This document shows, piece after piece, positions 1 to 64,000 of a stretch of 64,000 bases of DNA (the first letter of the stretch is position 1; each line of letters opens with the position of its first letter). The notes beneath the pieces are model-generated. The model did no database searches. It was not told where the DNA came from and saw nothing but the letters and a program-made list of their open reading frames with translations. The DNA is from Methanoculleus thermophilus (GTDB lineage Archaea > Halobacteriota > Methanomicrobia > Methanomicrobiales > Methanoculleaceae), in contig NZ_BCNX01000004.1 in the NCBI RefSeq assembly GCF_001571405.1, positions 62,001 through 126,000 on the forward strand, read 5' to 3'. The position numbers were made by a program, and so were the translations under genes.

Positions 1-297
1 TCATTTGTATGCGATGTCCCGAAGGCCAGCAGGGGGTTCCGGGTGCCGTATTCTTGTGCTTGTGGGTGTTAACTGTCGGGCCGTCTTTGGTTCTCCACGT
101 CTGTCCGGTTCGGGCGGCGCTATCTGCTTGTAATGGGGTAGCAACGTGGGCGGTATTTGGGATGCCTTAAGGTCCCTGATTGCCCTGGGTGTTGGTGGTT
201 GTGATTGCGGGGCGATCTCGGGGGCTCGATGAGTTTTTTCGATCGCCGTATTGAGGTTGTGGCTCCCGATCGCGGACCTCGAGATGTAATGGATCAT
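1..297 (-). CDS. hypothetical small basic, proline-rich protein
   Basis: An open frame of 98 codons whose ATG overlaps the stop of the preceding minus-strand ORF in an ATGA arrangement, which suggests translational coupling. The product is rich in Pro, Arg and Lys and has no membrane segment or motif I recognise. The TGA stop falls on the first three bases of the window, so the frame is complete. Codon third positions lack the strong GC bias of neighbouring genes, which weakens the coding case. It may instead be non-coding DNA; the only positive evidence is the 4-base overlap with the ORF before it. Confidence 0.3.
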   Translation of the reverse strand: MIHYISRSAIGSHNLNTAIEKTHRAPEIAPQSQPPTPRAIRDLKASQIPPTLLPHYKQIAPPEPDRRGEPKTARQLTPTSTRIRHPEPPAGLRDIAYK

Positions 298-494
298 CTG
301 AAACGACGATCGGGCGTAAAATCGCGTTTGTAACGATAATTTATATACTGGTCCGGGGGCTCCCTGTTGCTTGAGGTGTTCCGGCGTTCACTTTCTCCCC
401 GCACGGTGGGGGCTTCATATGCTGGGGGAAGAATGTATTCATCAGGGTCTGTATCCCAATCCACCGGGATAGCAGCCCCCATACCTCCTAACAC
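294..494 (-). CDS. hypothetical small acidic protein with strong ribosome-binding site
   Basis: A 66-codon frame starting at GTG (492-494). A full AGGAGG lies five bases upstream of this GTG on the minus strand, near-ideal Shine-Dalgarno spacing. The N-terminal half is acidic (a run with Asp, Glu, Tyr and Pro around residues 11-28) and the C-terminal half is basic. No family is recognised. The ORF ends in an ATGA overlap with the next frame, and its start overlaps the TAG of a still smaller upstream frame (ATG at 536-538, stop 488-490). A second AGGAGG sits just inside the frame, before an ATG at 482. Base composition is not strongly gene-like, so the call rests on the start signals. Confidence 0.4.
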   Translation of the reverse strand: MLGGMGAAIPVDWDTDPDEYILPPAYEAPTVRGESERRNTSSNREPPDQYINYRYKRDFTPDRRFR

Positions 495-802
495 AGATAC
501 CTCCTGTATCCATCAGAAATACTTTTTTTGTTCTCCATTCTCTTATGGAATGGGTTCTCTCTATGGGTTTCGCGGCTATATGTGGGCGGTGCTTTGCGTC
601 CCCGGTCTCTGACTGGCTTCACGCCACCTTCTGGCGTTCTGGCCTCGCAACGGGGTGGGGTTTCCTCCTCATGTGGGGGTCCGGGGTGGTCGCGACCGAT
701 ACTTGTTGCCGGGGCCGCTTGGTTTGTCCCGGGAAAATGTGATTGCGGGGAATAGTGATTTACCGCAATTTTGATATGCTCCGTTATTCCATCTATTCTA
801 CA
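495..802. other. intergenic region before the recombinase gene
   Basis: About 300 bases without a convincing gene. On the minus strand it holds a possible 16-codon frame (488-538) with an A/T-rich run just upstream that could act as a TATA element for the small ORFs at 1-494. On the plus strand there is a T7 run at 523-529 preceded by a GATAC/GTATC hairpin (496-510). A 10-base palindrome GGTCGCGACC lies near 688. The leader of the recombinase gene occupies the right end. Confidence 0.35.
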
Positions 803-1750
803 ATGGAGAGTGCGCTTTTCTCTGAATGGCTGGATCGCTTCAGCAACTATCTTCGGATGCGTAATTACTCGCCCCGGACCATCAGAAAGTACGAGCAGAC
901 CATCCAGCGCTTTGCCCGGTACGCCTGGCTCCGGCAGCACTCGTCCCCGGACCTGGTCAATTTCGATGAAGAGTCGCTCAATACTGCACCTCTTGATGCG
1001 GATGTCAACGTCTCTGCGGCGCTGATCACCGATTTCTTCTCCAGTCTCTCAGAAGGGCGTGACTATAAGCCCAAGACCTTTCACCGCATGATATCGACTC
1101 TTTCTTCGTTCTACCGCTTCCTTTACGCTCAGGGGGTCGTTGTTGCAAACCCTATGCTCGGGGTGGAACGGCCCCGGATCAAGAATCAGGAACTGAAATA
1201 CCTCAAACACAGCCAGGTGATTCGTCTTATCAAGTCGATTCCTGATGAGCGGGACCGGTTGATTGTTCGCTTGATCTACGCTACCGGCGTTCGTGTTTCG
1301 GAGCTCTGCTCAATTAACATCGAGGATATCGATTTTGAAGAGCAGACAATCCGGGTGAAAGGAAAAGGCGATAAAATCCGGATGGTGTTCATCGATGCTG
1401 AGACGCTTGATCTGATTGATCAATTCATCGGCAACAAGATTGAAGGGCCGCTCTTCGTGGGTCAGCAGGGCAACCACCTCTCTCCTAGGACGGTCCAGCA
1501 TCTCTTCAGGAAATACGCTCCTCCGGGGATTACTCCTCACAAAATCCGGCATTCCTACGCGAGTGAACTCTACCGGCGGTCGAAGAACCTCCGTGTCGTG
1601 CAGGAGAACCTGGGGCACTCCTCCATCAAGACGACCGAGATTTATCTCCACACTGATATTGAGGAGCGCAAACGCGTCTACCAGCAGTATTTCCCGCTCT
1701 CAAACGGGAAAGATGGTATGCTGGATCGGTCTGATCAGGAATGGCGATAA
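803..1750 (+). CDS. xerA: tyrosine recombinase, XerA/XerC-D type
   Basis: Site-specific tyrosine recombinase of 315 residues, the usual length for archaeal Xer proteins that resolve chromosome dimers. An N-terminal SAM-like DNA-binding domain (about residues 5-115) precedes the catalytic domain (about 130-300). The catalytic set is complete: Arg164 in the ATGVR motif, Lys188, His246 and Arg249 (PHKIRH), His272 (LGHSS) and nucleophile Tyr281. The ATG at 803 gives the normal Xer N-terminus; in-frame alternatives are ATG 776 and TTG 743. It stands alone, with no excisionase, relaxase or phage genes nearby, so a chromosomal role is more likely than an element integrase. Confidence 0.9.
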   Translation: MESALFSEWLDRFSNYLRMRNYSPRTIRKYEQTIQRFARYAWLRQHSSPDLVNFDEESLNTAPLDADVNVSAALITDFFSSLSEGRDYKPKTFHRMISTLSSFYRFLYAQGVVVANPMLGVERPRIKNQELKYLKHSQVIRLIKSIPDERDRLIVRLIYATGVRVSELCSINIEDIDFEEQTIRVKGKGDKIRMVFIDAETLDLIDQFIGNKIEGPLFVGQQGNHLSPRTVQHLFRKYAPPGITPHKIRHSYASELYRRSKNLRVVQENLGHSSIKTTEIYLHTDIEERKRVYQQYFPLSNGKDGMLDRSDQEWR

Positions 1751-1930
1751 ACCATATGATGCTATATGGATTGGGTGTGGTGTTGGGTCCTGGCTGGAGC
1801 GTGGAGCCGGGTCGCTGGTACGTGACCTCATGCCGCAAAACCTCTGAAACCGCGCTCCCTTCTTTTGTTTTGGGTTCCTGCCTCTCCCTTTTGGCAACGC
1901 TCAAATTGCTGGGATGCCTATCGTATCAAT

Positions 1931-2872
1931 ATGCGTTACATTGTCACAGGTGGGGCAGGGTTCATCGGTTCCAACCTTGCAGAACAACTGGTGCGGGACG
2001 GGCATGAGGTTGTGATTGTCGATGACCTCTCCACCGGACGGAGCGAGAATATCAAGCATATCATCGATCACCCGAGGGTGACGTTCATCGAAGGGAGCGT
2101 CACTGACCTTGCTCTCCTTATCGATGCCTGTGGCGGGGCGGACGGCATCTTCCACCAGGCGGCCATTGCCTCAGTCCCCCGCTCCGTAAAAGACCCCCTT
2201 GAGACGAACGCAGTAAATATCGGAGGAACCGTGAACGTCCTCTGGGCCGCGAAGGAGTGCGGCGTTCCGGCCGTCGTGGCAGCCTCCACATCTGCGATCT
2301 ACGGCGATGACCCGGTCTTCCCCAAACATGAAGAGATGAGGCCGACCCCCCTCTCGCCCTATGCGGTCTCGAAACTCGCGGGTGAGTACTACGGGAAGGT
2401 TTTCTCGGACCTCTACGGCATCCGGACGACGTTCCTCCGCTACTTCAATGTCTTTGGGCCCCGTCAGGACCCAAACTCGGAATATGCAGCAGTGATCCCG
2501 AAGTTCATCACCCGCCTGCTCGATGGAAAACCGCCGATCATCTACGGTGACGGGGAGCAGACCCGGGACTTTGTCTATGTTTTAGATGTGGTCCGGGCAA
2601 ACATTCTCGCGATGGAGAGCGGTGCCACCGGTGTCTTCAATATCGCCGGGGGGCGCCGGATCAACCTTAACGAACTTGCCCGGAACCTTGGAGAGATCAT
2701 GGGAGTGCACACGCCGCCTATATACGAACCTCCACGGTTGGGGGATGTGCGCGATTCTCTTGCCGATATATCCCGGGCTAGAGTTGCCTTTGGCTATTCC
2801 CCTCGTTACGCCCTCAAAGAGGGGCTCCGGGAGACGGTGATCTGGTTTAGGGACAGTGGCAGGTATCGATAG
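1931..2872 (+). CDS. NAD-dependent epimerase/dehydratase (UDP-glucose 4-epimerase-like)
   Basis: Extended short-chain dehydrogenase of 313 residues. The Rossmann motif GGAGFIG is at residues 7-13 and the catalytic YAVSK (Tyr and Lys) lies in the middle of the protein; a substrate-domain motif resembling RYFNVFGPRQDP follows. The family interconverts nucleotide sugars, and UDP-glucose or UDP-N-acetylglucosamine 4-epimerase activity is the likeliest, but exact substrate cannot be read from the sequence. ATG 1931 is chosen because it begins directly with the nucleotide-binding strand; an upstream in-frame start at 1865 would add 22 residues not typical of the family. It sits with GDP-mannose and polysaccharide-export genes, which fits a surface-glycan or S-layer glycosylation role. 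Confidence 0.85.
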   Translation: MRYIVTGGAGFIGSNLAEQLVRDGHEVVIVDDLSTGRSENIKHIIDHPRVTFIEGSVTDLALLIDACGGADGIFHQAAIASVPRSVKDPLETNAVNIGGTVNVLWAAKECGVPAVVAASTSAIYGDDPVFPKHEEMRPTPLSPYAVSKLAGEYYGKVFSDLYGIRTTFLRYFNVFGPRQDPNSEYAAVIPKFITRLLDGKPPIIYGDGEQTRDFVYVLDVVRANILAMESGATGVFNIAGGRRINLNELARNLGEIMGVHTPPIYEPPRLGDVRDSLADISRARVAFGYSPRYALKEGLRETVIWFRDSGRYR

Positions 2873-2958
2873 CTCTTCCCGGGTTTGGGGCCGTGTCTGG
2901 CGTCCTGCCCGAGAGATCCCTGCCCGCTCTATTTTCCGTGCGTTCTGCGGTAGGAACC

Positions 2959-2966
2959 TATATATT
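2959..2966 (+). promoter_or_regulatory. TATA box for the TPR-protein gene
   Basis: TATATATT lies about 40 bases before the ATG at 3002, so a transcript would start near 2990. A GAGGTG Shine-Dalgarno element follows, seven bases before the ATG. Confidence 0.5.
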
Positions 2967-3001
2967 GTCTCCCCCCAGTATGGGGTGCGAGGTGCGAATG
3001 T

Positions 3002-3445
3002 ATGCCCCGATTGATTTCACCAGAGGCTCCGCCTGCCGGAGATGACAGTAACGCGTTACGGGCGTACAGCAACGTAACAGCGGAGAATCCAAACGACTCT
3101 ACAGCCTTAAACAACTGGGGTGTGGCGCTTGAACGGGAGGGCCGATACGAAGAAGCGCTCGCTGCATTCAATGCGGCGCTCCTATGCGACAACGAGGATG
3201 TCTACGCCTGGAACAACCGGGCTGTGATCCTCGCCCGGCTCGGTCGCCCCCGGGAAGCGGTGCTTGCATGCAGGCAGGCGCTCGCGATCGACCAGTCGTG
3301 CATCTTTGCCTGGGTTACCTACGGTATGGTGCTCGGCCGGCTTGGGAACTACCGGGAGGCTGAAGAGGCTCTTGCAATTGCAGAGGATCTTGATCCACAG
3401 GCCCGGGCGCTCTATCCCGGAAACTTGACGATGACCCGGGCATGA
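3002..3445 (+). CDS. tetratricopeptide-repeat protein
   Basis: A 147-residue soluble protein made almost entirely of TPR helices. About three repeats can be followed, each with the pattern of Trp/Asn-Asn-hydrophobic then a small-residue helix (for example NNWGVAL and WNNRAVILARLG), from residue 30 to 140. TPR units are protein-protein scaffolds; no enzymatic domain is fused here. The gene has its own TATA box and a GAGGTG ribosome-binding site. It lies between the epimerase and GDP-mannose genes on the same strand, but promoter and 280-base gap argue for independent transcription. Partner unknown. Confidence 0.8.
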   Translation: MPRLISPEAPPAGDDSNALRAYSNVTAENPNDSTALNNWGVALEREGRYEEALAAFNAALLCDNEDVYAWNNRAVILARLGRPREAVLACRQALAIDQSCIFAWVTYGMVLGRLGNYREAEEALAIAEDLDPQARALYPGNLTMTRA

Positions 3446-3725
3446 GCGGGTGTCTGCTCATCTTCTTGGCACAGCCGGTCCTGTGGGGGTAACTGCAGGC
3501 ATTCCTTTGTCTCCCGGGTCGATACACCATATCATGCGATATGAGAGCACTGTTTGGCGGGTTGTCTCTCAGCGGCTCTGTTTCAGTATCACCCGCAGCC
3601 CGGACCCAATCCCTGCCCCCATCGAACTCGGCCCGGGTTTACTCAAACTCGGGTTGGGACCTTACGCTTTTATCTCCCTTATCACATAGTATAGTTGAGT
3701 GCCCCTCCGGCACGGAGTCGATCCC
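3446..3725. other. intergenic region with probable manC promoter
   Basis: No gene is supported here. A T/A-rich element around 3668-3674 lies about 55 bases upstream of the ATG at 3726 and may be the promoter of the GDP-mannose pyrophosphorylase gene. Confidence 0.35.
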
Positions 3726-5078
3726 ATGAAGACGCTCATACTTGCAGGCGGGAGCGGCACCCGTCTCTTCCCGCTCTCAAGGGAACACTACCCCAAACAG
3801 TTCATCCCGCTTATTGACGACGAATCCCTCTTTCAGAAGACTGTGAAGAGATCGCTCCTCTTCTCCTCTCCGCAGGAGATCGCGATTGTCACCAATACGG
3901 ATCACCGGTTCCTGGTCCGGGACCAACTCGCTGCCATCGGGTGCGACTGCCAGGTCCTTGTGGAGCCGGTGGGCAAGAACACCCTGCCGGCAATCTACTA
4001 CGGCGTCCATGAGGTCACCCGGGAGGACGGGCCGGACACGATCGCGGTTCTCCCCTCGGATCACCTGGTCACTGCGGACGAGAAGTTTCAAGAGGCCTTC
4101 CGTCGGGCAGGACAACTTGCAAAGGATTACCTGGTGGTCTTTGGAGTGCGGCCCACCTCGCCCCATACCGGCTACGGTTACATCCGCCCGGGTGAACCTC
4201 TCGCGGACGGTCTACTCGTGGATGCGTTCGTAGAAAAGCCCGATCTCGCGACCGCAGAGAAGTATGTTGCCAACGGCTACCTCTGGAACTCGGGGATGTT
4301 CTGCTTCGATGCCGACCTCTTCCTCGCCGAGTGCGAGCGATGCGCGCCGGAGGTGGCCCGGGCCTTCGAGCGCCCGGTCGATGAGGCATACGGGGTGGCC
4401 CCTGCCCTCTCCATCGACTATGGGATCATGGAAAAGACACGGCGGGCGGCTGTCGTCCCGCTTGAATGCGATTGGAACGACGTCGGGAACTTCGACGCGC
4501 TTTATGCCGCCCTGCCTAAGAACGAGAGTGGTAACGCCGTCAGAGGCGAGCATATTGGAATCGACTCCTCTGATAACCTGATCCTCTCCGACCGCCTGGT
4601 CGCCACTGTTGGGGTCCACGATCTCGCCATCGTTGAGACGAAGGATGCAATCCTCATCGCGAACCGTGACGAGGCTCAGCGGGTGGGTGAGATTGCAAAG
4701 GCCCTCCGGGAGAAGGGAGACTCCCGTGCCCTCTTCCACACACAGGTCCACCGGCCCTGGGGATCGTATACGAACCTCGAGGAGGGGCGGTCGTACAAGA
4801 TCAAGCGCGTCACCGTCCCCCCGAAGCGGCGCCTCTCTCTGCAGATGCACCACCACCGGTCCGAGCACTGGGTGGTCGTCACCGGCTGCGCCGAGGTGAC
4901 GATCGGGGGTGTGACCTCCCTCCTCCGGAACGGCGAATCCACGTTCGTTCCGGCGGGGACCGTTCACCGGCTCGCGAACCCCGGCCTCCTGCCGCTCGAA
5001 CTGATTGAGGTTCAGATCGGCGAGTATACGGGCGAAGACGATATCGTCCGGTTTGAGGACGACTTCGAGCGGGCGTGA
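3726..5078 (+). CDS. manC: mannose-1-phosphate guanylyltransferase / mannose-6-phosphate isomerase
   Basis: Makes GDP-mannose from mannose-1-phosphate and GTP; the fused C-terminal cupin is of the type-II phosphomannose isomerase family. The 450-residue length matches bifunctional ManC/AlgA/XanB enzymes. The N-terminal nucleotidyltransferase domain carries GGSGTRLFPLSR (residues 8-19) and a sugar-binding FVEKP motif; the C-terminal part has the cupin region with HRPWGSY, the QMHHHRSEHW metal-binding histidines and a following GE motif. ATG 3726 begins directly with the pyrophosphorylase signature, preceded by a GGAG ribosome-binding site; the upstream in-frame start at 3699 adds nine unusual residues. 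GDP-mannose would feed mannosylated surface glycans. Confidence 0.93.
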   Translation: MKTLILAGGSGTRLFPLSREHYPKQFIPLIDDESLFQKTVKRSLLFSSPQEIAIVTNTDHRFLVRDQLAAIGCDCQVLVEPVGKNTLPAIYYGVHEVTREDGPDTIAVLPSDHLVTADEKFQEAFRRAGQLAKDYLVVFGVRPTSPHTGYGYIRPGEPLADGLLVDAFVEKPDLATAEKYVANGYLWNSGMFCFDADLFLAECERCAPEVARAFERPVDEAYGVAPALSIDYGIMEKTRRAAVVPLECDWNDVGNFDALYAALPKNESGNAVRGEHIGIDSSDNLILSDRLVATVGVHDLAIVETKDAILIANRDEAQRVGEIAKALREKGDSRALFHTQVHRPWGSYTNLEEGRSYKIKRVTVPPKRRLSLQMHHHRSEHWVVVTGCAEVTIGGVTSLLRNGESTFVPAGTVHRLANPGLLPLELIEVQIGEYTGEDDIVRFEDDFERA

Positions 5079-5198
5079 GCGGCGGCACCCCACCCCGCTC
5101 CCTGACCTCCTACGCGTGTCCTCTACCAAACCGATATAACCCCGAGACGCGTAGTACATAAGAGCTGGTACGGCAGGTATCGGTAGTTTCCTCTTCGC

Positions 5199-5271
5199 AC
5201 CCCCGTGGTGTAGTGGTCAATCATGCAGGACTTTGGATCCGGCGACGGCGGTTCGAATCCGCCCGGGGGTA
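5199..5271 (+). tRNA. tRNA-Gln (anticodon TTG)
   Basis: A cloverleaf of 73 bases folds here: the 7-bp acceptor stem pairs 5199-5205 with 5264-5270, discriminator A is at 5271, the T arm is GGCGG/CCGCC around TTCGAAT, and anticodon TTG is at 5233-5235 in loop CTTTGGA. CCA is not encoded. The anticodon stem 5226-5230/5238-5242 has an A-G mismatch at its second pair (5227 with 5241). Candidate upstream A/T elements are around 5129-5136 and 5154-5160. Gln-tRNA in this organism would be made by the GatDE or GatCAB transamidation route, since archaea lack GlnRS. Confidence 0.93.
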
Positions 5272-5771
5272 CTCGTTTTAAACCGGGATGGTCGCCCCAA
5301 AAGGATCTCCCCTTCGATATTCTAATCGGAGTGCATACTCCCTAAGATCCGAACCATATTTCTGGTATCGAGGGTGAAACAGTTTCCCATTGGGTATCTC
5401 ACCCCCAGTTCTCCAACTCTGGTACTCTGAACCATCGCATCTCGCCACTCTGAGGTTGGCCCGGGAGGAGGTATCTCCTCTGTATCTTTTCGGATCTCAT
5501 ACCTGGATCGGAGCAAGAGTTGAGGAAGAACGCTTGGTATACGCTTTTCTCCAATAATTCAAGATGATACCGGTGTAGCGGCGATTCAGCGCTGTAATTT
5601 TGCTGGATCGTCGTATCCGCTGCCGCCGGTATTTTGGATGTGCTGGTGCCGGTTTGCTCTCTACATCTGCACTTCGCTGTTATCTGAGTGGAATAAACCA
5701 GCGTACAGTCTCGACAGTGCTCTATCTGGATTCTCTGAGGTCAAGCGAAACGTATATTATCAGGCTAAGGA
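5272..5771. other. 500-base intergenic region downstream of tRNA-Gln
   Basis: No convincing gene. A 64-codon minus-strand frame (5322-5516) has no recognisable family and no clear start signals. Composition becomes more A/T-rich than in the housekeeping regions. The right end holds an A/T element GTATATTAT (about 5752-5760) just before the flippase gene. Confidence 0.4.
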
Positions 5772-7256
5772 ATGGACAGTTCCATGGTGAGCTTCCTCGG
5801 CAACGTCTTCAAACTTACGACAGGCACTACGCTCGCCCAAATAGCCGGTATCATTCTTATCCCAGTAATTACGCGGATCTACTCCCCAGAGTTCTTTGGA
5901 GTCAACCAACTCTTCATATCTATCGCAGCGTTGATCGTGGGCATCTCATCGCTCTCCTACGATTCAACCATCATGCTGCCGAAGCACGATGAAGACTCCA
6001 TAAATATCTTCGCGCTATGTACACTCTGGATACTGGGCACATCTGCTGTAGTTGGCGTTATATTTATCGGATTTGGGGATTGGTTCGGAGACTTTTTCGG
6101 GGCTCCGGCGATCGTCGGTTATTTCATATGGCTGCCGTTTTTCGTCGTTCTCAGCAGTTTCTTCGAGCTCCTGAGGGAATGGCTCTCCCGGAGGGTGAAA
6201 TTCGGTGCCCTTTCCAGGGGTATAGTTCTGAATACTGCATCAACAAAGCTCATACAAATCGGTGGCGGGTTGGTTGCAGCCTCTCCCCTTGGACTAATTC
6301 TGGGTAATGTGGGAGGCACGGGACTCGCTGTTCTCTTCATGCTTAGGGAGTTAAAGGATGATGTAGCACTCTTAAAGACTGTTACTCTGAAACGAATGAG
6401 AGAACTGGCTATACGCTACAAAGATTTCGCAATCTACGGTTCTGCAGGGGGCGTTGCAAACAGCATATCCTTGGAACTCCCTACCTTCATGCTCGCTTAC
6501 TTCTTCAGCCCCGCTATTCTTGGGTACTATGCTCTTGCCACAATGGCGGTAAGGCTGCCAATGGGAATGGTAGGAACGGCAATCGCTCAGGTATTCTACC
6601 AGAAAGCGAGCGAGGAAAAGAATCGTACTGGGAGCGTTAAGGCTGTCATCCGGGAGGTCCACACCCGGCTCATCGCCATTGGTGTCTTTCCTTTCGTTGT
6701 CTTTGTCATTCTTGCTGAAGATCTCTTTACTTTCGTCTTCGGTATGAACTGGCTCACCGCCGGGACCTATGCACAGATCCTCGCCCCCTGGTTCTTTGCT
6801 GTCTTTATATTCACACCCATCTCGTCTCTGTTTGGAGTTCTTGAAAGGCAGAAGGGATATCTCTCTTTCGAGATCGTGACTCTCTGCACATGGGCACTCA
6901 TCTTCTACGTTGGTGGTACTTTCGGTGACCCATTCTTTACACTTACCCTCTTCTCTCTCTGCGGCATGCTCATATGGGGGTCGAAGGCTGTATACCTCAT
7001 AAGGGCGTCCGGCGCTGGATATCGAGATAGCGCCTTTAGCCTGTTCCGGCACCTTTTACTCAGCGTCATTGTCTCTCTTCCCCTCATGTTCGCGGTATAC
7101 ATGGGGCTTCCGCTTCTGATCCTGTTTGGGGTTGCAGGAATAACCACGGTTGTTTACTATCTTCTGCTCTTCTTCACGGATACACTGATCCGCAGGGAAC
7201 TTATGGAGATGCTACAGGGAACGATTCCCATGAAATACATCGACTGGAGGGAGTAG
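5772..7256 (+). CDS. polysaccharide/lipid-linked oligosaccharide flippase (Wzx-like, MOP superfamily)
   Basis: Integral membrane protein of 494 residues with about 12-14 hydrophobic segments spread over its whole length, the architecture of MOP-superfamily flippases that move lipid-linked sugar chains across the membrane. The N-terminus (hydrophobic helix, LAQIAGIILIPVITRIYSP) is typical of the Wzx/RfbX family. The ATG at 5772 is preceded by AAGGA immediately upstream; a second ATG at 5784 lies about 28 bases after an A/T element and could be a leaderless start. No glycosyltransferases are adjacent, which is unusual: flippases are normally embedded in glycan clusters. Confidence 0.85.
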   Translation: MDSSMVSFLGNVFKLTTGTTLAQIAGIILIPVITRIYSPEFFGVNQLFISIAALIVGISSLSYDSTIMLPKHDEDSINIFALCTLWILGTSAVVGVIFIGFGDWFGDFFGAPAIVGYFIWLPFFVVLSSFFELLREWLSRRVKFGALSRGIVLNTASTKLIQIGGGLVAASPLGLILGNVGGTGLAVLFMLRELKDDVALLKTVTLKRMRELAIRYKDFAIYGSAGGVANSISLELPTFMLAYFFSPAILGYYALATMAVRLPMGMVGTAIAQVFYQKASEEKNRTGSVKAVIREVHTRLIAIGVFPFVVFVILAEDLFTFVFGMNWLTAGTYAQILAPWFFAVFIFTPISSLFGVLERQKGYLSFEIVTLCTWALIFYVGGTFGDPFFTLTLFSLCGMLIWGSKAVYLIRASGAGYRDSAFSLFRHLLLSVIVSLPLMFAVYMGLPLLILFGVAGITTVVYYLLLFFTDTLIRRELMEMLQGTIPMKYIDWRE

Positions 7257-7467
7257 TTAAGTATATTACGATGATGGGATCGATACCTCTCGGAAAGTCG
7301 GCTCGAAAGGATTATTCAGAAAAATCACAATAAATACCCGTACGTTGGCTCCTTCTTCGGAGGGGGCTCCTCCGCGGGCCCAGAGATGCCTGCACTCCAT
7401 TTTTCTCCACCAGCTTCAATCATTTTGCCGCCTGCCATCCGGGCTCTCTCACTATTGGACTGAAGTT

Positions 7468-8457
7468 TCAGGACGACCTTAAAAGCGTTCTTCTCAGTCG
7501 GTATAATGTTGACATTGCTTTTGAAAATATGACTAACCTTGAATGGATTGGGATGTGTTCCGCCCCAAATTTTGCTTTGATTTGGAAACGAGGATTATCC
7601 GGATCCAGCCTCTGTCTTCCGAAAGAGACTTTCTCGTAGTCGTTATCCCATGCCCATTTGATCAGATCCCAGCTCAGATAATGATCTGGGGTATAATGCG
7701 GAAGATCACGGTTAAGAGCAAGGTACTCATAATAAACCGTTTTTCTGATTGGGTCCAGAAGTGCCAGCGCTCCGCCGGCGCAAAGAGCATCTTTTACTAA
7801 AATCGTGACTCTCAGTTCATTCGGCGAAAAAACATCCCAGATTCTCTCAAAAAAGGTTAATGGCAGGATTTCTCCTTTTATATGTGCTACATTCTTCGCA
7901 TAATATCGATAAAATTGTTTAATGTCAGATCGCCTGGACAACTCATGAATCTCAAATCCCTCTTTGTCAAATCTCCGGATGCTTTTTGCTGTTTTCTTTG
8001 AGAGAGTGTCCCATATCTTCTCTGGAGGCTTTTGCTTCAGGTTTAACACCATGTTGCCTGAGTTTTCGCCAGGGAAATTGCTGTATGTTATGTTATTGAG
8101 GATATCAGGATTGTACGTATCTATGCAAAGGAATGAGCACTCTGTTGCGAAGAGCGACAGGAGATGATCGATCTGACCGGCGTCAAAAGAATCGTTCAGA
8201 ATAACGTTAGTATATTCAGAGTAGGGTATGTTCTTTAGGCCTTGATAAAAGCCCACTGATTGACTGATAAATGGACATATTCCGACAACCTCCCGACCAT
8301 CCCGGACAAGGTAGTACTTCGTCTTTAAATCAAATTCTTTCTCAAGAATCTCTTTCCATCTTAAATCATGGAACAGAGTCCCCTCATTGGAGTGGGTATT
8401 GTATTCCTGCCATTGGTGTGCGTTGCCCCCGGATAGCAACTCAATCGAATAAACCAT
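7468..8457 (-). CDS. FemAB/GNAT-like N-acyltransferase
   Basis: A 329-residue protein of the FemAB-related (BioF2-like acetyltransferase) fold. The N-terminal part has the pattern of these proteins (FHDLRWKEILEKEF followed by a basic-hydrophobic strand), and the C-terminal GNAT half shows the GGALALLD strand, the YEYLAL segment and a GRQRLDPDNP motif near residue 285. Members transfer an acyl or aminoacyl group in cell-envelope or exopolysaccharide pathways; the substrate here is unknown. ATG 8457 starts the conserved domain; an upstream ATG at 8550 would add 31 residues. The gene is noticeably A/T-richer than neighbours, like the flippase it faces, suggesting shared acquisition. Confidence 0.75.
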   Translation of the reverse strand: MVYSIELLSGGNAHQWQEYNTHSNEGTLFHDLRWKEILEKEFDLKTKYYLVRDGREVVGICPFISQSVGFYQGLKNIPYSEYTNVILNDSFDAGQIDHLLSLFATECSFLCIDTYNPDILNNITYSNFPGENSGNMVLNLKQKPPEKIWDTLSKKTAKSIRRFDKEGFEIHELSRRSDIKQFYRYYAKNVAHIKGEILPLTFFERIWDVFSPNELRVTILVKDALCAGGALALLDPIRKTVYYEYLALNRDLPHYTPDHYLSWDLIKWAWDNDYEKVSFGRQRLDPDNPRFQIKAKFGAEHIPIHSRLVIFSKAMSTLYRLRRTLLRSS

Positions 8458-8983
8458 TGAAGGCACTTTGCCGGACAACACCGATAATGTTTTCTCTTTA
8501 TTTATCTTGCGGGGTTGAAGAATGGGGCAAAGCGAGATGATCTCGGTCAATAGGTACGGGGTAGATCACATATGGCAATCAGAACCCGTTTAATCTGGCA
8601 GTTCCTTTATGCTGGCTTTGAATGCCCGTGAAGATGAAGTATCTCCGTCATGGAAGTCGGGCGCAGATGCGGGAGGATGTCTCCATAATGTGATTAGTTG
8701 GGACTCCCGGAGCACCACACCGCTCTAGGATCATCTCTGCAGGTACCGTCGAACTCATTTCAAAACCCTCCAGACTGCCTGGCATTAACTGAATCTACCT
8801 GAAAAATGAGGCCTCATCGTGCTCGTATGGATCTGTCCCAGTATCCCGCGAGATCTGGAAATTGAACTCGTATCTTGGGAACAATAGGTAGATGGCCCAT
8901 GTTGACGCCGCCCGGACGGACCCGACATCGTCCGATACTTTTTTTGCGCTCGATCCCCTCTCGCCTCCCGGGTGCCATCGAAC
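8458..8983. other. 526-base intergenic region before enolase
   Basis: No gene is supported. Only short frames without recognisable products occur. The left part keeps the A/T-richer composition of the polysaccharide region and the right part returns to chromosomal composition; a T-rich element (about 8939-8946) upstream of the enolase ATG may belong to its promoter. Confidence 0.35.
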
Positions 8984-10291
8984 ATGACCGAGATTGATAC
9001 GAGGATACGATCAATCCATGCCCGTGAGATACTTGACTCACGGGGGAACCCGACCGTTGAAGCGGATGTCACACTCGCCGGAGGAGCGTTCGGGCGTGCT
9101 GCAGTTCCGTCCGGTGCATCGACCGGAAAACACGAGGCCGTCGAGCTCCGGGACGGTGTAAAAGACCGTTACGGTGGCAAAGGAGTGCAGAGGCCCGTCA
9201 CCAAGATCAACGGCGAGATCGCCTCGACCCTGCAGGGAATGGACGCCCGCGACCAGACGGCTGTGGACGCGGCCCTCTCCCTCCTGGACGGAACACCGAA
9301 CAAGCGGAATCTGGGCGCCAACGCCACGCTCGCGGTCTCCATGGCCGTCGCCCGTGCTGCCGCCGCCGCAGAGGGCCTCTGGCTCTGGGAGTACCTGGGA
9401 GACCCGCTAAAGCCGCTCCTTCCCGTTCCCATGATGAACATCCTCAACGGCGGCGTCCATGCCAACTGGCAGGGTCCGGACTTCCAGGAATATATGATCG
9501 CCCCCTACGGCGCTCCGAGCGTCGCCGAAGCGATCCGGTGGGGGAGCGAGACCTACCATGCGCTCAGAGATATCCTTAAGGCGCGGGGCTACACGACCGG
9601 CGTCGGCGACGAGGGAGGGTTTGCCCCCGCAGTCTCCTCGAACACCGAGCCGCTCGACCTGATCGTGGAAGCAATCGAGCGGGCGGGGTATGCGCCCGAC
9701 AGGGAGATCGGGATCGCCCTTGACCCGGCATCGAGCGCATTCTATAGCAACGACGCCTACAATCTCAGAACCGAAGGGCTGACCCTGACCGCCGCTGAGA
9801 TGGTGGACCGGTATCGTGACCTTGTTGAGACGTATCCCATCATTGTCATCGAGGACGGCCTTGCCGAGGACGACTGGGACGGCTGGCGCCTGCTGACCAG
9901 GACGCTCGGGGACCGGGTGGAACTCGTCGGCGACGACCTTTTCGTCACGAACGTCGAGCGGATCGAGCAAGGGATTAAAAAGAGGGCCGCCAACGCAGTC
10001 CTGATCAAGCCCAACCAGATAGGGACGGTGACCGAGACGATCGCCGCAGTGCGCATGGCACAGCAGCAGCACTGGGGCGCGATGGTCTCTCACAGGAGCG
10101 GCGAGACTGTCGATACGTTCATCGCCGATCTCACCGTTGCCATGCAGACGGGCCACCTCAAGACCGGCGCACCTGCGCGGGGCGAGCGGGTGGAGAAGTA
10201 CAATCAACTCATGAGGATCGAGGAGGCGGCCGGGGATACGGCCCGGTATGCCGGGCGGAGCGGGTTTGTCCGGCAGGGGCCGGCAAGATAG
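8984..10291 (+). CDS. eno: enolase (phosphopyruvate hydratase)
   Basis: Interconverts 2-phosphoglycerate and phosphoenolpyruvate in central carbon metabolism; in autotrophic methanogens it works mainly in gluconeogenesis. The 435-residue length is standard. Visible landmarks are ILDSRGNPTVE near the N-terminus, the SGASTG loop, the catalytic glutamate region GDEGGFAP, the metal ligands in IALDPASS, IEDGLAEDDW and GDDLFVTN, and the family signature LIKPNQIGT with the catalytic lysine, followed by SHRSGETVD. ATG 8984 gives the usual enolase N-terminus; an in-frame GTG at 8972 would add four residues. Confidence 0.97.
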   Translation: MTEIDTRIRSIHAREILDSRGNPTVEADVTLAGGAFGRAAVPSGASTGKHEAVELRDGVKDRYGGKGVQRPVTKINGEIASTLQGMDARDQTAVDAALSLLDGTPNKRNLGANATLAVSMAVARAAAAAEGLWLWEYLGDPLKPLLPVPMMNILNGGVHANWQGPDFQEYMIAPYGAPSVAEAIRWGSETYHALRDILKARGYTTGVGDEGGFAPAVSSNTEPLDLIVEAIERAGYAPDREIGIALDPASSAFYSNDAYNLRTEGLTLTAAEMVDRYRDLVETYPIIVIEDGLAEDDWDGWRLLTRTLGDRVELVGDDLFVTNVERIEQGIKKRAANAVLIKPNQIGTVTETIAAVRMAQQQHWGAMVSHRSGETVDTFIADLTVAMQTGHLKTGAPARGERVEKYNQLMRIEEAAGDTARYAGRSGFVRQGPAR

Positions 10292-10396
10292 GCCGAAATA
10301 AGGCTTTCTTGTTGTTTCCCCGGGACCCGGGCAGGCGTGCAACCCCCCCGGGTTCCATGCAATTCTTAAGGCCTCCTCCCAAAATCATGGGTAACC

Positions 10397-11584
10397 ATGG
10401 AAAGCGCTGCCCTAACAATTGAGATCCAGATGAGCCTCCTCCTCTTCCTCGCGCTCGCCGGTTACCTCGTGGCATCCCGGATCAACCAGTCGGCGACGAT
10501 CGGGGCGATTCTCGTCGGGGTTCTGGTCGGACCGAGCGTGCTTGGCCTGATCACCTACACCGACTTCGTCGCGACCCTGGCGCATCTCGGGGCAATCATC
10601 CTCCTCTTCGTCATCGGGTTTGAGTTTAATATCAGGGATATTATTGATCCGCGTTACGGCGTCATCGGCCTTGTCGGCGTGATCATCCCGTGGATAGGCG
10701 GCTACGCCACGGCTGTCCTCTTCGGGTTCGACTTCGCGAGCGCGATCTTCGTCGGCACGGCCCTGACCGCGACGAGTATCGCCATAACCGCAAACGTGCT
10801 CAAAGAGATCGGCGTGCTCCAGACTGAGGCGGCACGGGCGATCATCGGCGCCGCGGTCATTGACGACGTCCTCTCCCTCCTGGTGCTTGCCGTCTCTACC
10901 GATCTCGTCGTGAGCGGGGATGTCTCGTTGACCCCGACCGTCCTGATGCTTGCCAGGGCCGTCGGGTTCATCGTCGTCGCCGGTGCCGTCGGGTACTTCG
11001 GCATCCGAAAGGTCATCGAACGGATGGACGCAACCCCCCTGGCGCGGAAGTATCCTGAGTTTGTCTTCATCTTCGCCATGATGGTGGCGTTCCTGTATGC
11101 GATGCTCGCCGACCTGGTGGGCCTATCAAGCATCATCGGTGCGTTCCTCGCCGGGGTTGCCTTTGCCCGCGTCGAACTCCGGCAGAGTAAGGGTGTCCAC
11201 GAGGGCGCAGAATACTTCCAGATCGTCTTTGCCTCGATCTTCTTCGTATCCCTCGGCATTCTCGCAGACATTCGTGCGCTCACGTCCGACACGACCCTCT
11301 TCCTCCTGGTGCTGACCCTGGTCGCCATCGCCACCAAGGTCATCGGGTGCGCTCTCCCTGCCCGGTTGATGGGGATGTGCCGGGAGGACTCCCTCATCAT
11401 CGGGTTCGGGATGGCGCCGCGGGGTGAGGTGGCGATGATCGTCGCCCTGATCGGCCTCGAGTCGGGGCTCATCGGCCAGGGGATCTTCGTTGCCATCGTC
11501 CTGATGAGTCTGTTGACGACCCTTATCACCCCGGTTATCTATCGGAACTGGTTCTTCAAGGGGGCCTACTGCGCTACGGAGTAA
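10397..11584 (+). CDS. cation/proton antiporter (CPA2 / Kef-type)
   Basis: Membrane protein of 395 residues with about 12 transmembrane segments, the Na+/H+ exchanger domain of the CPA2 family. The core shows the unwound-helix motif GTALTATSIAI (about residues 116-126) and the ion-binding pair of aspartates in AAVIDDVLSL (about 152-161), which identifies an electrogenic two-Asp antiporter. No TrkA-N or RCK nucleotide-binding domain is fused, unlike KefB/KefC. It probably exchanges Na+ or K+ for protons, important for a methanogen whose energy metabolism uses sodium gradients. It follows enolase by 105 bases and has an A/T element around 10364-10370. Confidence 0.88.
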   Translation: MESAALTIEIQMSLLLFLALAGYLVASRINQSATIGAILVGVLVGPSVLGLITYTDFVATLAHLGAIILLFVIGFEFNIRDIIDPRYGVIGLVGVIIPWIGGYATAVLFGFDFASAIFVGTALTATSIAITANVLKEIGVLQTEAARAIIGAAVIDDVLSLLVLAVSTDLVVSGDVSLTPTVLMLARAVGFIVVAGAVGYFGIRKVIERMDATPLARKYPEFVFIFAMMVAFLYAMLADLVGLSSIIGAFLAGVAFARVELRQSKGVHEGAEYFQIVFASIFFVSLGILADIRALTSDTTLFLLVLTLVAIATKVIGCALPARLMGMCREDSLIIGFGMAPRGEVAMIVALIGLESGLIGQGIFVAIVLMSLLTTLITPVIYRNWFFKGAYCATE

Positions 11585-11650
11585 GCGGGGACTGAAGGTA
11601 TGAAGAAGTGGGAAGAAGGTGTTGGAAAGGCAGATGGTCCTTTCCCGCCT

Positions 11651-12106
11651 TCACCAAACTTCAGGGAACGCCATGTTGGTATAGATATCCTCCAGGCGCG
11701 CCTTGTGACCCCGTTCCATTGCGGCGAGGCTCTCGAACAACTCGGCCTGTTCCGGATCCACACTCAGACTCGCGAGTTGGGTGTACATCTGCATTGCGTC
11801 GAGTTCCTTTCTGATCGCGAGAACCAGACCGTCGAGCGGCTTTAAGTCTGCCGAGAGCGGGGGGGTCTCCAGCATCTGGGCAATCTTGTAGTCCCTCTTC
11901 GTGTCGAACCTGAGTTTTCCGGGTTCTTTCATCAGAAATCCCTCAAGTGTCTTTCGATGCTTGCTCTCCTCACCGGCAAGTTCGTTGAAGAGGTTTTTCA
12001 GGTTCTCATCCTTGACCTTCTCTCTGACCGTGCGGTAGAAGGTGTAAGACTCGATCTCCCGCTCGATGGCATTCGATATGATTGAACGATATTCTTCAAC
12101 ATCCAT
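11651..12106 (-). CDS. ferritin-like diiron protein (rubrerythrin family)
   Basis: A 151-residue four-helix protein. Two ExxH iron-binding motifs are visible, Glu47-x-x-His50 and Glu131-x-x-His134, with partner glutamates in helices one and three (near Glu17/Glu19 and Glu101). That is the diiron centre of the ferritin/rubrerythrin superfamily. The C-terminal rubredoxin domain of classical rubrerythrin is absent. Such proteins in anaerobes reduce hydrogen peroxide or handle iron. An element GTTTAAG on the minus strand around 12139-12145 lies about 35 bases upstream of the ATG, so the message probably has almost no leader. No partner genes adjoin it. Confidence 0.85.
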   Translation of the reverse strand: MDVEEYRSIISNAIEREIESYTFYRTVREKVKDENLKNLFNELAGEESKHRKTLEGFLMKEPGKLRFDTKRDYKIAQMLETPPLSADLKPLDGLVLAIRKELDAMQMYTQLASLSVDPEQAELFESLAAMERGHKARLEDIYTNMAFPEVW

Positions 12107-12663
12107 GGGTTATGCACCGGTGGGCAATAGCATCTTGAGCGCCTTAAACCTTGTTGGAGGCAGGCTCTGGTGTGGTGTCGGGTTCGTGGGGTGTATGGGG
12201 GAGAGGGTTGGTGTTTTTCCTGTGTGACTATCCCGGGGTTGCCGGGAGGGATGACGTTTTTGCAGGAGTGGTGGTTGTGCGCTGTCAGGTGCTCGAACTC
12301 CGGACTTTCAATCCGTCGTTCCTTGAAACTCTTCGAGTTTCTCAAGCTCGCTTCGCTCGCACTCCCCGGTTCCCATTCCCAAAATGCGATATCCCCTCCA
12401 AATCCATGCAGGGCGTAACCTAATGTGTATGGGCATCCTCCCCGATCATCAGTGTCCGCCACCGCTACCAGAGAGGTGCGCAAGGCCACCACTGTCGACT
12501 TTACTGGAATTTCTCCTCGTGCAAACGCTCTGCCGCTGCCACGTGCGTGTGACGGTTCAAAGAATGAGGCAGTGAACACATCCATCTGCACGTTGCACCT
12601 GCGGACCTTGCGTGTGCTCCTGTGCTCCGGGTCGTCGCGTCCAGAAATTCCACAAAAAAAGAT
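12107..12663. other. 557-base G/T-rich intergenic region
   Basis: No gene is supported. The left part is markedly G/T-rich on the plus strand, including GGTGTGGTGTCGGGTT at 12169-12184, which resembles a segment at 1774-1789. The middle has a short GC-skewed repeat (AAGCTCGCTTCGCTCGC) near 12340. The stretch separates two minus-strand genes and carries the promoter of the ferritin-like gene at its left end and the ThrRS terminator at its right end. Confidence 0.4.
12654..12660 (-). terminator. T-run terminator after thrS
   Basis: Seven consecutive T on the minus strand, starting four bases after the ThrRS stop codon. Archaeal transcription commonly ends in such U-tracts. Confidence 0.55.
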
Positions 12664-14499
12664 TTAGATAAACCGGGGCTTCTGCGAGAGAAGCCTCGGG
12701 GTGTAGAGCGGTCGGAATGGTTTTCCAGCGGTCTCCATCTGCACCGCTTGGATGAGCTCGTTCTCGGTCATTGACTCTTTGTAGGGCTTCTTCTTCTCGG
12801 AGAGCTTTCGGATGGTGACTGTGAGCCTGCCGGTCTCGGCTTCCTGGTCGCCGATCACCGCAACGTACGGTACCCAGTCCATCCCGGCTTCGCGGATCTT
12901 CTTGTTCACGCTCTCGTCCCGGTCGTCAACATCCGCCCTGATGTTGGCAGCGTTCAGGCGTGCACAGATATCTTCGGCGAAGCAGACGTGCCGCTCCGCC
13001 ACCGGCACCAGCCTGACCTGGGTCGGTGCGAGCCAGGTCGGGAACGAGGGGACCTCCTGACTTGCAGTGCCCTCGAGCATCGCACAGATCACCCGCTCGA
13101 TCGAGCCCGTCGGTGAGCAGTGGAGGATCGGGGGGTGGACTTCCGTCCCGTCGGGGGTGTAATACTTAATATCGAACCTATTGGCGCTCTCGACGTCGAT
13201 CTGGACCGTCGGGTTCTCGATCGGTCTTCCCTGGGCATCGATTGCCGCAAGATCGACTTTAGCGATCCAGTAGTGAACCCGCTCCGAGAGGATCTCGATC
13301 AGCATTGGGACACCCGACTTTGCGACGATTCCCTTCACCCAGAGTTCGTACTGGTCATAGAAGTCGCGGGTGCACCGGAAGACCCCGACGAGCGGCGTCT
13401 CAAGATCTGCACCACTCTTCCAGCCTATCGCGAGCTGCTCCTCAAACGCCTTGAGTGCGTCGTCGACGTCGCGGCAGAGGGTGTGCATATCGGGCATCGT
13501 GAAGGCACGCAGACGCTTTAAGCCGATCACCTCGCCCTTCTGCTCGTGCCGGAACGAGTAGGTCGAGAGCTCATAGAGTTTCATCGGGAGGGTGTTCGGG
13601 GAGATATGCATATCGTGCATGGTGCAGAACATCCCGAAACATGCGGCGAAACGGAGCATCATATCGCGGTTGCCACTCTTGAACCGATACTGGCGTTCCC
13701 CGAACTTGGCCGCGTGCTCCGAGATCGCCTTATCGGCGAGGTCGTACATCACCGGCGTCTCCACCGGCATCCCGCCGTACTCGAGCACCCGTGCAAGGAC
13801 GTAGTCGGAAAGAAGGTCCCGGATCAGTTTACCCCGCGGCATCCAGCGGAGGTGCCCGACATCCGAGCGCGGTTCATAATCCACAAGTTCCTTGGACCGC
13901 ATCAGATCCACATGAACCGGTTCGCTCCCTTCCTGCCCCGGATATCCGAGTTCTTTTCGGATCAGCGCAGCGAAGGGGGTATTCTCCTTCACGTATTCGG
14001 CCGTGTCTTTGCGCTCCCCTTCGGGAGTGAGGACAAAGAACTCGTGCTCGATCTCTTTCTTCGGTGCGGCCGCCCCTTCTCCCGGGACGATCGTCCGCGA
14101 GAGCTCCGAGAGCGGGTGACCCTTGCAGGAGAGTGAGAATGCCTTGTACCAGCCGAACGGCGCCCGCTTTACGACAAAGCCCTCTTTTTCTTTGAGGGCC
14201 TCCTCAATGCCCTTTAGAACGCTCACCGCCGCTTCCGGCGACGCAAGGTCGGAGGAGAGGTGGGCATACGGGTAGATCATGATATTGGTGGTGCCGAGCT
14301 GCCGGGCGGTGGCGACGATCTCGTCTGTCGCCTGCCTGACGGCATCCTCGATATTCTCCTCGTCGACAGACTCAACCGCGCAGAAGACGGCGAGTGCCTC
14401 ATCGAGGGCGTCCTTTGGGACCACATCCTCTTCGGCGACCTTCGTCTTCTTCCGGGCCTCGTATTCGATATGATCAGAGTGGATTAGAAGGAGTCGCAT
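12664..14499 (-). CDS. thrS: threonyl-tRNA synthetase, archaeal type
   Basis: Charges tRNA-Thr with threonine. The 611-residue length and the N-terminus ([15 protein letters not shown]) are those of the archaeal class, which carries an N-terminal editing domain related to D-aminoacyl-tRNA deacylase in place of the bacterial TGS/editing module. The class II catalytic core occupies about residues 200-490 (motif 2 region with FRHEQKGE, motif 3 region with SPTGSIERV), and the C-terminal anticodon-binding domain ends the protein. The gene is monocistronic: 125 bases separate it from dcd upstream, and a T-run follows the stop. Confidence 0.97.
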
Positions 14500-14624
14500 T
14501 GTTATCCCCAGTTGAATCGTTCAATATCTGTTTTCTTGCTATATAGTGCATGACGCTCTTTGGGCGTGAGTACCCTCTGCCTCGCCGTATGGCCCCCCTC
14601 GGGATAGAATTTGCTGGATTGTCA

Positions 14625-15194
14625 TCAAGAGAGATCATGCTTGGCGCGCGCATTCTCATGGTAACGGGAGAGGGTCGCCTGCCGCTGGTCCATGTACTTT
14701 GCGTCTTTCTTCATATTGTACGGGCACGCTGCGCGATCCGTGCGATAGAAGACCAGTTGCCCAATCGGCATCCCTGCGTAGACCCGAACGGGTCTTGAGT
14801 TCACATTGCACATCTCGAGCGTGATTGTCCCGCGGAAACCCGCATCGATCCAGCCCCCCGTCTGGTGGAGTTCAATCCCGAGGCGCGCAATGCTGCTCTT
14901 CCCCTCAATGCTTGCCACGACGTCGTCGGGCAGTTCGATCTCCTCGAGTGTCTCAGCGAGGAGGAACTGCCCGGGGGCAAGGACGATCGAGTCAGCCACC
15001 AACTCTTCGGTCTTTGCACAGATTGTCTCTTTCTCGTAGGGGTCGATCACTGTATCTCCCGGGGTGTACCAGACGAAGTGAGAACCAAGTCTGATATCGA
15101 GGGAGTTGGGCTGGATCAGGCCGGGATCATAGGGATGCACCTTGATGTGCCCGCGCCTGATGCGGTCTTCTATCTGCCAGTCGACAAGAATCAT
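14625..15194 (-). CDS. dcd: dCTP deaminase
   Basis: Deaminates dCTP, the archaeal route toward dUTP/dUMP and thymidylate. The 189-residue length fits. Motifs seen are [10 protein letters not shown] near the N-terminus, the active-site segment [10 protein letters not shown] with catalytic Ser and Arg, [13 protein letters not shown] and ITLEM with the catalytic glutamate, and a C-terminal IGQLVF strand. Some archaeal homologues are bifunctional and release dUMP; sequence alone does not settle this. ATG 15194 is the usual start; the upstream in-frame start at 15215 adds seven residues. It is the last gene of the compact run that begins with the AsnB-like gene, 22 bases after the TrmJ-like gene. 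Confidence 0.95.
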
Positions 15195-15216
15195 TCTCTT
15201 AGATCTCTCCCGCAAA

Positions 15217-15915
15217 CTATTCTTTGTTTTCGAGATGCCACTCCGTCCGGCGCATCAACCCATGAAGCGTACTCACCTCGCGGGTGGTGAGTTTGGTCCG
15301 GCCAAGCACCCGGCGGATGAGAAGCATCGTGTTCTCTCGCTTGAAATCCGGGTGGTCGATCTTATCGAGGAAGGTCTCGATGTGCTGGTAGAGCGAGTCC
15401 ATCTCGATGGGTCCTGCAAGAGGATACGTCCCGCGAGGCAGATTCGCAAGTTCATAGCAGAGGATCCCGACCGCGTGAGAGAGGTTGAGGATGGGGTAGA
15501 CCTTCGAGGTCGGGATGGTGCAGATGAGGTTTGCCCGCGCAAGTTCGGTGTTTGCAAGGCCCCAGTTCTCCCGCCCAAAGAGGATTGCAATCGAACCATC
15601 GATATCGGCGACGATCTCCCGGACCTCCGCCGGCGAGTAGTAGGGCATCCGCATCGGGGTGCAGACGGACTTGCTCACTTCGCCGGTCGTCGCGATCACA
15701 AAGTCAAACTCCCGGTAGATCTCCTCGATCGTCATCCGTTGAGCATTCTCCAGGACGTCGCGGGCATGGGAGGCGCGCATGATAGCATCGTCGCCAAGGG
15801 GACAGGGGTTGACGAGGACCAGCTGGGTGAATCCGAAGTTCTTCATCACCCGGGCGGTAAATCCGACATTCCCCTCATAGAGGGGTTCGACCAGGACGAT
15901 TGAAATCTCAGGCAT
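15217..15915 (-). CDS. tRNA/rRNA 2'-O-methyltransferase, TrmJ-like (SPOUT)
   Basis: SpoU-type RNA ribose methyltransferase of 232 residues. The N-terminus [20 protein letters not shown] is motif 1 of the TrmH/TrmJ group; the trefoil-knot SAM site is seen in [15 protein letters not shown] and in [18 protein letters not shown]. TrmJ homologues methylate nucleotide 32 of tRNA, which is the likeliest target. It lies three bases downstream of the GGGP synthase gene and is part of the same minus-strand run, along with GatCAB, so translation functions recur in this operon. Confidence 0.9.
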
Positions 15916-15918
15916 GTC

Positions 15919-16611
15919 TCACTGTACGGCCCGGACCGTCGCCCGGAGCACATCGATTCCCTCCTCGTAGACGGCATTCCCTACAACGATCGTGTCGGCA
16001 ATACGGCCCATCTCCGCCGCCTGCTCCGCCGAGCGGATCCCGCCGCCATAGTATAGGGTAGCATGCTCGACTGCGTTGGCGGCCGCCTGCACGATCGAAG
16101 GGTCCCCGTAGGTCCCGCTGTACTCGATGTAGACGATCGGGAAGTGGAAGTAACGGTCTGCTACTTCCGCGAACGCGGCCACATCCTCAGCTGAGAGTGC
16201 GCAGTTTGCTCCCGTCACCCTCCCGACGGCGGAGTTCGGGTTGAGGACGATGTAGGCTTCAGGCACCACCATATCCCACATGATGCTGCTCGCATGGCGC
16301 AGCCAGGTGTGATGCTTTCCGACGATCCAGCGGACGTCGTCTGTATTCATCACGCTGGGCACAAAGAGGTAGTCGATCGCACCATCGAATATGGCGCATT
16401 CAGGACCTGCCGGCTCTACTACCAGCGGCAACCCGTATGCCGAGACCAGGTCCAGGAGTTCGGAGAGGTTCTCCGGAGTTACGTTCAGGGTGCCCGAGAG
16501 CATCAGAGCGTCAGTTCCGCTTGTTGCGATCTCCTCTATGGCTCCCTGCGGAAGGTGTTTGTCGGGGTCCAGTTTTGTCACGTGTGCCCAGGTCTTCCAG
16601 TTCGCGTGCAT
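15919..16611 (-). CDS. geranylgeranylglyceryl phosphate synthase
   Basis: Prenyltransferase that joins geranylgeranyl diphosphate to sn-glycerol-1-phosphate, the first committed step of archaeal ether lipid synthesis. It is a 230-residue TIM barrel. The family signatures are IVYIEYSGTYGDP (about residues 155-167) and the phosphate-binding LYYGGGIRSAEQA (about 188-200), followed by IVVGNAVYE. The N-terminus (HANWKTWAHVTKLDPDK) is that of the group I enzymes. Its start is four bases from the stop of topA, so the two are surely co-transcribed. Confidence 0.95.
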   Translation of the reverse strand: MHANWKTWAHVTKLDPDKHLPQGAIEEIATSGTDALMLSGTLNVTPENLSELLDLVSAYGLPLVVEPAGPECAIFDGAIDYLFVPSVMNTDDVRWIVGKHHTWLRHASSIMWDMVVPEAYIVLNPNSAVGRVTGANCALSAEDVAAFAEVADRYFHFPIVYIEYSGTYGDPSIVQAAANAVEHATLYYGGGIRSAEQAAEMGRIADTIVVGNAVYEEGIDVLRATVRAVQ

Positions 16612-16615
16612 GGTG

Positions 16616-19411
16616 TCACTTCAGATGGCCGATGTAGTCGTGGAGTCTGGTCTTTGTGATGCCGGTGATCGAGGAAGCCTCATCCACGTCGGCCTCCCGC
16701 AGTGTTGCGGCGTCATATATGCCTGCAAGGTAGAGTTTCTCCACGGTCGCCTCCCCGATCCCGGGGATCTCCAGGAGCTCTTTTCGCCCGCGCTCAAGGG
16801 CGGCCTTGGTGACTTTCGGCGGGGTGGGGCGTCCAAGGCGCCTGCAGACCATATCCACATGTTTATGTACGGTCTCCGGATTAATGCCGGTTTTGCTTGC
16901 AAGGTATGGGATAGGGAGGTAGCAGAGGTCATCGGGTGTTGCAACACCACCGGCCTGGTATTTCTTCAGGCTGACCGCGGGGATCCCGGCCTCCCGAAGT
17001 GCGCGCTCGTTGCAGAGGCCGCGCGCTGCCTCAAGGAGCTCCGTAGCCGCCGCTTCAGGGATTCCGGCCTTCTTGAGCGCGGCAGGGTCGGCCCCGGAGA
17101 GCGCGCGGATATCCCCGATCCCCTGCTCGAGAAGGCTCTGCATGATCTTTGCATGGCTCCGGCCCTTCCTCGGCGGCACGATCTTTCTGATGAACTTTCG
17201 AAGTTCCGATCGGTGTCGAAGGATCTCGAGTGCATCTTTCGCCTCCTCTATGAGCCGATCGGCCTCGTTTTCGCCGACAGCAATAGCCTCCATGAGATCT
17301 TTTGGCCGCATGCCGGCGATCTCGGAGACTGTGTAGATGTGGCGCGCATGGAGGCGCTCAATGAGATCATCGGTCATCGAGGGCATCATCCGGAGCGCCT
17401 CAAGGTTTGAGGTAATGTGGCTGCAGAGCGGGCAGCCGAGATCCCATGGGCGAGATCCCTTCTGGATCAGGCGGACGTGGGCGAGCCCGTGTTTCTCACA
17501 GGTATCTTCGAGCCGGATTGCCCGTCCCCAGGTGCTGCCGGGTAGGCTGATGTTGAACCGGCACTCCGGATAGCCGGTGCAGCCTATAAACTGCGAGACA
17601 CCCAGATGCCGGATCCGGAGTTCGTGCCCGCAGACCGGGCAGAGACCGACGGTATGTTCCTCTGCGGTCTGCTCCATGATCTCGCTGCCGATCTCCTCCT
17701 CGTGCGCCTCGAGCTTGTCAAAGACTTTATGGAGCATCTTGCGCGACTCTGCGATGACGTCGTCGCGGGTACGCTCACGCTGCTTGATGAGCTGCATATG
17801 CTCTTCAAGCGTCCGGGTCATCTCGGGCTCGGTGATCATCTCCGCGTGGTTGTCGAGAGCGTCCGTGACGGCTCTCCCGACGAGAGTGGGTCGGAGCGGG
17901 TTCCCCTCCACATAGCGACGGGCGATGAGTTTCCCGATCACCTCATGCCGGGTGCTCTTCGTACCGAGACCGAGTTCCTCCATCACCTGGATGAGACGGC
18001 TCTGGGAGTAGCGTGCCGGAGGCTGTGTCTGCTTCTCCTCGAGGTTTACCTTCTTTATTGGGAGGCGATCTCCCTCGGCAAGCACCGGGAGGATATTCTC
18101 CTTTGCCTCAGAGTATGGATAGATCCTGCGCCATCCGGGGGAGATGAGTCGGCCGCCTGTTGCCGTGTACGGCTCTCCAGATGCATCGAAGAGGCATTTG
18201 GTAGTCACCCACTGCGCATCGGGAGAGAGGGTCGCAAGGAACCGACGGACAACGAGTTCGTAGACCTTCCATTGGTCCTGCCCTAGAGCCTCGCGGGTTG
18301 CGGCGCCCGTCGGGTGGATCGGCGGATGGTCGGTGCTCTCCTTCTTGCCCCTGGTCGGGACCGGTCGCCGGTGCTGCTGCACCCAGGCGACGTCCGCATC
18401 AAACACCCCGCCCCGGAGGGTGTTTAAGATCGCGTCCAGATTCAGCGACTTCGGGTAGACCGTGTTGTCGGTCCTCGGATAGGAGATGTAACCGTTCATG
18501 TAGAGGTCTTCGGCGATCCTCATAGCATTCGCCGCGGAGAAGCCGAGACGGCTCGCCGCGACAATGAAGGTCGTGGTGTCGAACGGTGTCGGCGCCCGAT
18601 CGTTCTTCTGACCTTCTTTTACGCTTGTGACCACAAGCGGCTCTTTTGTCCCCGCTTTCGCGGCAAGAGCCGCATCGTGGTCGGTGAACCGTCCGTTGGT
18701 ATGCCGTGCCTCCACCTGCATGCCGTCTTTTTCGGTCTCAAGCGAGAGCATCCAGTATGTCTGTGGGACGAAGTTCTCGATCTCGCGCTCCCGATCGACG
18801 ATCATCGCAAGCGTCGGGCTCTGGACCCGGCCGACGGAGAGGATGTTCTTGCCACCCCGCCGGGCCGCAAGGCTGATGAACCGGGTCAGCGACGCACCCC
18901 ACATCAGGTCGACCGTCTGGCGTGCTTCGCCGGCGGCTGCGAGGGCGAAATCAAGATCGGTTGGGTTTTCAAAGGCGGCCCGGATCTCCGCCGGGGTAAT
19001 TGCCGAGAATCGGGCCCGGTTGATCTTGACCGTCGGATTCACCGCACGGACAAGTTCGTAGGCCTCCTTGCCGATCAGTTCTCCCTCGGTATCGTAATCC
19101 GTCGCGATGGTGACGAGGTCTGCCTTCTTTGCAAGTTTCTGGATCAGGTTGACAATCTTCTTTTCAGTCGGTTTCTTGACGGTGCCCGCATCGATGAGGC
19201 TTCTGGGGGTGTGGACTTCGCTACGCCAGTTTGTGTAGCCGGGCTCGAAATCAATCTCCACCACGTGCCCTTTGAGGCCCACCACTGTCTTGGTGTCGAA
19301 GGAGTAGGTGTATACGTTCCCCTCTTTGACCGCCTTTACCTTCTCGTTGCCAGCGAGGATCTGTGCGATTCGGTTTGCTGAGATGTTCTTCTCTGCTATG
19401 ATCAGGTGCAC
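16616..19411 (-). CDS. topA: DNA topoisomerase IA, archaeal, with zinc fingers and HhH tail
   Basis: Relaxes negative supercoils by single-strand passage. The 931-residue protein opens with the Toprim domain (Glu7, and Asp105/Asp107 in DYDTEG). The catalytic tyrosine is Tyr311 in YISYPRTDNTVYP. SVGRVQSPTLAMI (192-204) is the family signature. Around residues 575-605 there is a four-cysteine zinc ribbon (CPVCGHELR ... CTGYPEC), and a second CEKH ... CPLC pair follows. The last 250 residues are a chain of helix-hairpin-helix motifs (LLEIPGIGEATVEKLY and similar), extending well beyond the bacterial enzyme and probably adding DNA affinity. No helicase domain is fused, so it is not reverse gyrase. 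Confidence 0.95.
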   Translation of the reverse strand: MHLIIAEKNISANRIAQILAGNEKVKAVKEGNVYTYSFDTKTVVGLKGHVVEIDFEPGYTNWRSEVHTPRSLIDAGTVKKPTEKKIVNLIQKLAKKADLVTIATDYDTEGELIGKEAYELVRAVNPTVKINRARFSAITPAEIRAAFENPTDLDFALAAAGEARQTVDLMWGASLTRFISLAARRGGKNILSVGRVQSPTLAMIVDREREIENFVPQTYWMLSLETEKDGMQVEARHTNGRFTDHDAALAAKAGTKEPLVVTSVKEGQKNDRAPTPFDTTTFIVAASRLGFSAANAMRIAEDLYMNGYISYPRTDNTVYPKSLNLDAILNTLRGGVFDADVAWVQQHRRPVPTRGKKESTDHPPIHPTGAATREALGQDQWKVYELVVRRFLATLSPDAQWVTTKCLFDASGEPYTATGGRLISPGWRRIYPYSEAKENILPVLAEGDRLPIKKVNLEEKQTQPPARYSQSRLIQVMEELGLGTKSTRHEVIGKLIARRYVEGNPLRPTLVGRAVTDALDNHAEMITEPEMTRTLEEHMQLIKQRERTRDDVIAESRKMLHKVFDKLEAHEEEIGSEIMEQTAEEHTVGLCPVCGHELRIRHLGVSQFIGCTGYPECRFNISLPGSTWGRAIRLEDTCEKHGLAHVRLIQKGSRPWDLGCPLCSHITSNLEALRMMPSMTDDLIERLHARHIYTVSEIAGMRPKDLMEAIAVGENEADRLIEEAKDALEILRHRSELRKFIRKIVPPRKGRSHAKIMQSLLEQGIGDIRALSGADPAALKKAGIPEAAATELLEAARGLCNERALREAGIPAVSLKKYQAGGVATPDDLCYLPIPYLASKTGINPETVHKHVDMVCRRLGRPTPPKVTKAALERGRKELLEIPGIGEATVEKLYLAGIYDAATLREADVDEASSITGITKTRLHDYIGHLK

Positions 19412-19417
19412 TGCGGA

Positions 19418-20833
19418 TTACACCTCGCTTTTATCAATACACTCGGCTACGATGCGCCCAAGTTCCCGCGGGTCTGCCCGTCCACGGGTCTCCTTCATCA
19501 CCTGGCCCACCAGGAAGTTCAGGGCGCCCTTCTTGCCGGCCCGGTAGTCACTCACTGCCTGGGGGTTTGCAGCGAGCACAGCCTGCACGATGGCGGTAAA
19601 TTCGTCTCCAGCAGCCTTTGCCAGGTTTTCACGCTTAACGATCGTTGCAGGCGCTTCACAGGGCTTTCCTGCGGCGCAGGCATTGAGCATCTCTCTGAGG
19701 ACCTGGACCCCGGCCTTGTCGGTGATCGTCCCCGACCGGAGAAGCGCGAGGAGTTCCATGAAACGCTCGGGCGGGACGGCGGATATGCTCATATCACGGT
19801 AGTTGAGTTCCCCGAGGAGGATATCGGCCACCCAGGTAGCGGAGAGGATCGGGTCCACGGGTGCGACATGTTCGTAGAAATCGGCGAGTTTCGGGTCGCC
19901 GGTCAGGGTTCGGGCATGGTTGAGTGATATACCGTACTGCTCCATGAACCGGTTCTTTCGTGCAGTGGGCAGTTCGGGAAGTTTGATCTTTTCCATCCAG
20001 TCCGCGACGCGGAGCGGCTGGAGATCGGGCTCCGGGAAGTAGCGGTAATCGTACTCCTCCTCTTTGCCGCGAGCGGAGGTGGTGATCCCGCGCCCTTCCA
20101 TGAAGTGCCGGGTCTCCCTCACAACTTTCTGTCCACGCCGGAGCAGGTTCTTCTGCCGGGTCACCTCGAAGGTGAGGGCCTTCTCGACGCCTTTGTAGGA
20201 GGAGATGTTCTTGACCTCAACCCGTTCGGAGCCTTCAAGTGAGATGTTTGCATCCACACGGAGAGCACCTTCCCGATCGCCGTCAAAGACCCCGAGATAC
20301 TCGAGGATTGCCCTGAGTTTGTTGAGGAACCGGCGAGCTTCCTGTGGTGACCGCAGATCCGGCTCGGTGACGATCTCAAGAAGCGGGATACCAGACCGGT
20401 TATAATCGACGAGCGAGTACTTCGAGGATCCCGTGACGTGGACGAGTCTTCCGGGATCCTCTTCGAGGTGAACCCGGGTGATCCGGACGATCTTCTCGTG
20501 CCCTTCGTCGTCCTCGATCTCGACGGTCCCCTCGACAGCGAGCGGTTTGTCGTACTGGGTGATCTGGTAGGCCTTTGGGAGGTCCGGGTAGAAGTAATTC
20601 TTCCGGGCAAACTCCGAGACTTCAGGAACTTTCATGTTGAGGGCTTTTGCGACGGAGAGACCATACTCGACCGCCTTCCTGTTTAAGCGGGGAAGCGCAC
20701 CGGGTAGCCCGAGACAGATCGGGCAGCAGTGAGTGTTCGGCTCGTCGTCACGGTAGTCCGTCGAGCACCCGCAGAAGAGCTTCGTTGCGGTCGAGAGCTG
20801 GACGTGGATCTCAAGCCCGATGATCGTCTTCAT
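19418..20833 (-). CDS. gatB: aspartyl/glutamyl-tRNA amidotransferase subunit B
   Basis: Kinase-like subunit that activates mischarged Asp-tRNA(Asn) or Glu-tRNA(Gln) with ATP and accepts ammonia from GatA. The 471-residue length is standard. The N-terminal GLEIHVQL, the zinc-binding cysteines (FCGCSTDY ... [14 protein letters not shown]), [15 protein letters not shown] and the RYFPEPDL segment identify it, and the C-terminal tail domain ends with the [19 protein letters not shown] motif. Start and gatA stop overlap by four bases. In archaea GatDE serves Gln, so GatCAB most likely makes Asn-tRNA. Confidence 0.96.
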
Positions 20834-22131
20834 GCCCGCACCTCCTGTTCGTAGGCATACGCGGTATCGACGACGCGCTCGTCCTCAAACTGCCTCCCCA
20901 TAATCTGGAGCCCCACAGGTAGGCCGTCCACCTTGCCGCACGGAACCGATATCGCCGGGATTCCGGCGAGGTTTGCGGGCACCGTGAGGATATCCGAGAG
21001 GTACATCGAGAGCGGGTCGGTCTTCTCGCCGAGGCGGAAGGCCACGGTCGGCATCGTGGGTCCGGCGATGACATCGACCTCGCGGAAGGCCCGCTCGAAG
21101 TCATCTCTGATGTTTCGGCGGGCGATTTGCGCTTTTGCGTAGTATCGGCCGGCGTAGCCTGCAGAGAGCGCAAAGGTGCCGAGCATGATCCTGCGCCGGA
21201 CCTCGGCCCCGAACAACTTCCCCCGCAGGTCCTGGTAGGCCTCGTGCCAGGTCTTCCTGGTATCTACCGCCGGGCCGTAACGGACGCCGTCGAACCGGGC
21301 GAGGTTCGAGGAGGCTTCACTCGTGCAGATGACGTAGTAGGCCGCAAGCGCGTGCTGCATGCCGGGAATGCTCACCGGGACGGTCTCGGCCCCGAGCCCT
21401 TCAAGGACTCCGATCGCGTCGCGGACCGTATCTGCGATACGGGGGTCCACGCCCTCGCCGAAGTATTCTTTCGGGATCCCTATCCGGAGCCCTTTGACAT
21501 CGGCCGAAGGCTTGTGGTCATACGGGCGGTCAAGCATTGTCGAGTCGCGGGGATCGTACCGTGCGATCACCGACATCAGGCGCGATACATCCTCTACCGT
21601 CCGTGCCATCGGTCCGATCTGCTCAAGGGAGTTTGCGTAGGCAATGAGGCCGTAACGTGAGACCCGACCGTACGTGGGTTTGAGCCCTACGATCCCGCAA
21701 AACGCCGCAGGACATCGGATCGAGCCGCCGGTATCGGTGCCGAGCGCCATCGGGACGAGCCCCGCAGCCACGGCGGCGGCGCTTCCGCCGGATGACCCGC
21801 CCGGTACTCGCGTCGGGTCGACTGGATTTTTTGTGGGACCGAACGCGCTCGTCTCGGTGGTGGAGCCCATGCCGAACTCGTCCATGTTGGTCTTGCCGAC
21901 GATCGCGGCTCCTGCTTTTCTGATGAGTTCGACGACGTAGGCGTCGTACGGCGGGATGTAGCCCTCGAGAATCCGTGACCCGCAGGTAGTCTGTATACCG
22001 GCCGTGGAGATGTTGTCTTTGATCGCGACGGCAACGCCGCCGAGCACGCCATCGCCATACGGTGCCTCGCGGCAGGTGGTGATGAATGCGTTGTACCGAT
22101 CGTCCGGCGAGTAGTCAAGAATCCCCGTCAC
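20830..22131 (-). CDS. gatA: aspartyl/glutamyl-tRNA amidotransferase subunit A
   Basis: Amidase that releases ammonia from glutamine for GatB. The 433-residue protein has the amidase-signature triad: the catalytic lysine in AIKDNI near residue 34, and the Ser-rich segment [16 protein letters not shown] with the cis-Ser and nucleophile Ser, followed by [16 protein letters not shown]. It is shorter at the N-terminus than bacterial GatA, common in archaea. The gene abuts gatC with no gap (22131/22132), and overlaps gatB, as expected for a stoichiometric heterotrimer. Confidence 0.96.
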
Positions 22132-22401
22132 TCACATCACCCTCGGCGCTTTTATGAACCCATCCTCGGTAGAACCCGCGTTCGCGAGGGCATCCTGCTG
22201 TGAGAGACTTGGTCGGGGCTCATCCTCCCGAAAGACGTTGAAGATCCCGGCGGCCGGGGTGCTTTCATCGACTACGGTGTCAAGAACTTTAAAGTAGTCG
22301 AGGATTGCGTTGAACTGGGTGGTGAATTCCAGCACTTCGTCTTTTGATATGCCGATATCTGCAAGTTCTGCTATATGTTCAATATCTCTTTCAGTGATCA
22401 T
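22132..22401 (-). CDS. gatC: aspartyl/glutamyl-tRNA amidotransferase subunit C
   Basis: Small 89-residue subunit that wraps between GatA and GatB and stabilises the complex. The family pattern is seen in the N-terminal helix (DIEHIAELADIGIS), the FTTQFNAILDYFKVLDTVV stretch, and the C-terminal segment with LSQQDALANA and a final region that threads into GatA (EDGFIKAPRVM). Its first 11 bases overlap the end of the AsnB-like gene, placing that gene in the same transcript. Confidence 0.93.
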   Translation of the reverse strand: MITERDIEHIAELADIGISKDEVLEFTTQFNAILDYFKVLDTVVDESTPAAGIFNVFREDEPRPSLSQQDALANAGSTEDGFIKAPRVM

Positions 22402-23389
22402 GTTCCGCCCTACTTATCTCCGTTAAGTACCCTTGTACCGACTTTTTATAACCATTCCTACGAGCGAGCCGCTGGATAACTTTCCAGATTCCGCTCCCGT
22501 ATTGCATCGCTTTCTTCTCGGCCCAGGCCATTTCGGTGGGAATGTGGTGTTCTGCGACCACCCGCAGGGGGTGCTTTCTCACCCCGCCGCGCACCATCTC
22601 CTCGGCCGGGATCGCTCGTGCGGCGCGCACCACCCGGACATCCAGGTAGGGCAGCGAGAGGTTCGTCCCGAGAAGCGTCGCGACTGCCTGATCCCGCCTT
22701 CTCTGGCGCCCGAGATCAGCAAAGTCCCGGTCGAGGTCGCGAGCGAGGTCGAGCGAGGAGAGGTAGCGGGCATAACCGCCGAAGAGTTCGTCTGCTCCCT
22801 GCCCGGAGAGGATCCTGGTGTGCCCGTGTTCTGCTGCCCACTCAGCGGCAAAATACAGGGTCGTTGCGATTGAGACCTCGAGAGGGTTTGTGGGCTCGGG
22901 GATCACCCGGACCACCCGGTCGAGTGCCTCTGCGACTTCATTCTCTCTTGGTGTGACGATCTCAAGGTCTAGGTCCATCATCCTCGCTGCCTTTGCTGCC
23001 CAAGTCGCATCATGCGACCCTTCGACCCCCACCGTCACGCAGGGAAGACGGGCAAGCCCGGCAATGAGGGCCGAGTCGAGACCGCCGGAGAATGCCACCA
23101 CGCCTTCATCGCTCCGGAGGCTGACCGCGGTGACGATTGCCTCTTCAAGGGTGCAGGGCGCCGGATCGGGATTTATCCTGAGGATCTCGCGTCCGTTGCA
23201 GGAGATGGTTCCCGGCGGGACCGGGCCAGGGATGATCCCGAAAGCGTCGCGGGCGATGCAGTCATCCCAGGTGAGCAGGAACTCACCGCCGCACCGGGTG
23301 ATGGTCTCTGGCCCTTCTTTGAGCATCCGCTCCAGGTCGGCAGGAGAGAGCCGCATCCCGTCTTGTTCTATCCAGCCCTTCAAGTTCAT
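22391..23389 (-). CDS. asparagine synthase-related protein lacking the glutaminase nucleophile
   Basis: A 332-residue relative of asparagine synthetase B. The synthetase domain is intact: the PP-loop SGGLDS at residues 101-106 and the LSGQGADELFGGYARYL segment. The N-terminal region keeps only the end of the class II glutaminase fold (FLLTWDDCIARDAFGIIPG, about 37-55); the catalytic Cys2 and first half of that domain are missing. It could use free ammonia or ammonia from a partner, or act on another acid. Placement directly before gatC, overlapping by 11 bases, suggests a link to amide metabolism. Start choice is uncertain: ATG 23389 and ATG 23398 are close, and in-frame GTGs at 23434 and 23449 would extend it. 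Confidence 0.75.
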   Translation of the reverse strand: MNLKGWIEQDGMRLSPADLERMLKEGPETITRCGGEFLLTWDDCIARDAFGIIPGPVPPGTISCNGREILRINPDPAPCTLEEAIVTAVSLRSDEGVVAFSGGLDSALIAGLARLPCVTVGVEGSHDATWAAKAARMMDLDLEIVTPRENEVAEALDRVVRVIPEPTNPLEVSIATTLYFAAEWAAEHGHTRILSGQGADELFGGYARYLSSLDLARDLDRDFADLGRQRRRDQAVATLLGTNLSLPYLDVRVVRAARAIPAEEMVRGGVRKHPLRVVAEHHIPTEMAWAEKKAMQYGSGIWKVIQRLARRNGYKKSVQGYLTEISRAEHDH

Positions 23390-23998
23390 GGTCGGCATAT
23401 TCCGTAATCCAGCAGTTCTTGCCGTGAGGTTCACGCGGTGCGTGGTCACCTCAAAAAACGGATCCGTGTCAGTGTTTGCACTGTTGAACTATAAATGTGC
23501 GTACATCTGCCTAGGCGAAATGCTGGCGGTTTTTTGGGTTTCTGTCTAGATCTGTCATCCCCGGGCGGAGATGGCGACCCTGACCGGACGCAGCGTCATC
23601 TTGGCGTGTGATCTTGCCGCCTCTCTACGTCTTTGGTATCGAGGTGGTCGGGACGCAGTGCGTAACCGGTGCGTAATCCGGGAAATATCCACATCATCCG
23701 GGTTTTTGGTTCCCATAGCGACTCAATGTCGCAATTCCGGCCGCTACGATTTGGGGGTAGTCCTCGAACTCCTCTACCGGGAAGGGGGACACCCGGTCAC
23801 ACCTAACGGGTGCTACGGATGAAGGCTTGTCCCCATTTTGGGAGTGTTGAGCTCTCCTTGGCTTATTAAATGGGTTATATCGGCGCCGTCTGTGCCGCGC
23901 CGGTGGGAAAAAAGTGTGGTGCAGGAACTATTTGCGGTGATGGCCGTCGTTGCTGGCAAACGGGCGGGATGCGCCGCCGCACCCCACCCAAACTCCCT
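23390..23998. other. 609-base intergenic region upstream of the AsnB-gat-topA run
   Basis: No gene is supported; the few frames present have no family resemblance. It separates two minus-strand genes, so it should hold the promoter of the eight-gene run at its left end (an A/T element ACTATAAAT near 23489-23497 is a candidate) and the purB terminator at its right end. Confidence 0.4.
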
Positions 23999-25339
23999 TT
24001 ACCTGCAGAGCGGCGTGAGTTTCTTGATTAACCGCTCCACCTGCTGGACCGCAGTCCCTATATATGCATCCGGACTCAGGAGAGCCTTCAGGTCCTCGCG
24101 GGTGACGAATGCCGTGACCTCGGGCCGCTCACCGAGCACCTCGGCGAGATCGCGGTCTTCGGCGAGGGCCTGCAGGCTCGCCGTCCGCATTACCTCGTGA
24201 GCATCCTGCCGGTTCATGCCCCGCTTGGTGAGCTCGATCATCACCGACTCGGCAAGGTTCACGCCCCGGAGCAACATCAGGTTCCTCCTGATATTCTCCT
24301 TATTGAATTCAAGCCCCTCCAGTACGCCGATCATCACCTTGAGGATATGGTCGGTCAGCACCGAGGCTTCGGGGAAGAGCACCCGCTCGGGGGAGGAGTT
24401 TGTCAGGTCGCGCTCGTCCCAGAGTACGTTGTTTAACAGAGCCGGTTCAACCGAGGATCGCACAATTCGGGCAAGGCCGCAGACCTGCTCGCTCTTGATC
24501 GGGTTTCTCTTGTGGGGCATCGTGCTCGAGCCCACCTGCTTCTTGCCGAACGCCTCGGCAAGCTCCCCTATCTCGGAGCGCTGCATCAGACGGATCTCTA
24601 GCCCGATCTTGTCAAGCGTGGTCGCGACGTTTGCAAGGAACATGAAGTACTCCGCGTAGCGGTCCCGCGCTATAATCTGGTTAGAGACGTCCACCGGCTG
24701 GAGCCCGAGAAACTCCATCATCGTCTCCTGGACTGCTATGCCCGCTTCTCCGAGCGCTGCCTGGGTGCCCACCGCTCCCGTGAGCTGCCCGACGAGGAGG
24801 CGGGGGCGCATCTGGCGGAGTCGTTCGATGTGCCGGGAGACCTCGCTTGCCCAGATCGCGAACCGGAGGCCGTAGGTCGTGGGAACCCCGATCTGCCCAT
24901 GTGTCCGCCCGGCGCAGACGAGGTTCTTCGTCTCCGCACTCCGGGCGAGAAGCACGCAGAGGAGTTTGCCGAGTTTCTCCTCGATGAGCGCGAGGCTATC
25001 GCGGAGCTGCAATGCGGTCGCCGTATCCAGGATATCGTTCGATGTTGCCCCGTAGTGGATCCATCGCCCGGCATCGCCGCAGACCTCTGTGACGGCTTTG
25101 ACGATCGCCATCATATCGTGGTTGATCTCGGCCTCGATCTCCTTCGCCCTCTCTAGACTTGCCTTGCCTGCGCAGGCCGCAATCGTCTCGGCATCCTCGC
25201 GCGGAATGAGCCCGTGCACCGCTTCAGCCCGGGCCAGCGCCACTTCGGCCATGACGATCGCCCGGAACCGGTTCTCCTCACTCCAGACGGCACGCATCTC
25301 GGGAGTGCCGTACCGGTAGTCAATAGGATGGATTGCCAT
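23999..25339 (-). CDS. purB: adenylosuccinate lyase
   Basis: Cleaves fumarate from SAICAR and from adenylosuccinate in purine synthesis. The 446-residue protein shows the fumarase/aspartase superfamily motifs: IHYGATSNDILDTA with the catalytic His and substrate-binding Thr-Ser, AGRTHGQIGVPTTYG, and the signature GSSTMPHKRNPIKSE with the catalytic serine loop. The C-terminal helical domain is complete. It is apparently monocistronic. A T-rich element around 25366-25373 (minus strand TTTTTTAA) lies about 30 bases before the ATG and can serve as TATA box. Confidence 0.97.
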   Translation of the reverse strand: MAIHPIDYRYGTPEMRAVWSEENRFRAIVMAEVALARAEAVHGLIPREDAETIAACAGKASLERAKEIEAEINHDMMAIVKAVTEVCGDAGRWIHYGATSNDILDTATALQLRDSLALIEEKLGKLLCVLLARSAETKNLVCAGRTHGQIGVPTTYGLRFAIWASEVSRHIERLRQMRPRLLVGQLTGAVGTQAALGEAGIAVQETMMEFLGLQPVDVSNQIIARDRYAEYFMFLANVATTLDKIGLEIRLMQRSEIGELAEAFGKKQVGSSTMPHKRNPIKSEQVCGLARIVRSSVEPALLNNVLWDERDLTNSSPERVLFPEASVLTDHILKVMIGVLEGLEFNKENIRRNLMLLRGVNLAESVMIELTKRGMNRQDAHEVMRTASLQALAEDRDLAEVLGERPEVTAFVTREDLKALLSPDAYIGTAVQQVERLIKKLTPLCR

Positions 25340-25694
25340 AGTTGGTACCTGTTTGCTCTGCCGCGTTAAAAAAGGGGTCGTGGCGCACCGGAGGTCGCCC
25401 GCGAACCGGCGTCATGCTCGCGTGCTCTCAAGGAATATCGCCGCCGTCCCGAGAGAGGGTGTGTCATCGCGAGACGTATGCACGACGAAGGGATACCCAG
25501 GGGAGTTTTCAAGCGATACACTCAGGTGGTAATGATGGCCGCGGTGATTGTGAGGAGCGTCGTGATCTCGGCTGGGCGGGTAATCTGGTTTGAGGGTATG
25601 GCAGATCCATCACGCCGGTTGTTAGCAGGTCTTTGGAGTGCTCCGCTAGTTTCGCTCCAGGATGGCAGATCCGGGCTCCGAACGCCCTATCCTT
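25340..25694. other. 355-base intergenic region between purB and corA
   Basis: Holds the purB promoter at the left edge. The rest has no supported gene, only short frames without recognisable products. A small imperfect repeat (GTGCTCCGCTAGTTTCGCTCC) lies near 25638. Confidence 0.35.
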
Positions 25695-26750
25695 TCAGAT
25701 CCACCCTTTCCTTTTGAAATAGAGGAGCATCACCCCGGCGACCGCCGCCATTGAAGCAAGGGCGATCGGGTAGCCCCAGGGGTGGCGGACCTCCGGCATA
25801 TCGAAGTTCATACCGTAGACCCCGGCGATGAAGGTGAGCGGGATGAAGATGGTGGCGATGATCGTGAGGACCTTCATGATCTCGTTCGTCCGGCTGCTCT
25901 GGGTCGAGAGGTAGACGTCGAGGGTTCCCGACACCATATCCCGGTAGGTCTCCACGGTCTCGGCGACCTCTATGGTATGGTCGTAGACGTCGCGGAAGTA
26001 GGCGCGTGTCGATTCCTGGATCAGGGACGACTCCCCCCGCTCAAGTTCCGCCACCACGTCGCGGAGAGGCCAGGCAGACCGCCGGAGGGCGATCAAGGAA
26101 CGCTTTAGGGCGTATATTGCCTGGAGGGTCCTCCTGTCGGGATCCGCCACCACCTCCTCCTCGACCGCCTCGATGCGTTCCCCGAAGTCCTCGATCACAG
26201 TGAAATACCCGTCAACGACTGCGTCAAGCAGCACGTAGAAGAGGTAATCCGGTCCCTCGCTCCGAAGCCTCCCTGCCCCGGTCCGCAGGCGCTCCCGAAC
26301 GCGAAGAAAGACGTCACCCGGCTGCTCCTGGAACGACGCGACGTAACCTTCCCCTAGTACCAGGCTGACCAGTTCGCTCACAAACTCACCATCGCCGTTC
26401 GGGGAGAGCCTCCGAATCGCAACGTAGAGATAATCGCCATAATCTTCGATCTTCGGGCGCTGGCGGGTGTTCGCGATGTCCTCAAGCGTCAAGGGGTGGA
26501 TCCCGATGGCATCTCCGATTGCCTGAAGCATCCCGGCATCGTGGATGCCGTCAACATCGATCCACGTGACTGTCGGGGGGGTGGTAGGGGCCGGGATCTC
26601 GGCGGGTCGGGTGGCAGTCCGCTCGTCGAGGTGCGAGGCGTCGTAATCGACGATCGTGACGGTAACCTGTCGTGCTCGGGAAGTGTTGGTATGGATGGAC
26701 CTCTCTAGGGCCGACTCCTGTCCTCCTCTCTCGTTCTCACGCGGACTCAT
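25695..26750 (-). CDS. corA: CorA-type magnesium/cobalt transporter
   Basis: Pentameric divalent-cation channel of 351 residues. The large cytoplasmic N-terminal domain (about 1-285) is followed by two C-terminal transmembrane helices; the selectivity motif YGMNFDMPEV sits between them, and the last helix ends with the basic tail FKRKGWI. The region TLEDIANTRQRPKIEDYGDYLYV is diagnostic for CorA. The first 45 residues are Thr/Pro/Glu-rich and poorly conserved, so the true start may lie further in. Minus-strand CTTTTTAG about 30 bases upstream fits a TATA element. Confidence 0.95.
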   Translation of the reverse strand: MSPRENERGGQESALERSIHTNTSRARQVTVTIVDYDASHLDERTATRPAEIPAPTTPPTVTWIDVDGIHDAGMLQAIGDAIGIHPLTLEDIANTRQRPKIEDYGDYLYVAIRRLSPNGDGEFVSELVSLVLGEGYVASFQEQPGDVFLRVRERLRTGAGRLRSEGPDYLFYVLLDAVVDGYFTVIEDFGERIEAVEEEVVADPDRRTLQAIYALKRSLIALRRSAWPLRDVVAELERGESSLIQESTRAYFRDVYDHTIEVAETVETYRDMVSGTLDVYLSTQSSRTNEIMKVLTIIATIFIPLTFIAGVYGMNFDMPEVRHPWGYPIALASMAAVAGVMLLYFKRKGWI

Positions 26751-26797
26751 CGGATATATCGTTCAAATGGTCGTCTAAAAAGTGGGGTGATCCCGGA

Positions 26798-27058
26798 TCA
26801 CCGCTTTAATCCCTCACTTACTCTCTCGTCTTCTCTCTTTGCCTTCGCTGCGGCGCGTCCAATCAGGATCACCACGATCACCGCGATGATGGTCACGACG
26901 ATGGCGTACACCAGCATCGCAACGAGCGTGCTCTGTTCACCGAAGATGAGTGAGAAGAGTTCCTGGATGGCGCCGTTCCATGCGAGAGCGGCGACCAGTC
27001 CGAATGCAGCCGTGACTAGGGCCGCAATTTTGTCAATAATCTCAGCCTTGAGCGACAT
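26798..27058 (-). CDS. small two-helix membrane protein (DUF5654-like)
   Basis: An 86-residue protein with two hydrophobic helices (about residues 9-30 and 41-66) and a charged C-terminal tail. The N-terminus with a Lys-Ala-Glu-Ile-Ile-Asp-Lys start and a GLVAALAWN segment resembles the archaeal DUF5654 family, whose function is unknown. ATG 27058 is preceded by GGAGG at six-base spacing, which decides it over the longer frame starting at 27085. It lies 47 bases upstream of corA on the same strand and may be co-transcribed with it. Confidence 0.7.
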   Translation of the reverse strand: MSLKAEIIDKIAALVTAAFGLVAALAWNGAIQELFSLIFGEQSTLVAMLVYAIVVTIIAVIVVILIGRAAAKAKREDERVSEGLKR

Positions 27059-27256
27059 GCAATCCCTCCAATGGGAGGAAAGCACGGTCGGTAGTATAAT
27101 ACTTTCGGGGGCGGGCGCCTGCTGTGTGCCGTTGGGGGGGCGTTCCCGGCGAGCGGGTTTCTTCTCCCACGATCGAGTCCCGTAAGTCCGGCCTCACATC
27201 ACTTTCACCCCGGGCACCCAAACAACATTGATGTCAGCCGTCGACGTTATAACGCA

Positions 27257-29269
27257 ATGGATACCCTCGACGACTGGTTCCCGTACCGGGAGTACCGGCC
27301 ACACCAGCGCAAGATGCTCGAAGTGGCGGCGTCTGTCGCGCGCGACGGCGGCATCGCCATGATTGATGCACCGACCGGGAGCGGCAAGTCGAGTGTGGTC
27401 TCCGCGCTCCTTGCAGAGAGCCGGGGACGGAAAGTGCTCGTCGCCGTGAGGACTATCAGTCAACTTGCCACATTCATGCGCGAGCTCGATCTCATCCGGA
27501 AGAAGCGTGGCGGCCTCAAGTTTGCCTACCTCATCGGCAAGTCCGGCATGTGCCCGCTTGGCGGCGAGGGGGACGTTTACCGGCGGTGTGAGGGCGTCAA
27601 GGCCTTCTCGACGGCGCTGATGCGGGAGCGAGCGCAGAAAGGATCGCTCGTTCCGGCAAACGACCGCCAGATAAAACAGCAGATTCGGAAGATGGATCCG
27701 GACCACCCGCTTATCTGCCCGTACTTTATTCAAGGCAAATCGTTTGTTGAGACCGGAGACGCCGGGCTGAAGATGGTCCCGTCGGCTGCCCTGCGCGTCC
27801 GGGCCGAGCGGGTGAGCACCGAGTTGATCTGGCCTGACCAACTTGCCGAGTTTTGCGGCAATATCTGCCCGTACGATACGATGATGCACGCTGCCCGGGA
27901 TGCCGATGTGGTGCTCGTGAACTTCTACCATCTCTTTGATGATACCATCCGGGAGCAGCTCTACCAGTCGCTCGGAGTTGAAGGGCACGATGCCATGCTG
28001 CTCATCGATGAGGCCCACAACTGTGGCGACGTTGTCCAGAGCATCGAGAGTGTGACGATCGAGGAGCGCGATATCGTCCAGGCCGAACACGAACTTGCCG
28101 GGCGACGCCGGTCCCAGCATCAGGCGGACGCGATCAGTCAGATCCTGCCGCAGATCACTCGATTCATGGAGGCGCTTAAAGCCTCGCTTGAGGCTGAGGA
28201 CTGGTTTGATCCTGCCATCTTCCAGCGGATGGTCCTCTCCGGCACGCTCTATCGGCGCATGGAGGATGTCGTTGACGACCTCCTCAAGATCAGTGAGGGG
28301 ATCCGTGAGAAGAACATGCAGGCGGGCGAGTTCAGGGAGAGCGCGATCGAGCGGCTGACCGAGTTCTTCTACCGGATCTTCCGGTCCGCTTCCGACCCTG
28401 CCTACCTTACGGTCTACCGGAAGGATGACGATGGCACAGTGGCGCTTGAGGTGCGAAACATCGACCCGAGCAACAAACTCCAGGAGATCGCCCAGGCGCA
28501 TGCCTGCTGCGTCCTGATATCCGGAACACTCTCCCCCATCGAGAGTTACCGCCGCTACTATTTCGGCGATCTCCCCGTCACGACGCTATCGCTCCCGAAC
28601 TCATTTCCTCCGGAGAACCGCCGCATCTTCTGTGCCAGCGATATCACCACTGCCTACTCAATGCGCCGGGACGCTCAGAACCTTGCCCGGACTGAGGACT
28701 ACATCCTCACGTTTGCCCGCCTTCCAGGCAACCTTGCGTTCTACTTCCCGTCGTACGACCTGCTCAACACATTTGCAGACCGATGCGCCCCAAGAATCAG
28801 GGGCAAGCAGATCTATGTCGAGCCCAAGGATCCCGCCGCAGCCGCGGCGATGCTCCGGGAGTTCATGGGTCTTCCGGGGACTGGCCGCTCTGGCGTTCTC
28901 TTTGCAGTCTGCGGCGGGAAATGGAGCGAGGGCCTGGACTACCGGGGTGAGATGCTCTCTGGAGCGCTTGTCATCGGTCTTCCGCTTGCTCCGTTCAACC
29001 GCGTCCGCCGGATGGTTATCGACTACTTTAAGATGAAGTTCGGTGAGGAGGGTGAGTTCATCAGTTACACCCTCCCGGCAATCAACCGTGCCCTGCAGGC
29101 GCTCGGGAGAGTGCTCCGGACGCCAGAGGATCGGGGTATTCTCGTCCTTGGAGAGAAGCGGTTCCTTGAGCCCCGGGTTCACGCCGGGTTGCCGCCGTGG
29201 ATGCAGGGGGAGATGACCGCGTGCACCATCGACGTCTTCAAAATGGAGGCAGGTAGATGGCGATCTTGA
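27257..29269 (+). CDS. XPD/Rad3-type ATP-dependent DNA helicase with iron-sulfur domain
   Basis: Superfamily 2 5'-3' helicase of 670 residues. Walker A DAPTGSGKSS is at about 38-46, DEAH at 251-254, and motif VI QALGRVLRTPEDRG lies near 620. Between motifs Ia and II are Cys99, Cys111, Cys154, Cys200 and Cys204, providing the four ligands of the [4Fe-4S] cluster that defines XPD/DinG/FancJ enzymes. In archaea this family acts in nucleotide excision repair or removes structures at forks. The 3' end overlaps the alkyltransferase gene by 13 bases, so the two are coupled. The divergent upstream space is shared with the small membrane protein gene. Confidence 0.93.
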   Translation: MDTLDDWFPYREYRPHQRKMLEVAASVARDGGIAMIDAPTGSGKSSVVSALLAESRGRKVLVAVRTISQLATFMRELDLIRKKRGGLKFAYLIGKSGMCPLGGEGDVYRRCEGVKAFSTALMRERAQKGSLVPANDRQIKQQIRKMDPDHPLICPYFIQGKSFVETGDAGLKMVPSAALRVRAERVSTELIWPDQLAEFCGNICPYDTMMHAARDADVVLVNFYHLFDDTIREQLYQSLGVEGHDAMLLIDEAHNCGDVVQSIESVTIEERDIVQAEHELAGRRRSQHQADAISQILPQITRFMEALKASLEAEDWFDPAIFQRMVLSGTLYRRMEDVVDDLLKISEGIREKNMQAGEFRESAIERLTEFFYRIFRSASDPAYLTVYRKDDDGTVALEVRNIDPSNKLQEIAQAHACCVLISGTLSPIESYRRYYFGDLPVTTLSLPNSFPPENRRIFCASDITTAYSMRRDAQNLARTEDYILTFARLPGNLAFYFPSYDLLNTFADRCAPRIRGKQIYVEPKDPAAAAAMLREFMGLPGTGRSGVLFAVCGGKWSEGLDYRGEMLSGALVIGLPLAPFNRVRRMVIDYFKMKFGEEGEFISYTLPAINRALQALGRVLRTPEDRGILVLGEKRFLEPRVHAGLPPWMQGEMTACTIDVFKMEAGRWRS

Positions 29270-29727
29270 CCGGGTCGTGTCGATTTGGCCTATGGTACGT
29301 CCATGTGGCATGGCAGGGCGACCTCGTCTACCGGGTACGGTTTGCCCCCACGGGAGTACCGGGTCCAGTTCCCGAGGTGATCCTGCGTTACTGTGCCGGA
29401 CAGCCGGCAGATCCCACCTCGCTTCGGAGTATCGCAACCGAGGGGGACTCGACCTTTGCGAGGATCTATCGTGCCGTCTGTGCGGTTCCTTATGGTGAGA
29501 CCGTCACCTACGGCGATATTGCCCGGGTTGTCGGGACCGCACCCCGGGCAGTCGGATCGGCAATGGCAAGAAATCCAACCCCGCTCGTGGTGCCCTGCCA
29601 TCGGGTCGTTGCAAAGACCGGGCTAGGCGGGTTCTCTCCCGACTTGTCAATCAAGGAAGCATTGCTCGAGATGGAGCGTCGGGTGTCGGGGCGCTCCACA
29701 CCGCAGAGGAGAGGAGTTAACAGGTAA
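29257..29727 (+). CDS. ogt: methylated-DNA-protein-cysteine S-methyltransferase
   Basis: Suicidal DNA repair protein that moves alkyl groups from O6-guanine to its own cysteine. The 156-residue protein has the active-site motif VVPCHRVV with Cys114, preceded by the helix-turn-helix region VPYGETVTYGDIA and the arginine-finger segment PRAVGSAMARNP. The N-terminal domain is short, as usual in archaea. A GGAGG ribosome-binding site lies inside the end of the helicase gene, seven bases before the ATG. Overlap with the XPD-like helicase makes a two-gene DNA repair unit. Confidence 0.95.
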   Translation: MAILTGSCRFGLWYVHVAWQGDLVYRVRFAPTGVPGPVPEVILRYCAGQPADPTSLRSIATEGDSTFARIYRAVCAVPYGETVTYGDIARVVGTAPRAVGSAMARNPTPLVVPCHRVVAKTGLGGFSPDLSIKEALLEMERRVSGRSTPQRRGVNR

Positions 29728-29747
29728 CTCCGCCATAGTATATTGGA

Positions 29748-30659
29748 ATGAAGATCGCAGTCCTGGGTGCAGGGGCGGTCGGCCTGACCGTTGCCGCAAA
29801 ATTGTCCCGTGTCGCGGAGGTCCATGCCGTTGCCAGGAGGCGGCATGCCGACGCGATACGTGAACGGGGTTTTCTGCTGACTGGAATCTGGGGGGAGGGT
29901 ACATACCGCTTCAGCTGTTCTGACGACCTGCCGAGCGCATGGCAGGAGGCAGACTACTACATCATCACCTCAAAATCGACCGATACCGAGGCGATATGCC
30001 GCCAGTTTGCTGATGCTATCAAGGGGCGCGAGGTCGTGAGCCTCCAGAACGGGATCGGAAACGAGGAGATCATCGGGCGGTTCACCGACCGGATGATCGG
30101 CGGCATGATCATCACCGGGTTCGAGTGGCGGGGCGATGCATCGGTCCATGTCTCGGTCGAGGCGGCGCCTATGAAACTGGGGCGGTATCCATCCGGCACT
30201 GACGAAGCAGTCGAATCCCTTGCGGCCCTCATCAGGAAGGCCGGCATCAAGGCGGAGGCGACCGATAGTATCAGGGCCGATATATGGTCGAAGACTCTCT
30301 ATAACTGCGCATTAAACCCGCTGGGCGCTGTGATGAATGTCCCTTACGGTGCGCTCACCGATCCGCATGCCTGGACGATCGTCACCGAGATCGTCAAGGA
30401 GGCCTATCGGGTGGTTGATGCCGAGGGTGTCTCCCTTCCCTGGAAGACGCCGGAGGCGTACTTAGAGTATCTCCGGACCCGTCAGCTCCCGGCGACGGCC
30501 GCCCATCATTCGTCGATGCTTCAGGACCTCTCCCTCGGACGGAGAACGGAGATCGATTTCATGAACGGCGCGATAGTGACTTTCGCCCGGAAACACGGAA
30601 TCGATGCACCCTATAACTCCTGTATCGCTGAATTGATCCGTTTCCGGGAACGTCTCTAA
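29748..30659 (+). CDS. panE: 2-dehydropantoate 2-reductase (ketopantoate reductase)
   Basis: NAD(P)H-dependent reductase making pantoate for coenzyme A. The 303-residue protein begins with the Rossmann motif GAGAVG (residues 7-12) and has the family segment VSLQNGIGNEEII near 98, with the catalytic lysine in WSKTLYNCALNPLGA around 186 and the C-terminal region ending with a TEIDFMNGAIV motif. It starts 20 bases after the alkyltransferase gene and 12 bases before the MobA-like gene, so the four plus-strand genes from 27257 to 31301 could be a single transcript with mixed functions. Confidence 0.93.
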   Translation: MKIAVLGAGAVGLTVAAKLSRVAEVHAVARRRHADAIRERGFLLTGIWGEGTYRFSCSDDLPSAWQEADYYIITSKSTDTEAICRQFADAIKGREVVSLQNGIGNEEIIGRFTDRMIGGMIITGFEWRGDASVHVSVEAAPMKLGRYPSGTDEAVESLAALIRKAGIKAEATDSIRADIWSKTLYNCALNPLGAVMNVPYGALTDPHAWTIVTEIVKEAYRVVDAEGVSLPWKTPEAYLEYLRTRQLPATAAHHSSMLQDLSLGRRTEIDFMNGAIVTFARKHGIDAPYNSCIAELIRFRERL

Positions 30660-30671
30660 AGGTAGTGCGGT

Positions 30672-31301
30672 ATGCGGTCTGCGATTGTTCTCGTTGGAGG
30701 TGCGGCACGGCGTGCTGGTGGACGGGAGAAGTATTTCTTCACGTTCCAGGGCAAGACGTTCATCGAACGTCTCATCGATACTCTGCGGGAAGTAGTGGAC
30801 GAGATTGTGGTAGTTGCACGCGACCCCGAGCAGTGCGAACGATTTAGCCACCTCCAGGGCGTCAGGTGCACATCGGACATCCGGCAGGGTCTTGGTCCCA
30901 TCGGCGGCCTGCATGCGGGAACACTCGCAGTACATGGCGAGTATATCTTCGTTGCCGCCTGTGATATGCCCTGTGTTCACCCGGGAGTGGTGGAGATGCT
31001 CTTTGATGCTGCAGTCGGGTACGATGCTGCCATTCCCAGCTGGAACGCCGATATGCTCGAGCCGCTCCATGCGGTCTACCGACGTAGTGCGTTGATTGAA
31101 TACCTGGAGGAGCATGAATCACTCTCTCTCCGGCCGATGATCTGGAGCCTGAACACCCGGTATGTGAGCGTGGAGGCGATCCGGCAGATCGATCCTGACC
31201 TGCTGACGTTCACAAACATCAATAACCTGGAAGACCTGGAGTCGATTGACCGGTCCGAGAGGCATTGTGAAGTCGATGGGACCGGGCAGTCCTCGCCGTG
31301 A
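30672..31301 (+). CDS. mobA: molybdenum cofactor guanylyltransferase-like protein
   Basis: A 209-residue nucleotidyltransferase of the MobA family, which adds GMP to molybdopterin. The N-terminus IVLVGGAARRAGGREKYFF matches the glycine-rich nucleotide loop with its lysine, and a GLGPIGGLHAG segment and a CDMPCVHPGVVE motif follow at about 72-106. Methanogens need this form of the cofactor (as molybdopterin guanine dinucleotide) for formylmethanofuran dehydrogenase and formate dehydrogenase. An AAGGTAG ribosome-binding site precedes the ATG. The final 15 residues are unusual for the family. A different NTP-transferase substrate cannot be excluded. Confidence 0.85.
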   Translation: MRSAIVLVGGAARRAGGREKYFFTFQGKTFIERLIDTLREVVDEIVVVARDPEQCERFSHLQGVRCTSDIRQGLGPIGGLHAGTLAVHGEYIFVAACDMPCVHPGVVEMLFDAAVGYDAAIPSWNADMLEPLHAVYRRSALIEYLEEHESLSLRPMIWSLNTRYVSVEAIRQIDPDLLTFTNINNLEDLESIDRSERHCEVDGTGQSSP

Positions 31302-31661
31302 GCGGGCCGGTATTTTTTCACCCTATTGTATTGCCCCGGGCGAGATTCCGGCATACTTCGCACAGGAAATAGAAACGGATTCACGCTTCGGCATCCTCAA
31401 TCCTATCACCCATCAGGGTCCAGGAGCCGGGCTTCACGGATCCCCTTTGCTGAACCGATCACTCTTCTATAGTTTATCCGGGATACCCGGAACGCCCCTT
31501 GCATATGAAACGGAATGACGGGCGCGAGTTATAATCGGCCGGGGGTTTGGAGCAGGCATGATTTCCCAAAAGAATATATGTCTTCTCTGATAAGTCTGGG
31601 TCTGATGTCATCGGGGGAAGTGATTCCGGTATTCTCTACTCTCAGAGGTCGGGGAGATCCG
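31302..31661. other. 360-base leader region of the beta-propeller gene
   Basis: No separate gene is supported. Several A/T elements that could be promoters occur: TCTATAGTTTA near 31467, TTATAATC near 31529 and AATATATG near 31573. In-frame upstream starts for the following gene lie at 31515, 31578 and 31605. Confidence 0.35.
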
Positions 31662-32852
31662 GTGAGCGCGGAGCCCGCCGCATTCCCGATCCGCAGATCC
31701 CGGGCCAGCAGGCTTGCTACATCATTCCTGCTATTGTGCTGTCTTGTTGCTGTTCTGTGCGGGTTGGCTTCTGCTGCGGAGCAGACCTATGCCCCTCTAT
31801 GGGAGAGAGGGGTCAACGATGCCGTGAGTTCTGTGGCAATCACACGGGACGGATCTCTCGTCGTTGCCAGTGCAGGCTCGATGGTATACCTTCTGGATCA
31901 GGATGGAACCGTTCTCTGGAAGACTACTGTCGGTTCGCGAGTAAAAGGTGTCGGAATATCGCCTGAAGGGGCATACATCGGTGTCGGTGCTGATAAACTC
32001 TATCTCTTTGAGAGAGGCGGAGACCTGCTCTGGACTGAAAAGACGAGGTTTGTCTACAATGACGTGGCAATCTCGTCTAACGGCACGTACATCGCTGCCG
32101 GGTGCGATAATGGTGCGGTCTATCTTTTTGACAAGAATAAGAAGACTCTCTGGGACTATGATATGGGGACCGATACTCACAGTATTGCAATATCGGATAA
32201 CGGCCGCGTTATTGTTGTCGGTTGCGATAACCACGGAGTCTACTATCTCAATAGCCGGCAAGGAGAGTCCTGGAGTTACGGTACTGGAAAGCCCCTCGGA
32301 GGGGTCGCCCTCACCCCGGACGGCCGATTCGTCGCAGCAGGGTCGCTTGACCGGTGTGTTTACCTCTCCACAGGGCAGGGGGAGCATCTCTGGAAGTACC
32401 CCACCAACGATGCCGTCCTCTCGACGGCGCTGACAAACGAGGCCCGAGAGGTCTTCGCGGCGTCCGGCCGGACGGTCTATGTCCTCAACCGCACGGGAAG
32501 CAAGATCCAGGAGATCACCCTCAACAGCCGTGCGGATTCGATTGCTGCGACGCCTGATGGCACGTTCCTGGTTGTCGGGGGGAGTGATCGGTTCGTCCGT
32601 CTCTTCACGCGGGATGCTGCCCTGCTCAAGAGCGAGGAGCCGGAAGAGGTAACGGAAGATCCGGGTGAATTCCCCACTCCAGCGGAGAATAACGCGACAC
32701 CAGTCCCAACCGAAAATGATACCTCTGAGGGCGTTGTCGGGGCAAATGCTCAGATCTCAGAGGGAGATGTCTCGTTTGCCTCAATGGTGCTTGGATGCGT
32801 GGAAAACGTCATCTCCCTCCTCCTGGAGCCGCAGAAGGATTTCATAGCCTGA
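31662..32852 (+). CDS. exported PQQ/WD40-like beta-propeller protein
   Basis: A 396-residue protein with a Sec signal peptide: a basic segment with several Arg (residues 12-19), a hydrophobic core of about 18 residues and an AXA-like cleavage site before AEQTY. The mature part is a chain of about seven 40-residue repeats with the pattern GVAISPDG-hydrophobic-AAGS-aromatic-VYLF-x-G-LLW, forming a beta-propeller. A Pro/Glu/Thr-rich linker (about 340-370) follows, and the C-terminal 25 residues are partly hydrophobic. GTG 31662 is chosen because GGGGAG precedes it at normal spacing and it gives a clean signal peptide. It is likely surface-associated; ligand unknown. Confidence 0.75.
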   Translation: MSAEPAAFPIRRSRASRLATSFLLLCCLVAVLCGLASAAEQTYAPLWERGVNDAVSSVAITRDGSLVVASAGSMVYLLDQDGTVLWKTTVGSRVKGVGISPEGAYIGVGADKLYLFERGGDLLWTEKTRFVYNDVAISSNGTYIAAGCDNGAVYLFDKNKKTLWDYDMGTDTHSIAISDNGRVIVVGCDNHGVYYLNSRQGESWSYGTGKPLGGVALTPDGRFVAAGSLDRCVYLSTGQGEHLWKYPTNDAVLSTALTNEAREVFAASGRTVYVLNRTGSKIQEITLNSRADSIAATPDGTFLVVGGSDRFVRLFTRDAALLKSEEPEEVTEDPGEFPTPAENNATPVPTENDTSEGVVGANAQISEGDVSFASMVLGCVENVISLLLEPQKDFIA

Positions 32853-32867
32853 TCCCCCTCTCCAGGC

Positions 32868-32880
32868 TTTTTGGTTTTTT
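32868..32880 (+). terminator. double T-run terminator of the beta-propeller gene
   Basis: T5 and T6 tracts separated by GG, starting 16 bases after the stop codon; also close to the end of the convergent pyrK gene. Confidence 0.5.
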
Positions 32881-32890
32881 GGTTGGGTGG

Positions 32891-33655
32891 CTAGATCTTA
32901 TGTTTGCTCCCGCTTGCATCGCGTGCATGGTGTCCAAACTCGCTCTCGAGCAGGAGATCTCCGGTGAAGACGGGGCCGTCTCTGCAGACCCGCAGGCCGT
33001 GCGGGTCGATACAGCACGAGCCGCAGAGACCTACTCCGCACTTCATGTAACGGTGAAGAGAGAACTGTCCCCGTTCGGCACACCCTTCCCGGTCAAGGAT
33101 GGCGAGCACCGCCCTCATCATGGGTTCGGGCCCGCAGACGCAGATGTGGGCGAAATCAGCGAGGTCCACTCTGGATATGAGTTCGGTCACGAACCCGTGA
33201 TGGCCGGCGGTGCCGTCGTCGGTCGCGACCATCAGCGTCGCATAATCACGTATCTTATCCGCAAAGAGGAGTTCTCGGGCCGTTCGTGCGCCGAGGAGGA
33301 CGGTATCCGCCTGCCCTGCCGTGATGAGCGAAAGAAGCGGGGAAGCACCGACGCCGCCGGCGACAACAAGCGTCCGCCCCGAGACCGCAAATCCATTTCC
33401 GTATGGGCCCCGGAGACCTATCTTATCGCCCTCGTGCATGGCAAAGAGGGCAGCGGTTGCGTCCCCCACCTTCTGGACGGTTATCGAGGACGGCGTGGAG
33501 AGGGCCATCGGGATCTCATCCACACCAGGCACCCAGACCATCACGAACTGCCCCGGCCGGGCAACGATCTCTCGGTCGAAGATAAACGTCTTAATAGACG
33601 GTGTCTCCTCTACAATCTCTGTTATTTTAACCCCATGGGGCATCTGTTCATGCAT
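32891..33655 (-). CDS. pyrK: dihydroorotate dehydrogenase electron transfer subunit
   Basis: Iron-sulfur flavoprotein partner of PyrD that passes electrons from orotate formation to NAD or another acceptor. The 254-residue protein has the ferredoxin-reductase fold (FAD-binding GQFVMVWVPG, NAD-binding VVAGGVGASPLLSLI) and a C-terminal [2Fe-2S] site with cysteines in the KCGVGLCGSCC stretch and a later VCRDGP. ATG 33655 overlaps the pyrD stop within ATGCATGA, a coupled start; an ATG at 33643 is also possible, and the longer open frame upstream reads antisense of pyrD sequence and is not family-like. Confidence 0.93.
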   Translation of the reverse strand: MHEQMPHGVKITEIVEETPSIKTFIFDREIVARPGQFVMVWVPGVDEIPMALSTPSSITVQKVGDATAALFAMHEGDKIGLRGPYGNGFAVSGRTLVVAGGVGASPLLSLITAGQADTVLLGARTARELLFADKIRDYATLMVATDDGTAGHHGFVTELISRVDLADFAHICVCGPEPMMRAVLAILDREGCAERGQFSLHRYMKCGVGLCGSCCIDPHGLRVCRDGPVFTGDLLLESEFGHHARDASGSKHKI

Positions 33656-34535
33656 GGGCGCACCCCACAATCTCACGTGCGTCGATCCCGTCTGGACTGT
33701 AGAGATCCTCTGCAATCGTGGCAAAGATACTGATGTCGTCGATGATAGCGCTCCCGATCTCAACGGCACTTGCCCCGGCCATCATCATCTCGATGACGTT
33801 ATCGGCGGTGGAGACCCCACCGCACCCGATGATCGGGATGGAGCAGGACTCGTAGAGATCGTAGACGCACCGAACGGCGATGGGGAAGATCGCCTTCCCT
33901 GAGAGCCCTCCAAAGCGGTTCCCGAGCACCGGCCGGCGGAGAGCCGTCGAGATCCGCATTGCCTTCACCGTGTTTATCGCAACGATCGCATCCGCCCCGC
34001 CGCGCTCCGCGGCCGCCCCGATCTCGGTGATATCAGTGACGTTTGGCGTGAGTTTCACCCATGTAGGGACCCCGAGGGAGGCCACCGCCCTCGTGCACTC
34101 CTCCACGAGAGCCGGGTCGCTCCCGATTGCCGCCCCATACCCCTCCGCGTGGGGGCAGGAGAGGTTTAACTCGAATCCCGAGGCCTTCCCGACGAACCAC
34201 CCGGCGACCGTCCGAAACTCTTCCGGCGTTCCCCCGAAGATGCTCACGATCACCGGCTCGCCGTGGAGGACAGCCAGTTCATCTACGAACGCAGTCGAGG
34301 GGTTCGGAAGACCCATGGCGTTGATGATCCCGCCGTCGACGACGACGAGGCAGGGTCCCGGATGCCCAACCTTTGGGCTCGGGCCGATGGACTTCGTGAC
34401 CACGCCTCCCGCACCGTTCTGCAGGATCCGGGCGAGCGACGCCCCGGTGGTTCCGAGGATGCCGGCCGCCAGCAGAAGATGGTTCTTCAATTGGATACCA
34501 CCAACCTCGATAGGGCCAGGATAAAGCGCAACCAT
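33648..34535 (-). CDS. pyrD: dihydroorotate dehydrogenase, catalytic subunit (class 1B)
   Basis: FMN enzyme oxidising dihydroorotate to orotate in pyrimidine synthesis. The 295-residue TIM barrel shows family 1B marks: LLAAGILGTTGASLARI at the N-terminus, FELNLSCPHAEG with the catalytic-base cysteine, VKLTPNVTDI with the FMN lysine, and IIGCGGVSTADNVIEMMMAGASAVEIGSA. The downstream pyrK gene overlaps it by eight bases. An A/T-rich promoter sits about 28 bases before the ATG, so the message is probably leaderless. Confidence 0.95.
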   Translation of the reverse strand: MVALYPGPIEVGGIQLKNHLLLAAGILGTTGASLARILQNGAGGVVTKSIGPSPKVGHPGPCLVVVDGGIINAMGLPNPSTAFVDELAVLHGEPVIVSIFGGTPEEFRTVAGWFVGKASGFELNLSCPHAEGYGAAIGSDPALVEECTRAVASLGVPTWVKLTPNVTDITEIGAAAERGGADAIVAINTVKAMRISTALRRPVLGNRFGGLSGKAIFPIAVRCVYDLYESCSIPIIGCGGVSTADNVIEMMMAGASAVEIGSAIIDDISIFATIAEDLYSPDGIDAREIVGCAHA

Positions 34536-34556
34536 TGAAAAAAGATGGGAGTAGAG

Positions 34557-34568
34557 TATTATTATATT
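34557..34568 (-). promoter_or_regulatory. TATA box of pyrDK
   Basis: On the minus strand AATATAATAATA is centred about 28 bases before the pyrD ATG. This is the spacing expected of an archaeal TATA box serving a leaderless transcript. Confidence 0.55.
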
Positions 34569-34736
34569 CTCGCGCCAAGTGTACTAACAAAGAAGAAGTG
34601 AGCTTTCGCTCTCCGGAGCCCAGATGACGATACGGAAGGCGGTAAGACGTCCCTTTTCCCTGCCGGATCGTTATTCTCCGTGAAGCGTGATCTCTTTGCG
34701 CGCATAATCTTGGATATTAGGATCTGGATCGATACT

Positions 34737-35603
34737 ATGACCTCGCTCGCAATATTAGGTGTAGGAAAGGTGGGGGGTGAGACGGCGTTCCTCTCTGCCG
34801 TGCTCGGTCTCGCTGACGAGATCGTCGTTTACGACGTCTACGAGCCCCTTCTACAGGCACAGGTGCTTGACCTGCAGCATACGGGAATCGATGTCACGAT
34901 CTCTACCGATACGGCGGCGATGCGGGAGGCCGATATCTTCGTATTTGCGGCGGGCACCCCACGGACGCCCGAGATAAAGACACGGGCGGACCTTCTCGAA
35001 GCCAATGTGCCGGTGGTGAAGCGTTGCAGCGAGTTCTTGCGTGGATTTGACGGCGTAGTCATCACCATCACAAACCCCATGGATGCAAACAACTACGGCC
35101 TCTGGAAGATGATGGGCGTTGATCGGCAGCGGTGCATCGGGTTTGGCGGTCAACTCGATAGCGCCCGTCTTGCAACTTATCTCAATGAAGCCGGGGTATC
35201 CGGGCCCGCCTGGGTTATCGGAGAGCACGGGGAGCACCAGGTGCCCCTCTTCTCGAGGACCGGTGTGAACGTCGGCGTTGAGGAGCGGGAAGCAATCCTC
35301 TCCCGGATGCGGGGTGCAAGCATGGAGGTGATCCGCGGCAAGGGCGGCACGGTCTTTGGCCCGGCCTATCACATCACCATGCTGATCCGGGCGATCCTTG
35401 AGGACCGGCGTGAACTGCTCCCCTGTTCGTGCGTGCTGGATGGCGAATACGGCTTCTCCGGGTGCTCCCTCGGTGTCCCCGCGAGAATTGGCCGTGAGGG
35501 GGTTATTGGTATCGAGGAATGGGACCTCGACCCATGGGAGGAGGCGAAGATGGCCGAGGCAGGAGCATTTGTGCAGGACCTCTGCAGGAGACTTGATGGT
35601 TAA
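34737..35603 (+). CDS. mdh: malate dehydrogenase (LDH/MDH family)
   Basis: NAD(P)-dependent oxidoreductase of 288 residues. The nucleotide-binding GVGKVGGETAF is at residues 7-17 and an acidic residue follows the second strand (YDVYEP), favouring NAD. Substrate arginines are in the FAAGTPRTPEIKTRADLL loop, ITNPMDANNYGLW follows, and the catalytic histidine lies in VIGEHGEHQVPLFS. The loop composition is that of archaeal malate rather than lactate dehydrogenases, which fits the incomplete citrate cycle of methanogens. ATG 34737 begins at the Rossmann strand; an in-frame GTG at 34680 would add 19 residues. Its stop overlaps the DNA polymerase start. Confidence 0.9.
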   Translation: MTSLAILGVGKVGGETAFLSAVLGLADEIVVYDVYEPLLQAQVLDLQHTGIDVTISTDTAAMREADIFVFAAGTPRTPEIKTRADLLEANVPVVKRCSEFLRGFDGVVITITNPMDANNYGLWKMMGVDRQRCIGFGGQLDSARLATYLNEAGVSGPAWVIGEHGEHQVPLFSRTGVNVGVEEREAILSRMRGASMEVIRGKGGTVFGPAYHITMLIRAILEDRRELLPCSCVLDGEYGFSGCSLGVPARIGREGVIGIEEWDLDPWEEAKMAEAGAFVQDLCRRLDG

Positions 35604-38043
35604 TTCTATGCAAGAGTCAGATATTCCGACAACCCTGGACGACTTTGGAAAGACCCGGATCGCCATCCACCAGGTCGAGTACAGCGTTGGTGTCGATACT
35701 CCGATCATCCATATCTTCGGCCGGGATCCTTTGGGGAATGCAGCGAGGATCGACGTCACCGATTTTCGGCCCTACTTCTACGCCCCCGTGGCGCAGGTGG
35801 ACAAAAAAGAACTCCCCCCGCTGATCGCCGAGGTGGAGTCGGAGAAGGTGTATTACTCCATCCGCGGCGAACCGTTGCGGCGGCTCTATACCCGGCGCCC
35901 AAGCGACGTGCGAGAGATCCGTGACCACTACCAGCCTCACTTTGAGGCAGACATCCCGTTTGCCACCCGATTCATGATAGACTGCGGTCTCTCCGCAGGC
36001 GTGGAACTCCCCGCCGGGGTCACCACCATAGACTACCGCGAACTCGTTCCGTGTGATGTTTCTGCTCCAGCACGCACCTGTATCATGGATATCGAGTGCG
36101 TGGACGAGAATGGTTTTCCTGAGGCTGAGCGTGACCCCATCATCTGCATCACCTGCTGGGACTCTTTTGATGAGGAGTATACAACCCTTCTCTGGCAGCC
36201 CGGCGGCGTGCCGGGCAGTGCACCCGTCGAGGATCCGCAGCTCCGCACCAATGAGCGTCACCGTGTCATCCGTTACCCGGACGAGAAGGCGATGCTTCTA
36301 GGGCTCATCGAGTACATCAGGGAACACGACCCGGACATCCTCTCAGGCTGGAACTTTGTGGAGTTCGATATCCCTTACATCCTGCAACGGATGGCTGTGC
36401 TCAAGCTCCGGGGCGAGGATCTCGCACGCCTACCCGGTCAGACCATGCGTGACGCCATTCGCGGACGGGCAATCTTCGATCTCCTCGCCGCCTACCGGAA
36501 GATGCACCAGGCCCAGAAGGAGTCCTACCGGCTCGATGCTATCGCCGAAGACGAACTCGGGGTGACGAAGATCCGCTACAGCGGAACGGTCACATCGCTC
36601 TGGCGCTCCGACCCTGCACGGCTTGTCGATTACAACTGCCGGGACGTCGAACTCTGTGTCGGGATCGATAAAAAGAACAATATCATCGAGTTTTACCGGG
36701 AGATCGCCCGGTATGTCGGATGCCCGCTCGATAGAACACTGAACTCGTCAAACGTCATCGATATCTACGTTCTTCGGAAGGCTTTTGGCAGGTTTGTCCT
36801 CCCCTCCAAGGGACTCGCCGCGGGGGACGAGTTTGAGGGCGCGACCGTCTTTGAACCGACCATCGGTCTACGGGAGAACGTGGTGGTCCTCGACTTAAAA
36901 TCACTCTACCCTATGGCGATGATGACGATCAACGCCTCGCCCGAGACGAAGAACCCGGACGGCGAACTGCGTGCTCCAAACGGTATCCGATTCTCCCGGG
37001 AGCCCGACGGATTGACGCGGAGCATCCTCTCAGAACTCCTCCGCGAGCGGGATGACCGTAAACGCCTGCGCAACCAGTATCCTTTCGGCTCCCCGGAGTA
37101 CGTCCTCTACGATCTCCAGCAGAACGTCCTGAAGGTGATCATGAACTCCTACTACGGGGTCTCGGGCTACGCCCGGTTCAGGCTCTATGACCGTGAGATC
37201 GGGTCCGCGGTCACCTCGGTCGGCCGGGCGATCATCCGGCACACCCGCAACGTCATCACCGATCTCGGCTATCAGGTCCTCTACGGTGACACCGACTCGT
37301 GTATGGTCGAGATGCCTCCGGGAACCCTCGAGGAGACCATCGCCCGGGCTAGGGCGATTGAGGCGCGGCTTAACGAGAGTTATGGCGACTTTGCGAGAGC
37401 TGAACTCGGTGCCGAGACACACTACTTCTCCATCAAGTTTGAGAAGGTCTACCGCCGCTTCTTCCAGGCAGGTAAGAAGAAGCGCTACGCCGGGCACCTG
37501 GTCTGGAAGGAGGGGAAAGACGTCGATGAGATCGATGTCGTCGGGTTCGAGATCCGGCGGAGCGACTCGCCGCAGATAACGCGGGAAGTGCAGCGAACCG
37601 TCATCGAGATGATCCTTCGCGGGGACGCATTTTCTGATATACAGAAGTACCTGCGTGATGTCATCAGGAAGTACCGCCGCGGGGAGTACTCGCTCGACGA
37701 GGTCGGTATCCCCGGCGGGATCGGGAAGAATCTGGATAACTACGAGAACGACGACGCCCATATCCGCGGCGCCAAGTACTCGAACAAGTATCTCGGGACC
37801 GACTTCAAGCGGGGCAGCAAGCCTAAACGCGTCTACATCAAGGCCGTCACGGCGAAGTACCCACGGACGGATGTGGTCTGTTTTGAGTACGCCGATCAGG
37901 TGCCGCCGGAGTTCGTCGTCGATTGGGAGACGATGCTCGAAAAGACGCTCAAAGGCCCTCTCTCACGGATCATCGAACCGCTTGGGTGGGACTGGCACGA
38001 CGTCGATCCTTCAAGAACGACGCTCTTTGATTTCGGGATGTAA
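35596..38043 (+). CDS. polB: family B DNA polymerase
   Basis: Replicative or repair DNA polymerase of 815 residues with 3'-5' exonuclease. The exonuclease motifs are MDIECVDENG and NFVEFDIPYI; the polymerase motifs are LDLKSLYPMAM (motif A), KVIMNSYYGVSGY (motif B) and YGDTDSCMV (motif C with both catalytic aspartates). The start at ATG 35596 overlaps the mdh stop (ATGGTTAA) and is preceded by AGGAG at normal spacing; the longer open frame to 35398 merely reads through mdh. An in-frame ATG at 35608 is an alternative. Family B enzymes coexist with the two-subunit polymerase D in Euryarchaeota. Confidence 0.96.
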   Translation: MVNSMQESDIPTTLDDFGKTRIAIHQVEYSVGVDTPIIHIFGRDPLGNAARIDVTDFRPYFYAPVAQVDKKELPPLIAEVESEKVYYSIRGEPLRRLYTRRPSDVREIRDHYQPHFEADIPFATRFMIDCGLSAGVELPAGVTTIDYRELVPCDVSAPARTCIMDIECVDENGFPEAERDPIICITCWDSFDEEYTTLLWQPGGVPGSAPVEDPQLRTNERHRVIRYPDEKAMLLGLIEYIREHDPDILSGWNFVEFDIPYILQRMAVLKLRGEDLARLPGQTMRDAIRGRAIFDLLAAYRKMHQAQKESYRLDAIAEDELGVTKIRYSGTVTSLWRSDPARLVDYNCRDVELCVGIDKKNNIIEFYREIARYVGCPLDRTLNSSNVIDIYVLRKAFGRFVLPSKGLAAGDEFEGATVFEPTIGLRENVVVLDLKSLYPMAMMTINASPETKNPDGELRAPNGIRFSREPDGLTRSILSELLRERDDRKRLRNQYPFGSPEYVLYDLQQNVLKVIMNSYYGVSGYARFRLYDREIGSAVTSVGRAIIRHTRNVITDLGYQVLYGDTDSCMVEMPPGTLEETIARARAIEARLNESYGDFARAELGAETHYFSIKFEKVYRRFFQAGKKKRYAGHLVWKEGKDVDEIDVVGFEIRRSDSPQITREVQRTVIEMILRGDAFSDIQKYLRDVIRKYRRGEYSLDEVGIPGGIGKNLDNYENDDAHIRGAKYSNKYLGTDFKRGSKPKRVYIKAVTAKYPRTDVVCFEYADQVPPEFVVDWETMLEKTLKGPLSRIIEPLGWDWHDVDPSRTTLFDFGM

Positions 38044-38044
38044 G

Positions 38045-38080
38045 AAAAATGGGTGGTCTCTTTACGCGAGACCCCTTTTT
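38045..38080. terminator. bidirectional terminator between polB and a convergent gene
   Basis: A GGTCTC/GAGACC hairpin (38055-38060 with 38068-38073) is flanked by T5 on the plus strand (38076-38080) and by T5 on the minus strand (38045-38049). It overlaps the last codons of the minus-strand gene. It could end transcripts from both sides. Confidence 0.5.
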
Positions 38081-38475
38081 GCGCGCACTTCCTGGATGAA
38101 CGCGCTCCTCTCGATATTCTTTGACCAGGCGATGCGGCCGTCGACGACCTGCCAGCTGGGCATCTCCATGATATCGATACCTTCCGGAACACAGGAGACA
38201 TCCGCCCCGCAGGGGACGACAAGGACTGCTTTATCGAACCTGCCGGAGTCTGCGGCATCCTGAAGGGCCTTAACTGCATTCACTGGAATCTCTGGCGCCA
38301 TCTTCACACTCACGGCCACGCGCTCCGTCTTGCCGGCGACCCGGCGGGAGAGCATACACTCCGGCTGCACGCTGCCGGCGGGGGACCATGTGAACTGCCA
38401 TCCCTCACCGGGGGGGAACCGCCGGATAAGGGTCTTCTGGACATCATGATATGTAGAATCCTTTATGCCACCCAT
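38062..38475 (-). CDS. hypothetical protein
   Basis: A 137-residue soluble protein I cannot assign. It has an N-terminal helix-like segment, a central beta-rich part with two cysteines, and a C-terminal stretch (KAVLVVPCGADVS ... GIDIMEMPSWQ) that resembles the core of restriction-like or Rossmann-type alpha/beta folds, but no catalytic motif is evident. ATG 38475 is preceded by a GAGGAT ribosome-binding site and is preferred over the start at 38631, whose extra 52 residues look non-native. It is convergent to polB with a shared terminator. Confidence 0.6.
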   Translation of the reverse strand: MGGIKDSTYHDVQKTLIRRFPPGEGWQFTWSPAGSVQPECMLSRRVAGKTERVAVSVKMAPEIPVNAVKALQDAADSGRFDKAVLVVPCGADVSCVPEGIDIMEMPSWQVVDGRIAWSKNIERSAFIQEVRAKRGLA

Positions 38476-38654
38476 ATCAATATCCTCTGCTTTACTGTAT
38501 GGTCTCTGTCGAATATAAGTATTGTAGTTCTTTTGTCTTCCCGGTAGTCCCCCTCCCAGATACCGGTGTGGCGACCGGTTCGGGCGATGTATGAGAAAAT
38601 CCCGAAGGAACACTTTTATGTTACTACCCATATTATTCGGCGGGGGTTGTCAGT

Positions 38655-39290
38655 ATGACAGAAGCCACACAGATGGAAGCCGGAGTTGTGGAGGCGTACG
38701 AGAGGCTGGCACGTGAGGTGCTGAATCGGCCGGAGAGCATTCCGAGTGCCATCCACAATCTCCTCCTCAAGCTTGCAGAGACCCATCCGGGAGCGGTGTA
38801 CTGGATTGTCCGGAAGTTCTACCAGGAGTATCTCCGGCTTTATGTCTCCGATACCGGGTACATCGGGATCGTAGACCGGTACGAGCCCGACCTGATGTAT
38901 CCGGGTGACATCGCTCTCTACATGGTGCCTGAGAGCCCGCAACCGGGAGATGTGGTCCAGATCTCTTTCACCGATAAGAACGAGGTGAGTGTCTACGTCA
39001 TTCATGGCCGGGTCCTCAGGTGCAACGATGACCGGTCGATACAGGTCGCGGATACCAGCACTGGAGAGGATTACAAGGTTGTCGACTGGAACATCCTCGG
39101 CAAACTGGTTAAAGTCATCCCGTTCGGAGCCGATGAATGGCAGGAGCTCTTCTCGGCATCCGGCGTCCCGAAGGAGTGGCTCACCACATCGATCGAGGAG
39201 AACATCAATTCGCTCCAGAACTCGGATGTTCGCGGGAGGGATGAGGCGATCGCCGAACTCAAGAGACGCCTTGCAGTCCTGATGAAGTGA
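38655..39290 (+). CDS. S24/S26-fold protein lacking the catalytic serine
   Basis: A 211-residue protein. Residues 75-150 follow the pattern of the LexA/signal-peptidase I fold: RYEPDLMYPGDIAL (compare SMEPTL-xx-GD-x-V of active enzymes), PQPGDVVQI, IHGRVLRC and a final VVDWNILGKLVKVI strand. The position of the nucleophile serine is Arg/Tyr, so proteolysis is unlikely. The N-terminal 60 residues are helical and the C-terminus has a charged helix pair. No transmembrane segment or DNA-binding domain is evident. A CTTTTATG element about 40 bases upstream may be its TATA box. The fold assignment is an inference from motif order only. Confidence 0.5.
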   Translation: MTEATQMEAGVVEAYERLAREVLNRPESIPSAIHNLLLKLAETHPGAVYWIVRKFYQEYLRLYVSDTGYIGIVDRYEPDLMYPGDIALYMVPESPQPGDVVQISFTDKNEVSVYVIHGRVLRCNDDRSIQVADTSTGEDYKVVDWNILGKLVKVIPFGADEWQELFSASGVPKEWLTTSIEENINSLQNSDVRGRDEAIAELKRRLAVLMK

Positions 39291-39423
39291 GGATTGAGTT
39301 ATCCGTTTTTTGCCGGGGGATGGGCGGGCCAATCTCCTCTCTCCTCACTCCAACGGGTATCAGTCGACTACCTGCCTTCTCGTTACACGAACCTTTTTGT
39401 GGCAAGTCTTCTATCCTTGCTGT

Positions 39424-40404
39424 ATGAAGCATCTGCTACTGATCATCCTCTCTCTGCTGCTCATTCCGTCAGGGGTCCAGGCGCTTACCTTTCTTGGCGG
39501 AGATCCGCTGGTGCTTGATACGCCCATCCCGGACGATGTGGTCGCCTCGGGTGGGTCTGTGACCGTCAAAGCCCCCGTAGATAGTCTGACGGTCGCGGGC
39601 GGTACGGTGACGGTGGATGCCCCCGTCCGGGGTGATGTCATTGCGGCAGGTGGCACCCTCGTTGTCAATGGTGACGTCGGCGGGAAGGTGCTCGCCGCCG
39701 GTGGTGAGATCGAGTTGAACGGAAATGCAACGAACGCTCTCATCACCGGTGGCACGGTCAGGATCGGCGAAGGTGGCGTCATCGAGCGTGACGCTTTCAT
39801 CAGTGCCGGAGAAGTCACCAACGCAGGATCGGTTCTCGGCAATCTCAGTGTCTCGGCCGGATCCTTCATCAACACCGGAACTGCCGGAAACGTCACGTTT
39901 GAAGAGCAGAGGAGCCCAGGACTCGCAATACCCGGGCTCTTCTCGATCCTTGTTGCAATCGGATTCCTGATCCTTGGGAATCTGCTGATCTGGGGATTCC
40001 CAGACCTGTTTGGTGCAGTGGTCCAGCAGATCGAGAGGAGCCCGGTCATTCTGACGATCGTCGGGTTTGTTGCGATCATTGTATCAGCGGTTCTCCTCCT
40101 CATCGTCGCGATCACGATCATCGGTCTCCCCATCGCGCTCGTTGGGGGCCTGCTCTTTATCGTCGCCATGCTGCTCTCGTCACTCTTTGTCGCATACGCC
40201 CTTGGAGACGTCATCATCACACGGACGAAGTGGAGGCCGGGACGTGTGTGGGTATTCGTCCTTGGGTTTGTGATTCTGCAGATCCTCATCCTCATTCCAC
40301 TGCTCGGGGCAATCGTTTGGATCATCGCGGTCAGCCTCGGTTACGGCGGGATCCTGTATGCGCTCAGGGGCGCCTATCCGTTCCGTGGGGGAGGGGCGGC
40401 GTAG
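39424..40404 (+). CDS. bactofilin-like membrane protein with signal peptide
   Basis: A 326-residue protein. It opens with a signal peptide (hydrophobic residues 3-15, cleavage near VQA). Residues 25-160 form a repetitive beta-helix of about 18-residue turns with the pattern V-x-G-x-V-x-AAGG-x-hydrophobic, as in bactofilins and polymer-forming cytoskeletal domains (DVIAAGGTLVVNGDVGGKVLAAGG). The rest contains about four or five transmembrane helices (from residue 175). It probably places a beta-helix outside the cell above a membrane domain. ATG 39424 gives the clean signal peptide; upstream codons from 39310 do not. Function unknown. Confidence 0.75.
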   Translation: MKHLLLIILSLLLIPSGVQALTFLGGDPLVLDTPIPDDVVASGGSVTVKAPVDSLTVAGGTVTVDAPVRGDVIAAGGTLVVNGDVGGKVLAAGGEIELNGNATNALITGGTVRIGEGGVIERDAFISAGEVTNAGSVLGNLSVSAGSFINTGTAGNVTFEEQRSPGLAIPGLFSILVAIGFLILGNLLIWGFPDLFGAVVQQIERSPVILTIVGFVAIIVSAVLLLIVAITIIGLPIALVGGLLFIVAMLLSSLFVAYALGDVIITRTKWRPGRVWVFVLGFVILQILILIPLLGAIVWIIAVSLGYGGILYALRGAYPFRGGGAA

Positions 40405-41087
40405 TCCTATTTTTGGTGGGTTTGTGGTGTGTGTTTGTGCCTGGCGGGGGGCGATGGCAAAAATGCGAATACAAAAACCCATGCACTGGACCGTGGGGGC
40501 ATCGCATTTTGGGGGGAGGGGACAGGGGAGGGGGATACTCCCCCCTCCCCACCAGACGGTGGTCGAACTCAGGGCGTTCCGCCCCTCATTCTCCCCGTCA
40601 GCCCCACCCCCCCTAATGCGATGTCCAGCGGGAATCCGTGGGGAATCCGTGCCAGGTGAAGCCACTGGATGCTAGTACATTTCAAGTTGTCCTGGACAGG
40701 GGGTTTTGAGGGACGACGCTCCACAGGGGCGGGGTTCGAGCACTGTTAGGTGCGAGTTGCGACGCACCAGAGGAGCGGAGTTTGAGAACCTGTGGGGCCC
40801 GAGGGGCATGCCTCCATGCCTCTACCTCATACCCAGACACCTGCGCTGCTCAAATACCTGCAGTTTCTGGAAGAACGCGTATTTCCCGGCAGGCGGTACT
40901 ATGTCTCAAAGGGCCACGCACCCCCTGGGTGGTGGAGGCTCCTTCCTTAGGCAGCGGTTGTTCATCATCCTCGGTACAAGGGAAGCAGTGCGTCAGGCGG
41001 CATTCCAGCAAAGACGGGGCCCGGGCACCTCTGGGCCCGTGCCCCCTCAAGACCCCATACATGCGAGTTGCAGTTCTCTTCATCGGT
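40405..41087. other. 683-base G-rich intergenic region
   Basis: No gene is supported in either strand. The left part is G/T-rich like the stretch at 12110-12260, and holds an inverted pair AAAATGCGA (about 40452-40460) and TCGCATTTT (about 40501-40509). A third copy of the core (AATGCGATG) is near 40616. The middle contains a GC-rich hairpin (GAGGGGCATGCCTCC, about 40800). It lies between the bactofilin-like gene and the end of the Rsm22-like gene, so both flanking genes end here. Confidence 0.4.
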
Positions 41088-42602
41088 CTACGCTGCCTCC
41101 ACCCCTTCCTCCACCGGGCATCCGACCGGCTCGATCCGGGTCCCCGGCAGGATGACAAGGTTGTATGCGCCATGATCCCGGTTGAAGCGGACGAGGACTC
41201 CGTAGAATTGGACGATTGCCCCATAGGTGAGCCCATCAAGTGCATCACGGTTTGCGCCGCGCAGCGTTGCCGGGATGATGGCGTAGGTCGGGTCTGCAGG
41301 CGTCCCGTCGCAGACCTTGTAGACCTTTGTTCGGGTATCGCCGAGGTTCCCGGACATCAGCGAAGCGACGACGTTGATCTTTCGATCCTGGTGGCGGCGG
41401 AGTTGAGAGAGCCGGGCGAACTTCGCTCCCGGCGGAACCCGGTAGGTGTGTTCCACTGTTCTATCCTTCCTGAGGAGCGCTGAGGAATACTTGATATCGA
41501 CGTTGACGAACCGATATCCGTCTTTTTCCGCACCAAGCCGCTCCATCAGCCGCGTGGGCCGGATATTGCCCTTCTGCTCGAATGTCCAGCACCGTGCGGG
41601 GTTGCAGGTAGCGCCCCAGATGAACGAGCAGGGGCTGTGGATGGAGAACCCCCGATCCGCGATTGCGCGCACAGTCTGGCGCATCATGGTCGAATTGGCA
41701 AGGTCCGCCGGCTCCACGATGACGATCGTTCCGTCGGGTGCGAGGCGTTCGGCTAGACCTGCGACGAGGTCGGCCCGCCGGTCGATATCGATGCGGCGGA
41801 GTTCGTTTAAGACATTTGAGAAGATCATGAGATCTATTCTATCGGGCAGGTCTGCGACGTCGAGCGCTCCGATGTCTCCTCGGATGGGTTTATTCACTCG
41901 CACAGCGTTCCCTTTCGATGCCGCAGCGGCGGGGACGAGAGCGTTGTAGGCCTCAAGGTGCTCCTCCGACTGTTCGACGGCGTAGATCTCGGCCGAACCG
42001 CCCCCGATCCGCCCGTAGAGGTCGATGATTGCGAGCGGGACGACCCCCGGCCCGGTGCCGAGATCGAGGATACGCATGTGGGGCTTCGCGAGCCCCTGGG
42101 TGATGATCTGCCAGAGAATATGCTCGAACTGCACCAGGTAGACGGGCGCGTGGTAGGCGAGGTAGCCGAGGACCGAGTACGCTTTCCGGTAACTTACCTC
42201 CCGCCCCTTCCAGTACTGGCTCTTCTGGGCGAGGATGGCGTTTGCCATCCGGTTGAGGACGACTGGATCGTCCCATGACTTGCCGGTCTTCTGCTCGATG
42301 TAGGCCTCGACCAATCTCTGGATGTAGTCCGGCACCCCGGGATCCCGGAAGAATGCAAGTTGCCGTTCCCGCCCGGCTTCGCCTGGCATGAACGGTTCGG
42401 CTTTTGGGCGGCGGCTGATCACGTAATCGTCGCCGGCAGATGTGATCGTGAGGTCGAGGTCGCCGAGGTGCAGGCGGATATCTTCGGCAAGATCTTTAAG
42501 CGACTGCCCGTGCTCCAGGTCTTTTTGCAATTCCGAGAGCCGGAACTCGGATCTCGCCTCTGCAAGGCGCTTAAGTGCTGCAACAGTATCCCGCTCGCTC
42601 AT
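41088..42602 (-). CDS. Rsm22/METTL17-like small-subunit ribosome methyltransferase
   Basis: A 504-residue protein. A SAM-binding Rossmann core holds LDLGTGPG at 179-186 and an acidic strand end AVEQSEEH (208-215). An insert carries Cys325, Cys333 and Cys338 in SPCSFIWGATCNPARCW, and Cys431 follows in the C-terminal beta domain; four cysteines of this spacing are a hallmark of the Rsm22 family, reported to bind an iron-sulfur cluster. In mitochondria the family aids small-subunit assembly. The first 110 residues are a helical extension. Catalytic activity is uncertain even in well-studied members. The gene stands alone. Confidence 0.85.
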   Translation of the reverse strand: MSERDTVAALKRLAEARSEFRLSELQKDLEHGQSLKDLAEDIRLHLGDLDLTITSAGDDYVISRRPKAEPFMPGEAGRERQLAFFRDPGVPDYIQRLVEAYIEQKTGKSWDDPVVLNRMANAILAQKSQYWKGREVSYRKAYSVLGYLAYHAPVYLVQFEHILWQIITQGLAKPHMRILDLGTGPGVVPLAIIDLYGRIGGGSAEIYAVEQSEEHLEAYNALVPAAAASKGNAVRVNKPIRGDIGALDVADLPDRIDLMIFSNVLNELRRIDIDRRADLVAGLAERLAPDGTIVIVEPADLANSTMMRQTVRAIADRGFSIHSPCSFIWGATCNPARCWTFEQKGNIRPTRLMERLGAEKDGYRFVNVDIKYSSALLRKDRTVEHTYRVPPGAKFARLSQLRRHQDRKINVVASLMSGNLGDTRTKVYKVCDGTPADPTYAIIPATLRGANRDALDGLTYGAIVQFYGVLVRFNRDHGAYNLVILPGTRIEPVGCPVEEGVEAA

Positions 42603-42691
42603 GGCGTACCAGCTCGGCGGGGTGGGTTATACAGGTTGCGGCGTTTGCAGATCTAGAAAGAGTTGGGTGTGGGGGCGTTCTCCCTTCCCGC

Positions 42692-43288
42692 TTAAGGCGT
42701 GCTGGGATTCAGTCCAGCCGCCTCTCGCCCGAGCCGGAAGGCCCGTACGTTGACCTCGACGGTCTTAGGCGGCACGCATATCCGGACCGCCTCTTCAAGG
42801 CTTTCAGGCTTGAGCGGGATCTTGCCCGACGCTGCCCCGAGCATAACGATGTTCTGCGAGAGGATGCTCCCCGCTTCCTCTGCGAGGGCTGCGGCATCGA
42901 TGCAGGTGACCTCGAGGTCGGCGAGTGCGGAGAGAATGCTCTCTTCATCGGGCACGTCTATGGCCTGCTGGTAGACCGATGTGGGGACCACCAGACGCCT
43001 GTTCACCACGAGCCTTCCGCCGGGCGGGAGGTAGTGGCGGTAGCGGAGGGCTTCGAGGAGGTCGAAGGCGATGAGAAGGTCGGCCGTTCCCGGGGCAATC
43101 AGGGACCCGAACTTCCCGTCGATCCGGACGTGGCTCTCCACCGATCCACCGCGCTGCGCCATACCATGGGTCTCGGCGCTCCGGACGGTACGGTTCTCGA
43201 GGATACACGCCTCGCCGAGGACGTTCGAGGCGAGGACCGTCCCCTGGCCTCCTATTCCCACGATCAGGATATCAAATGAAGACTTCAT
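42692..43288 (-). CDS. iorB: indolepyruvate ferredoxin oxidoreductase, beta subunit
   Basis: Gamma-type subunit of the 2-oxoacid:ferredoxin oxidoreductase family, 198 residues. The N-terminus DILIVGIGGQGTVLASNVLGEA and the following TVRSAETHGMAQRGGSVESHVRI are the family signature. With IorA it oxidatively decarboxylates aryl pyruvates from aromatic amino acids, or runs in reverse to make them. The ATG overlaps the iorA stop as ATGA (43285-43288). The longer frame to 43354 would only extend into iorA sequence. Confidence 0.95.
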   Translation of the reverse strand: MKSSFDILIVGIGGQGTVLASNVLGEACILENRTVRSAETHGMAQRGGSVESHVRIDGKFGSLIAPGTADLLIAFDLLEALRYRHYLPPGGRLVVNRRLVVPTSVYQQAIDVPDEESILSALADLEVTCIDAAALAEEAGSILSQNIVMLGAASGKIPLKPESLEEAVRICVPPKTVEVNVRAFRLGREAAGLNPSTP

Positions 43289-45054
43289 CGCCGTCCCTCC
43301 ACACCAATTGCGCCCGATGGACATATATCCGCGCAGACGCCGCATCCTGCGCAAAGTTCGGTTATCGTTGCGCGATCATTGACAAACGCCATTGCAGGGC
43401 AGCCGAAGGGCCGGCAGACACCGCAGCCTGTGCACCGTTCGGGATCGACCTCGTAAGCCTTCCGCCTGATCCCGCTCTTTCGTGCGGTGATGACGCAGGG
43501 CTGCTTTGAGATGATCACCCGGACCCCTTTACGCTCCTTTGCCCTCCGGAAGGTGTCAAGAAGCACCGGAAGGTTATATGGGTCGACCGTCTCGACCCAG
43601 GAGACCCCGCACGCCCGGCAGAGCGCTTCAAGCGATATCGGAGTGCTCTCCTCCCCGGTGGCTGTGAGGCCCGTGTTGGGGTTTGGCTGGTGACCGGTCA
43701 TGGCGGTGATCCGGTTGTCGAGGATGACGACAACCATATCGGCGCCGTTGTAGACGGCGTTCAAGAGCCCTGGAATGCCCGTGTGCAGGAACGTGGAGTC
43801 GCCGATGGTCGAGACCACGGGGCGCTCCTCCCCCGACCGGGCGATCCCGCTCCCGACGGTGATCGAGGCGCCCATGCAGATGGTGGTATCCACCGCACCG
43901 AGTTGGAGCCCGAGGGTGTAGCACCCGATGTCGCTCGGGAATATGCCGTCGCGGAAGACCTTCCGCATGGCATAGAACGTCGGCCGGTGCATGCACCCGG
44001 CGCAGAGGATCGGCGGGCGGGGCGGGACTCCCTGGACCGGGGTTGCCGCGGGGAAGGTCGTCGTGGGGGTGATCCCTGCGCTCTCGAGGGCGAAAGCGAC
44101 GATCGCCGGGTTGAACTCCCCTTCGTATGGGACAGTACCGGTCATCTTTCCGAAGATCTCGGTCTTCGTCGCCACCTGGCGTACTGCTTCCTCGACGACC
44201 GGGTCGAGTTCCTCGACGACGAGGACCTTCTCGTGCTGGTCGACGAAGCCCTTGAGCCACTCCTCGTCGATGGGGTAGGCCCCGATGATCGCGAGCGAGA
44301 CGTTCTCGGGCAGCACCTCCTGGACGTAGGAGGCGGCGACGCCGCTTGCGATGACGGCGGTCGTGCCCCGGATGGTATAGCGGTTGTAACCGAGTTCGAC
44401 CAGGCGCCGCTTGAGTGCCGGTTGCTTCTCGTTCAGTCTTTTATGCAACACCCGGGTATGCGCGGGGATGACCACGTACTGCTTTGGGTCGCGCTGGAAG
44501 GTAGCGCTCCGGTGTTCGGTCCCGATCGCTCCAAGGTCGACGTCGCTCTTTGAGTGGCAGATCCGGGTGGTGGGGCGGAAGATGACCGGCAGGCCGAACT
44601 CCTCGGAGAGGGCGAAGGCGTCCCGCACCATGTCGTGCGCCTCTTGGACCGAGGCCGGGTCGAGGCAGGGGAGCCGGGCGAAATGAGCGTAGCGCCGGGT
44701 ATCCTGCTCGTTCTGGGAACTGTGCGCAAAGGGGTCGTCTGCGGAGAGGATGACAAATCCGCCCGTCACTCCGGTGTATGCGCTCGTCATCAGGGGATCG
44801 GCCGCCACGTTCAGCCCGACGTGCTTCATCGTGCAGAGTGCCCGCAGGCCGCACCAGGCGGCGGCGAGCGCGTTCTCGAAGGCAACCTTCTCGTTCGTGG
44901 ACCACTCCACGGTGAAGGGGCGCTCCTTCTGCACCCGGAGGACGTCGATCACTTCAGATGACGGCGTTCCCGGGTAGCCGCTGGCAAAATCAATATTTGC
45001 CTCCAGGCATGCGTGCGCAATGCCCTCATTCCCGAGTAGGTATCGTACTGCCAT
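43285..45054 (-). CDS. iorA: indolepyruvate ferredoxin oxidoreductase, alpha subunit
   Basis: Thiamine diphosphate enzyme of 589 residues. The N-terminal pyrimidine-binding domain (GNEGIAHACLEANIDFASGYPGTPSSEV) is followed by the core with the thiamine-binding GDSTFLHTG and NRITAMTGHQPNP segment. The last 60 residues carry two ferredoxin-type clusters, CTGCGVCRPFGCP and CAGCGVCADICPSG. Active with IorB as a heterotetramer and uses ferredoxin as acceptor. It has a minus-strand A/T element (CAATAAAAG) upstream in the space shared with the divergent tRNA-Ile gene. Confidence 0.96.
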   Translation of the reverse strand: MAVRYLLGNEGIAHACLEANIDFASGYPGTPSSEVIDVLRVQKERPFTVEWSTNEKVAFENALAAAWCGLRALCTMKHVGLNVAADPLMTSAYTGVTGGFVILSADDPFAHSSQNEQDTRRYAHFARLPCLDPASVQEAHDMVRDAFALSEEFGLPVIFRPTTRICHSKSDVDLGAIGTEHRSATFQRDPKQYVVIPAHTRVLHKRLNEKQPALKRRLVELGYNRYTIRGTTAVIASGVAASYVQEVLPENVSLAIIGAYPIDEEWLKGFVDQHEKVLVVEELDPVVEEAVRQVATKTEIFGKMTGTVPYEGEFNPAIVAFALESAGITPTTTFPAATPVQGVPPRPPILCAGCMHRPTFYAMRKVFRDGIFPSDIGCYTLGLQLGAVDTTICMGASITVGSGIARSGEERPVVSTIGDSTFLHTGIPGLLNAVYNGADMVVVILDNRITAMTGHQPNPNTGLTATGEESTPISLEALCRACGVSWVETVDPYNLPVLLDTFRRAKERKGVRVIISKQPCVITARKSGIRRKAYEVDPERCTGCGVCRPFGCPAMAFVNDRATITELCAGCGVCADICPSGAIGVEGRR

Positions 45055-45160
45055 TGTTCAACTCAACTGTACTTTTATTGTCGGTTTTTAACATAGTGGT
45101 TTGGATATCGATCCAAAAAATTAAGTGTTTGAATGTCAGAAACTGCAGGGTAACTTTAGT

Positions 45161-45233
45161 GGGCCCGTAGCATAGCTGGTGGTGCACCCGGCTGATAACC
45201 GGGAGGTCGTGCGTTCGAATCGCATCGGGCCCA
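45161..45233 (+). tRNA. tRNA-Ile (anticodon GAT), copy 1
   Basis: Acceptor stem GGGCCCG/CGGGCCC pairs 45161-45167 with 45226-45232 and discriminator A is 45233. Anticodon stem CCCGG/CCGGG (45187-45191/45199-45203) presents GAT at 45194-45196. CCA is not encoded. An A/T-rich element AAAAAATTAAG about 45 bases upstream can serve as promoter. Confidence 0.95.
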
Positions 45234-45434
45234 TCATCTTTTCCGTATTTCTGCAGGGCTAGAGTGTGCGGTCTCATCCTGGCGCCGGGATCCCCATGTT
45301 GGCGGCTTGTTGCTACGGTATCTTCCGCGTGCTCGCCGCGGATCCCTGATATTGGACAATTCAGGAATAGAACTTAGCGCAACCTTTAAGGGGGTTGTAA
45401 TACAACATTTGTAGGCACTAATACGAGTGCATTT

Positions 45435-45507
45435 GGGCCCGTAGCATAGCCGGTGGTGCACCCGGCTGATAACCGGGAGGTCGTGCGTTCGAATCGCATC
45501 GGGCCCA
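45435..45507 (+). tRNA. tRNA-Ile (anticodon GAT), copy 2
   Basis: A second copy with anticodon GAT at 45468-45470, identical to copy 1 except C at 45451 where copy 1 has T at 45177 in the D loop. Upstream and downstream sequences of the two copies are unrelated; a CTTTAAGG element near 45384-45391 may be its own promoter, and a T5 run follows the 3' end. Confidence 0.95.
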
Positions 45508-45952
45508 CTGTTCTTTTTCAGTAGTTCTCCTCTGCGGTAAACTCTTTGAGGCTCCATCGTTGCTTTTTTTCGCGAAAACGAGGTCATTCAATATCTTGCT
45601 GTCGCCTGCGGTAGACGAGGTGCTCAAGCGCGATGACCGTGACGGTGCCCACCCAATGCCGCTTGTGATCAGAGATGAGAACCGGGGGCATACTCACCAC
45701 CAGCCACTGCAGACCGAAGATGAGGCGGTGTGCCGATCCGGGCCGGTTGTCGATACCACAAGATGATCTATCATAAGGATCCCGTGCAGAGCCACAGATT
45801 CTACCGCCCACACAAAATCTATTCCTTTTGCGATTGAGAGGTACTCCCATGGTTTGTAACGGTCATGCGGGAGAATCTTCCCGCATAACCTCTGATATCT
45901 CCTATCTTCCCTCTCGCCCCCGCGTCGCGGGGGGCACAAGGGGGCGGCAGGT
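45508..45952. other. 445-base region after tRNA-Ile with decayed coding remnants
   Basis: No intact gene. On the minus strand two overlapping open frames (45584-45850 and 45694-45939) include a stretch that resembles the end of a RadC/JAB protein, described separately. The right end holds a GC-rich hairpin (CCCCCGCGTCGCGGGGG near 45917) before the ABC transporter start. Confidence 0.4.
45694..45939 (-). pseudogene. possible remnant of a RadC/JAB-domain protein
   Basis: An 81-codon minus-strand frame. Its residues around 35-68 (GIDFVWAVESVALHGILMID then HLVVS) follow the end of RadC-type proteins, where a Ser-x-x-Asp-Ile helix leads to a Leu-Gly-Ile-x-x-x-Asp-His-hydrophobic strand. The diagnostic HxHPSG metal site that should precede it is not present (HDRYKP is found instead), and the N-terminal helix-hairpin-helix part is missing. 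If real, it is a decayed fragment. The similarity is short and could be chance. Confidence 0.3.
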
Positions 45953-46885
45953 ATGAATGCCGTCGAGGTCAGGGGTCTCTCGCGGTCCTTCGACGGCCGC
46001 GAGATCCTCCGCGATGTCTCGTTCTCCGTCGGGCATGGCGAGATCTTCGGCTACCTCGGCCCGAACGGGGCGGGGAAGACGACGACCATCCGGATCCTGC
46101 TCGGCCTCCTTGCGCCCGGCGCGGGGATGGTCCGGGTTCTTGGAGAAGACCTCACTTCCAACGATGAGGCGCGCAGGAGAGTGGGGGTGCTCTTTGAGAA
46201 CAACGGCCTTTCCGATCGATTGAGCGCCGCGGACAACCTGGCCTATTATGCCGGGCTCTACGATGTCGAGGCTCCAAAGGAGCGGATCGACGAACTTCTC
46301 ACCATCGTCGGTCTAGCCGACCGGCGTGACGACCTTGTCGGGACGTTCTCGACCGGCATGAAGCGGAAACTCGGGATCGCCCGTGCCATACTTCACCGGC
46401 CGGAGATCGTCTTTCTTGATGAGCCATCCTCCGGGCTCGATCCCGGGGCGCAGAGGATGGTCCGCGACCTCATCCTCGACCTCTCCCGGCGGGAGGAGAT
46501 GACGGTCTTCTTAAACTCCCATCACCTCGACGAGGTCCAGCGCATCTGCTCGACGGTGGCGATCCTCGCGGGAGGGAGGATCCGGGCTTTTGATTCGGTG
46601 GCAAACCTCACCCGCGCCTCCGGCCGCCCGACCGTGACGGTCACCCTCACCGATCCGGGCGAGCACGCCCGTGCGCGCGATATCATCGTGAGCCTGCCGT
46701 ACGTCGCGGAGTGCGATGCAGATAGCGGCGCCCTCCTCTGCACCCTCACCGACCCGGGTGCAACCCCGGACCTTGTCGAGGCACTCGTCAGGGCAGGGTT
46801 CCGCATAGAAGAGGTCCGCCGGTCATCCCGATCGCTTGAGGAGATCTATCTCGAGTATGTCAACCCGGCGGAGGGCAGGGTATGA
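45953..46885 (+). CDS. ABC transporter ATP-binding protein (ABC-2 exporter type)
   Basis: A 310-residue ATPase. Walker A GPNGAGKTTT is at about 36-45, the signature segment is FSTGMKRKLGIARA (130-143) and Walker B is IVFLDEPSSGLDPG; the H-loop LNSHHLDEVQ follows. The C-terminal 90 residues form the extra domain of DrrA/CcmA-like exporters. It works with the permease encoded immediately downstream, whose ATG overlaps its TGA in ATGA. Substrate unknown; drug, lipid or polysaccharide export are all seen in this family. Confidence 0.93.
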   Translation: MNAVEVRGLSRSFDGREILRDVSFSVGHGEIFGYLGPNGAGKTTTIRILLGLLAPGAGMVRVLGEDLTSNDEARRRVGVLFENNGLSDRLSAADNLAYYAGLYDVEAPKERIDELLTIVGLADRRDDLVGTFSTGMKRKLGIARAILHRPEIVFLDEPSSGLDPGAQRMVRDLILDLSRREEMTVFLNSHHLDEVQRICSTVAILAGGRIRAFDSVANLTRASGRPTVTVTLTDPGEHARARDIIVSLPYVAECDADSGALLCTLTDPGATPDLVEALVRAGFRIEEVRRSSRSLEEIYLEYVNPAEGRV

Positions 46886-47583
46886 GAACGCTCTCCGTTA
46901 TCGCCCGCCGCGAGATGCGACTTGCCCTTCGGAACCGGAGCGCTCTGATCGCATCCCTCATCCTTGCCGTCTGGTTCCCGGTCATATCGGTCCTTGGTAT
47001 TGCCGTGGGCGCCGGGGGAGATGCTGCCGCCGTTGCCGGCGGTATTGCCGCGATCACCCTCCCGGTCGGGGTCTTCATGGGTTACATCTTCTGCGCCGAC
47101 ACCTTCCTCCGCGAGAAGCGGGACGGAACCATCGAGACGCTTCTATGTGCCCCCGTCTCGCTCCGCCGCCTCTGGGAGGGGAAGGCAATCGGGGTCGCCG
47201 TCCCGGCGTACCTGATGATGCTCCTCTCTGCCGGCGTGGCCATTGCGGCGGCCTCCAACATCTTGGGAGCCTCCATCGCCACCGAACCCCTGCTCCTCCT
47301 CCACCTCGTGGTCATCGTCCCGGTCTGGATCCTCGCCGCGGCCGGACTCATCGGCGCGGCGCAGCTTGCGCTCGGGATGCGGGAGAATCAGATCCTCGGA
47401 TTTATCCTCATCTTCGGGTTCATCTTCCTGGCCGGCGGGCTACAGGAAGTCGTGCCGGGTGGGGCGGGCATCTCGGTAACGTTAGAGGCGGTCCTTGGGG
47501 CGGTCGGGCTCGCGCTCCTCGTCCTCGCCCGGTTCATCGCTGGAATTGTGACGAAGGAGCGGATCGTCCGGACGATCCCGTAA
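46882..47583 (+). CDS. ABC-2 type permease
   Basis: Membrane partner of the preceding ATPase, 233 residues with six hydrophobic segments. The N-terminal cytoplasmic helix (VIARREMRLALRNRSALI) is the coupling element usual in ABC-2 permeases, and the loop FLREKRDGTIETLLCAPVS is the conserved motif before the third helix. Overlap with the ATPase gene by four bases shows co-translation. Final residues are basic, consistent with a cytoplasmic C-terminus. Confidence 0.9.
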   Translation: MRTLSVIARREMRLALRNRSALIASLILAVWFPVISVLGIAVGAGGDAAAVAGGIAAITLPVGVFMGYIFCADTFLREKRDGTIETLLCAPVSLRRLWEGKAIGVAVPAYLMMLLSAGVAIAAASNILGASIATEPLLLLHLVVIVPVWILAAAGLIGAAQLALGMRENQILGFILIFGFIFLAGGLQEVVPGGAGISVTLEAVLGAVGLALLVLARFIAGIVTKERIVRTIP

Positions 47584-47601
47584 GGGAGAAAACAGGCCGG
47601 C

Positions 47602-48846
47602 CTACCGTCCGGCCGCCTTCCTTTCCCTGAGGTACCGGAGTACCGGGACGAGAACCTCCTTGTTTATCGCGCCCGCTTTCGCCAAAACGTTGCTATTCAT
47701 CGCGATGTAGGTGTCCCCTTCGGCCCAGTAGTACAATGCCGTATACAAGCCGTAGTACCCGCCGGTATGGCCGTAGAGGGTCAGGCCCTCCGATGCGTTC
47801 TGCTGCATGAAGTATCCGTAACCGCATCCGACGCTCATCTCTCCCAGTCCGGGCACCTGCTCGATCTTGTGGGACTGCGGGGAGACATTCTCCATCGCCG
47901 CAAACGACAGAGGATCGATCAGCGCACCCGTTCGGAGCGCACGGTGGAATTTGTTGAGGTCGGCCGTCGTGCTCACGATGTCCCCGGCGCCGCGGTCGAA
48001 CTGGATGTAGAGGTCGCTGAAGTCCATGACGGTGCCGTCTTCCCCGCTCTCCAGAGTGCTCATAATTGCCTGTAAGCGGGAGGAAGGCGAGTTCGCATTT
48101 GCAATGAAGACGTCGCTCTCCAGAGCCCTCATGTGCGGGCCGGGGATGTGGTTGGTCCGATGAACGAACGTATTGTTCATCCCCACCGGGACGAGGATCT
48201 TGCGGGTGACGTAGTCCTCGTAGGGGATGCCGGCCGCCTTGTCGATGATCAGCGTCAAGAGTATGTAGTTCGCGTTTGAGTAGGTGAAGTCCGTTCCCGG
48301 CGGGTAGAGGGGGCCTGCATCGAGGGCCTGCCGCAGCCCCACCTGGTAAGGGACCGGCGTGTCGGGGTCTTCGTACTCTTTGAGGAGGATCGCATGCTCG
48401 TCGTAGTCCGCGATCCCGCTCGTGTGGTCGAGGAGGTGACGGACGGTGATCACGGAAGAGTTCGGGATCGCCTCCGCCACGTCCGCCGGGAGCCAGCGGT
48501 CGATGGGATCGTCGAGCGAGAGTTTTCCGTTCTCGGCGAGCTGCAGGATTGCGACGCTCGTGAAGGTCTTCGTCACGCTCGCGATGATGAACCGCATCTC
48601 CGGCGTTGCCGCCATTTCCGGGGAGAGCGAGGCCTTGCCGGCCGCGTGGTTCCAGGTCCACTCCGGTGTCGAGATCTCGATCAGGGCTCCGGGAACGCCG
48701 GCATTCCGGACGCCTGCCGAAACGATCGACTCAAGGTCGGAGGCCACCGCCGAGGGCGGAGGACTGCTATGGTCATCTGTCCCCTGCATGGGTCTGCTGT
48801 CCTGCAGATACCCGGAGTGAGGCTTTGTACGAGAAAAGGGGGCCAT
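47602..48846 (-). CDS. serine hydrolase of the beta-lactamase/PBP family (class C-like)
   Basis: A 414-residue hydrolase. The SxxK motif is SVTK (near residue 90) with the nucleophile serine, the YxN motif is YSNANY, and the KTG-like motif is HTGGYYG near 350. This is the beta-lactamase/DD-peptidase/esterase fold. Archaea lack murein, so a peptidase or esterase with another substrate is likelier than antibiotic resistance. No signal peptide is evident. ATG 48846 has an AGGAGG only two bases upstream, close for efficient initiation; ATG 48789 is an alternative that gives a start just before the conserved domain. Confidence 0.85.
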   Translation of the reverse strand: MAPFSRTKPHSGYLQDSRPMQGTDDHSSPPPSAVASDLESIVSAGVRNAGVPGALIEISTPEWTWNHAAGKASLSPEMAATPEMRFIIASVTKTFTSVAILQLAENGKLSLDDPIDRWLPADVAEAIPNSSVITVRHLLDHTSGIADYDEHAILLKEYEDPDTPVPYQVGLRQALDAGPLYPPGTDFTYSNANYILLTLIIDKAAGIPYEDYVTRKILVPVGMNNTFVHRTNHIPGPHMRALESDVFIANANSPSSRLQAIMSTLESGEDGTVMDFSDLYIQFDRGAGDIVSTTADLNKFHRALRTGALIDPLSFAAMENVSPQSHKIEQVPGLGEMSVGCGYGYFMQQNASEGLTLYGHTGGYYGLYTALYYWAEGDTYIAMNSNVLAKAGAINKEVLVPVLRYLRERKAAGR

Positions 48847-49039
48847 AACCTCCTATGTGCGGATTTTATGAAATATATCTGTCTATTTGCCCCAAAAGGC
48901 ACCTGGGGCGTGCCTATAGTCGGGCAGCGGCTTTTCGGGCCTTCGGCGGGCACGATCCGCGCGGTTGAGGGTATATTGAAGGGGTGGGACTCCTGCAGGC
49001 CCCTTCCAAAAATTGTATTGATCGGATCTCTTAAACTGC

Positions 49040-50317
49040 CTACAGCGTCTCTTCGCCGTAGAGGTAGGGCCTGAGGACCTTCGGGATCGTGACCGACCCG
49101 TCCTCGTTCTGGTAGTTCTCGAGGATCGCCCGGATCGCGCGCGAGGTCGCGATCGCGGTGCTGTTTAGGGTGTGGACGTAGCGCTTCTTGGTGAACTCGG
49201 TCGGATCGCGCACCTTGATATTCAGCCTGACCGCCTGGTAAGCCGTGCAGTTCGAGCATGATACCGCCTCGCGGTAACGCTCCTCGCGGGGCATCCAGAC
49301 CTCGAGGTCGTACTTCTTTGCGGCAACGGTCCCGATGTCCCCCGTGCAGATCAGGACGACCCGGTAGGGGAGGCCGAGCTGCTGGAAGACCTCCTCGGCG
49401 TTCGCCAGCAGTTCCTCGTGGAGGTCCCAGGACTGCTCCGGCGTCGCAAAGATGAACTGCTCTACTTTGTGGAACTGGTGAACGCGGAAGAGCCCCTTTG
49501 TATCGATCCCATGCGCCCCGATCTCGCGCCGGAAGCACGGGCTTAGGCCCGCCAGCCGGAGCGGAAGATCCTTCTCCTCGAAGATCTCACCGCTGTACAT
49601 CGCGGCCATCGGGTGCTCGCTCGTTGCAATGAGATACTCGTCCTCGCCATCGATCTTATACATAACGTTCTCGAAGTCGGCGAGATCCGTCACGCCCTCG
49701 TATGCGGCCCGGTTCAGCATATACGGGGGAATTATCGGGGTGTAGCCGCGCTTGACAAGGAGGTCCATTGCAAACCGCTGAAGAGCCATATCGAGCAGAG
49801 CGAGCCTGCCCTTTAAGAAGTAAAACCCGGAGCCGGCGATCTTTGCCGCGCGTTCGAAGTCCGCCCAGTCATGCTCGACGGCGAGCGCGCCGTGGTTTTT
49901 CAGTTCAAACGGAGGAACCTTAGGCTCGCCCCACCGCCGTATCTCGACGTTATCAGTATCGTCCTTGCCGATGGGCACGCTCTCGTGGAGGATGTTCGGG
50001 AGCCGCATCAGGCGGTACTTCACAGCTTCAGTAAGGCGGTCGCGCTCCGCCTCCGCCTCCTTGACCCGTGCGGGAAGGTTCGCCGCCTCCGCTAGAAGAC
50101 CCGCGGTATCCTGTCCGGCCTTCCTTGCCTGGCTGATCTCGCGAGATATAACGTTTTTCCGGTTGCGCAGGTCCCCAATCTCTACGGTGAGTTCCCGTAC
50201 TCTCCGGTCCATCTCCAGCACCTCGTCGACCCAGGCCAGTTTCTCGGTGTCTCCTCTCTTCGTGAGGTCTGCCCTGACGATCTCGGGGTGCGCACGAACG
50301 AACTTCAACTCAAGCAT
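49040..50317 (-). CDS. serS: seryl-tRNA synthetase
   Basis: Charges tRNA-Ser and, in methanogens, tRNA-Sec where present. The 425-residue protein is the common (bacterial-like) class II SerRS, not the divergent type of some methanogens: N-terminal coiled-coil arm (about residues 1-110) with heptads, then the catalytic core with motif 2 GLSPCFRREIGAHGIDTKGLFRVHQFHKVEQF and motif 3 NSTAIATSRAIRAILEN. The C-terminus is RPYLYGEE, typical. It is divergent from the small membrane protein gene; the intervening 164 bases hold both promoters. Confidence 0.96.
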   Translation of the reverse strand: MLELKFVRAHPEIVRADLTKRGDTEKLAWVDEVLEMDRRVRELTVEIGDLRNRKNVISREISQARKAGQDTAGLLAEAANLPARVKEAEAERDRLTEAVKYRLMRLPNILHESVPIGKDDTDNVEIRRWGEPKVPPFELKNHGALAVEHDWADFERAAKIAGSGFYFLKGRLALLDMALQRFAMDLLVKRGYTPIIPPYMLNRAAYEGVTDLADFENVMYKIDGEDEYLIATSEHPMAAMYSGEIFEEKDLPLRLAGLSPCFRREIGAHGIDTKGLFRVHQFHKVEQFIFATPEQSWDLHEELLANAEEVFQQLGLPYRVVLICTGDIGTVAAKKYDLEVWMPREERYREAVSCSNCTAYQAVRLNIKVRDPTEFTKKRYVHTLNSTAIATSRAIRAILENYQNEDGSVTIPKVLRPYLYGEETL

Positions 50318-50450
50318 ACTGTCTCTGTATGTACATTTGGCATGACGGTATATGGTGGTGTTGCCCTCCTTGGCAGACGGGTTTTGCGCAGGTGTTCCAG
50401 TCCTTGCGCCCGGGTAGCATCCATCATGCCCTCTCCCCGGGAACTTACTC

Positions 50451-50458
50451 TTATAATC
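50451..50458 (+). promoter_or_regulatory. TATA box for a leaderless message
   Basis: TTATAATC is centred about 28 bases before the ATG at 50482, so the transcript would start at or next to the start codon. Confidence 0.5.
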
Positions 50459-50481
50459 TCTGGAAAACCAACCATTCTTCT

Positions 50482-50934
50482 ATGAATAAGAACCAGAGGA
50501 TCGTCTTGGTGATTGGCGGCCTCATTACGCTCGGGCTGTTCTTCATCGACCCCTTCATCGCCCTCATTGCCCTGATCCTGGTGCTTGTTCTCCTGATGAG
50601 TCTTCGTATCATGGAGGAGACCGGCAACTATCCCCTCGTTACCGCAACTCTCTCAGAAGATGCACGCGAGATCATCGTCACCAATACGGGGACCGCAAAG
50701 GCGCAGAATATTCGGATTGCCCTTGTTCCCTTGAACATCGATTTCGAGCTTGCCTCGCTCGAACCGGATGAGGAGTCAGGATTCAGTCTCGAATCGATGA
50801 TCTCTGAGGCGAAAGCGGTCGTCACGTATGAAAACACCGCCGGTCAGAAGCAGACACGATCGTACCCCCTCAAAGCGCTCGAGGCCGGGAGGGACCTCAC
50901 CGAACCGATGTTCCCGATCTTCGGGCGCCGGTGA
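50482..50934 (+). CDS. hypothetical two-helix membrane protein
   Basis: A 150-residue protein. Two hydrophobic segments (about residues 8-24 and 26-42) are followed by a soluble beta-rich domain of about 95 residues, with a pattern (EIIVTNTGTAKAQNIRIALVPL) typical of immunoglobulin-like or CARDB-type domains. It is probably anchored at the N-terminus with the domain outside. The ATG at 50482 fits a leaderless promoter, and the upstream open frame to 50329 is not gene-like. No neighbour suggests a function. Confidence 0.6.
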   Translation: MNKNQRIVLVIGGLITLGLFFIDPFIALIALILVLVLLMSLRIMEETGNYPLVTATLSEDAREIIVTNTGTAKAQNIRIALVPLNIDFELASLEPDEESGFSLESMISEAKAVVTYENTAGQKQTRSYPLKALEAGRDLTEPMFPIFGRR

Positions 50935-51048
50935 AGCGGAAAAGATGGAAAAACGGATATCCGGATCGATATACTGACTGCAGTACACGTGCCTGGGGGT
51001 GCGGTTGCCGGTCACCCCCGGCTTCTGTCGGGAGAGCGGTCACAGAAG

Positions 51049-51573
51049 TTATGACTGGATGTACTCGATCGTCCGTGCCAGTGCCGCCATCAGTTCCTGC
51101 TCTTTCTCTGCATACTCATACAGCGCCCGGTAGAGCATGAAGACGAGGTCGTAACCGTAGATCTCGAAAGCTTCCTCCGGTGTTAGCGAGCTGAGATATG
51201 AATCCGTCCGGATCTCGGTGTTCGTGTACATCAACTCATGGAAGATCCCGTCCTCGTCAAGGACGCACAACTGCGCATCGACGGGCATGCCCAGGTTGTC
51301 TGGGCGGTATGGGAGCGGGTCGGTTTTCCCGAGGAGGATCATCTTCTTCTCGTAAAACTCCTGATCGTAGAGGTCGCCGGATGCTTCCCTCTTTGCGCGC
51401 CGGAGCATCTCAAGCCCGATCTGCTTGATTACCGGCGCCGCATCGGCGGCCATCTTCCCAAGGAGGGCCCCTGAGTTCTCCCGAATCGTTTCGGCCGACT
51501 CTTCATTCTTTGCCCGCAGGTCCTCGATGACCTCAAGGAGCCTGGCGTATCCCTCTTCGATGATCGGATCCAT
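51049..51573 (-). CDS. hypothetical helical protein
   Basis: A 174-residue soluble, acidic, mostly helical protein that I do not recognise. No metal motif, nucleotide loop or membrane segment is visible. Its central part (LGKTDPLPYRPDNLGMPVDAQLCVLDEDGIFHELMYTNTEI) looks like a small beta domain flanked by helical arms. It follows the zinc permease gene by 50 bases on the same strand, so it may be the last gene of the metal-uptake transcript, though no metal-binding residues stand out. Confidence 0.6.
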   Translation of the reverse strand: MDPIIEEGYARLLEVIEDLRAKNEESAETIRENSGALLGKMAADAAPVIKQIGLEMLRRAKREASGDLYDQEFYEKKMILLGKTDPLPYRPDNLGMPVDAQLCVLDEDGIFHELMYTNTEIRTDSYLSSLTPEEAFEIYGYDLVFMLYRALYEYAEKEQELMAALARTIEYIQS

Positions 51574-51623
51574 TGCTCACCTATCTCTTGCGCGCGCCGG
51601 CATAAGGGCACCGGTTTGTCCCG

Positions 51624-52439
51624 TTAAGTCCCCTGTCGGAGGCGCTCAGCCCCAAGAGCACCCGCGTACGCGAGCGTGCTCACCAGAATGATCGTCGCCC
51701 CCGATGGGACATTCACGAGATACGATAGCCAGATCCCTGCCGTAGTGAATACGATCCCGAGAACGGCGGCGAGGAACATCATGCTCCAGATGCGGGTCGT
51801 ATAAAGGCGGCTGATCGCCGCCGGGAGGGTGAGGAGGGCGATCACCAGGATGATCCCAACAACCCGAATCAGCATCACCACTGTTAGTGCGATCAGAACG
51901 AGAAGGAGGAGCGAGAGCCGCTCGACCGGCAGATTCATGACCGTTGCGTAATCCGGGTCGAAAGTGATCGCCTGGAGCTCCCGGTAGAGAAAGACCACGG
52001 TGACGATGATGACGGCCACAAGGATCGCCATCAGCAGGATATCCCCCCGCGGCACAAGGAGAATATTCCCAAAGAGGTAGGAGAAGAGGTCCGGGGCGAA
52101 CCCGGGCGTTAGGTAGACGAAGAGGATGCCTACGGCCATCCCGGCCGCCCAGACTGCACCGATGAGCGTATCCATCTGCTGCCGGGCCCGGAGCTGGAGC
52201 GCCCCCATCCCGAGCGCTGTTGCGACGGTGAATCCGGTTGCACCAAGAAGGGGATCTATCCCGAGGAAGTAGCCAAGCCCGATCCCGCCGAAGGCCGCAT
52301 GGGAGATCCCGCCGCTGACCGAGACCATCCGCCGAACCACAACATAGGTCCCGATGATCCCGCAGGCGATGCTCGCGAGAGCCCCTGCGATGAGAGCATT
52401 TCTGAAGAACTCAAAACCGAGCACCTCAAACATCTTCAC
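51624..52439 (-). CDS. znuB: zinc/manganese ABC transporter permease
   Basis: Metal ABC-3 family permease of 271 residues with about eight or nine transmembrane helices. The N-terminus FFRNALIAGALASIACGIIGTYVVVRRMVSVSGGISHAAFGGIGLGYFLG carries the conserved cytoplasmic coupling loop. It pairs with the ATPase gene (overlap 52436-52439, ATGA-type) and the lipoprotein upstream. Zn or Mn cannot be distinguished from this subunit. Confidence 0.93.
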   Translation of the reverse strand: MKMFEVLGFEFFRNALIAGALASIACGIIGTYVVVRRMVSVSGGISHAAFGGIGLGYFLGIDPLLGATGFTVATALGMGALQLRARQQMDTLIGAVWAAGMAVGILFVYLTPGFAPDLFSYLFGNILLVPRGDILLMAILVAVIIVTVVFLYRELQAITFDPDYATVMNLPVERLSLLLLVLIALTVVMLIRVVGIILVIALLTLPAAISRLYTTRIWSMMFLAAVLGIVFTTAGIWLSYLVNVPSGATIILVSTLAYAGALGAERLRQGT

Positions 52440-53206
52440 TCCTCCTCCCGCGAGTGTTTTGAGAAGACCCGGTGGGGGATCCCGTGGGCGATCAGATCCA
52501 CCGGGCAGCGGTATGCGGCTTCGAGCATATCCGGTGTGATCTCGTTTGTATCGTGAGTATAGAGGCGCCGGTTCAAACAGGCAACCCGGGTCACGTGTGC
52601 AGGAATGACACCGATATCGTGGGTTACCATGACGATCGCCATCCGTTCGCGGAGTTGGTCCAGGATTTTGTAGAACTGCGCCTCCGTCGGGGCATCCACG
52701 TAGACCGTCGGTTCGTCGAGGAGCAGGGCCTTTGGATCGCTGACGAGTGCACGGGCGATGATCGCCCGCTGCTGCTCGCCGCCCGAGAGATCCCGGATCT
52801 GCCGGTCGGCAAGATCGGCGATATGCATCGTCTCAAGCGCTTCCTCTGCCCGGGCATTGTCCTCCTTACTATAGCGGCGTGGATGGCGCTTGATGTGGCC
52901 AAGGCGGCCGGAGAGGACCATCTCGCGCACGGTTATGGGATACTCGAAGTCGAATGTCCGGAATTGAGGTACATAGCCGAGATCCTTTCGCATCTCCGCT
53001 CCCGTGGCACCAAGAATACGGACCTCCCCGCGGCAGGGGGTGAGGAGACCGAGGATCACCCGGAGGAGTGTCGTCTTCCCGCCGCCGTTCGGCCCGATGA
53101 TTGCGTAGAAATCGTTTGAGTGGACCGCCAGGCTCACCCCCTCGAGCACGGTCTGGCCGCGCAGCCTGACCCAGACATCATCGACCTCGATGACGGGGCT
53201 CTTCAT
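52436..53206 (-). CDS. znuC: zinc/manganese ABC transporter ATP-binding protein
   Basis: ATPase of 256 residues. Walker A is GPNGGGKTTL at about 38-47, the Q loop is near YVPQFRTFDFEYP, the signature is LSGGEQQRAIIARALV and Walker B is ALLLDEPTVYVD, followed by the H loop VMVTHD. Genes overlap at both ends: its ATG overlaps the stop of the substrate-binding gene by four bases. The gene order, binding protein, ATPase, permease, is that of znuACB and mntABC clusters. Confidence 0.95.
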   Translation of the reverse strand: MKSPVIEVDDVWVRLRGQTVLEGVSLAVHSNDFYAIIGPNGGGKTTLLRVILGLLTPCRGEVRILGATGAEMRKDLGYVPQFRTFDFEYPITVREMVLSGRLGHIKRHPRRYSKEDNARAEEALETMHIADLADRQIRDLSGGEQQRAIIARALVSDPKALLLDEPTVYVDAPTEAQFYKILDQLRERMAIVMVTHDIGVIPAHVTRVACLNRRLYTHDTNEITPDMLEAAYRCPVDLIAHGIPHRVFSKHSREEE

Positions 53207-54105
53207 GGTTCGCTGCTCCCTGCAAAGACCGAGGCCACGTAGCGCATGTTTTCGATGTAGTCCTTTTCGAGGGAACTTATCGTCACCACCGTGCCGTCGA
53301 TCTCGTCGGCGATCACCTCAGCGCTCCGGGTGGAGTGCTCGGGCGATGCGAATATCACCTTGATCCCCTCGTCCCTTGCCAGCGTGACGAGGCGCTCGAT
53401 CCTCTGTGGGGAGGGTTCTTTCCCTTCGTCCTCGATGGGTACCTCGACAAGACCGTAGTCACGGGCTAGATAGGCCCATGACGAGTGGTAGACCATGATC
53501 TTTTCTACGCCCGACTCAGCAAGCGCGCGAGCGATCTCGGCATCAAGTCTGTCAAGTTCCTCCAGGTAGGCATCGGCATTTCGGCGATACTCATCGGCGT
53601 TTGCCGGATCTACCTCCATGAGCCCTTCACAGATATTCTCTACCATGACTTTCGCGTTCCTCGGGGAGACCCAGATATGCGGGTCGGTTCCCTGGTGGCT
53701 GCCTTCGCCTGTCGATATCAGGTCGACGCCGCGCGAGCAGTCAACGACCAGCATATTGCGGTTCAGTGAGGCGATCTTATCCATCCAGGCGAGTTCAAAC
53801 TCGATCCCCGATCCTACCGCTGCATACATCTTTGCCTCTGCAACCCCGGCGAGGACTCCTGGCGGCGGTTCATAGGTATGCGGATCGGCTCCCTGCGGCA
53901 CGAGCACGATCACCCGAACGTGGTCGCCTCCAACACGCTCCACAAATTCCTGTTCGGGCGGTATGGTGACCGCGACGACGATATCTTTCTCTCCCTCCTC
54001 CCCGGTTTCGGTACACCCTGCCGTGACTGCTGCAAGCAGGAGAACTGCAAGTATGGCTGCAACAGGGGATATTGGGGCGGTGTTGCCTTTGCGCTGCGAC
54101 CTCAT
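53203..54105 (-). CDS. znuA: zinc/manganese-binding lipoprotein of ABC transporter
   Basis: Cluster A-I metal-binding protein of 300 residues. A signal peptide ends in a lipobox with Cys31 (TAGC). Metal ligands of the family are visible: His in GADPHTYEPP, His in GTDPHIWVSP and a histidine before WAYLARDYGL (YHSSW), and the ASPEHSTRSAEV region. The flexible loop between the first two ligands is short and has only one or two His (TGEGSHQGTD), unlike the His-rich loop of bacterial ZnuA, so a Mn-type or low-affinity variant is possible. Its promoter region carries an inverted repeat likely recognised by the regulator next door. Confidence 0.9.
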   Translation of the reverse strand: MRSQRKGNTAPISPVAAILAVLLLAAVTAGCTETGEEGEKDIVVAVTIPPEQEFVERVGGDHVRVIVLVPQGADPHTYEPPPGVLAGVAEAKMYAAVGSGIEFELAWMDKIASLNRNMLVVDCSRGVDLISTGEGSHQGTDPHIWVSPRNAKVMVENICEGLMEVDPANADEYRRNADAYLEELDRLDAEIARALAESGVEKIMVYHSSWAYLARDYGLVEVPIEDEGKEPSPQRIERLVTLARDEGIKVIFASPEHSTRSAEVIADEIDGTVVTISSLEKDYIENMRYVASVFAGSSEP

Positions 54106-54111
54106 TGCTTT

Positions 54112-54139
54112 TCCTCTAAATTTGGTAGAGGTCTAAATT
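54112..54139. promoter_or_regulatory. candidate metalloregulator operator upstream of znuA
   Basis: Directly upstream of the znuA ATG lie an inverted repeat CCTCTA (54112-54117) / TAGAGG (54125-54130) and a direct repeat TCTAAATTT at 54114-54122 and 54131-54139. They overlap the minus-strand A/T element that should act as TATA box, so a bound repressor would block the promoter. Confidence 0.5.
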
Positions 54140-54169
54140 TTTCTGCACAGGAATACATACGTTCTGCTC

Positions 54170-54610
54170 TCACCGCCGGCCATCACTTGAAGGGCAGCAG
54201 CAGTGATCGTGCTCGATCTCGCCGCAGACGCTCATCATCGGATGTCCGAGCGAGGTGCACATTCGGTCGGTGAGGTCTTTTGAGAAATACTGCTCTATCT
54301 TTTTCGCCTCCCTGCATGCCTCGTCTGGCTCAAGACCGTGCCGGCTGAGCACCAGGGCGACGATCCGATGACGCCGGATCAGAAACCGGGCGTAGTCGCC
54401 ACCGCGGGGAGTGAGTTTCACCCCGTGATATGGTGAGTGCTCGAGGTATCCTGCTTTTGCAATCTCCGTGAGCGCCTTTGTCACCGTCGAGGGCGCGACC
54501 GAGAAATGTGTGGCGATCTCGCTCGTTTTCGCGGTGCCGCCCTGCATATGGATGTATTTGAGATATTCTGCCTTTTTCGCAGAGAGCTCGTGCCCGGTGA
54601 TCTCCTGCAT
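54170..54610 (-). CDS. DtxR/MntR-family metal-dependent transcriptional regulator
   Basis: A 146-residue regulator. The winged helix-turn-helix is at residues 9-72 (TAKTSEIATHFSVAPSTVTKALTEIAKAGYLEH). The dimerisation/metal region follows with HRIVALVLSRHGLEPDEACREAKKIEQY, holding the family Glu-Ala-Cys-x-x-Glu pattern. The extra C-terminal tail has several Cys and His (CGEIEHDHCCC), unlike typical MntR, and could be a further metal site. It is next to the znuACB-type operon, with 64 bases between its stop and the znuA ATG, and presumably represses it when metal is abundant. Confidence 0.88.
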   Translation of the reverse strand: MQEITGHELSAKKAEYLKYIHMQGGTAKTSEIATHFSVAPSTVTKALTEIAKAGYLEHSPYHGVKLTPRGGDYARFLIRRHRIVALVLSRHGLEPDEACREAKKIEQYFSKDLTDRMCTSLGHPMMSVCGEIEHDHCCCPSSDGRR

Positions 54611-54653
54611 GAGATATCAGTGCGCTTCACCGGTAGAAAAAGTTTCGGTGGGG

Positions 54654-55898
54654 CTAAACTTCGCCCCGATCATCGCCCGGGACCAACTCCCCGATGACAT
54701 AGTGCCGGTGGTTCTCCGTGATCACCGCCCGGCCGGAGAATCCGAACGGCAGATCCTCTTTGATGACAACGTTGAGGTAGCACGGGTTCCGGCAGACGGT
54801 CGATCCGGGTGCGTTCTTCTCTGTTGCAACGATTGGAGTCTCTCTTCCAATCCAGGTTTCGTTGTACTGGTCGTAGATCCGGTCCCCCTCACGAAGGAGC
54901 GCCCGGGACCGGACTTTCCGCACCCGCTCGGGGAGGTCTTTCAAGGCTGCGGCGGGTGTGCCGGGTCGCCGGGAATAGCGGGTGATGTTCACCTTCACAA
55001 ATGCTGCGCGTTGGAGGTGTTCGAGCGTTTCCTGGAACTCCGCCTCCGTCTCTCCGGGGAAGCCGGTGATGAAGTCCGATGAGATCATCATATCCGGGTA
55101 GCGTTCCCGGAACGTATCGACGATCGTCAAAACATCCGCCGCACGGTACCCGCGTTGCATCCGCTCTAGAACTGTATCTGAGCCTGACTGGACAGGGAGG
55201 TGGAGAAACCGAAAGACCTTCTCGCTCCCATAGGCATCAACCAGGGGATCGAGGATCCGAAGAACCGAGGCGGGGTGCATCATCCCCAGCCGGAGAGCGA
55301 ACCGTCCGGGGACTTCTGAGATCGCCCTCAAAAGATCTGGGAGGGACTCGCCCCGGTCGAGTCCCCAGGCAGCCACGTCCTGTCCGGTCAGCTGGATCTC
55401 GTAGGCCCCCGATGCGGCAAGGTTTCGGACGGCATTGATGATCTCGTCGGGCGGCGCGCTCTTCAACCGTCCTCGCGCAAGTCGCGTGACGCAGTAACTG
55501 CACCGGCCGACGCATCCGCTTGCCACCTGCACCACACCGACAGCTCCAGGACTACGGGTTCCCACGCCGCTGGAGAGCCTGTGGATTTCGTCCGGGTGTA
55601 TGATCTGTGGGGTGCAGACCGATCGTATCAACTCCTCCTGGACAAGCGGCATGCACCCGGTCACATAGAGGTCCCGGTCGGCGAACGCCGCAAGGCGTCG
55701 GAGAATCTTACGTTCCGTTGCACCAATCACCGTGCAGGTGTTTATGATCACAGCGTCCGCCTCGTCCGGCCCGGTCAATTGGCAGCCGAGACCTTCCAGT
55801 ATCGCTTCAAGCCTCCGGGTGTCGGCGTGATTGTAGGTGCACCCATAACTCTCGATGTAAACCTTCTTTCCTTGTAAGTTATCCAGGGTAATGACCAT
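54654..55898 (-). CDS. tRNA ms2t6A37 methylthiotransferase (MtaB / CDKAL1 type)
   Basis: Radical-SAM enzyme of 414 residues that adds a methylthio group to t6A37 in tRNA. The N-terminal UPF0004 domain begins VYIESYGCTYNHADTRR with its conserved cysteines (around 15, 53 and 81). The radical-SAM cluster is CVGRCSYC (near 138), with GFPGETEAEF later. A C-terminal TRAM domain (about 350-405) binds RNA. The archaeal/eukaryotic CDKAL1 type is supported by length and the YGCTYN motif. It is monocistronic and divergent from nadX. Confidence 0.93.
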   Translation of the reverse strand: MVITLDNLQGKKVYIESYGCTYNHADTRRLEAILEGLGCQLTGPDEADAVIINTCTVIGATERKILRRLAAFADRDLYVTGCMPLVQEELIRSVCTPQIIHPDEIHRLSSGVGTRSPGAVGVVQVASGCVGRCSYCVTRLARGRLKSAPPDEIINAVRNLAASGAYEIQLTGQDVAAWGLDRGESLPDLLRAISEVPGRFALRLGMMHPASVLRILDPLVDAYGSEKVFRFLHLPVQSGSDTVLERMQRGYRAADVLTIVDTFRERYPDMMISSDFITGFPGETEAEFQETLEHLQRAAFVKVNITRYSRRPGTPAAALKDLPERVRKVRSRALLREGDRIYDQYNETWIGRETPIVATEKNAPGSTVCRNPCYLNVVIKEDLPFGFSGRAVITENHRHYVIGELVPGDDRGEV

Positions 55899-56003
55899 CG
55901 ACTCCCCTGCGCGTATTCAGCGACGGGTCTATTCGCCGTCGTAGGATGCGTTTTTTTCTGCGTGGAGCACAATACTTAACCGCTGATATTACAATTTCTT
56001 TAT

Positions 56004-56765
56004 TTGATGATTAAAATAGGGTTGCTGGGATGCGGCAACGTTGGACATATCATCGCCACGCACGCTGAGAGCATCCAGGTTGTTGCGGTCTTCGATATTA
56101 TTCCTGAGCGGGCGGAAAGGTTAGCGGCACTCTGTCACGCCCGCCCCTATACGGACTTTGACGCCTTCATGCGAGAGGACTTCTCGATCGTTGTGGAAGC
56201 CGCCTCCGTCGACGCTGTCAGGAACTACGCGGAAAAGGTCCTCCGTTCCGGGCGAGATATCATCCTTCTCTCAAGCGGAGCCCTTGCGGATGCGGAGTTC
56301 CGTGATCATCTCGTCGGGGTTGCGCGAGAGGCGGGAAGGAAGATCCGGATCCCGAGCGGCGCAATCCTCGGGCTTGATAACCTCAAGATAGGCCAGGTTT
56401 CACCTCCGACAAAACTCCTCCTGCGAACGACAAAACCGCCTTCGTCGCTTGGGATGTCGGCTACGAGGCGGATGGAGATATTTAAGGGCCTGGCGCACGA
56501 CTGTATTAGGCAATACCCGAAAAACATCAATGTCGCAGTAGCGTTGGGACTCGCTGCCGGCAGGGATGCCGATGTGGAACTCTGGGTTGACCCCGAGGCA
56601 GAGAGGAACACTCATGAGATATTCGTCGAGGGCGACTTCGGGGATATTTATGTCCGGGTCAGGAACGTCCCGAGCCCCGATAACCCTGCAACAAGTTATA
56701 TGGCTGCCCTCTCCATCCTGACGCTCCTAAAGAACCTCGAGAACCCTCTGGTGGTGGGTACGTAA
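56004..56765 (+). CDS. nadX: L-aspartate dehydrogenase
   Basis: Produces iminoaspartate for NAD synthesis in place of aspartate oxidase. The 253-residue protein has the nucleotide loop GLLGCGNVG at 5-13 and family segments VEAASVDAVRNYAEKVL, IPSGAILGLDNLK and a catalytic histidine in RNTHEIFVEG. The downstream nadA gene begins three bases after its stop. An ACTTAA element about 30 bases upstream acts as likely TATA box. With nadA and nadC it completes the route from aspartate to nicotinate mononucleotide. Confidence 0.95.
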   Translation: MMIKIGLLGCGNVGHIIATHAESIQVVAVFDIIPERAERLAALCHARPYTDFDAFMREDFSIVVEAASVDAVRNYAEKVLRSGRDIILLSSGALADAEFRDHLVGVAREAGRKIRIPSGAILGLDNLKIGQVSPPTKLLLRTTKPPSSLGMSATRRMEIFKGLAHDCIRQYPKNINVAVALGLAAGRDADVELWVDPEAERNTHEIFVEGDFGDIYVRVRNVPSPDNPATSYMAALSILTLLKNLENPLVVGT

Positions 56766-56767
56766 CA

Positions 56768-57661
56768 ATGGAGACGGAGATCCGTGCTCTCAAATCTGCG
56801 AAGAATGCCGTCGTCTTGGTGCACAACTACCAGCCCGTAGCTATTCAGGCACTCGGCGATGTGGTGGGCGATAGCCTCGAGCTTGCAGTGAAAGCGAAGG
56901 AGACCCGTGCGGAGTTGCTCGTCGTCTGCGGTGTCCGGTTTATGGCCGAGACGGCGAAGATCCTCAACCCTGAACGGAAAGTGATCATGCCAATTAAGGA
57001 TGCGGGATGCCCTCTCGCCGATTTCCTGACCCCGGATCTTCTCCTGGAGGCAAAAGAGCGGTATCCTGATGCGGCCGTTGTAGTCTACGTCAACAGCACG
57101 GCAGAGGTCAAGGCACTTGCCGACATCACCTGTACTTCTGCAAACGCAGTCAGCGTCGTTCGATCGCTACCGAATGATACAATCCTCTTTGGGCCGGATG
57201 CAAACCTTGCAGCGTACGTTCAGCGGGAAGTTCCCGAAAAGACTATCATTCCGGTACCGCCCTATGGCCACTGCTATGTCCATGCCGGATTCACCCTTGC
57301 CGACGTTGAGGCGGCACGAAAGAAAGGCGGTATGATCGTCTGTCATCCCGAATGCCCGCCGGAGGTCCTGGAGCAGGCCGACCTGATTGCGTCCACCGGG
57401 GGCATGCTCCGGAACGCTGCAGGTACGGATGAGCCCTGGTCGGTCTTCACCGAGCGTGAGCTGGTCGCCCGCCTCCGGATGCTCTACCCGGGAAGGGTCT
57501 TTTACGAGAAACCGGAGGCAGTATGCGCGGATATGAAGAAGATAACCCTCGCTGACCTTCGTAGAGCACTCGAGCACGAGGAGCACGAGGTCGTCCTGCC
57601 GCTTGAGGTCATGGACCGGGCACGGCGAGCCATCGAACGGATGCTTGCTGTCGGGAGGTGA
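56768..57661 (+). CDS. nadA: quinolinate synthase
   Basis: Condenses iminoaspartate with dihydroxyacetone phosphate using a [4Fe-4S] cluster. The 297-residue length and the absence of the long bacterial N-terminal extension match archaeal NadA. Three cysteines of the cluster are in VVCGVRFMAE, DITCTSANAV and CHPECP. The substrate segment GPDANLAAYVQREVPEK and GHCYVHAGF are diagnostic. It ends five bases before the GTG of nadC. Confidence 0.96.
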   Translation: METEIRALKSAKNAVVLVHNYQPVAIQALGDVVGDSLELAVKAKETRAELLVVCGVRFMAETAKILNPERKVIMPIKDAGCPLADFLTPDLLLEAKERYPDAAVVVYVNSTAEVKALADITCTSANAVSVVRSLPNDTILFGPDANLAAYVQREVPEKTIIPVPPYGHCYVHAGFTLADVEAARKKGGMIVCHPECPPEVLEQADLIASTGGMLRNAAGTDEPWSVFTERELVARLRMLYPGRVFYEKPEAVCADMKKITLADLRRALEHEEHEVVLPLEVMDRARRAIERMLAVGR

Positions 57662-57665
57662 GCCT

Positions 57666-58520
57666 GTGATCCCGATCGAAGATCTCCTCAGGTTTATTCA
57701 AGAAGACGCACCGTGGGGCGACGTCACTTCCGATGCGGTTGTTCCCGAGGTAACCTGCCGGGCAGTTATTCAGGCGAAGGATTCAGGAATCATCGCCGGT
57801 CTTGCGGAGGCACGGGCGCTTTTTGAGCATTTTGGGGTCACGGTTCGAGCACGCTCAGCCGACGGTCGGCCGGTCAGGCCGGGGACCACCCTTCTCGAAC
57901 TCGACGGTCCTGCGAGGGCGATCCTTCTTGTTGAGCGGACAGCGCTCAATATCATCGGGCGCATGAGCGGGATAGCGACCCGGACCCGTGAAGCGGTCGA
58001 TGCGGTCAGAGCAGTCTCGCCTACCGTGCGGGTTGCAGCGACCCGAAAGACGGCACCGGGGCTGCGGTTGCTGGACAAGAAGGCGGTGGTTCTTGGCGGG
58101 GGAGACCCACACCGCTACACGCTCTCGGACATGATCCTGATCAAGGATAATCACCTCGCGCTGGTGCCATTGCCGGAAGCAGTTCGAAGAGCGAAAGAAA
58201 AGAGTCTCTACCGTGCCGTCGAGGTGGAGGTCGAGACGGCTGAGGATGCGGTCACGGCCGCCAATGCCGGAGCCGACATCATCCTGCTCGACAATATGGG
58301 GCCGGATGCGGTCGAGGAGGCAGTCCGTACACTCAAAGAGCGGGGTCTTCGGGAATGGGTGATCCTCGAGGTTTCCGGAGGGGTTTCTGCCGCTGACCTT
58401 GCCAGGTATGCCATGACCGGGATCGACATCATCAGCATGGGCGCCCTCACCCATACGGTCAGGAATTTTGATGTGAGTCTGGATATCCTGAAGGGTGCAG
58501 GCACGATCCGGCTCCCCTGA
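57666..58520 (+). CDS. nadC: nicotinate-nucleotide pyrophosphorylase (carboxylating)
   Basis: Converts quinolinate and PRPP to nicotinate mononucleotide. The 284-residue protein has EDAPWGDVTSDAV near the N-terminus, VERTALNIIGRMSGIAT (about 95-111), RKTAPGLRLLDKKAVVLGGGDPHR with active-site basic residues, and LLDNMGPDAVEEAV. The GTG at 57666 is chosen because GGAGGTGA precedes it; the longer open frame from 57603 lies in nadA. Its last 62 bases are antisense to the end of the MEDS gene. Confidence 0.95.
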   Translation: MIPIEDLLRFIQEDAPWGDVTSDAVVPEVTCRAVIQAKDSGIIAGLAEARALFEHFGVTVRARSADGRPVRPGTTLLELDGPARAILLVERTALNIIGRMSGIATRTREAVDAVRAVSPTVRVAATRKTAPGLRLLDKKAVVLGGGDPHRYTLSDMILIKDNHLALVPLPEAVRRAKEKSLYRAVEVEVETAEDAVTAANAGADIILLDNMGPDAVEEAVRTLKERGLREWVILEVSGGVSAADLARYAMTGIDIISMGALTHTVRNFDVSLDILKGAGTIRLP

Positions 58521-59391
58521 CTGATCCCGGATGGCTCCTCGCGAGATCGTGGTTCAGGAGATACTCCCTGACCACCCTCGTATCGGCCCAGCCGGCGTCG
58601 AGCTGCCGGACGACTGCATTGATGCTCTGGACCTGCTTGCGGATCGTCTCAGAGTGTTCACTCTCATGTAGGTCGGCTATCGCCATGAGCATCTGAAGGG
58701 GATGGCGGATTCGGTCGGCAAGGGTTGCGAATTGCCCGATGTTCGTCTCAAGCTGGTCAATAACGCTTTGTTCTATAAAGGATGCCGGTTCATCCTGCAT
58801 GCTGATCTGCTGCCATCCGTCGTCCCGCCGGATGATAACCACCTGGTGCCTGGAAGCGACTTCCAACAGTTCGCATGGCCCGCAGGTCTCAAGCGAATAA
58901 TCACAGAGGGCAGCTATCCGGCAATCACCTATTGTCCGGTTAACCGACGTCTCGTAATTCATGAAGGCATCCCATTCTGCTTCTGTCAGCCAGGAGAGGA
59001 TACCTGTAATGAACATGCCTTCGTAGCCCCTCTCCTGGGCGTCGAGGCCTTTCTGGAGACAGTTCTCCAACGCTGTAGAGCACGAGAATTTGCCGCCCCG
59101 TAAATACCAATCGTGGATATCCAGGATCTCGATCTCTCCTCGCCTCAGGCGTCGGTCCAGGTCTTTAATCCTCCTTGCAAGGGCCTTCCTTAATGAGTCG
59201 ACCGGCAGAGGCTCTGTCGCGATACAGAGACAATATGCGTCCTGATCCAATCCACTCTGGACATAGGGCACCAGAGTCTTGACGATCTCATGCTGGTTCT
59301 GGTAGAAGAGGCAGGCATGCGTACCCCAGGATATTTCTGGTAGGTCCGTTGGGCAATAACTCTCTGTCACTGTGGCAACATTCCTATACAA
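58459..59391 (-). CDS. MEDS-domain sensor with histidine-kinase-like dimerisation segment
   Basis: A 310-residue protein. The MEDS domain (about 15-190) starts WGTHACLFYQNQHEIVKTLVPYVQSGL and has the DLDRRLRRGEIEIL and WDAFMNYETSVN segments; this sensory domain is named for methanogens, methylotrophs and DcmR. A DHp-like helical segment follows (LADRIRHPLQMLMAIADLHESEH), the dimerisation part of histidine kinases, but the ATPase domain is missing. It may sense C1 compounds or bind partner kinases. The last 20 residues (Pro, Ser and Gly rich) read antisense through the end of nadC and look non-native, suggesting loss of an earlier stop. Confidence 0.8.
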   Translation of the reverse strand: MYRNVATVTESYCPTDLPEISWGTHACLFYQNQHEIVKTLVPYVQSGLDQDAYCLCIATEPLPVDSLRKALARRIKDLDRRLRRGEIEILDIHDWYLRGGKFSCSTALENCLQKGLDAQERGYEGMFITGILSWLTEAEWDAFMNYETSVNRTIGDCRIAALCDYSLETCGPCELLEVASRHQVVIIRRDDGWQQISMQDEPASFIEQSVIDQLETNIGQFATLADRIRHPLQMLMAIADLHESEHSETIRKQVQSINAVVRQLDAGWADTRVVREYLLNHDLARSHPGSVRGAGSCLHPSGYPDSHQNS

Positions 59392-59630
59392 TAATTAAGA
59401 TCCCTTTCCGGGGGATCGGGGTGCACTACATCCTGTCTGCTTGAGTGAGTGGACTGTAGTTTTGAGATAATTATGGCATAGGGTTTTCGATCTCGCACTA
59501 AAATATGCTTCCGATCTTTATATAATGTAGAACCGCTCCTTCTCGGGCCAGAGCGGCGTTAAAATGTCGATCAGGCACCTTCCTTCATCTGGATGTCCTT
59601 AAGGTGCCTGCGGATCAAGCGACAGGGGGA
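59392..59630. other. intergenic region upstream of the MEDS gene
   Basis: No gene seen. A/T-rich; it carries the MEDS-gene promoter (a minus-strand ATAATTAT-like element about 59470) and a plus-strand TTTATATAA around 59517-59525 without a credible downstream gene. Confidence 0.35.
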
Positions 59631-60056
59631 TCAGGATACGCCCGGCGTATCCTCCATCGTGAGTTCGTCCAGGAACGGCATCACTCCTTTTATGTATGGG
59701 ATGGATCTCCCTTCCCGTATGTTGAGTTCCCCGTAGGCGATGACCTCGATGACCAGCGGAAGTTCGTTCAGGCGCTGGACAAAGTAAGGGTCCGACTCGG
59801 TGGCGAACCGGAGGAACGCATCCAGTCTGATGAACGGGCGCTCAAGGTCGGGGACGTCGCTATACTCCTGCAGGTCTTTTGGGAGTGTGGAGTCCCGGGC
59901 CAGGTCTTCCTCGAAGTAAAGGTAGACATGGAAGTTACGCTGCTTACTCAGCGTGTCAAGGTCTCTGATATCAATCTTCGCTCCGGGAACGATGCCGATG
60001 CTTTCCAGGTCCTTTGGGAATGCTGTGCCCTCCGGTTTACCGGTCGAACTCTCCAT
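59631..60056 (-). CDS. hypothetical acidic protein
   Basis: A 141-residue soluble, acidic protein of unknown family. It has charged segments (FPKDLESIGIVPGAKIDIRDLD, then FYFEEDL) and no cysteine or membrane helix. Its composition is more protein-like than the plus-strand frame over the same bases (59604-60098), which I treat as antisense. The ATG at 60056 lies 105 bases from the HEAT-repeat gene start, divergent from it, so the two may share a regulatory region. Confidence 0.55.
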   Translation of the reverse strand: MESSTGKPEGTAFPKDLESIGIVPGAKIDIRDLDTLSKQRNFHVYLYFEEDLARDSTLPKDLQEYSDVPDLERPFIRLDAFLRFATESDPYFVQRLNELPLVIEVIAYGELNIREGRSIPYIKGVMPFLDELTMEDTPGVS

Positions 60057-60128
60057 ACTATGGTGAAGGCAGGGAAAGTAGAAAAATGCACCTCATGAGA
60101 GGCATACTTCTCCGGGGCAAAACCTTAT

Positions 60129-60145
60129 ACTTGGGCGGCCCAAGT
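60129..60145. promoter_or_regulatory. perfect palindrome at the HEAT-repeat gene promoter
   Basis: ACTTGGGCGGCCCAAGT has two exact 8-base arms with one central base. It begins at the end of a CTTATAC element (about 60124-60130), so it lies over the likely transcription start of the HEAT gene. It also sits in the 105-base space of a divergent pair. Confidence 0.55.
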
Positions 60146-60161
60146 GAGCGCAAGATGGCCT

Positions 60162-60704
60162 ATGGTGGGAGAGGGTTCGTCAGTAACTGGAGGAGAGATA
60201 GGAAGCCTCAACAGGGAGAAGAGGCTTCATCGGTACCTCTTGATGCTGGAGTCCGAGAATCTCAACGACCGATGGCGAGCTGCTGATGCGCTTGGTGAGT
60301 TGGGCGATAGTCGTGCGGTGCAGCCCCTGATCCAGGCGCTGGATGACGAGTATGTCGATGTTCGGTGGAAGGCGGCGAAGGCACTCGGGCATCTCGATGG
60401 ACGCGAAGCCGTTCTCCCGCTGATAGATTGCCTTGCGGATGAGAGCCCCTGGGTTCGGGCGGGTGCAGCGTGGGCGCTCGGGAATATCGGCGACCCCCGG
60501 GCGGTCGAGCCGCTGATCCGGGTGCTCAACGATCCAAAGCCGCGAGTCCGGAAGATGGCTGCATGGGCGCTCGGGCGGATAGGAAATCTGCGTGCCAGGG
60601 GACCCCTGGTCAACCTTCTCGGCGACGCCGACCGCGAGGTCAGGCTTGCTGCCCGGGAGGCGCTTGATGAGATTGTAACCGAGCGAGAGATCCCAACCAT
60701 CTGA
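60162..60704 (+). CDS. HEAT-repeat protein (PBS-lyase type)
   Basis: About 180 residues, of which 35-175 are five consecutive HEAT-like helical repeats of 31 residues. Each repeat has the pattern D-x-x-W-R/V-x-x-AAxALG-x-(I/L)-GD-x-R-AV-x-PLI-x-x-L-x-D (examples: ADALGELGDSRAVQPLIQALDDEYVD and AAWALGNIGDPRAVEPLIRVLND). These solenoids bind proteins; cofactor lyase activity is not implied. Start is uncertain: ATG 60162 is used; the GTG at 60144 would lie at the palindrome and probably upstream of the transcription start. Partner unknown. Confidence 0.8.
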   Translation: MVGEGSSVTGGEIGSLNREKRLHRYLLMLESENLNDRWRAADALGELGDSRAVQPLIQALDDEYVDVRWKAAKALGHLDGREAVLPLIDCLADESPWVRAGAAWALGNIGDPRAVEPLIRVLNDPKPRVRKMAAWALGRIGNLRARGPLVNLLGDADREVRLAAREALDEIVTEREIPTI

Positions 60705-61055
60705 CAGGATGCTGCCCTCTTTGGGGCCTTGCTCGTTACGGGAGAGACGATCTGTTTATGGCCAGCAAAGCCCCCTGCCGGGGATCGTGTTACCGCTCCT
60801 CGATACTGGTTATGCCATAGGTTGCATGAAGCATCTCACCGAAGTTCCGGTTCTTGGAGCCTTGCGCGGTGCGGATTTCGTTGCACCGTTCCATCCTGGA
60901 TGCATTTCTTCTTGCGGGAGTCATACCGACTCCTGATCTTTGGGTGCACCACTCTCGACTCCTATGGGTTTATAATCTTGGAACAACCTCATTTACTTAT
61001 TTGGCCGTTGCGATCAGGTTATATACTGAATTAGGCGCCAGGGTGGTGTGGTGAG
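60705..61055. other. 351-base intergenic region with several TATA-like elements
   Basis: No gene supported. Plus-strand TATA-like elements occur at about 60970 (TTTATAATC) and 61020 (TTATATAC). The first has no credible frame behind it. The second serves the deaminase gene. Confidence 0.4.
61020..61027 (+). promoter_or_regulatory. TATA box of the deaminase gene
   Basis: TTATATAC lies 29-36 bases before the TTG at 61056. Transcription would start near 61050, which favours TTG 61056 or ATG 61068 as the true start. Confidence 0.55.
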
Positions 61056-61490
61056 TTGGATCTATTCATGAAGTGTGCCATTGAGGAGGCAGAGGCGGGG
61101 CTGAGAGAAGGCGGGATCCCTATAGGGGCGGTGCTGGTCCGCGATGGTCGGATCATAGGGCGGGGCCGGAACCGGCGTGTCCAGTGTAACGACCCCCTCC
61201 TCCACGCCGAGATCGACTGTCTGAGAAACGCCGGGAGGATCCTGAACTACTCGGACTGCACCCTCTACTCCACGCTGATGCCCTGCTATCTCTGTGCGGG
61301 AGCGGTTGTCCAGTTCGGGATTGGGAAGGTCGTGGCGGGGGAGTCGGAGAACTTCCCGGGAGCACGGGAGTTTCTTGAGTCCCATGGGGTTGAGGTGCTC
61401 GATCTGGATCTTGATGTCTGCAAGACGATGATGCATGCGTTCATCGAGGCTCATCCCGACCTCTGGTATGAGGATATCGGGCTATTATGA
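61056..61490 (+). CDS. cytosine/nucleoside deaminase (CDA superfamily)
   Basis: Zinc deaminase of 144 residues. The metal site is LLHAEIDCL (His and catalytic Glu) plus MPCYLCAGAV (two Cys). The segment GGIPIGAVLVRDGRIIGRGRNRRVQ and the ending with ESHGVEVLDLDLD resemble the yeast-type cytosine deaminase group more than TadA, but the substrate (cytosine, guanine or a tRNA base) is not settled by sequence. Start: TTG 61056 follows GGTGGTG, but ATG 61068 is close. It ends 10 bases before the acetolactate decarboxylase frame. Confidence 0.85.
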   Translation: MDLFMKCAIEEAEAGLREGGIPIGAVLVRDGRIIGRGRNRRVQCNDPLLHAEIDCLRNAGRILNYSDCTLYSTLMPCYLCAGAVVQFGIGKVVAGESENFPGAREFLESHGVEVLDLDLDVCKTMMHAFIEAHPDLWYEDIGLL

Positions 61491-61500
61491 GCGGTTTTAC

Positions 61501-62333
61501 ATGAATAAACGGACATTATTTTATTATGGCGCTGCTGCTCTTGCCATCTCATTCTTTGCCGGGGTCTGCATCACCCTTATGATCGCACCAATCTTTGCCG
61601 GGCCCGATGACGAGATCGACCGTGAGAGGCTCTTTCAGGTCTCGACGATCGATGCGCTCCTGCAGGGCGTGTATGACGGGAGCATGACCTACGACGAACT
61701 CGCAACCTATGGGGACCTCGGGATCGGGTGCGCGATCGGCTCGACGGGGAACTCGTTGGGGTGGACGGCGAGTGGTATCTGATACGGGTCGATGGACGGG
61801 CCTACCCTGTCGCCGGGAACGCGACGACGCCGTTTGCAGCGACGACGTTCTTTAACCCGGATCTCTTTCTCGTTACCAGCGAGCCGATGAACCTCACCAG
61901 TCTCGGGCGCTGCCTGGAGGCGGAGCTCCCCTCAAAGAACCTCTTTTATGCGATCCGGATGGACGGCACCTTCCCGCGGGCGGTAACCCGGAGCGTGCCC
62001 GCCCAGGATAAGCCCTACCCGCGGCTGGCGGACGTGACGGCAAACCAGACGGTCTTTACCTTAGAGAACGTCACCGGAACCGCCGTCGGGTTCTGGGCAC
62101 CCAGGTTCGCAGAGGGTATCAACGTTCCCGGCTACCATCTCCACTTCATCACCGCCGACCGCACCGCCGGTGGGCACCTGCTTGAGATCGTTGTGCCCGC
62201 TGGCAGCATCGTTTCGGTCGACACTACGACGAGTTTCACCATGAGGCTTCCGGCGAGCGGAGACTTCTGGACGGTTGACCTATCCGAAGACCTCACAGAT
62301 GATCTCAAACAGGTGGAGTCTGTCAAAAAATGA
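61501..62333 (+). pseudogene. acetolactate decarboxylase, disrupted by a frameshift near 61727-61735
   Basis: Two overlapping frames make one protein. The first (ATG 61501) gives an N-terminal membrane segment, then LFQVSTIDALLQGVYDG and DELATYGDLGIG; the second resumes with DRLDGELVGVDGEWY through to 62333. The join needs one base to be lost or gained around 61727-61735. The second part holds the zinc ligands of AlsD-type enzymes: HLHF and GGH, and the Arg in WAPRF. The family turns acetolactate into acetoin. Signal-anchor at residues 10-32 suggests an exported form. The break may be a real mutation, a sequencing error or, less likely, programmed. Confidence 0.85.
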
Positions 62334-62336
62334 GGG

Positions 62337-62786
62337 TTATCTGACGACGAGCAGCGGCGGCTTGACCGCGCCGCCGATCTGTTCGAGCAGGGCGCTGATC
62401 CGGTTCTTTCCGCTCCGACCGAAAGCGCCCATCACGACCAGACCGTATCCGCCGGAGTTTGCCTCCTTGATGACCTCATCCCGGATATTGCCCTCGACAA
62501 TCTTTCCCGAACAGAGGATCTTCTCCCCCCGGTATCGTGTGAGGATGTTGTTCTGATCGTCCGCGATGCTCTTCTTCATATCGTTCCAGATCCGGCCCTC
62601 ATAATCCTTCAACATCTCGCAGATACCGCTTTGCGTGCAGAAGTTGAACGCCATCGCTTTGGCCTCAGCGATATCCAGGACTGAGAAGAGGACGACCTCG
62701 GCATTCTTCCGCTTTGCCAGTTTGATCGCGTGGAGAGCCGCTTTCTGGCTCCACTTTGACCCATCGATGAGCACGAGTATCTTCAT
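62337..62786 (-). CDS. universal stress protein, UspA family
   Basis: A 149-residue protein of the Rossmann-like USP fold: N-terminal KILVLIDGSKWSQKAALHAIKLAKR and C-terminal GLVVMGAFGRSGKNRISAL with the ATP-binding Gly-x-x-Gly pattern, though the usual Ser/Thr after the final Gly is not at its place. The start ATG 62786 has a GGTG ribosome-binding site; the GTG at 62795 would overlap the transporter stop by four bases. It lies downstream of the NhaD-like transporter and is probably co-transcribed with it. Confidence 0.88.
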   Translation of the reverse strand: MKILVLIDGSKWSQKAALHAIKLAKRKNAEVVLFSVLDIAEAKAMAFNFCTQSGICEMLKDYEGRIWNDMKKSIADDQNNILTRYRGEKILCSGKIVEGNIRDEVIKEANSGGYGLVVMGAFGRSGKNRISALLEQIGGAVKPPLLVVR

Positions 62787-62791
62787 ACTAT

Positions 62792-64000
62792 TCACACCAC
62801 AAATTTCAACCAGAGTATTCCAAACCCTACCGCTACCGTCAGGAAGAGCACGAGCATTCCAACTTTGAGGAAGTCAATGAACGTGATGCCGATCCCTTCC
62901 CGCTCGGCGATACCGATGACGACGACGTTTGCCGATGCTCCAATGGCGGTGCCGTTGCCGCCAAGGCACGCACCGAGGGCAAGCGACCACCAGAGCGGGT
63001 AGATGTCCATCGTCGATCCGAGGTCGTGGATGAGCGGGATCATCGCCGCGGTCAGGGGGATGTTGTCCACGATTGCCGAGGCGATGGCCGCAAACCAGGT
63101 CACTATGAACATCGCCTCCCCGGTCGAGTCGACGTTCTCGATCATGATCGCGGCGATGCTCGATATGACGCCGGTCTCGACGAGGGCGCCGACGATGACG
63201 AAGAGTCCGCCGAAGAAGAAGAGGGCGGGCCACTCGACTTTCTCAAAGATCTCCTCAGGCGACTGCCGGCTCCAGAAGAGGAGGATCGCCGCCCCGATAA
63301 GGGCCACCTCTGCGGGTTCAAGCCCCATCGCCGGGTCGACGAACGGCAGTACAATATGCAGGATCTCCCCGATTCGGTCGTGGACAAAGAAGAGGAGAAC
63401 CACGAAGGCGATCACGGCCACCGACTTGTTGAAGAGGGACCGGTCGACGATAGCCGCCCGTTCGTCAAGTCCCTCAAGTACCCTGATCATCTCCTGGCGC
63501 TCACTGGGGTTCACCTTCATGGACCGACCATAGATGGCGTACATCAACCCGATGAGGATGACCATATCGATGACCATGATGGGCCCAAGGTGGATCAGGA
63601 ACTCGTTGAACGTCAGTCCTGCAGAGGATGCAATCATGATGTTCGGCGGGTCCCCGATGAGCGTCGCCGCCCCGCCAATGTTCGAGGCAAAGATCTCCGT
63701 GACCAGGAACGGGACGGGGTTGAGGTTCATCACCCTCGCGATGTAGAGGAGCATCGGGGTGAGAAGAAGAACAGTGGTGACGTTGTCAAGAAACGCGCTC
63801 ACGATCGCCGTTACGGCCGCAAAGAGGACGAGAACCTTGATCGGGCTGCCTTTAGCGAGTTTTGCTGTCCGTATTGCAATATATTCAAAGAGACCGCTGC
63901 CGCGGGCGGTATTGACGATGATCATCATCCCGAGGAGCAGAAAGATTGTCCCGAAGTCGATATGGTGAAGAAGTGCATCCCAGGGGACGATCCCGACGAA
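62792..64000 (-). CDS. NhaD/ArsB-type ion transporter, 5'-truncated by the window edge
   Basis: Ion transporter superfamily protein; 402 codons are in the window and the open frame continues past the right edge, so the N-terminus is missing. The frame reads directly through position 64000 (DALLHHIDFGTIFLLLG). Family landmarks are SAFLDNVTTVLLLTPM, ASNIGGAATLIGDPPNIMIAS and the mirrored second half ending with a NIPLTAAMIPLIHDLG and GNGTAIGASANVVVIGIAE, the inverted-repeat sodium or oxyanion sites. It has about ten transmembrane helices here. It is either a Na+/H+ exchanger (NhaD) or an arsenite pump-like permease; no arsenic genes are nearby, so the first is likelier. Confidence 0.88.
   Translation of the reverse strand, partial: FVGIVPWDALLHHIDFGTIFLLLGMMIIVNTARGSGLFEYIAIRTAKLAKGSPIKVLVLFAAVTAIVSAFLDNVTTVLLLTPMLLYIARVMNLNPVPFLVTEIFASNIGGAATLIGDPPNIMIASSAGLTFNEFLIHLGPIMVIDMVILIGLMYAIYGRSMKVNPSERQEMIRVLEGLDERAAIVDRSLFNKSVAVIAFVVLLFFVHDRIGEILHIVLPFVDPAMGLEPAEVALIGAAILLFWSRQSPEEIFEKVEWPALFFFGGLFVIVGALVETGVISSIAAIMIENVDSTGEAMFIVTWFAAIASAIVDNIPLTAAMIPLIHDLGSTMDIYPLWWSLALGACLGGNGTAIGASANVVVIGIAEREGIGITFIDFLKVGMLVLFLTVAVGFGILWLKFVV

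Follow-up and report, generated by a model that had tools for sequence, protein, structure and literature searches.

A gene that Pfam names asparagine synthase is nearly universal in a large order of methanogens even though it lacks the glutamine half of that enzyme. At the place of Glu364 the family has a substitution that abolishes activity in the human enzyme, and in several archaeal lineages the gene travels with the genes for tRNA amidation. What, then, does its product make, and from what? The question is taken up here for a 64,000-nucleotide stretch of the Methanoculleus thermophilus genome (the window), in which the gene lies directly ahead of gatC.

Gene, operon and predicted fold

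The features of the locus, with the support for each, are as follows.

22391..23389, minus strand: predicted AsnB-like amidoligase without glutaminase, 332 aa (ORF, Pfam, alignment, AlphaFold2 model)
23165..23389, minus strand: aa 1–75, what remains of the class II glutaminase domain (its second half), boundary approximate (29-sequence alignment and 1ct9 superposition)
23072..23089, minus strand: PP-loop SGGLDS, aa 101–106 (translation and locus sequences)
22772..22804, minus strand: GQGADELFGGY, aa 196–206, with Gln197 aligned to AsnB Glu348 and human ASNS Glu364
22496..22516, minus strand: KKAMQYG, aa 292–298, catalytic Lys position (K449/K466) (aligned sequences)
22391..22401, minus strand: 11-nt overlap of the AsnB-like gene end with the gatC start (ORF list)
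22132..22401, minus strand: gatC (PF02686 and TIGR00135 above cut-off)
20830..22131, minus strand: gatA (TIGR00132, 591 bits)
19418..20833, minus strand: gatB (TIGR00133/NF004012 above cut-off)
16616..19411, minus strand: topA-like ORF that continues the run after gatB (ORF; presumed name)
23999..25339, minus strand: purB, upstream on the same strand (TIGR00928, 529 bits)

The window order on the minus strand is thus AsnB-like gene, gatC, gatA, gatB and a long ORF that we take to be topA. A topA-like ORF stands 3’ of gatB in most loci that extend far enough to include that position, and purB is close to the AsnB-like gene in some relatives only. The AsnB-like ORF codes for 332 residues plus a stop from an ATG start. 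Its longest open frame runs from a GTG at 23449 (352 residues), but conservation among relatives starts at the MNLKGW of the ATG and not at the upstream GTG. The 11-base overlap with gatC reported by an earlier sequence-only reading of this DNA is confirmed at 22391–22401, and the AsnB-like protein and GatC are probably translated together, from the run AS-gatC-gatA-gatB-topA.

Pfam identifies a single domain in the 332-residue protein, PF00733 Asn_synthase (5e-36; 125.5 bits, where 21 is the cut-off), with neither a GATase_6 nor a GATase_7 match; GATase_7 scores over its cut-off in the full-length relatives L131, L134, L156 and L221. Against TIGR01536, the asparagine synthetase equivalog, the protein reaches 107.7 bits, below the threshold of 267.1. 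An asparagine synthetase A identity finds no match either, as PRK06462 is absent from the protein’s NCBIfam matches and PF00733 stands alone in Pfam.

An AlphaFold2 model built from an alignment of 29 sequences (pLDDT 94.3, pTM 0.91) has E. coli AsnB and human ASNS as its closest folds and, with the above-threshold PF00733 score, places the protein in that superfamily. The model superposes on residues 71–507 of AsnB (1ct9; Z 32.5, 325 residues, 3.1 Å) and on human ASNS (6gq3) with Z 30.2, each over ~320 residues. Since the alignment begins only at 1ct9 residue 71, the Cys nucleophile is missing together with the front half of the glutaminase domain (~70 residues); the protein starts at about AsnB residue 71, has no N-terminal Cys, and its class II glutaminase is incomplete. 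This agrees with the sequence-only reading, which had described both that loss and an intact PP-loop and synthetase domain, here borne out by SGGLDS, the PF00733 score and the Lys motif. In the model, the second glutaminase half is retained as a folded piece. It carries GWxExxG, GGEF and ARDxxGI motifs, and Gly5, Trp6, Glu8, Gly11, Gly35-Glu36-Phe37 and Asp48 are invariant in the 29 sequences.

Thus, the window protein resembles AsnB and ASNS in synthetase fold, PP-loop and Lys motif, but differs from them in the missing Cys2 and first glutaminase half, in its sub-threshold TIGR01536 score, in having Gln at both the Glu348/364 and Asp384/400 places, and in the extra Lys and Gln of KKAMQ. Beta-lactam and carbapenam synthetases share its fold (Z 29.9 and 26.2), and their N-terminal domain has no glutaminase activity. 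Beta-lactam synthetase has Tyr at the Glu348 place, reading GYGAD in 1jgt where the window protein reads GQGADE, and the gene context differs.

Conservation and gene neighborhood

The gene matches at E≤0.001 in 141 of 150 sampled genomes of the order (Methanomicrobiales), and in 107 of the 108 that are at least 90% complete; one match in that tally, in G082, is weak (7.2e-6) and is probably another protein. Compared with two congeneric genomes, the gene gives NG86 dN/dS values of 0.12/0.69 and 0.20/0.86, a ratio of ~0.2, and 49 columns are invariant among the 29 diverse aligned sequences. The AsnB-like gene is real and under selection. It has nonetheless been lost: no match is present in G023, a 98% complete genome with an intact gatCAB-topA run (L147), nor in several Methanotrichaceae genomes, including the single-contig G208. 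These clear losses indicate that the product is dispensable. A frameshift at about codon 274 of the gene in G034 (L093), also a single-contig genome, reflects either a sequencing error or a recent loss. Recoding was considered for ten genomes of one family with in-frame stops (nine TGA, one TAG) and was rejected; in the six of these that were inspected, the stop is the natural one, just ahead of the alignment end.

Linkage was assessed in 60 loci picked from the 141 matching genomes to cover six families of the order. In 44 of the 60, gatC comes next on the same strand, starting no more than 40 nt on, and exactly the 11-nt overlap recurs in 18. A further nine have gatC 222 to 2159 nt away, G034 being in this class because its frameshift cuts the AS frame short. 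The remaining seven, six Methanocorpusculum-type loci and L050, have no gatC in the locus; in the one Methanocorpusculum-type genome examined for it (L148), gatC-gatA-gatB-topA lie together, elsewhere from the AS gene.

The same arrangement occurs outside the order, in Methanocella (L131, L132, L137 and L138, the AS domain of L137 being identical to that of the named L216), in Met33H (L157/L231), in L136 and in L154/L161/L226. An ANME-2 contig (L235) has a 140 nt gap between the AS gene and a GatC match, and an unclassified archaeon (L243) has the arrangement with GatA and GatB matches. Three of nine grouped haloarchaeal loci (L151, L158, L247) have gatC ~1.9 to 3.3 kb downstream, and the Methanotrichaceae copies sit apart from gatCAB.

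Clustering of flanking ORFs of at least 70 aa across 16 groups of loci gives a similar picture. The AsnB-like family itself recurs in all 16, followed by gatA in nine (eight distinct lineages, L154 and L226 being one), gatC in seven, gatB in six, purB and an ABC ATPase in five each, topA in four, and the other clusters shown in three. Groups without gatCAB linkage mostly show no neighbor in common. The AS gene overlaps glyS in two of three Thermoplasmata loci; in L238:2630-4348 and L241:3391-5034, the first 21–40 nt of the synthetase-only AS frame are shared with glyS. By eye, the next gene upstream is CBS-domain-like in both.

The linkage with gatCAB is therefore strong yet not obligatory. 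The conserved linkage with gatC that the sequence-only reading proposed to look for holds in most of the order, in Methanocella and in other archaea, and does not extend to Methanocorpusculum-type genomes, Methanotrichaceae, or the Thermoplasmata and Thermococci genomes searched. Among the papers listed by searches of the open-licence literature, none deals with this gene beside gatCAB.

Active site and the wider family

Residues were compared in 89 locus sequences, representing 82 genomes of which seven are counted twice, and in 84 aligned rows of the wider family, some of them identical. The PP-loop reads SGG[VL]DS in all 89 locus sequences, consistent with SGGxDS. The catalytic Lys is accounted for by the KK at 292–293, although HMMER and MAFFT differ by one position on which of the two aligns to K449/K466. 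KKAMQ is present in 86 of the 89, and its second Lys and Gln are absent from 19 compared AsnB paralogs. The Glu348/Glu364 place, in contrast, is not Glu: it is Gln in 88 locus sequences and His in one, and Gln in 83/84 rows of the wider family. The Asp384/Asp400 place is Gln in all 29 aligned sequences, and across the family is Gln or Asn in 77/84 rows and Asp in four. Two aspartate-pocket residues, Asp367 and Glu368, are retained in every one of the 84 rows.

How the Glu364 change should be read depends on two comparisons. In PMC6748925, the E364Q and E364A variants of human ASNS show no activity when given aspartate, ATP and ammonium. Among related archaea, full-length AsnB paralogs (L281-L300; 20 taken, one without a readable frame) carry Gln at the same place in 19/19 cases. 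The Gln was accordingly rejected as a mark of the family, and by itself it does not exclude asparagine synthesis. Gln may be tolerated at this place, or the AsnB paralogs may likewise not be asparagine synthetases.

A profile search of contigs with the alignment as query, from which the best 80 of 473 matches were retained, finds KKAxQY and GQGADE relatives in Thermococci, Thermoplasmata, Archaeoglobi, haloarchaea, Methanosarcina, Methanoperedens, an Asgard contig and Methanomicrobiales. Their N-termini vary widely. A full glutaminase with Cys2 is present in Methanocella, Methanosarcina, Methanoperedens and Asgard, and to this set belong the Thermococci members, which start MCLI; in one clade Ser replaces Cys2; a partial glutaminase domain is found in Methanomicrobiales, Methanotrichaceae, haloarchaea and Archaeoglobi; and the synthetase stands alone in Thermoplasmata, ANME-2 and others. 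On a tree of 85 rows (79 different, L243 left out), the distribution of Cys2 takes five changes (4–6 over bootstrap trees), of which well-supported branches force just two, suggesting that Cys2 was lost repeatedly. Such losses, together with the erosion of the domain, would mean that the family often manages without glutamine hydrolysis.

Methanotrichaceae and Methanomicrobiales copies form one clade (100/99) apart from Methanosarcina, and most Methanotrichaceae copies (loci L139-L146, L183 and L188, without gatCAB) group inside that Methanomicrobiales clade (97/88). This suggests gene transfer between the two, in either direction, as the base of the clade is not resolved.

PMC3541065 describes a fusion of DUF71/Dph6 with an archaeal AsnB-like protein (COG0367). 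One example was encountered here, L156:4309-6513 (G151), in which a Cys2-bearing AS-like protein is joined to the diphthamide-synthase domain (PF01902 + PF00733 + GATase_7) and has GSGADE for GQGADE. It has the same kind of PP-loop domain as the window protein, which unlike the fusion has neither glutaminase nor Dph6 domain.

Candidate activities

The explanation that we prefer, with about even confidence, is that the gene encodes a working archaeal AsnB-type PP-loop ligase without glutaminase that is ammonia-dependent, adenylating and tied to translation, and whose substrate is probably not free aspartate. ATP would bind on the PP-loop, a carboxylate would be adenylated to an acyl-AMP, and the acyl-AMP would react with attacking free ammonia to yield an amide. 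Free ammonia is the proposed donor because the protein cannot hydrolyse glutamine itself, a choice that agrees with the recurrent loss of glutaminase parts in the family. The carboxylate would more probably belong to part of the translation apparatus or to another non-aspartate acid than to free aspartate, and the conserved half domain may act as a scaffold or binding surface. The GatCAB and GlyRS neighbors and the Dph6-type fusion in L156 point to translation. The Gln residues at the Glu364 and Asp400 places, and two genomes that also have asparagine synthetase A, would favor a non-aspartate substrate. Counting against this explanation are the 19 paralogs that share the first Gln, the retained Asp367 and Glu368, the four rows with Asp at the Asp400 place, the recurrence of purB and the ABC ATPase as neighbors, and the gene losses. 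Any substrate other than aspartate would mean that many annotations are mistaken and that an archaeal amidation step is still to be found.

The principal alternative is that the enzyme is an ammonia-dependent asparagine synthetase, converting aspartate, ATP and ammonia to free asparagine beside the genes for Asn-tRNA. Its PF00733 domain and nearest folds are as expected, it retains the Asp367/Glu368 equivalents, and paralogs that score as AsnB carry the same Gln. The genome offers no obvious substitute: no second strong PF00733 gene is found (the four weak matches elsewhere score 22 to 25 bits), so the separate complete asnB that the sequence-only reading had proposed to look for is not found here, and neither is AsnA (PF03590). 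The PF00152 proteins found are one LysRS-like, named by size and sequence, and one AspRS-like, with no third protein of the AS-AR kind.

No AsnRS is found in the M. thermophilus genome, and its AspRS scores as aspartate--tRNA(Asn) ligase (TIGR00458), a non-discriminating family; a GatB and a GatE-size match are also present. Asn-tRNA would then be expected to arise from Asp-tRNA through GatCAB, as is established for this pathway, with no use of free Asn. With a non-discriminating AspRS and no AsnRS found, protein synthesis should need no free asparagine. GatB-family matches occur in all 77 panel genomes, and 23 of the 50 panel Methanomicrobiales encode, besides the short gene, a full-length AsnB that scores above the TIGR01536 cut-off. 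The loss of ammonia activity in human ASNS on Glu364 to Gln (PMC6748925) also argues against this alternative.

Genomes with AsnRS extend the argument. AsnRS is present in the Thermoplasmata genomes of L224, L238 and L241 and in the Thermococcales genome of L218, and the genomes of L238 and L241 (G448 and G449) have asparagine synthetase A beside the AsnB-like family, which counts against the asparagine reading. The idea that a Cys-less AS is the only asparagine source in AsnRS-using Thermoplasmata fails on the same two genomes. In all five family-bearing Thermoplasmata and Thermococci genomes, whose completeness is not stated, GatB-size matches are absent and only GatE-size matches are found. 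Since the family is kept in AsnRS genomes with only GatE-size matches, its job seems independent of the Asn-tRNA route. A ~325-aa PF00152 match occurs in the genome of L218, and a ~320-aa match in G447 is in pieces. Of the two options in the sequence-only reading, free asparagine supply is the weaker, possible but doubtful given the missing AsnRS and the two Gln substitutions; action on another carboxyl group is favored, as a proposal from sequence comparison.

A special case of our preferred explanation would make the protein a wobble-uridine enzyme, converting Elp3-made cm5U34 to ncm5U, which it might then take further to the nitrile cnm5U, in the manner of QueC on its own substrate. QueC is a PP-loop ligase that takes a carboxylate through an amide to a nitrile with free ammonia. 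PMC6412123 (2019), PMC7694415 (2020) and PMC11696611 (2025) call the enzyme for cm5U to ncm5U unknown, and PMC7694415, a review, says the same for cnm5U. The review reports cnm5U in haloarchaea, M. maripaludis and M. jannaschii, and PMC11323500 reports it in T. kodakarensis. The family is present in haloarchaea and Thermococcus, and PF00733, at Pfam level only, is found in M. jannaschii and not in the control S. acidocaldarius. The tRNA-charging genes among the neighbors and the existence of the diphthamide-synthase-domain fusion are also compatible with this role. Elp3 itself scores above cut-off in 41/41 genomes with the gene and in 30/32 without it, both misses being fragmented assemblies; as Elp3 is nearly universal, its co-occurrence with the gene says almost nothing. 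No elp3 neighborhood recurs among the clusters shown for the 16 groups, and no RNA-binding part was identified in the protein. We regard this role as unlikely, but if correct it would answer the question of the ncm5U and cnm5U enzyme.

A broader form of the same idea is more speculative still. The whole family would be the missing wobble-uridine amidoligase (cm5U34 to ncm5U, in archaea on to cnm5U), working by adenylation as in QueC and using free ammonia. Its place in the gatCAB operon would then come from the part that both play in amidating tRNA, and in eukaryotes the counterpart would be ASNSD1/YML096W. Eukaryotic ASNSD1 and yeast YML096W are AS-like proteins of unknown function that exist beside true ASNS; their likeness to the window protein is one of general description.

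It is improbable that the protein is an accessory subunit of GatCAB drawing ammonia from GatA. The conserved gene order in Methanomicrobiales, Methanocella, Met33H, the ANME-2 contig and others would suit such a subunit, but the Methanocorpusculum-type and Methanotrichaceae copies are unlinked, and the Methanocella copy is linked yet retains Cys2. Moreover, three Thermoplasmata members have no glutaminase in genomes (completeness not stated) with GatE-size matches only; because these lost the glutaminase without a detectable GatCAB, GatA is an unlikely ammonia donor. That the gene is a decaying relic without function, as half a glutaminase and the frameshifted G034 copy might suggest, is scarcely credible given its dN/dS, its invariant columns and its near-universal presence in the order.

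Elsewhere in the window, at 45160–45508, two tRNA-Ile(GAT) genes are predicted 200 nt apart.
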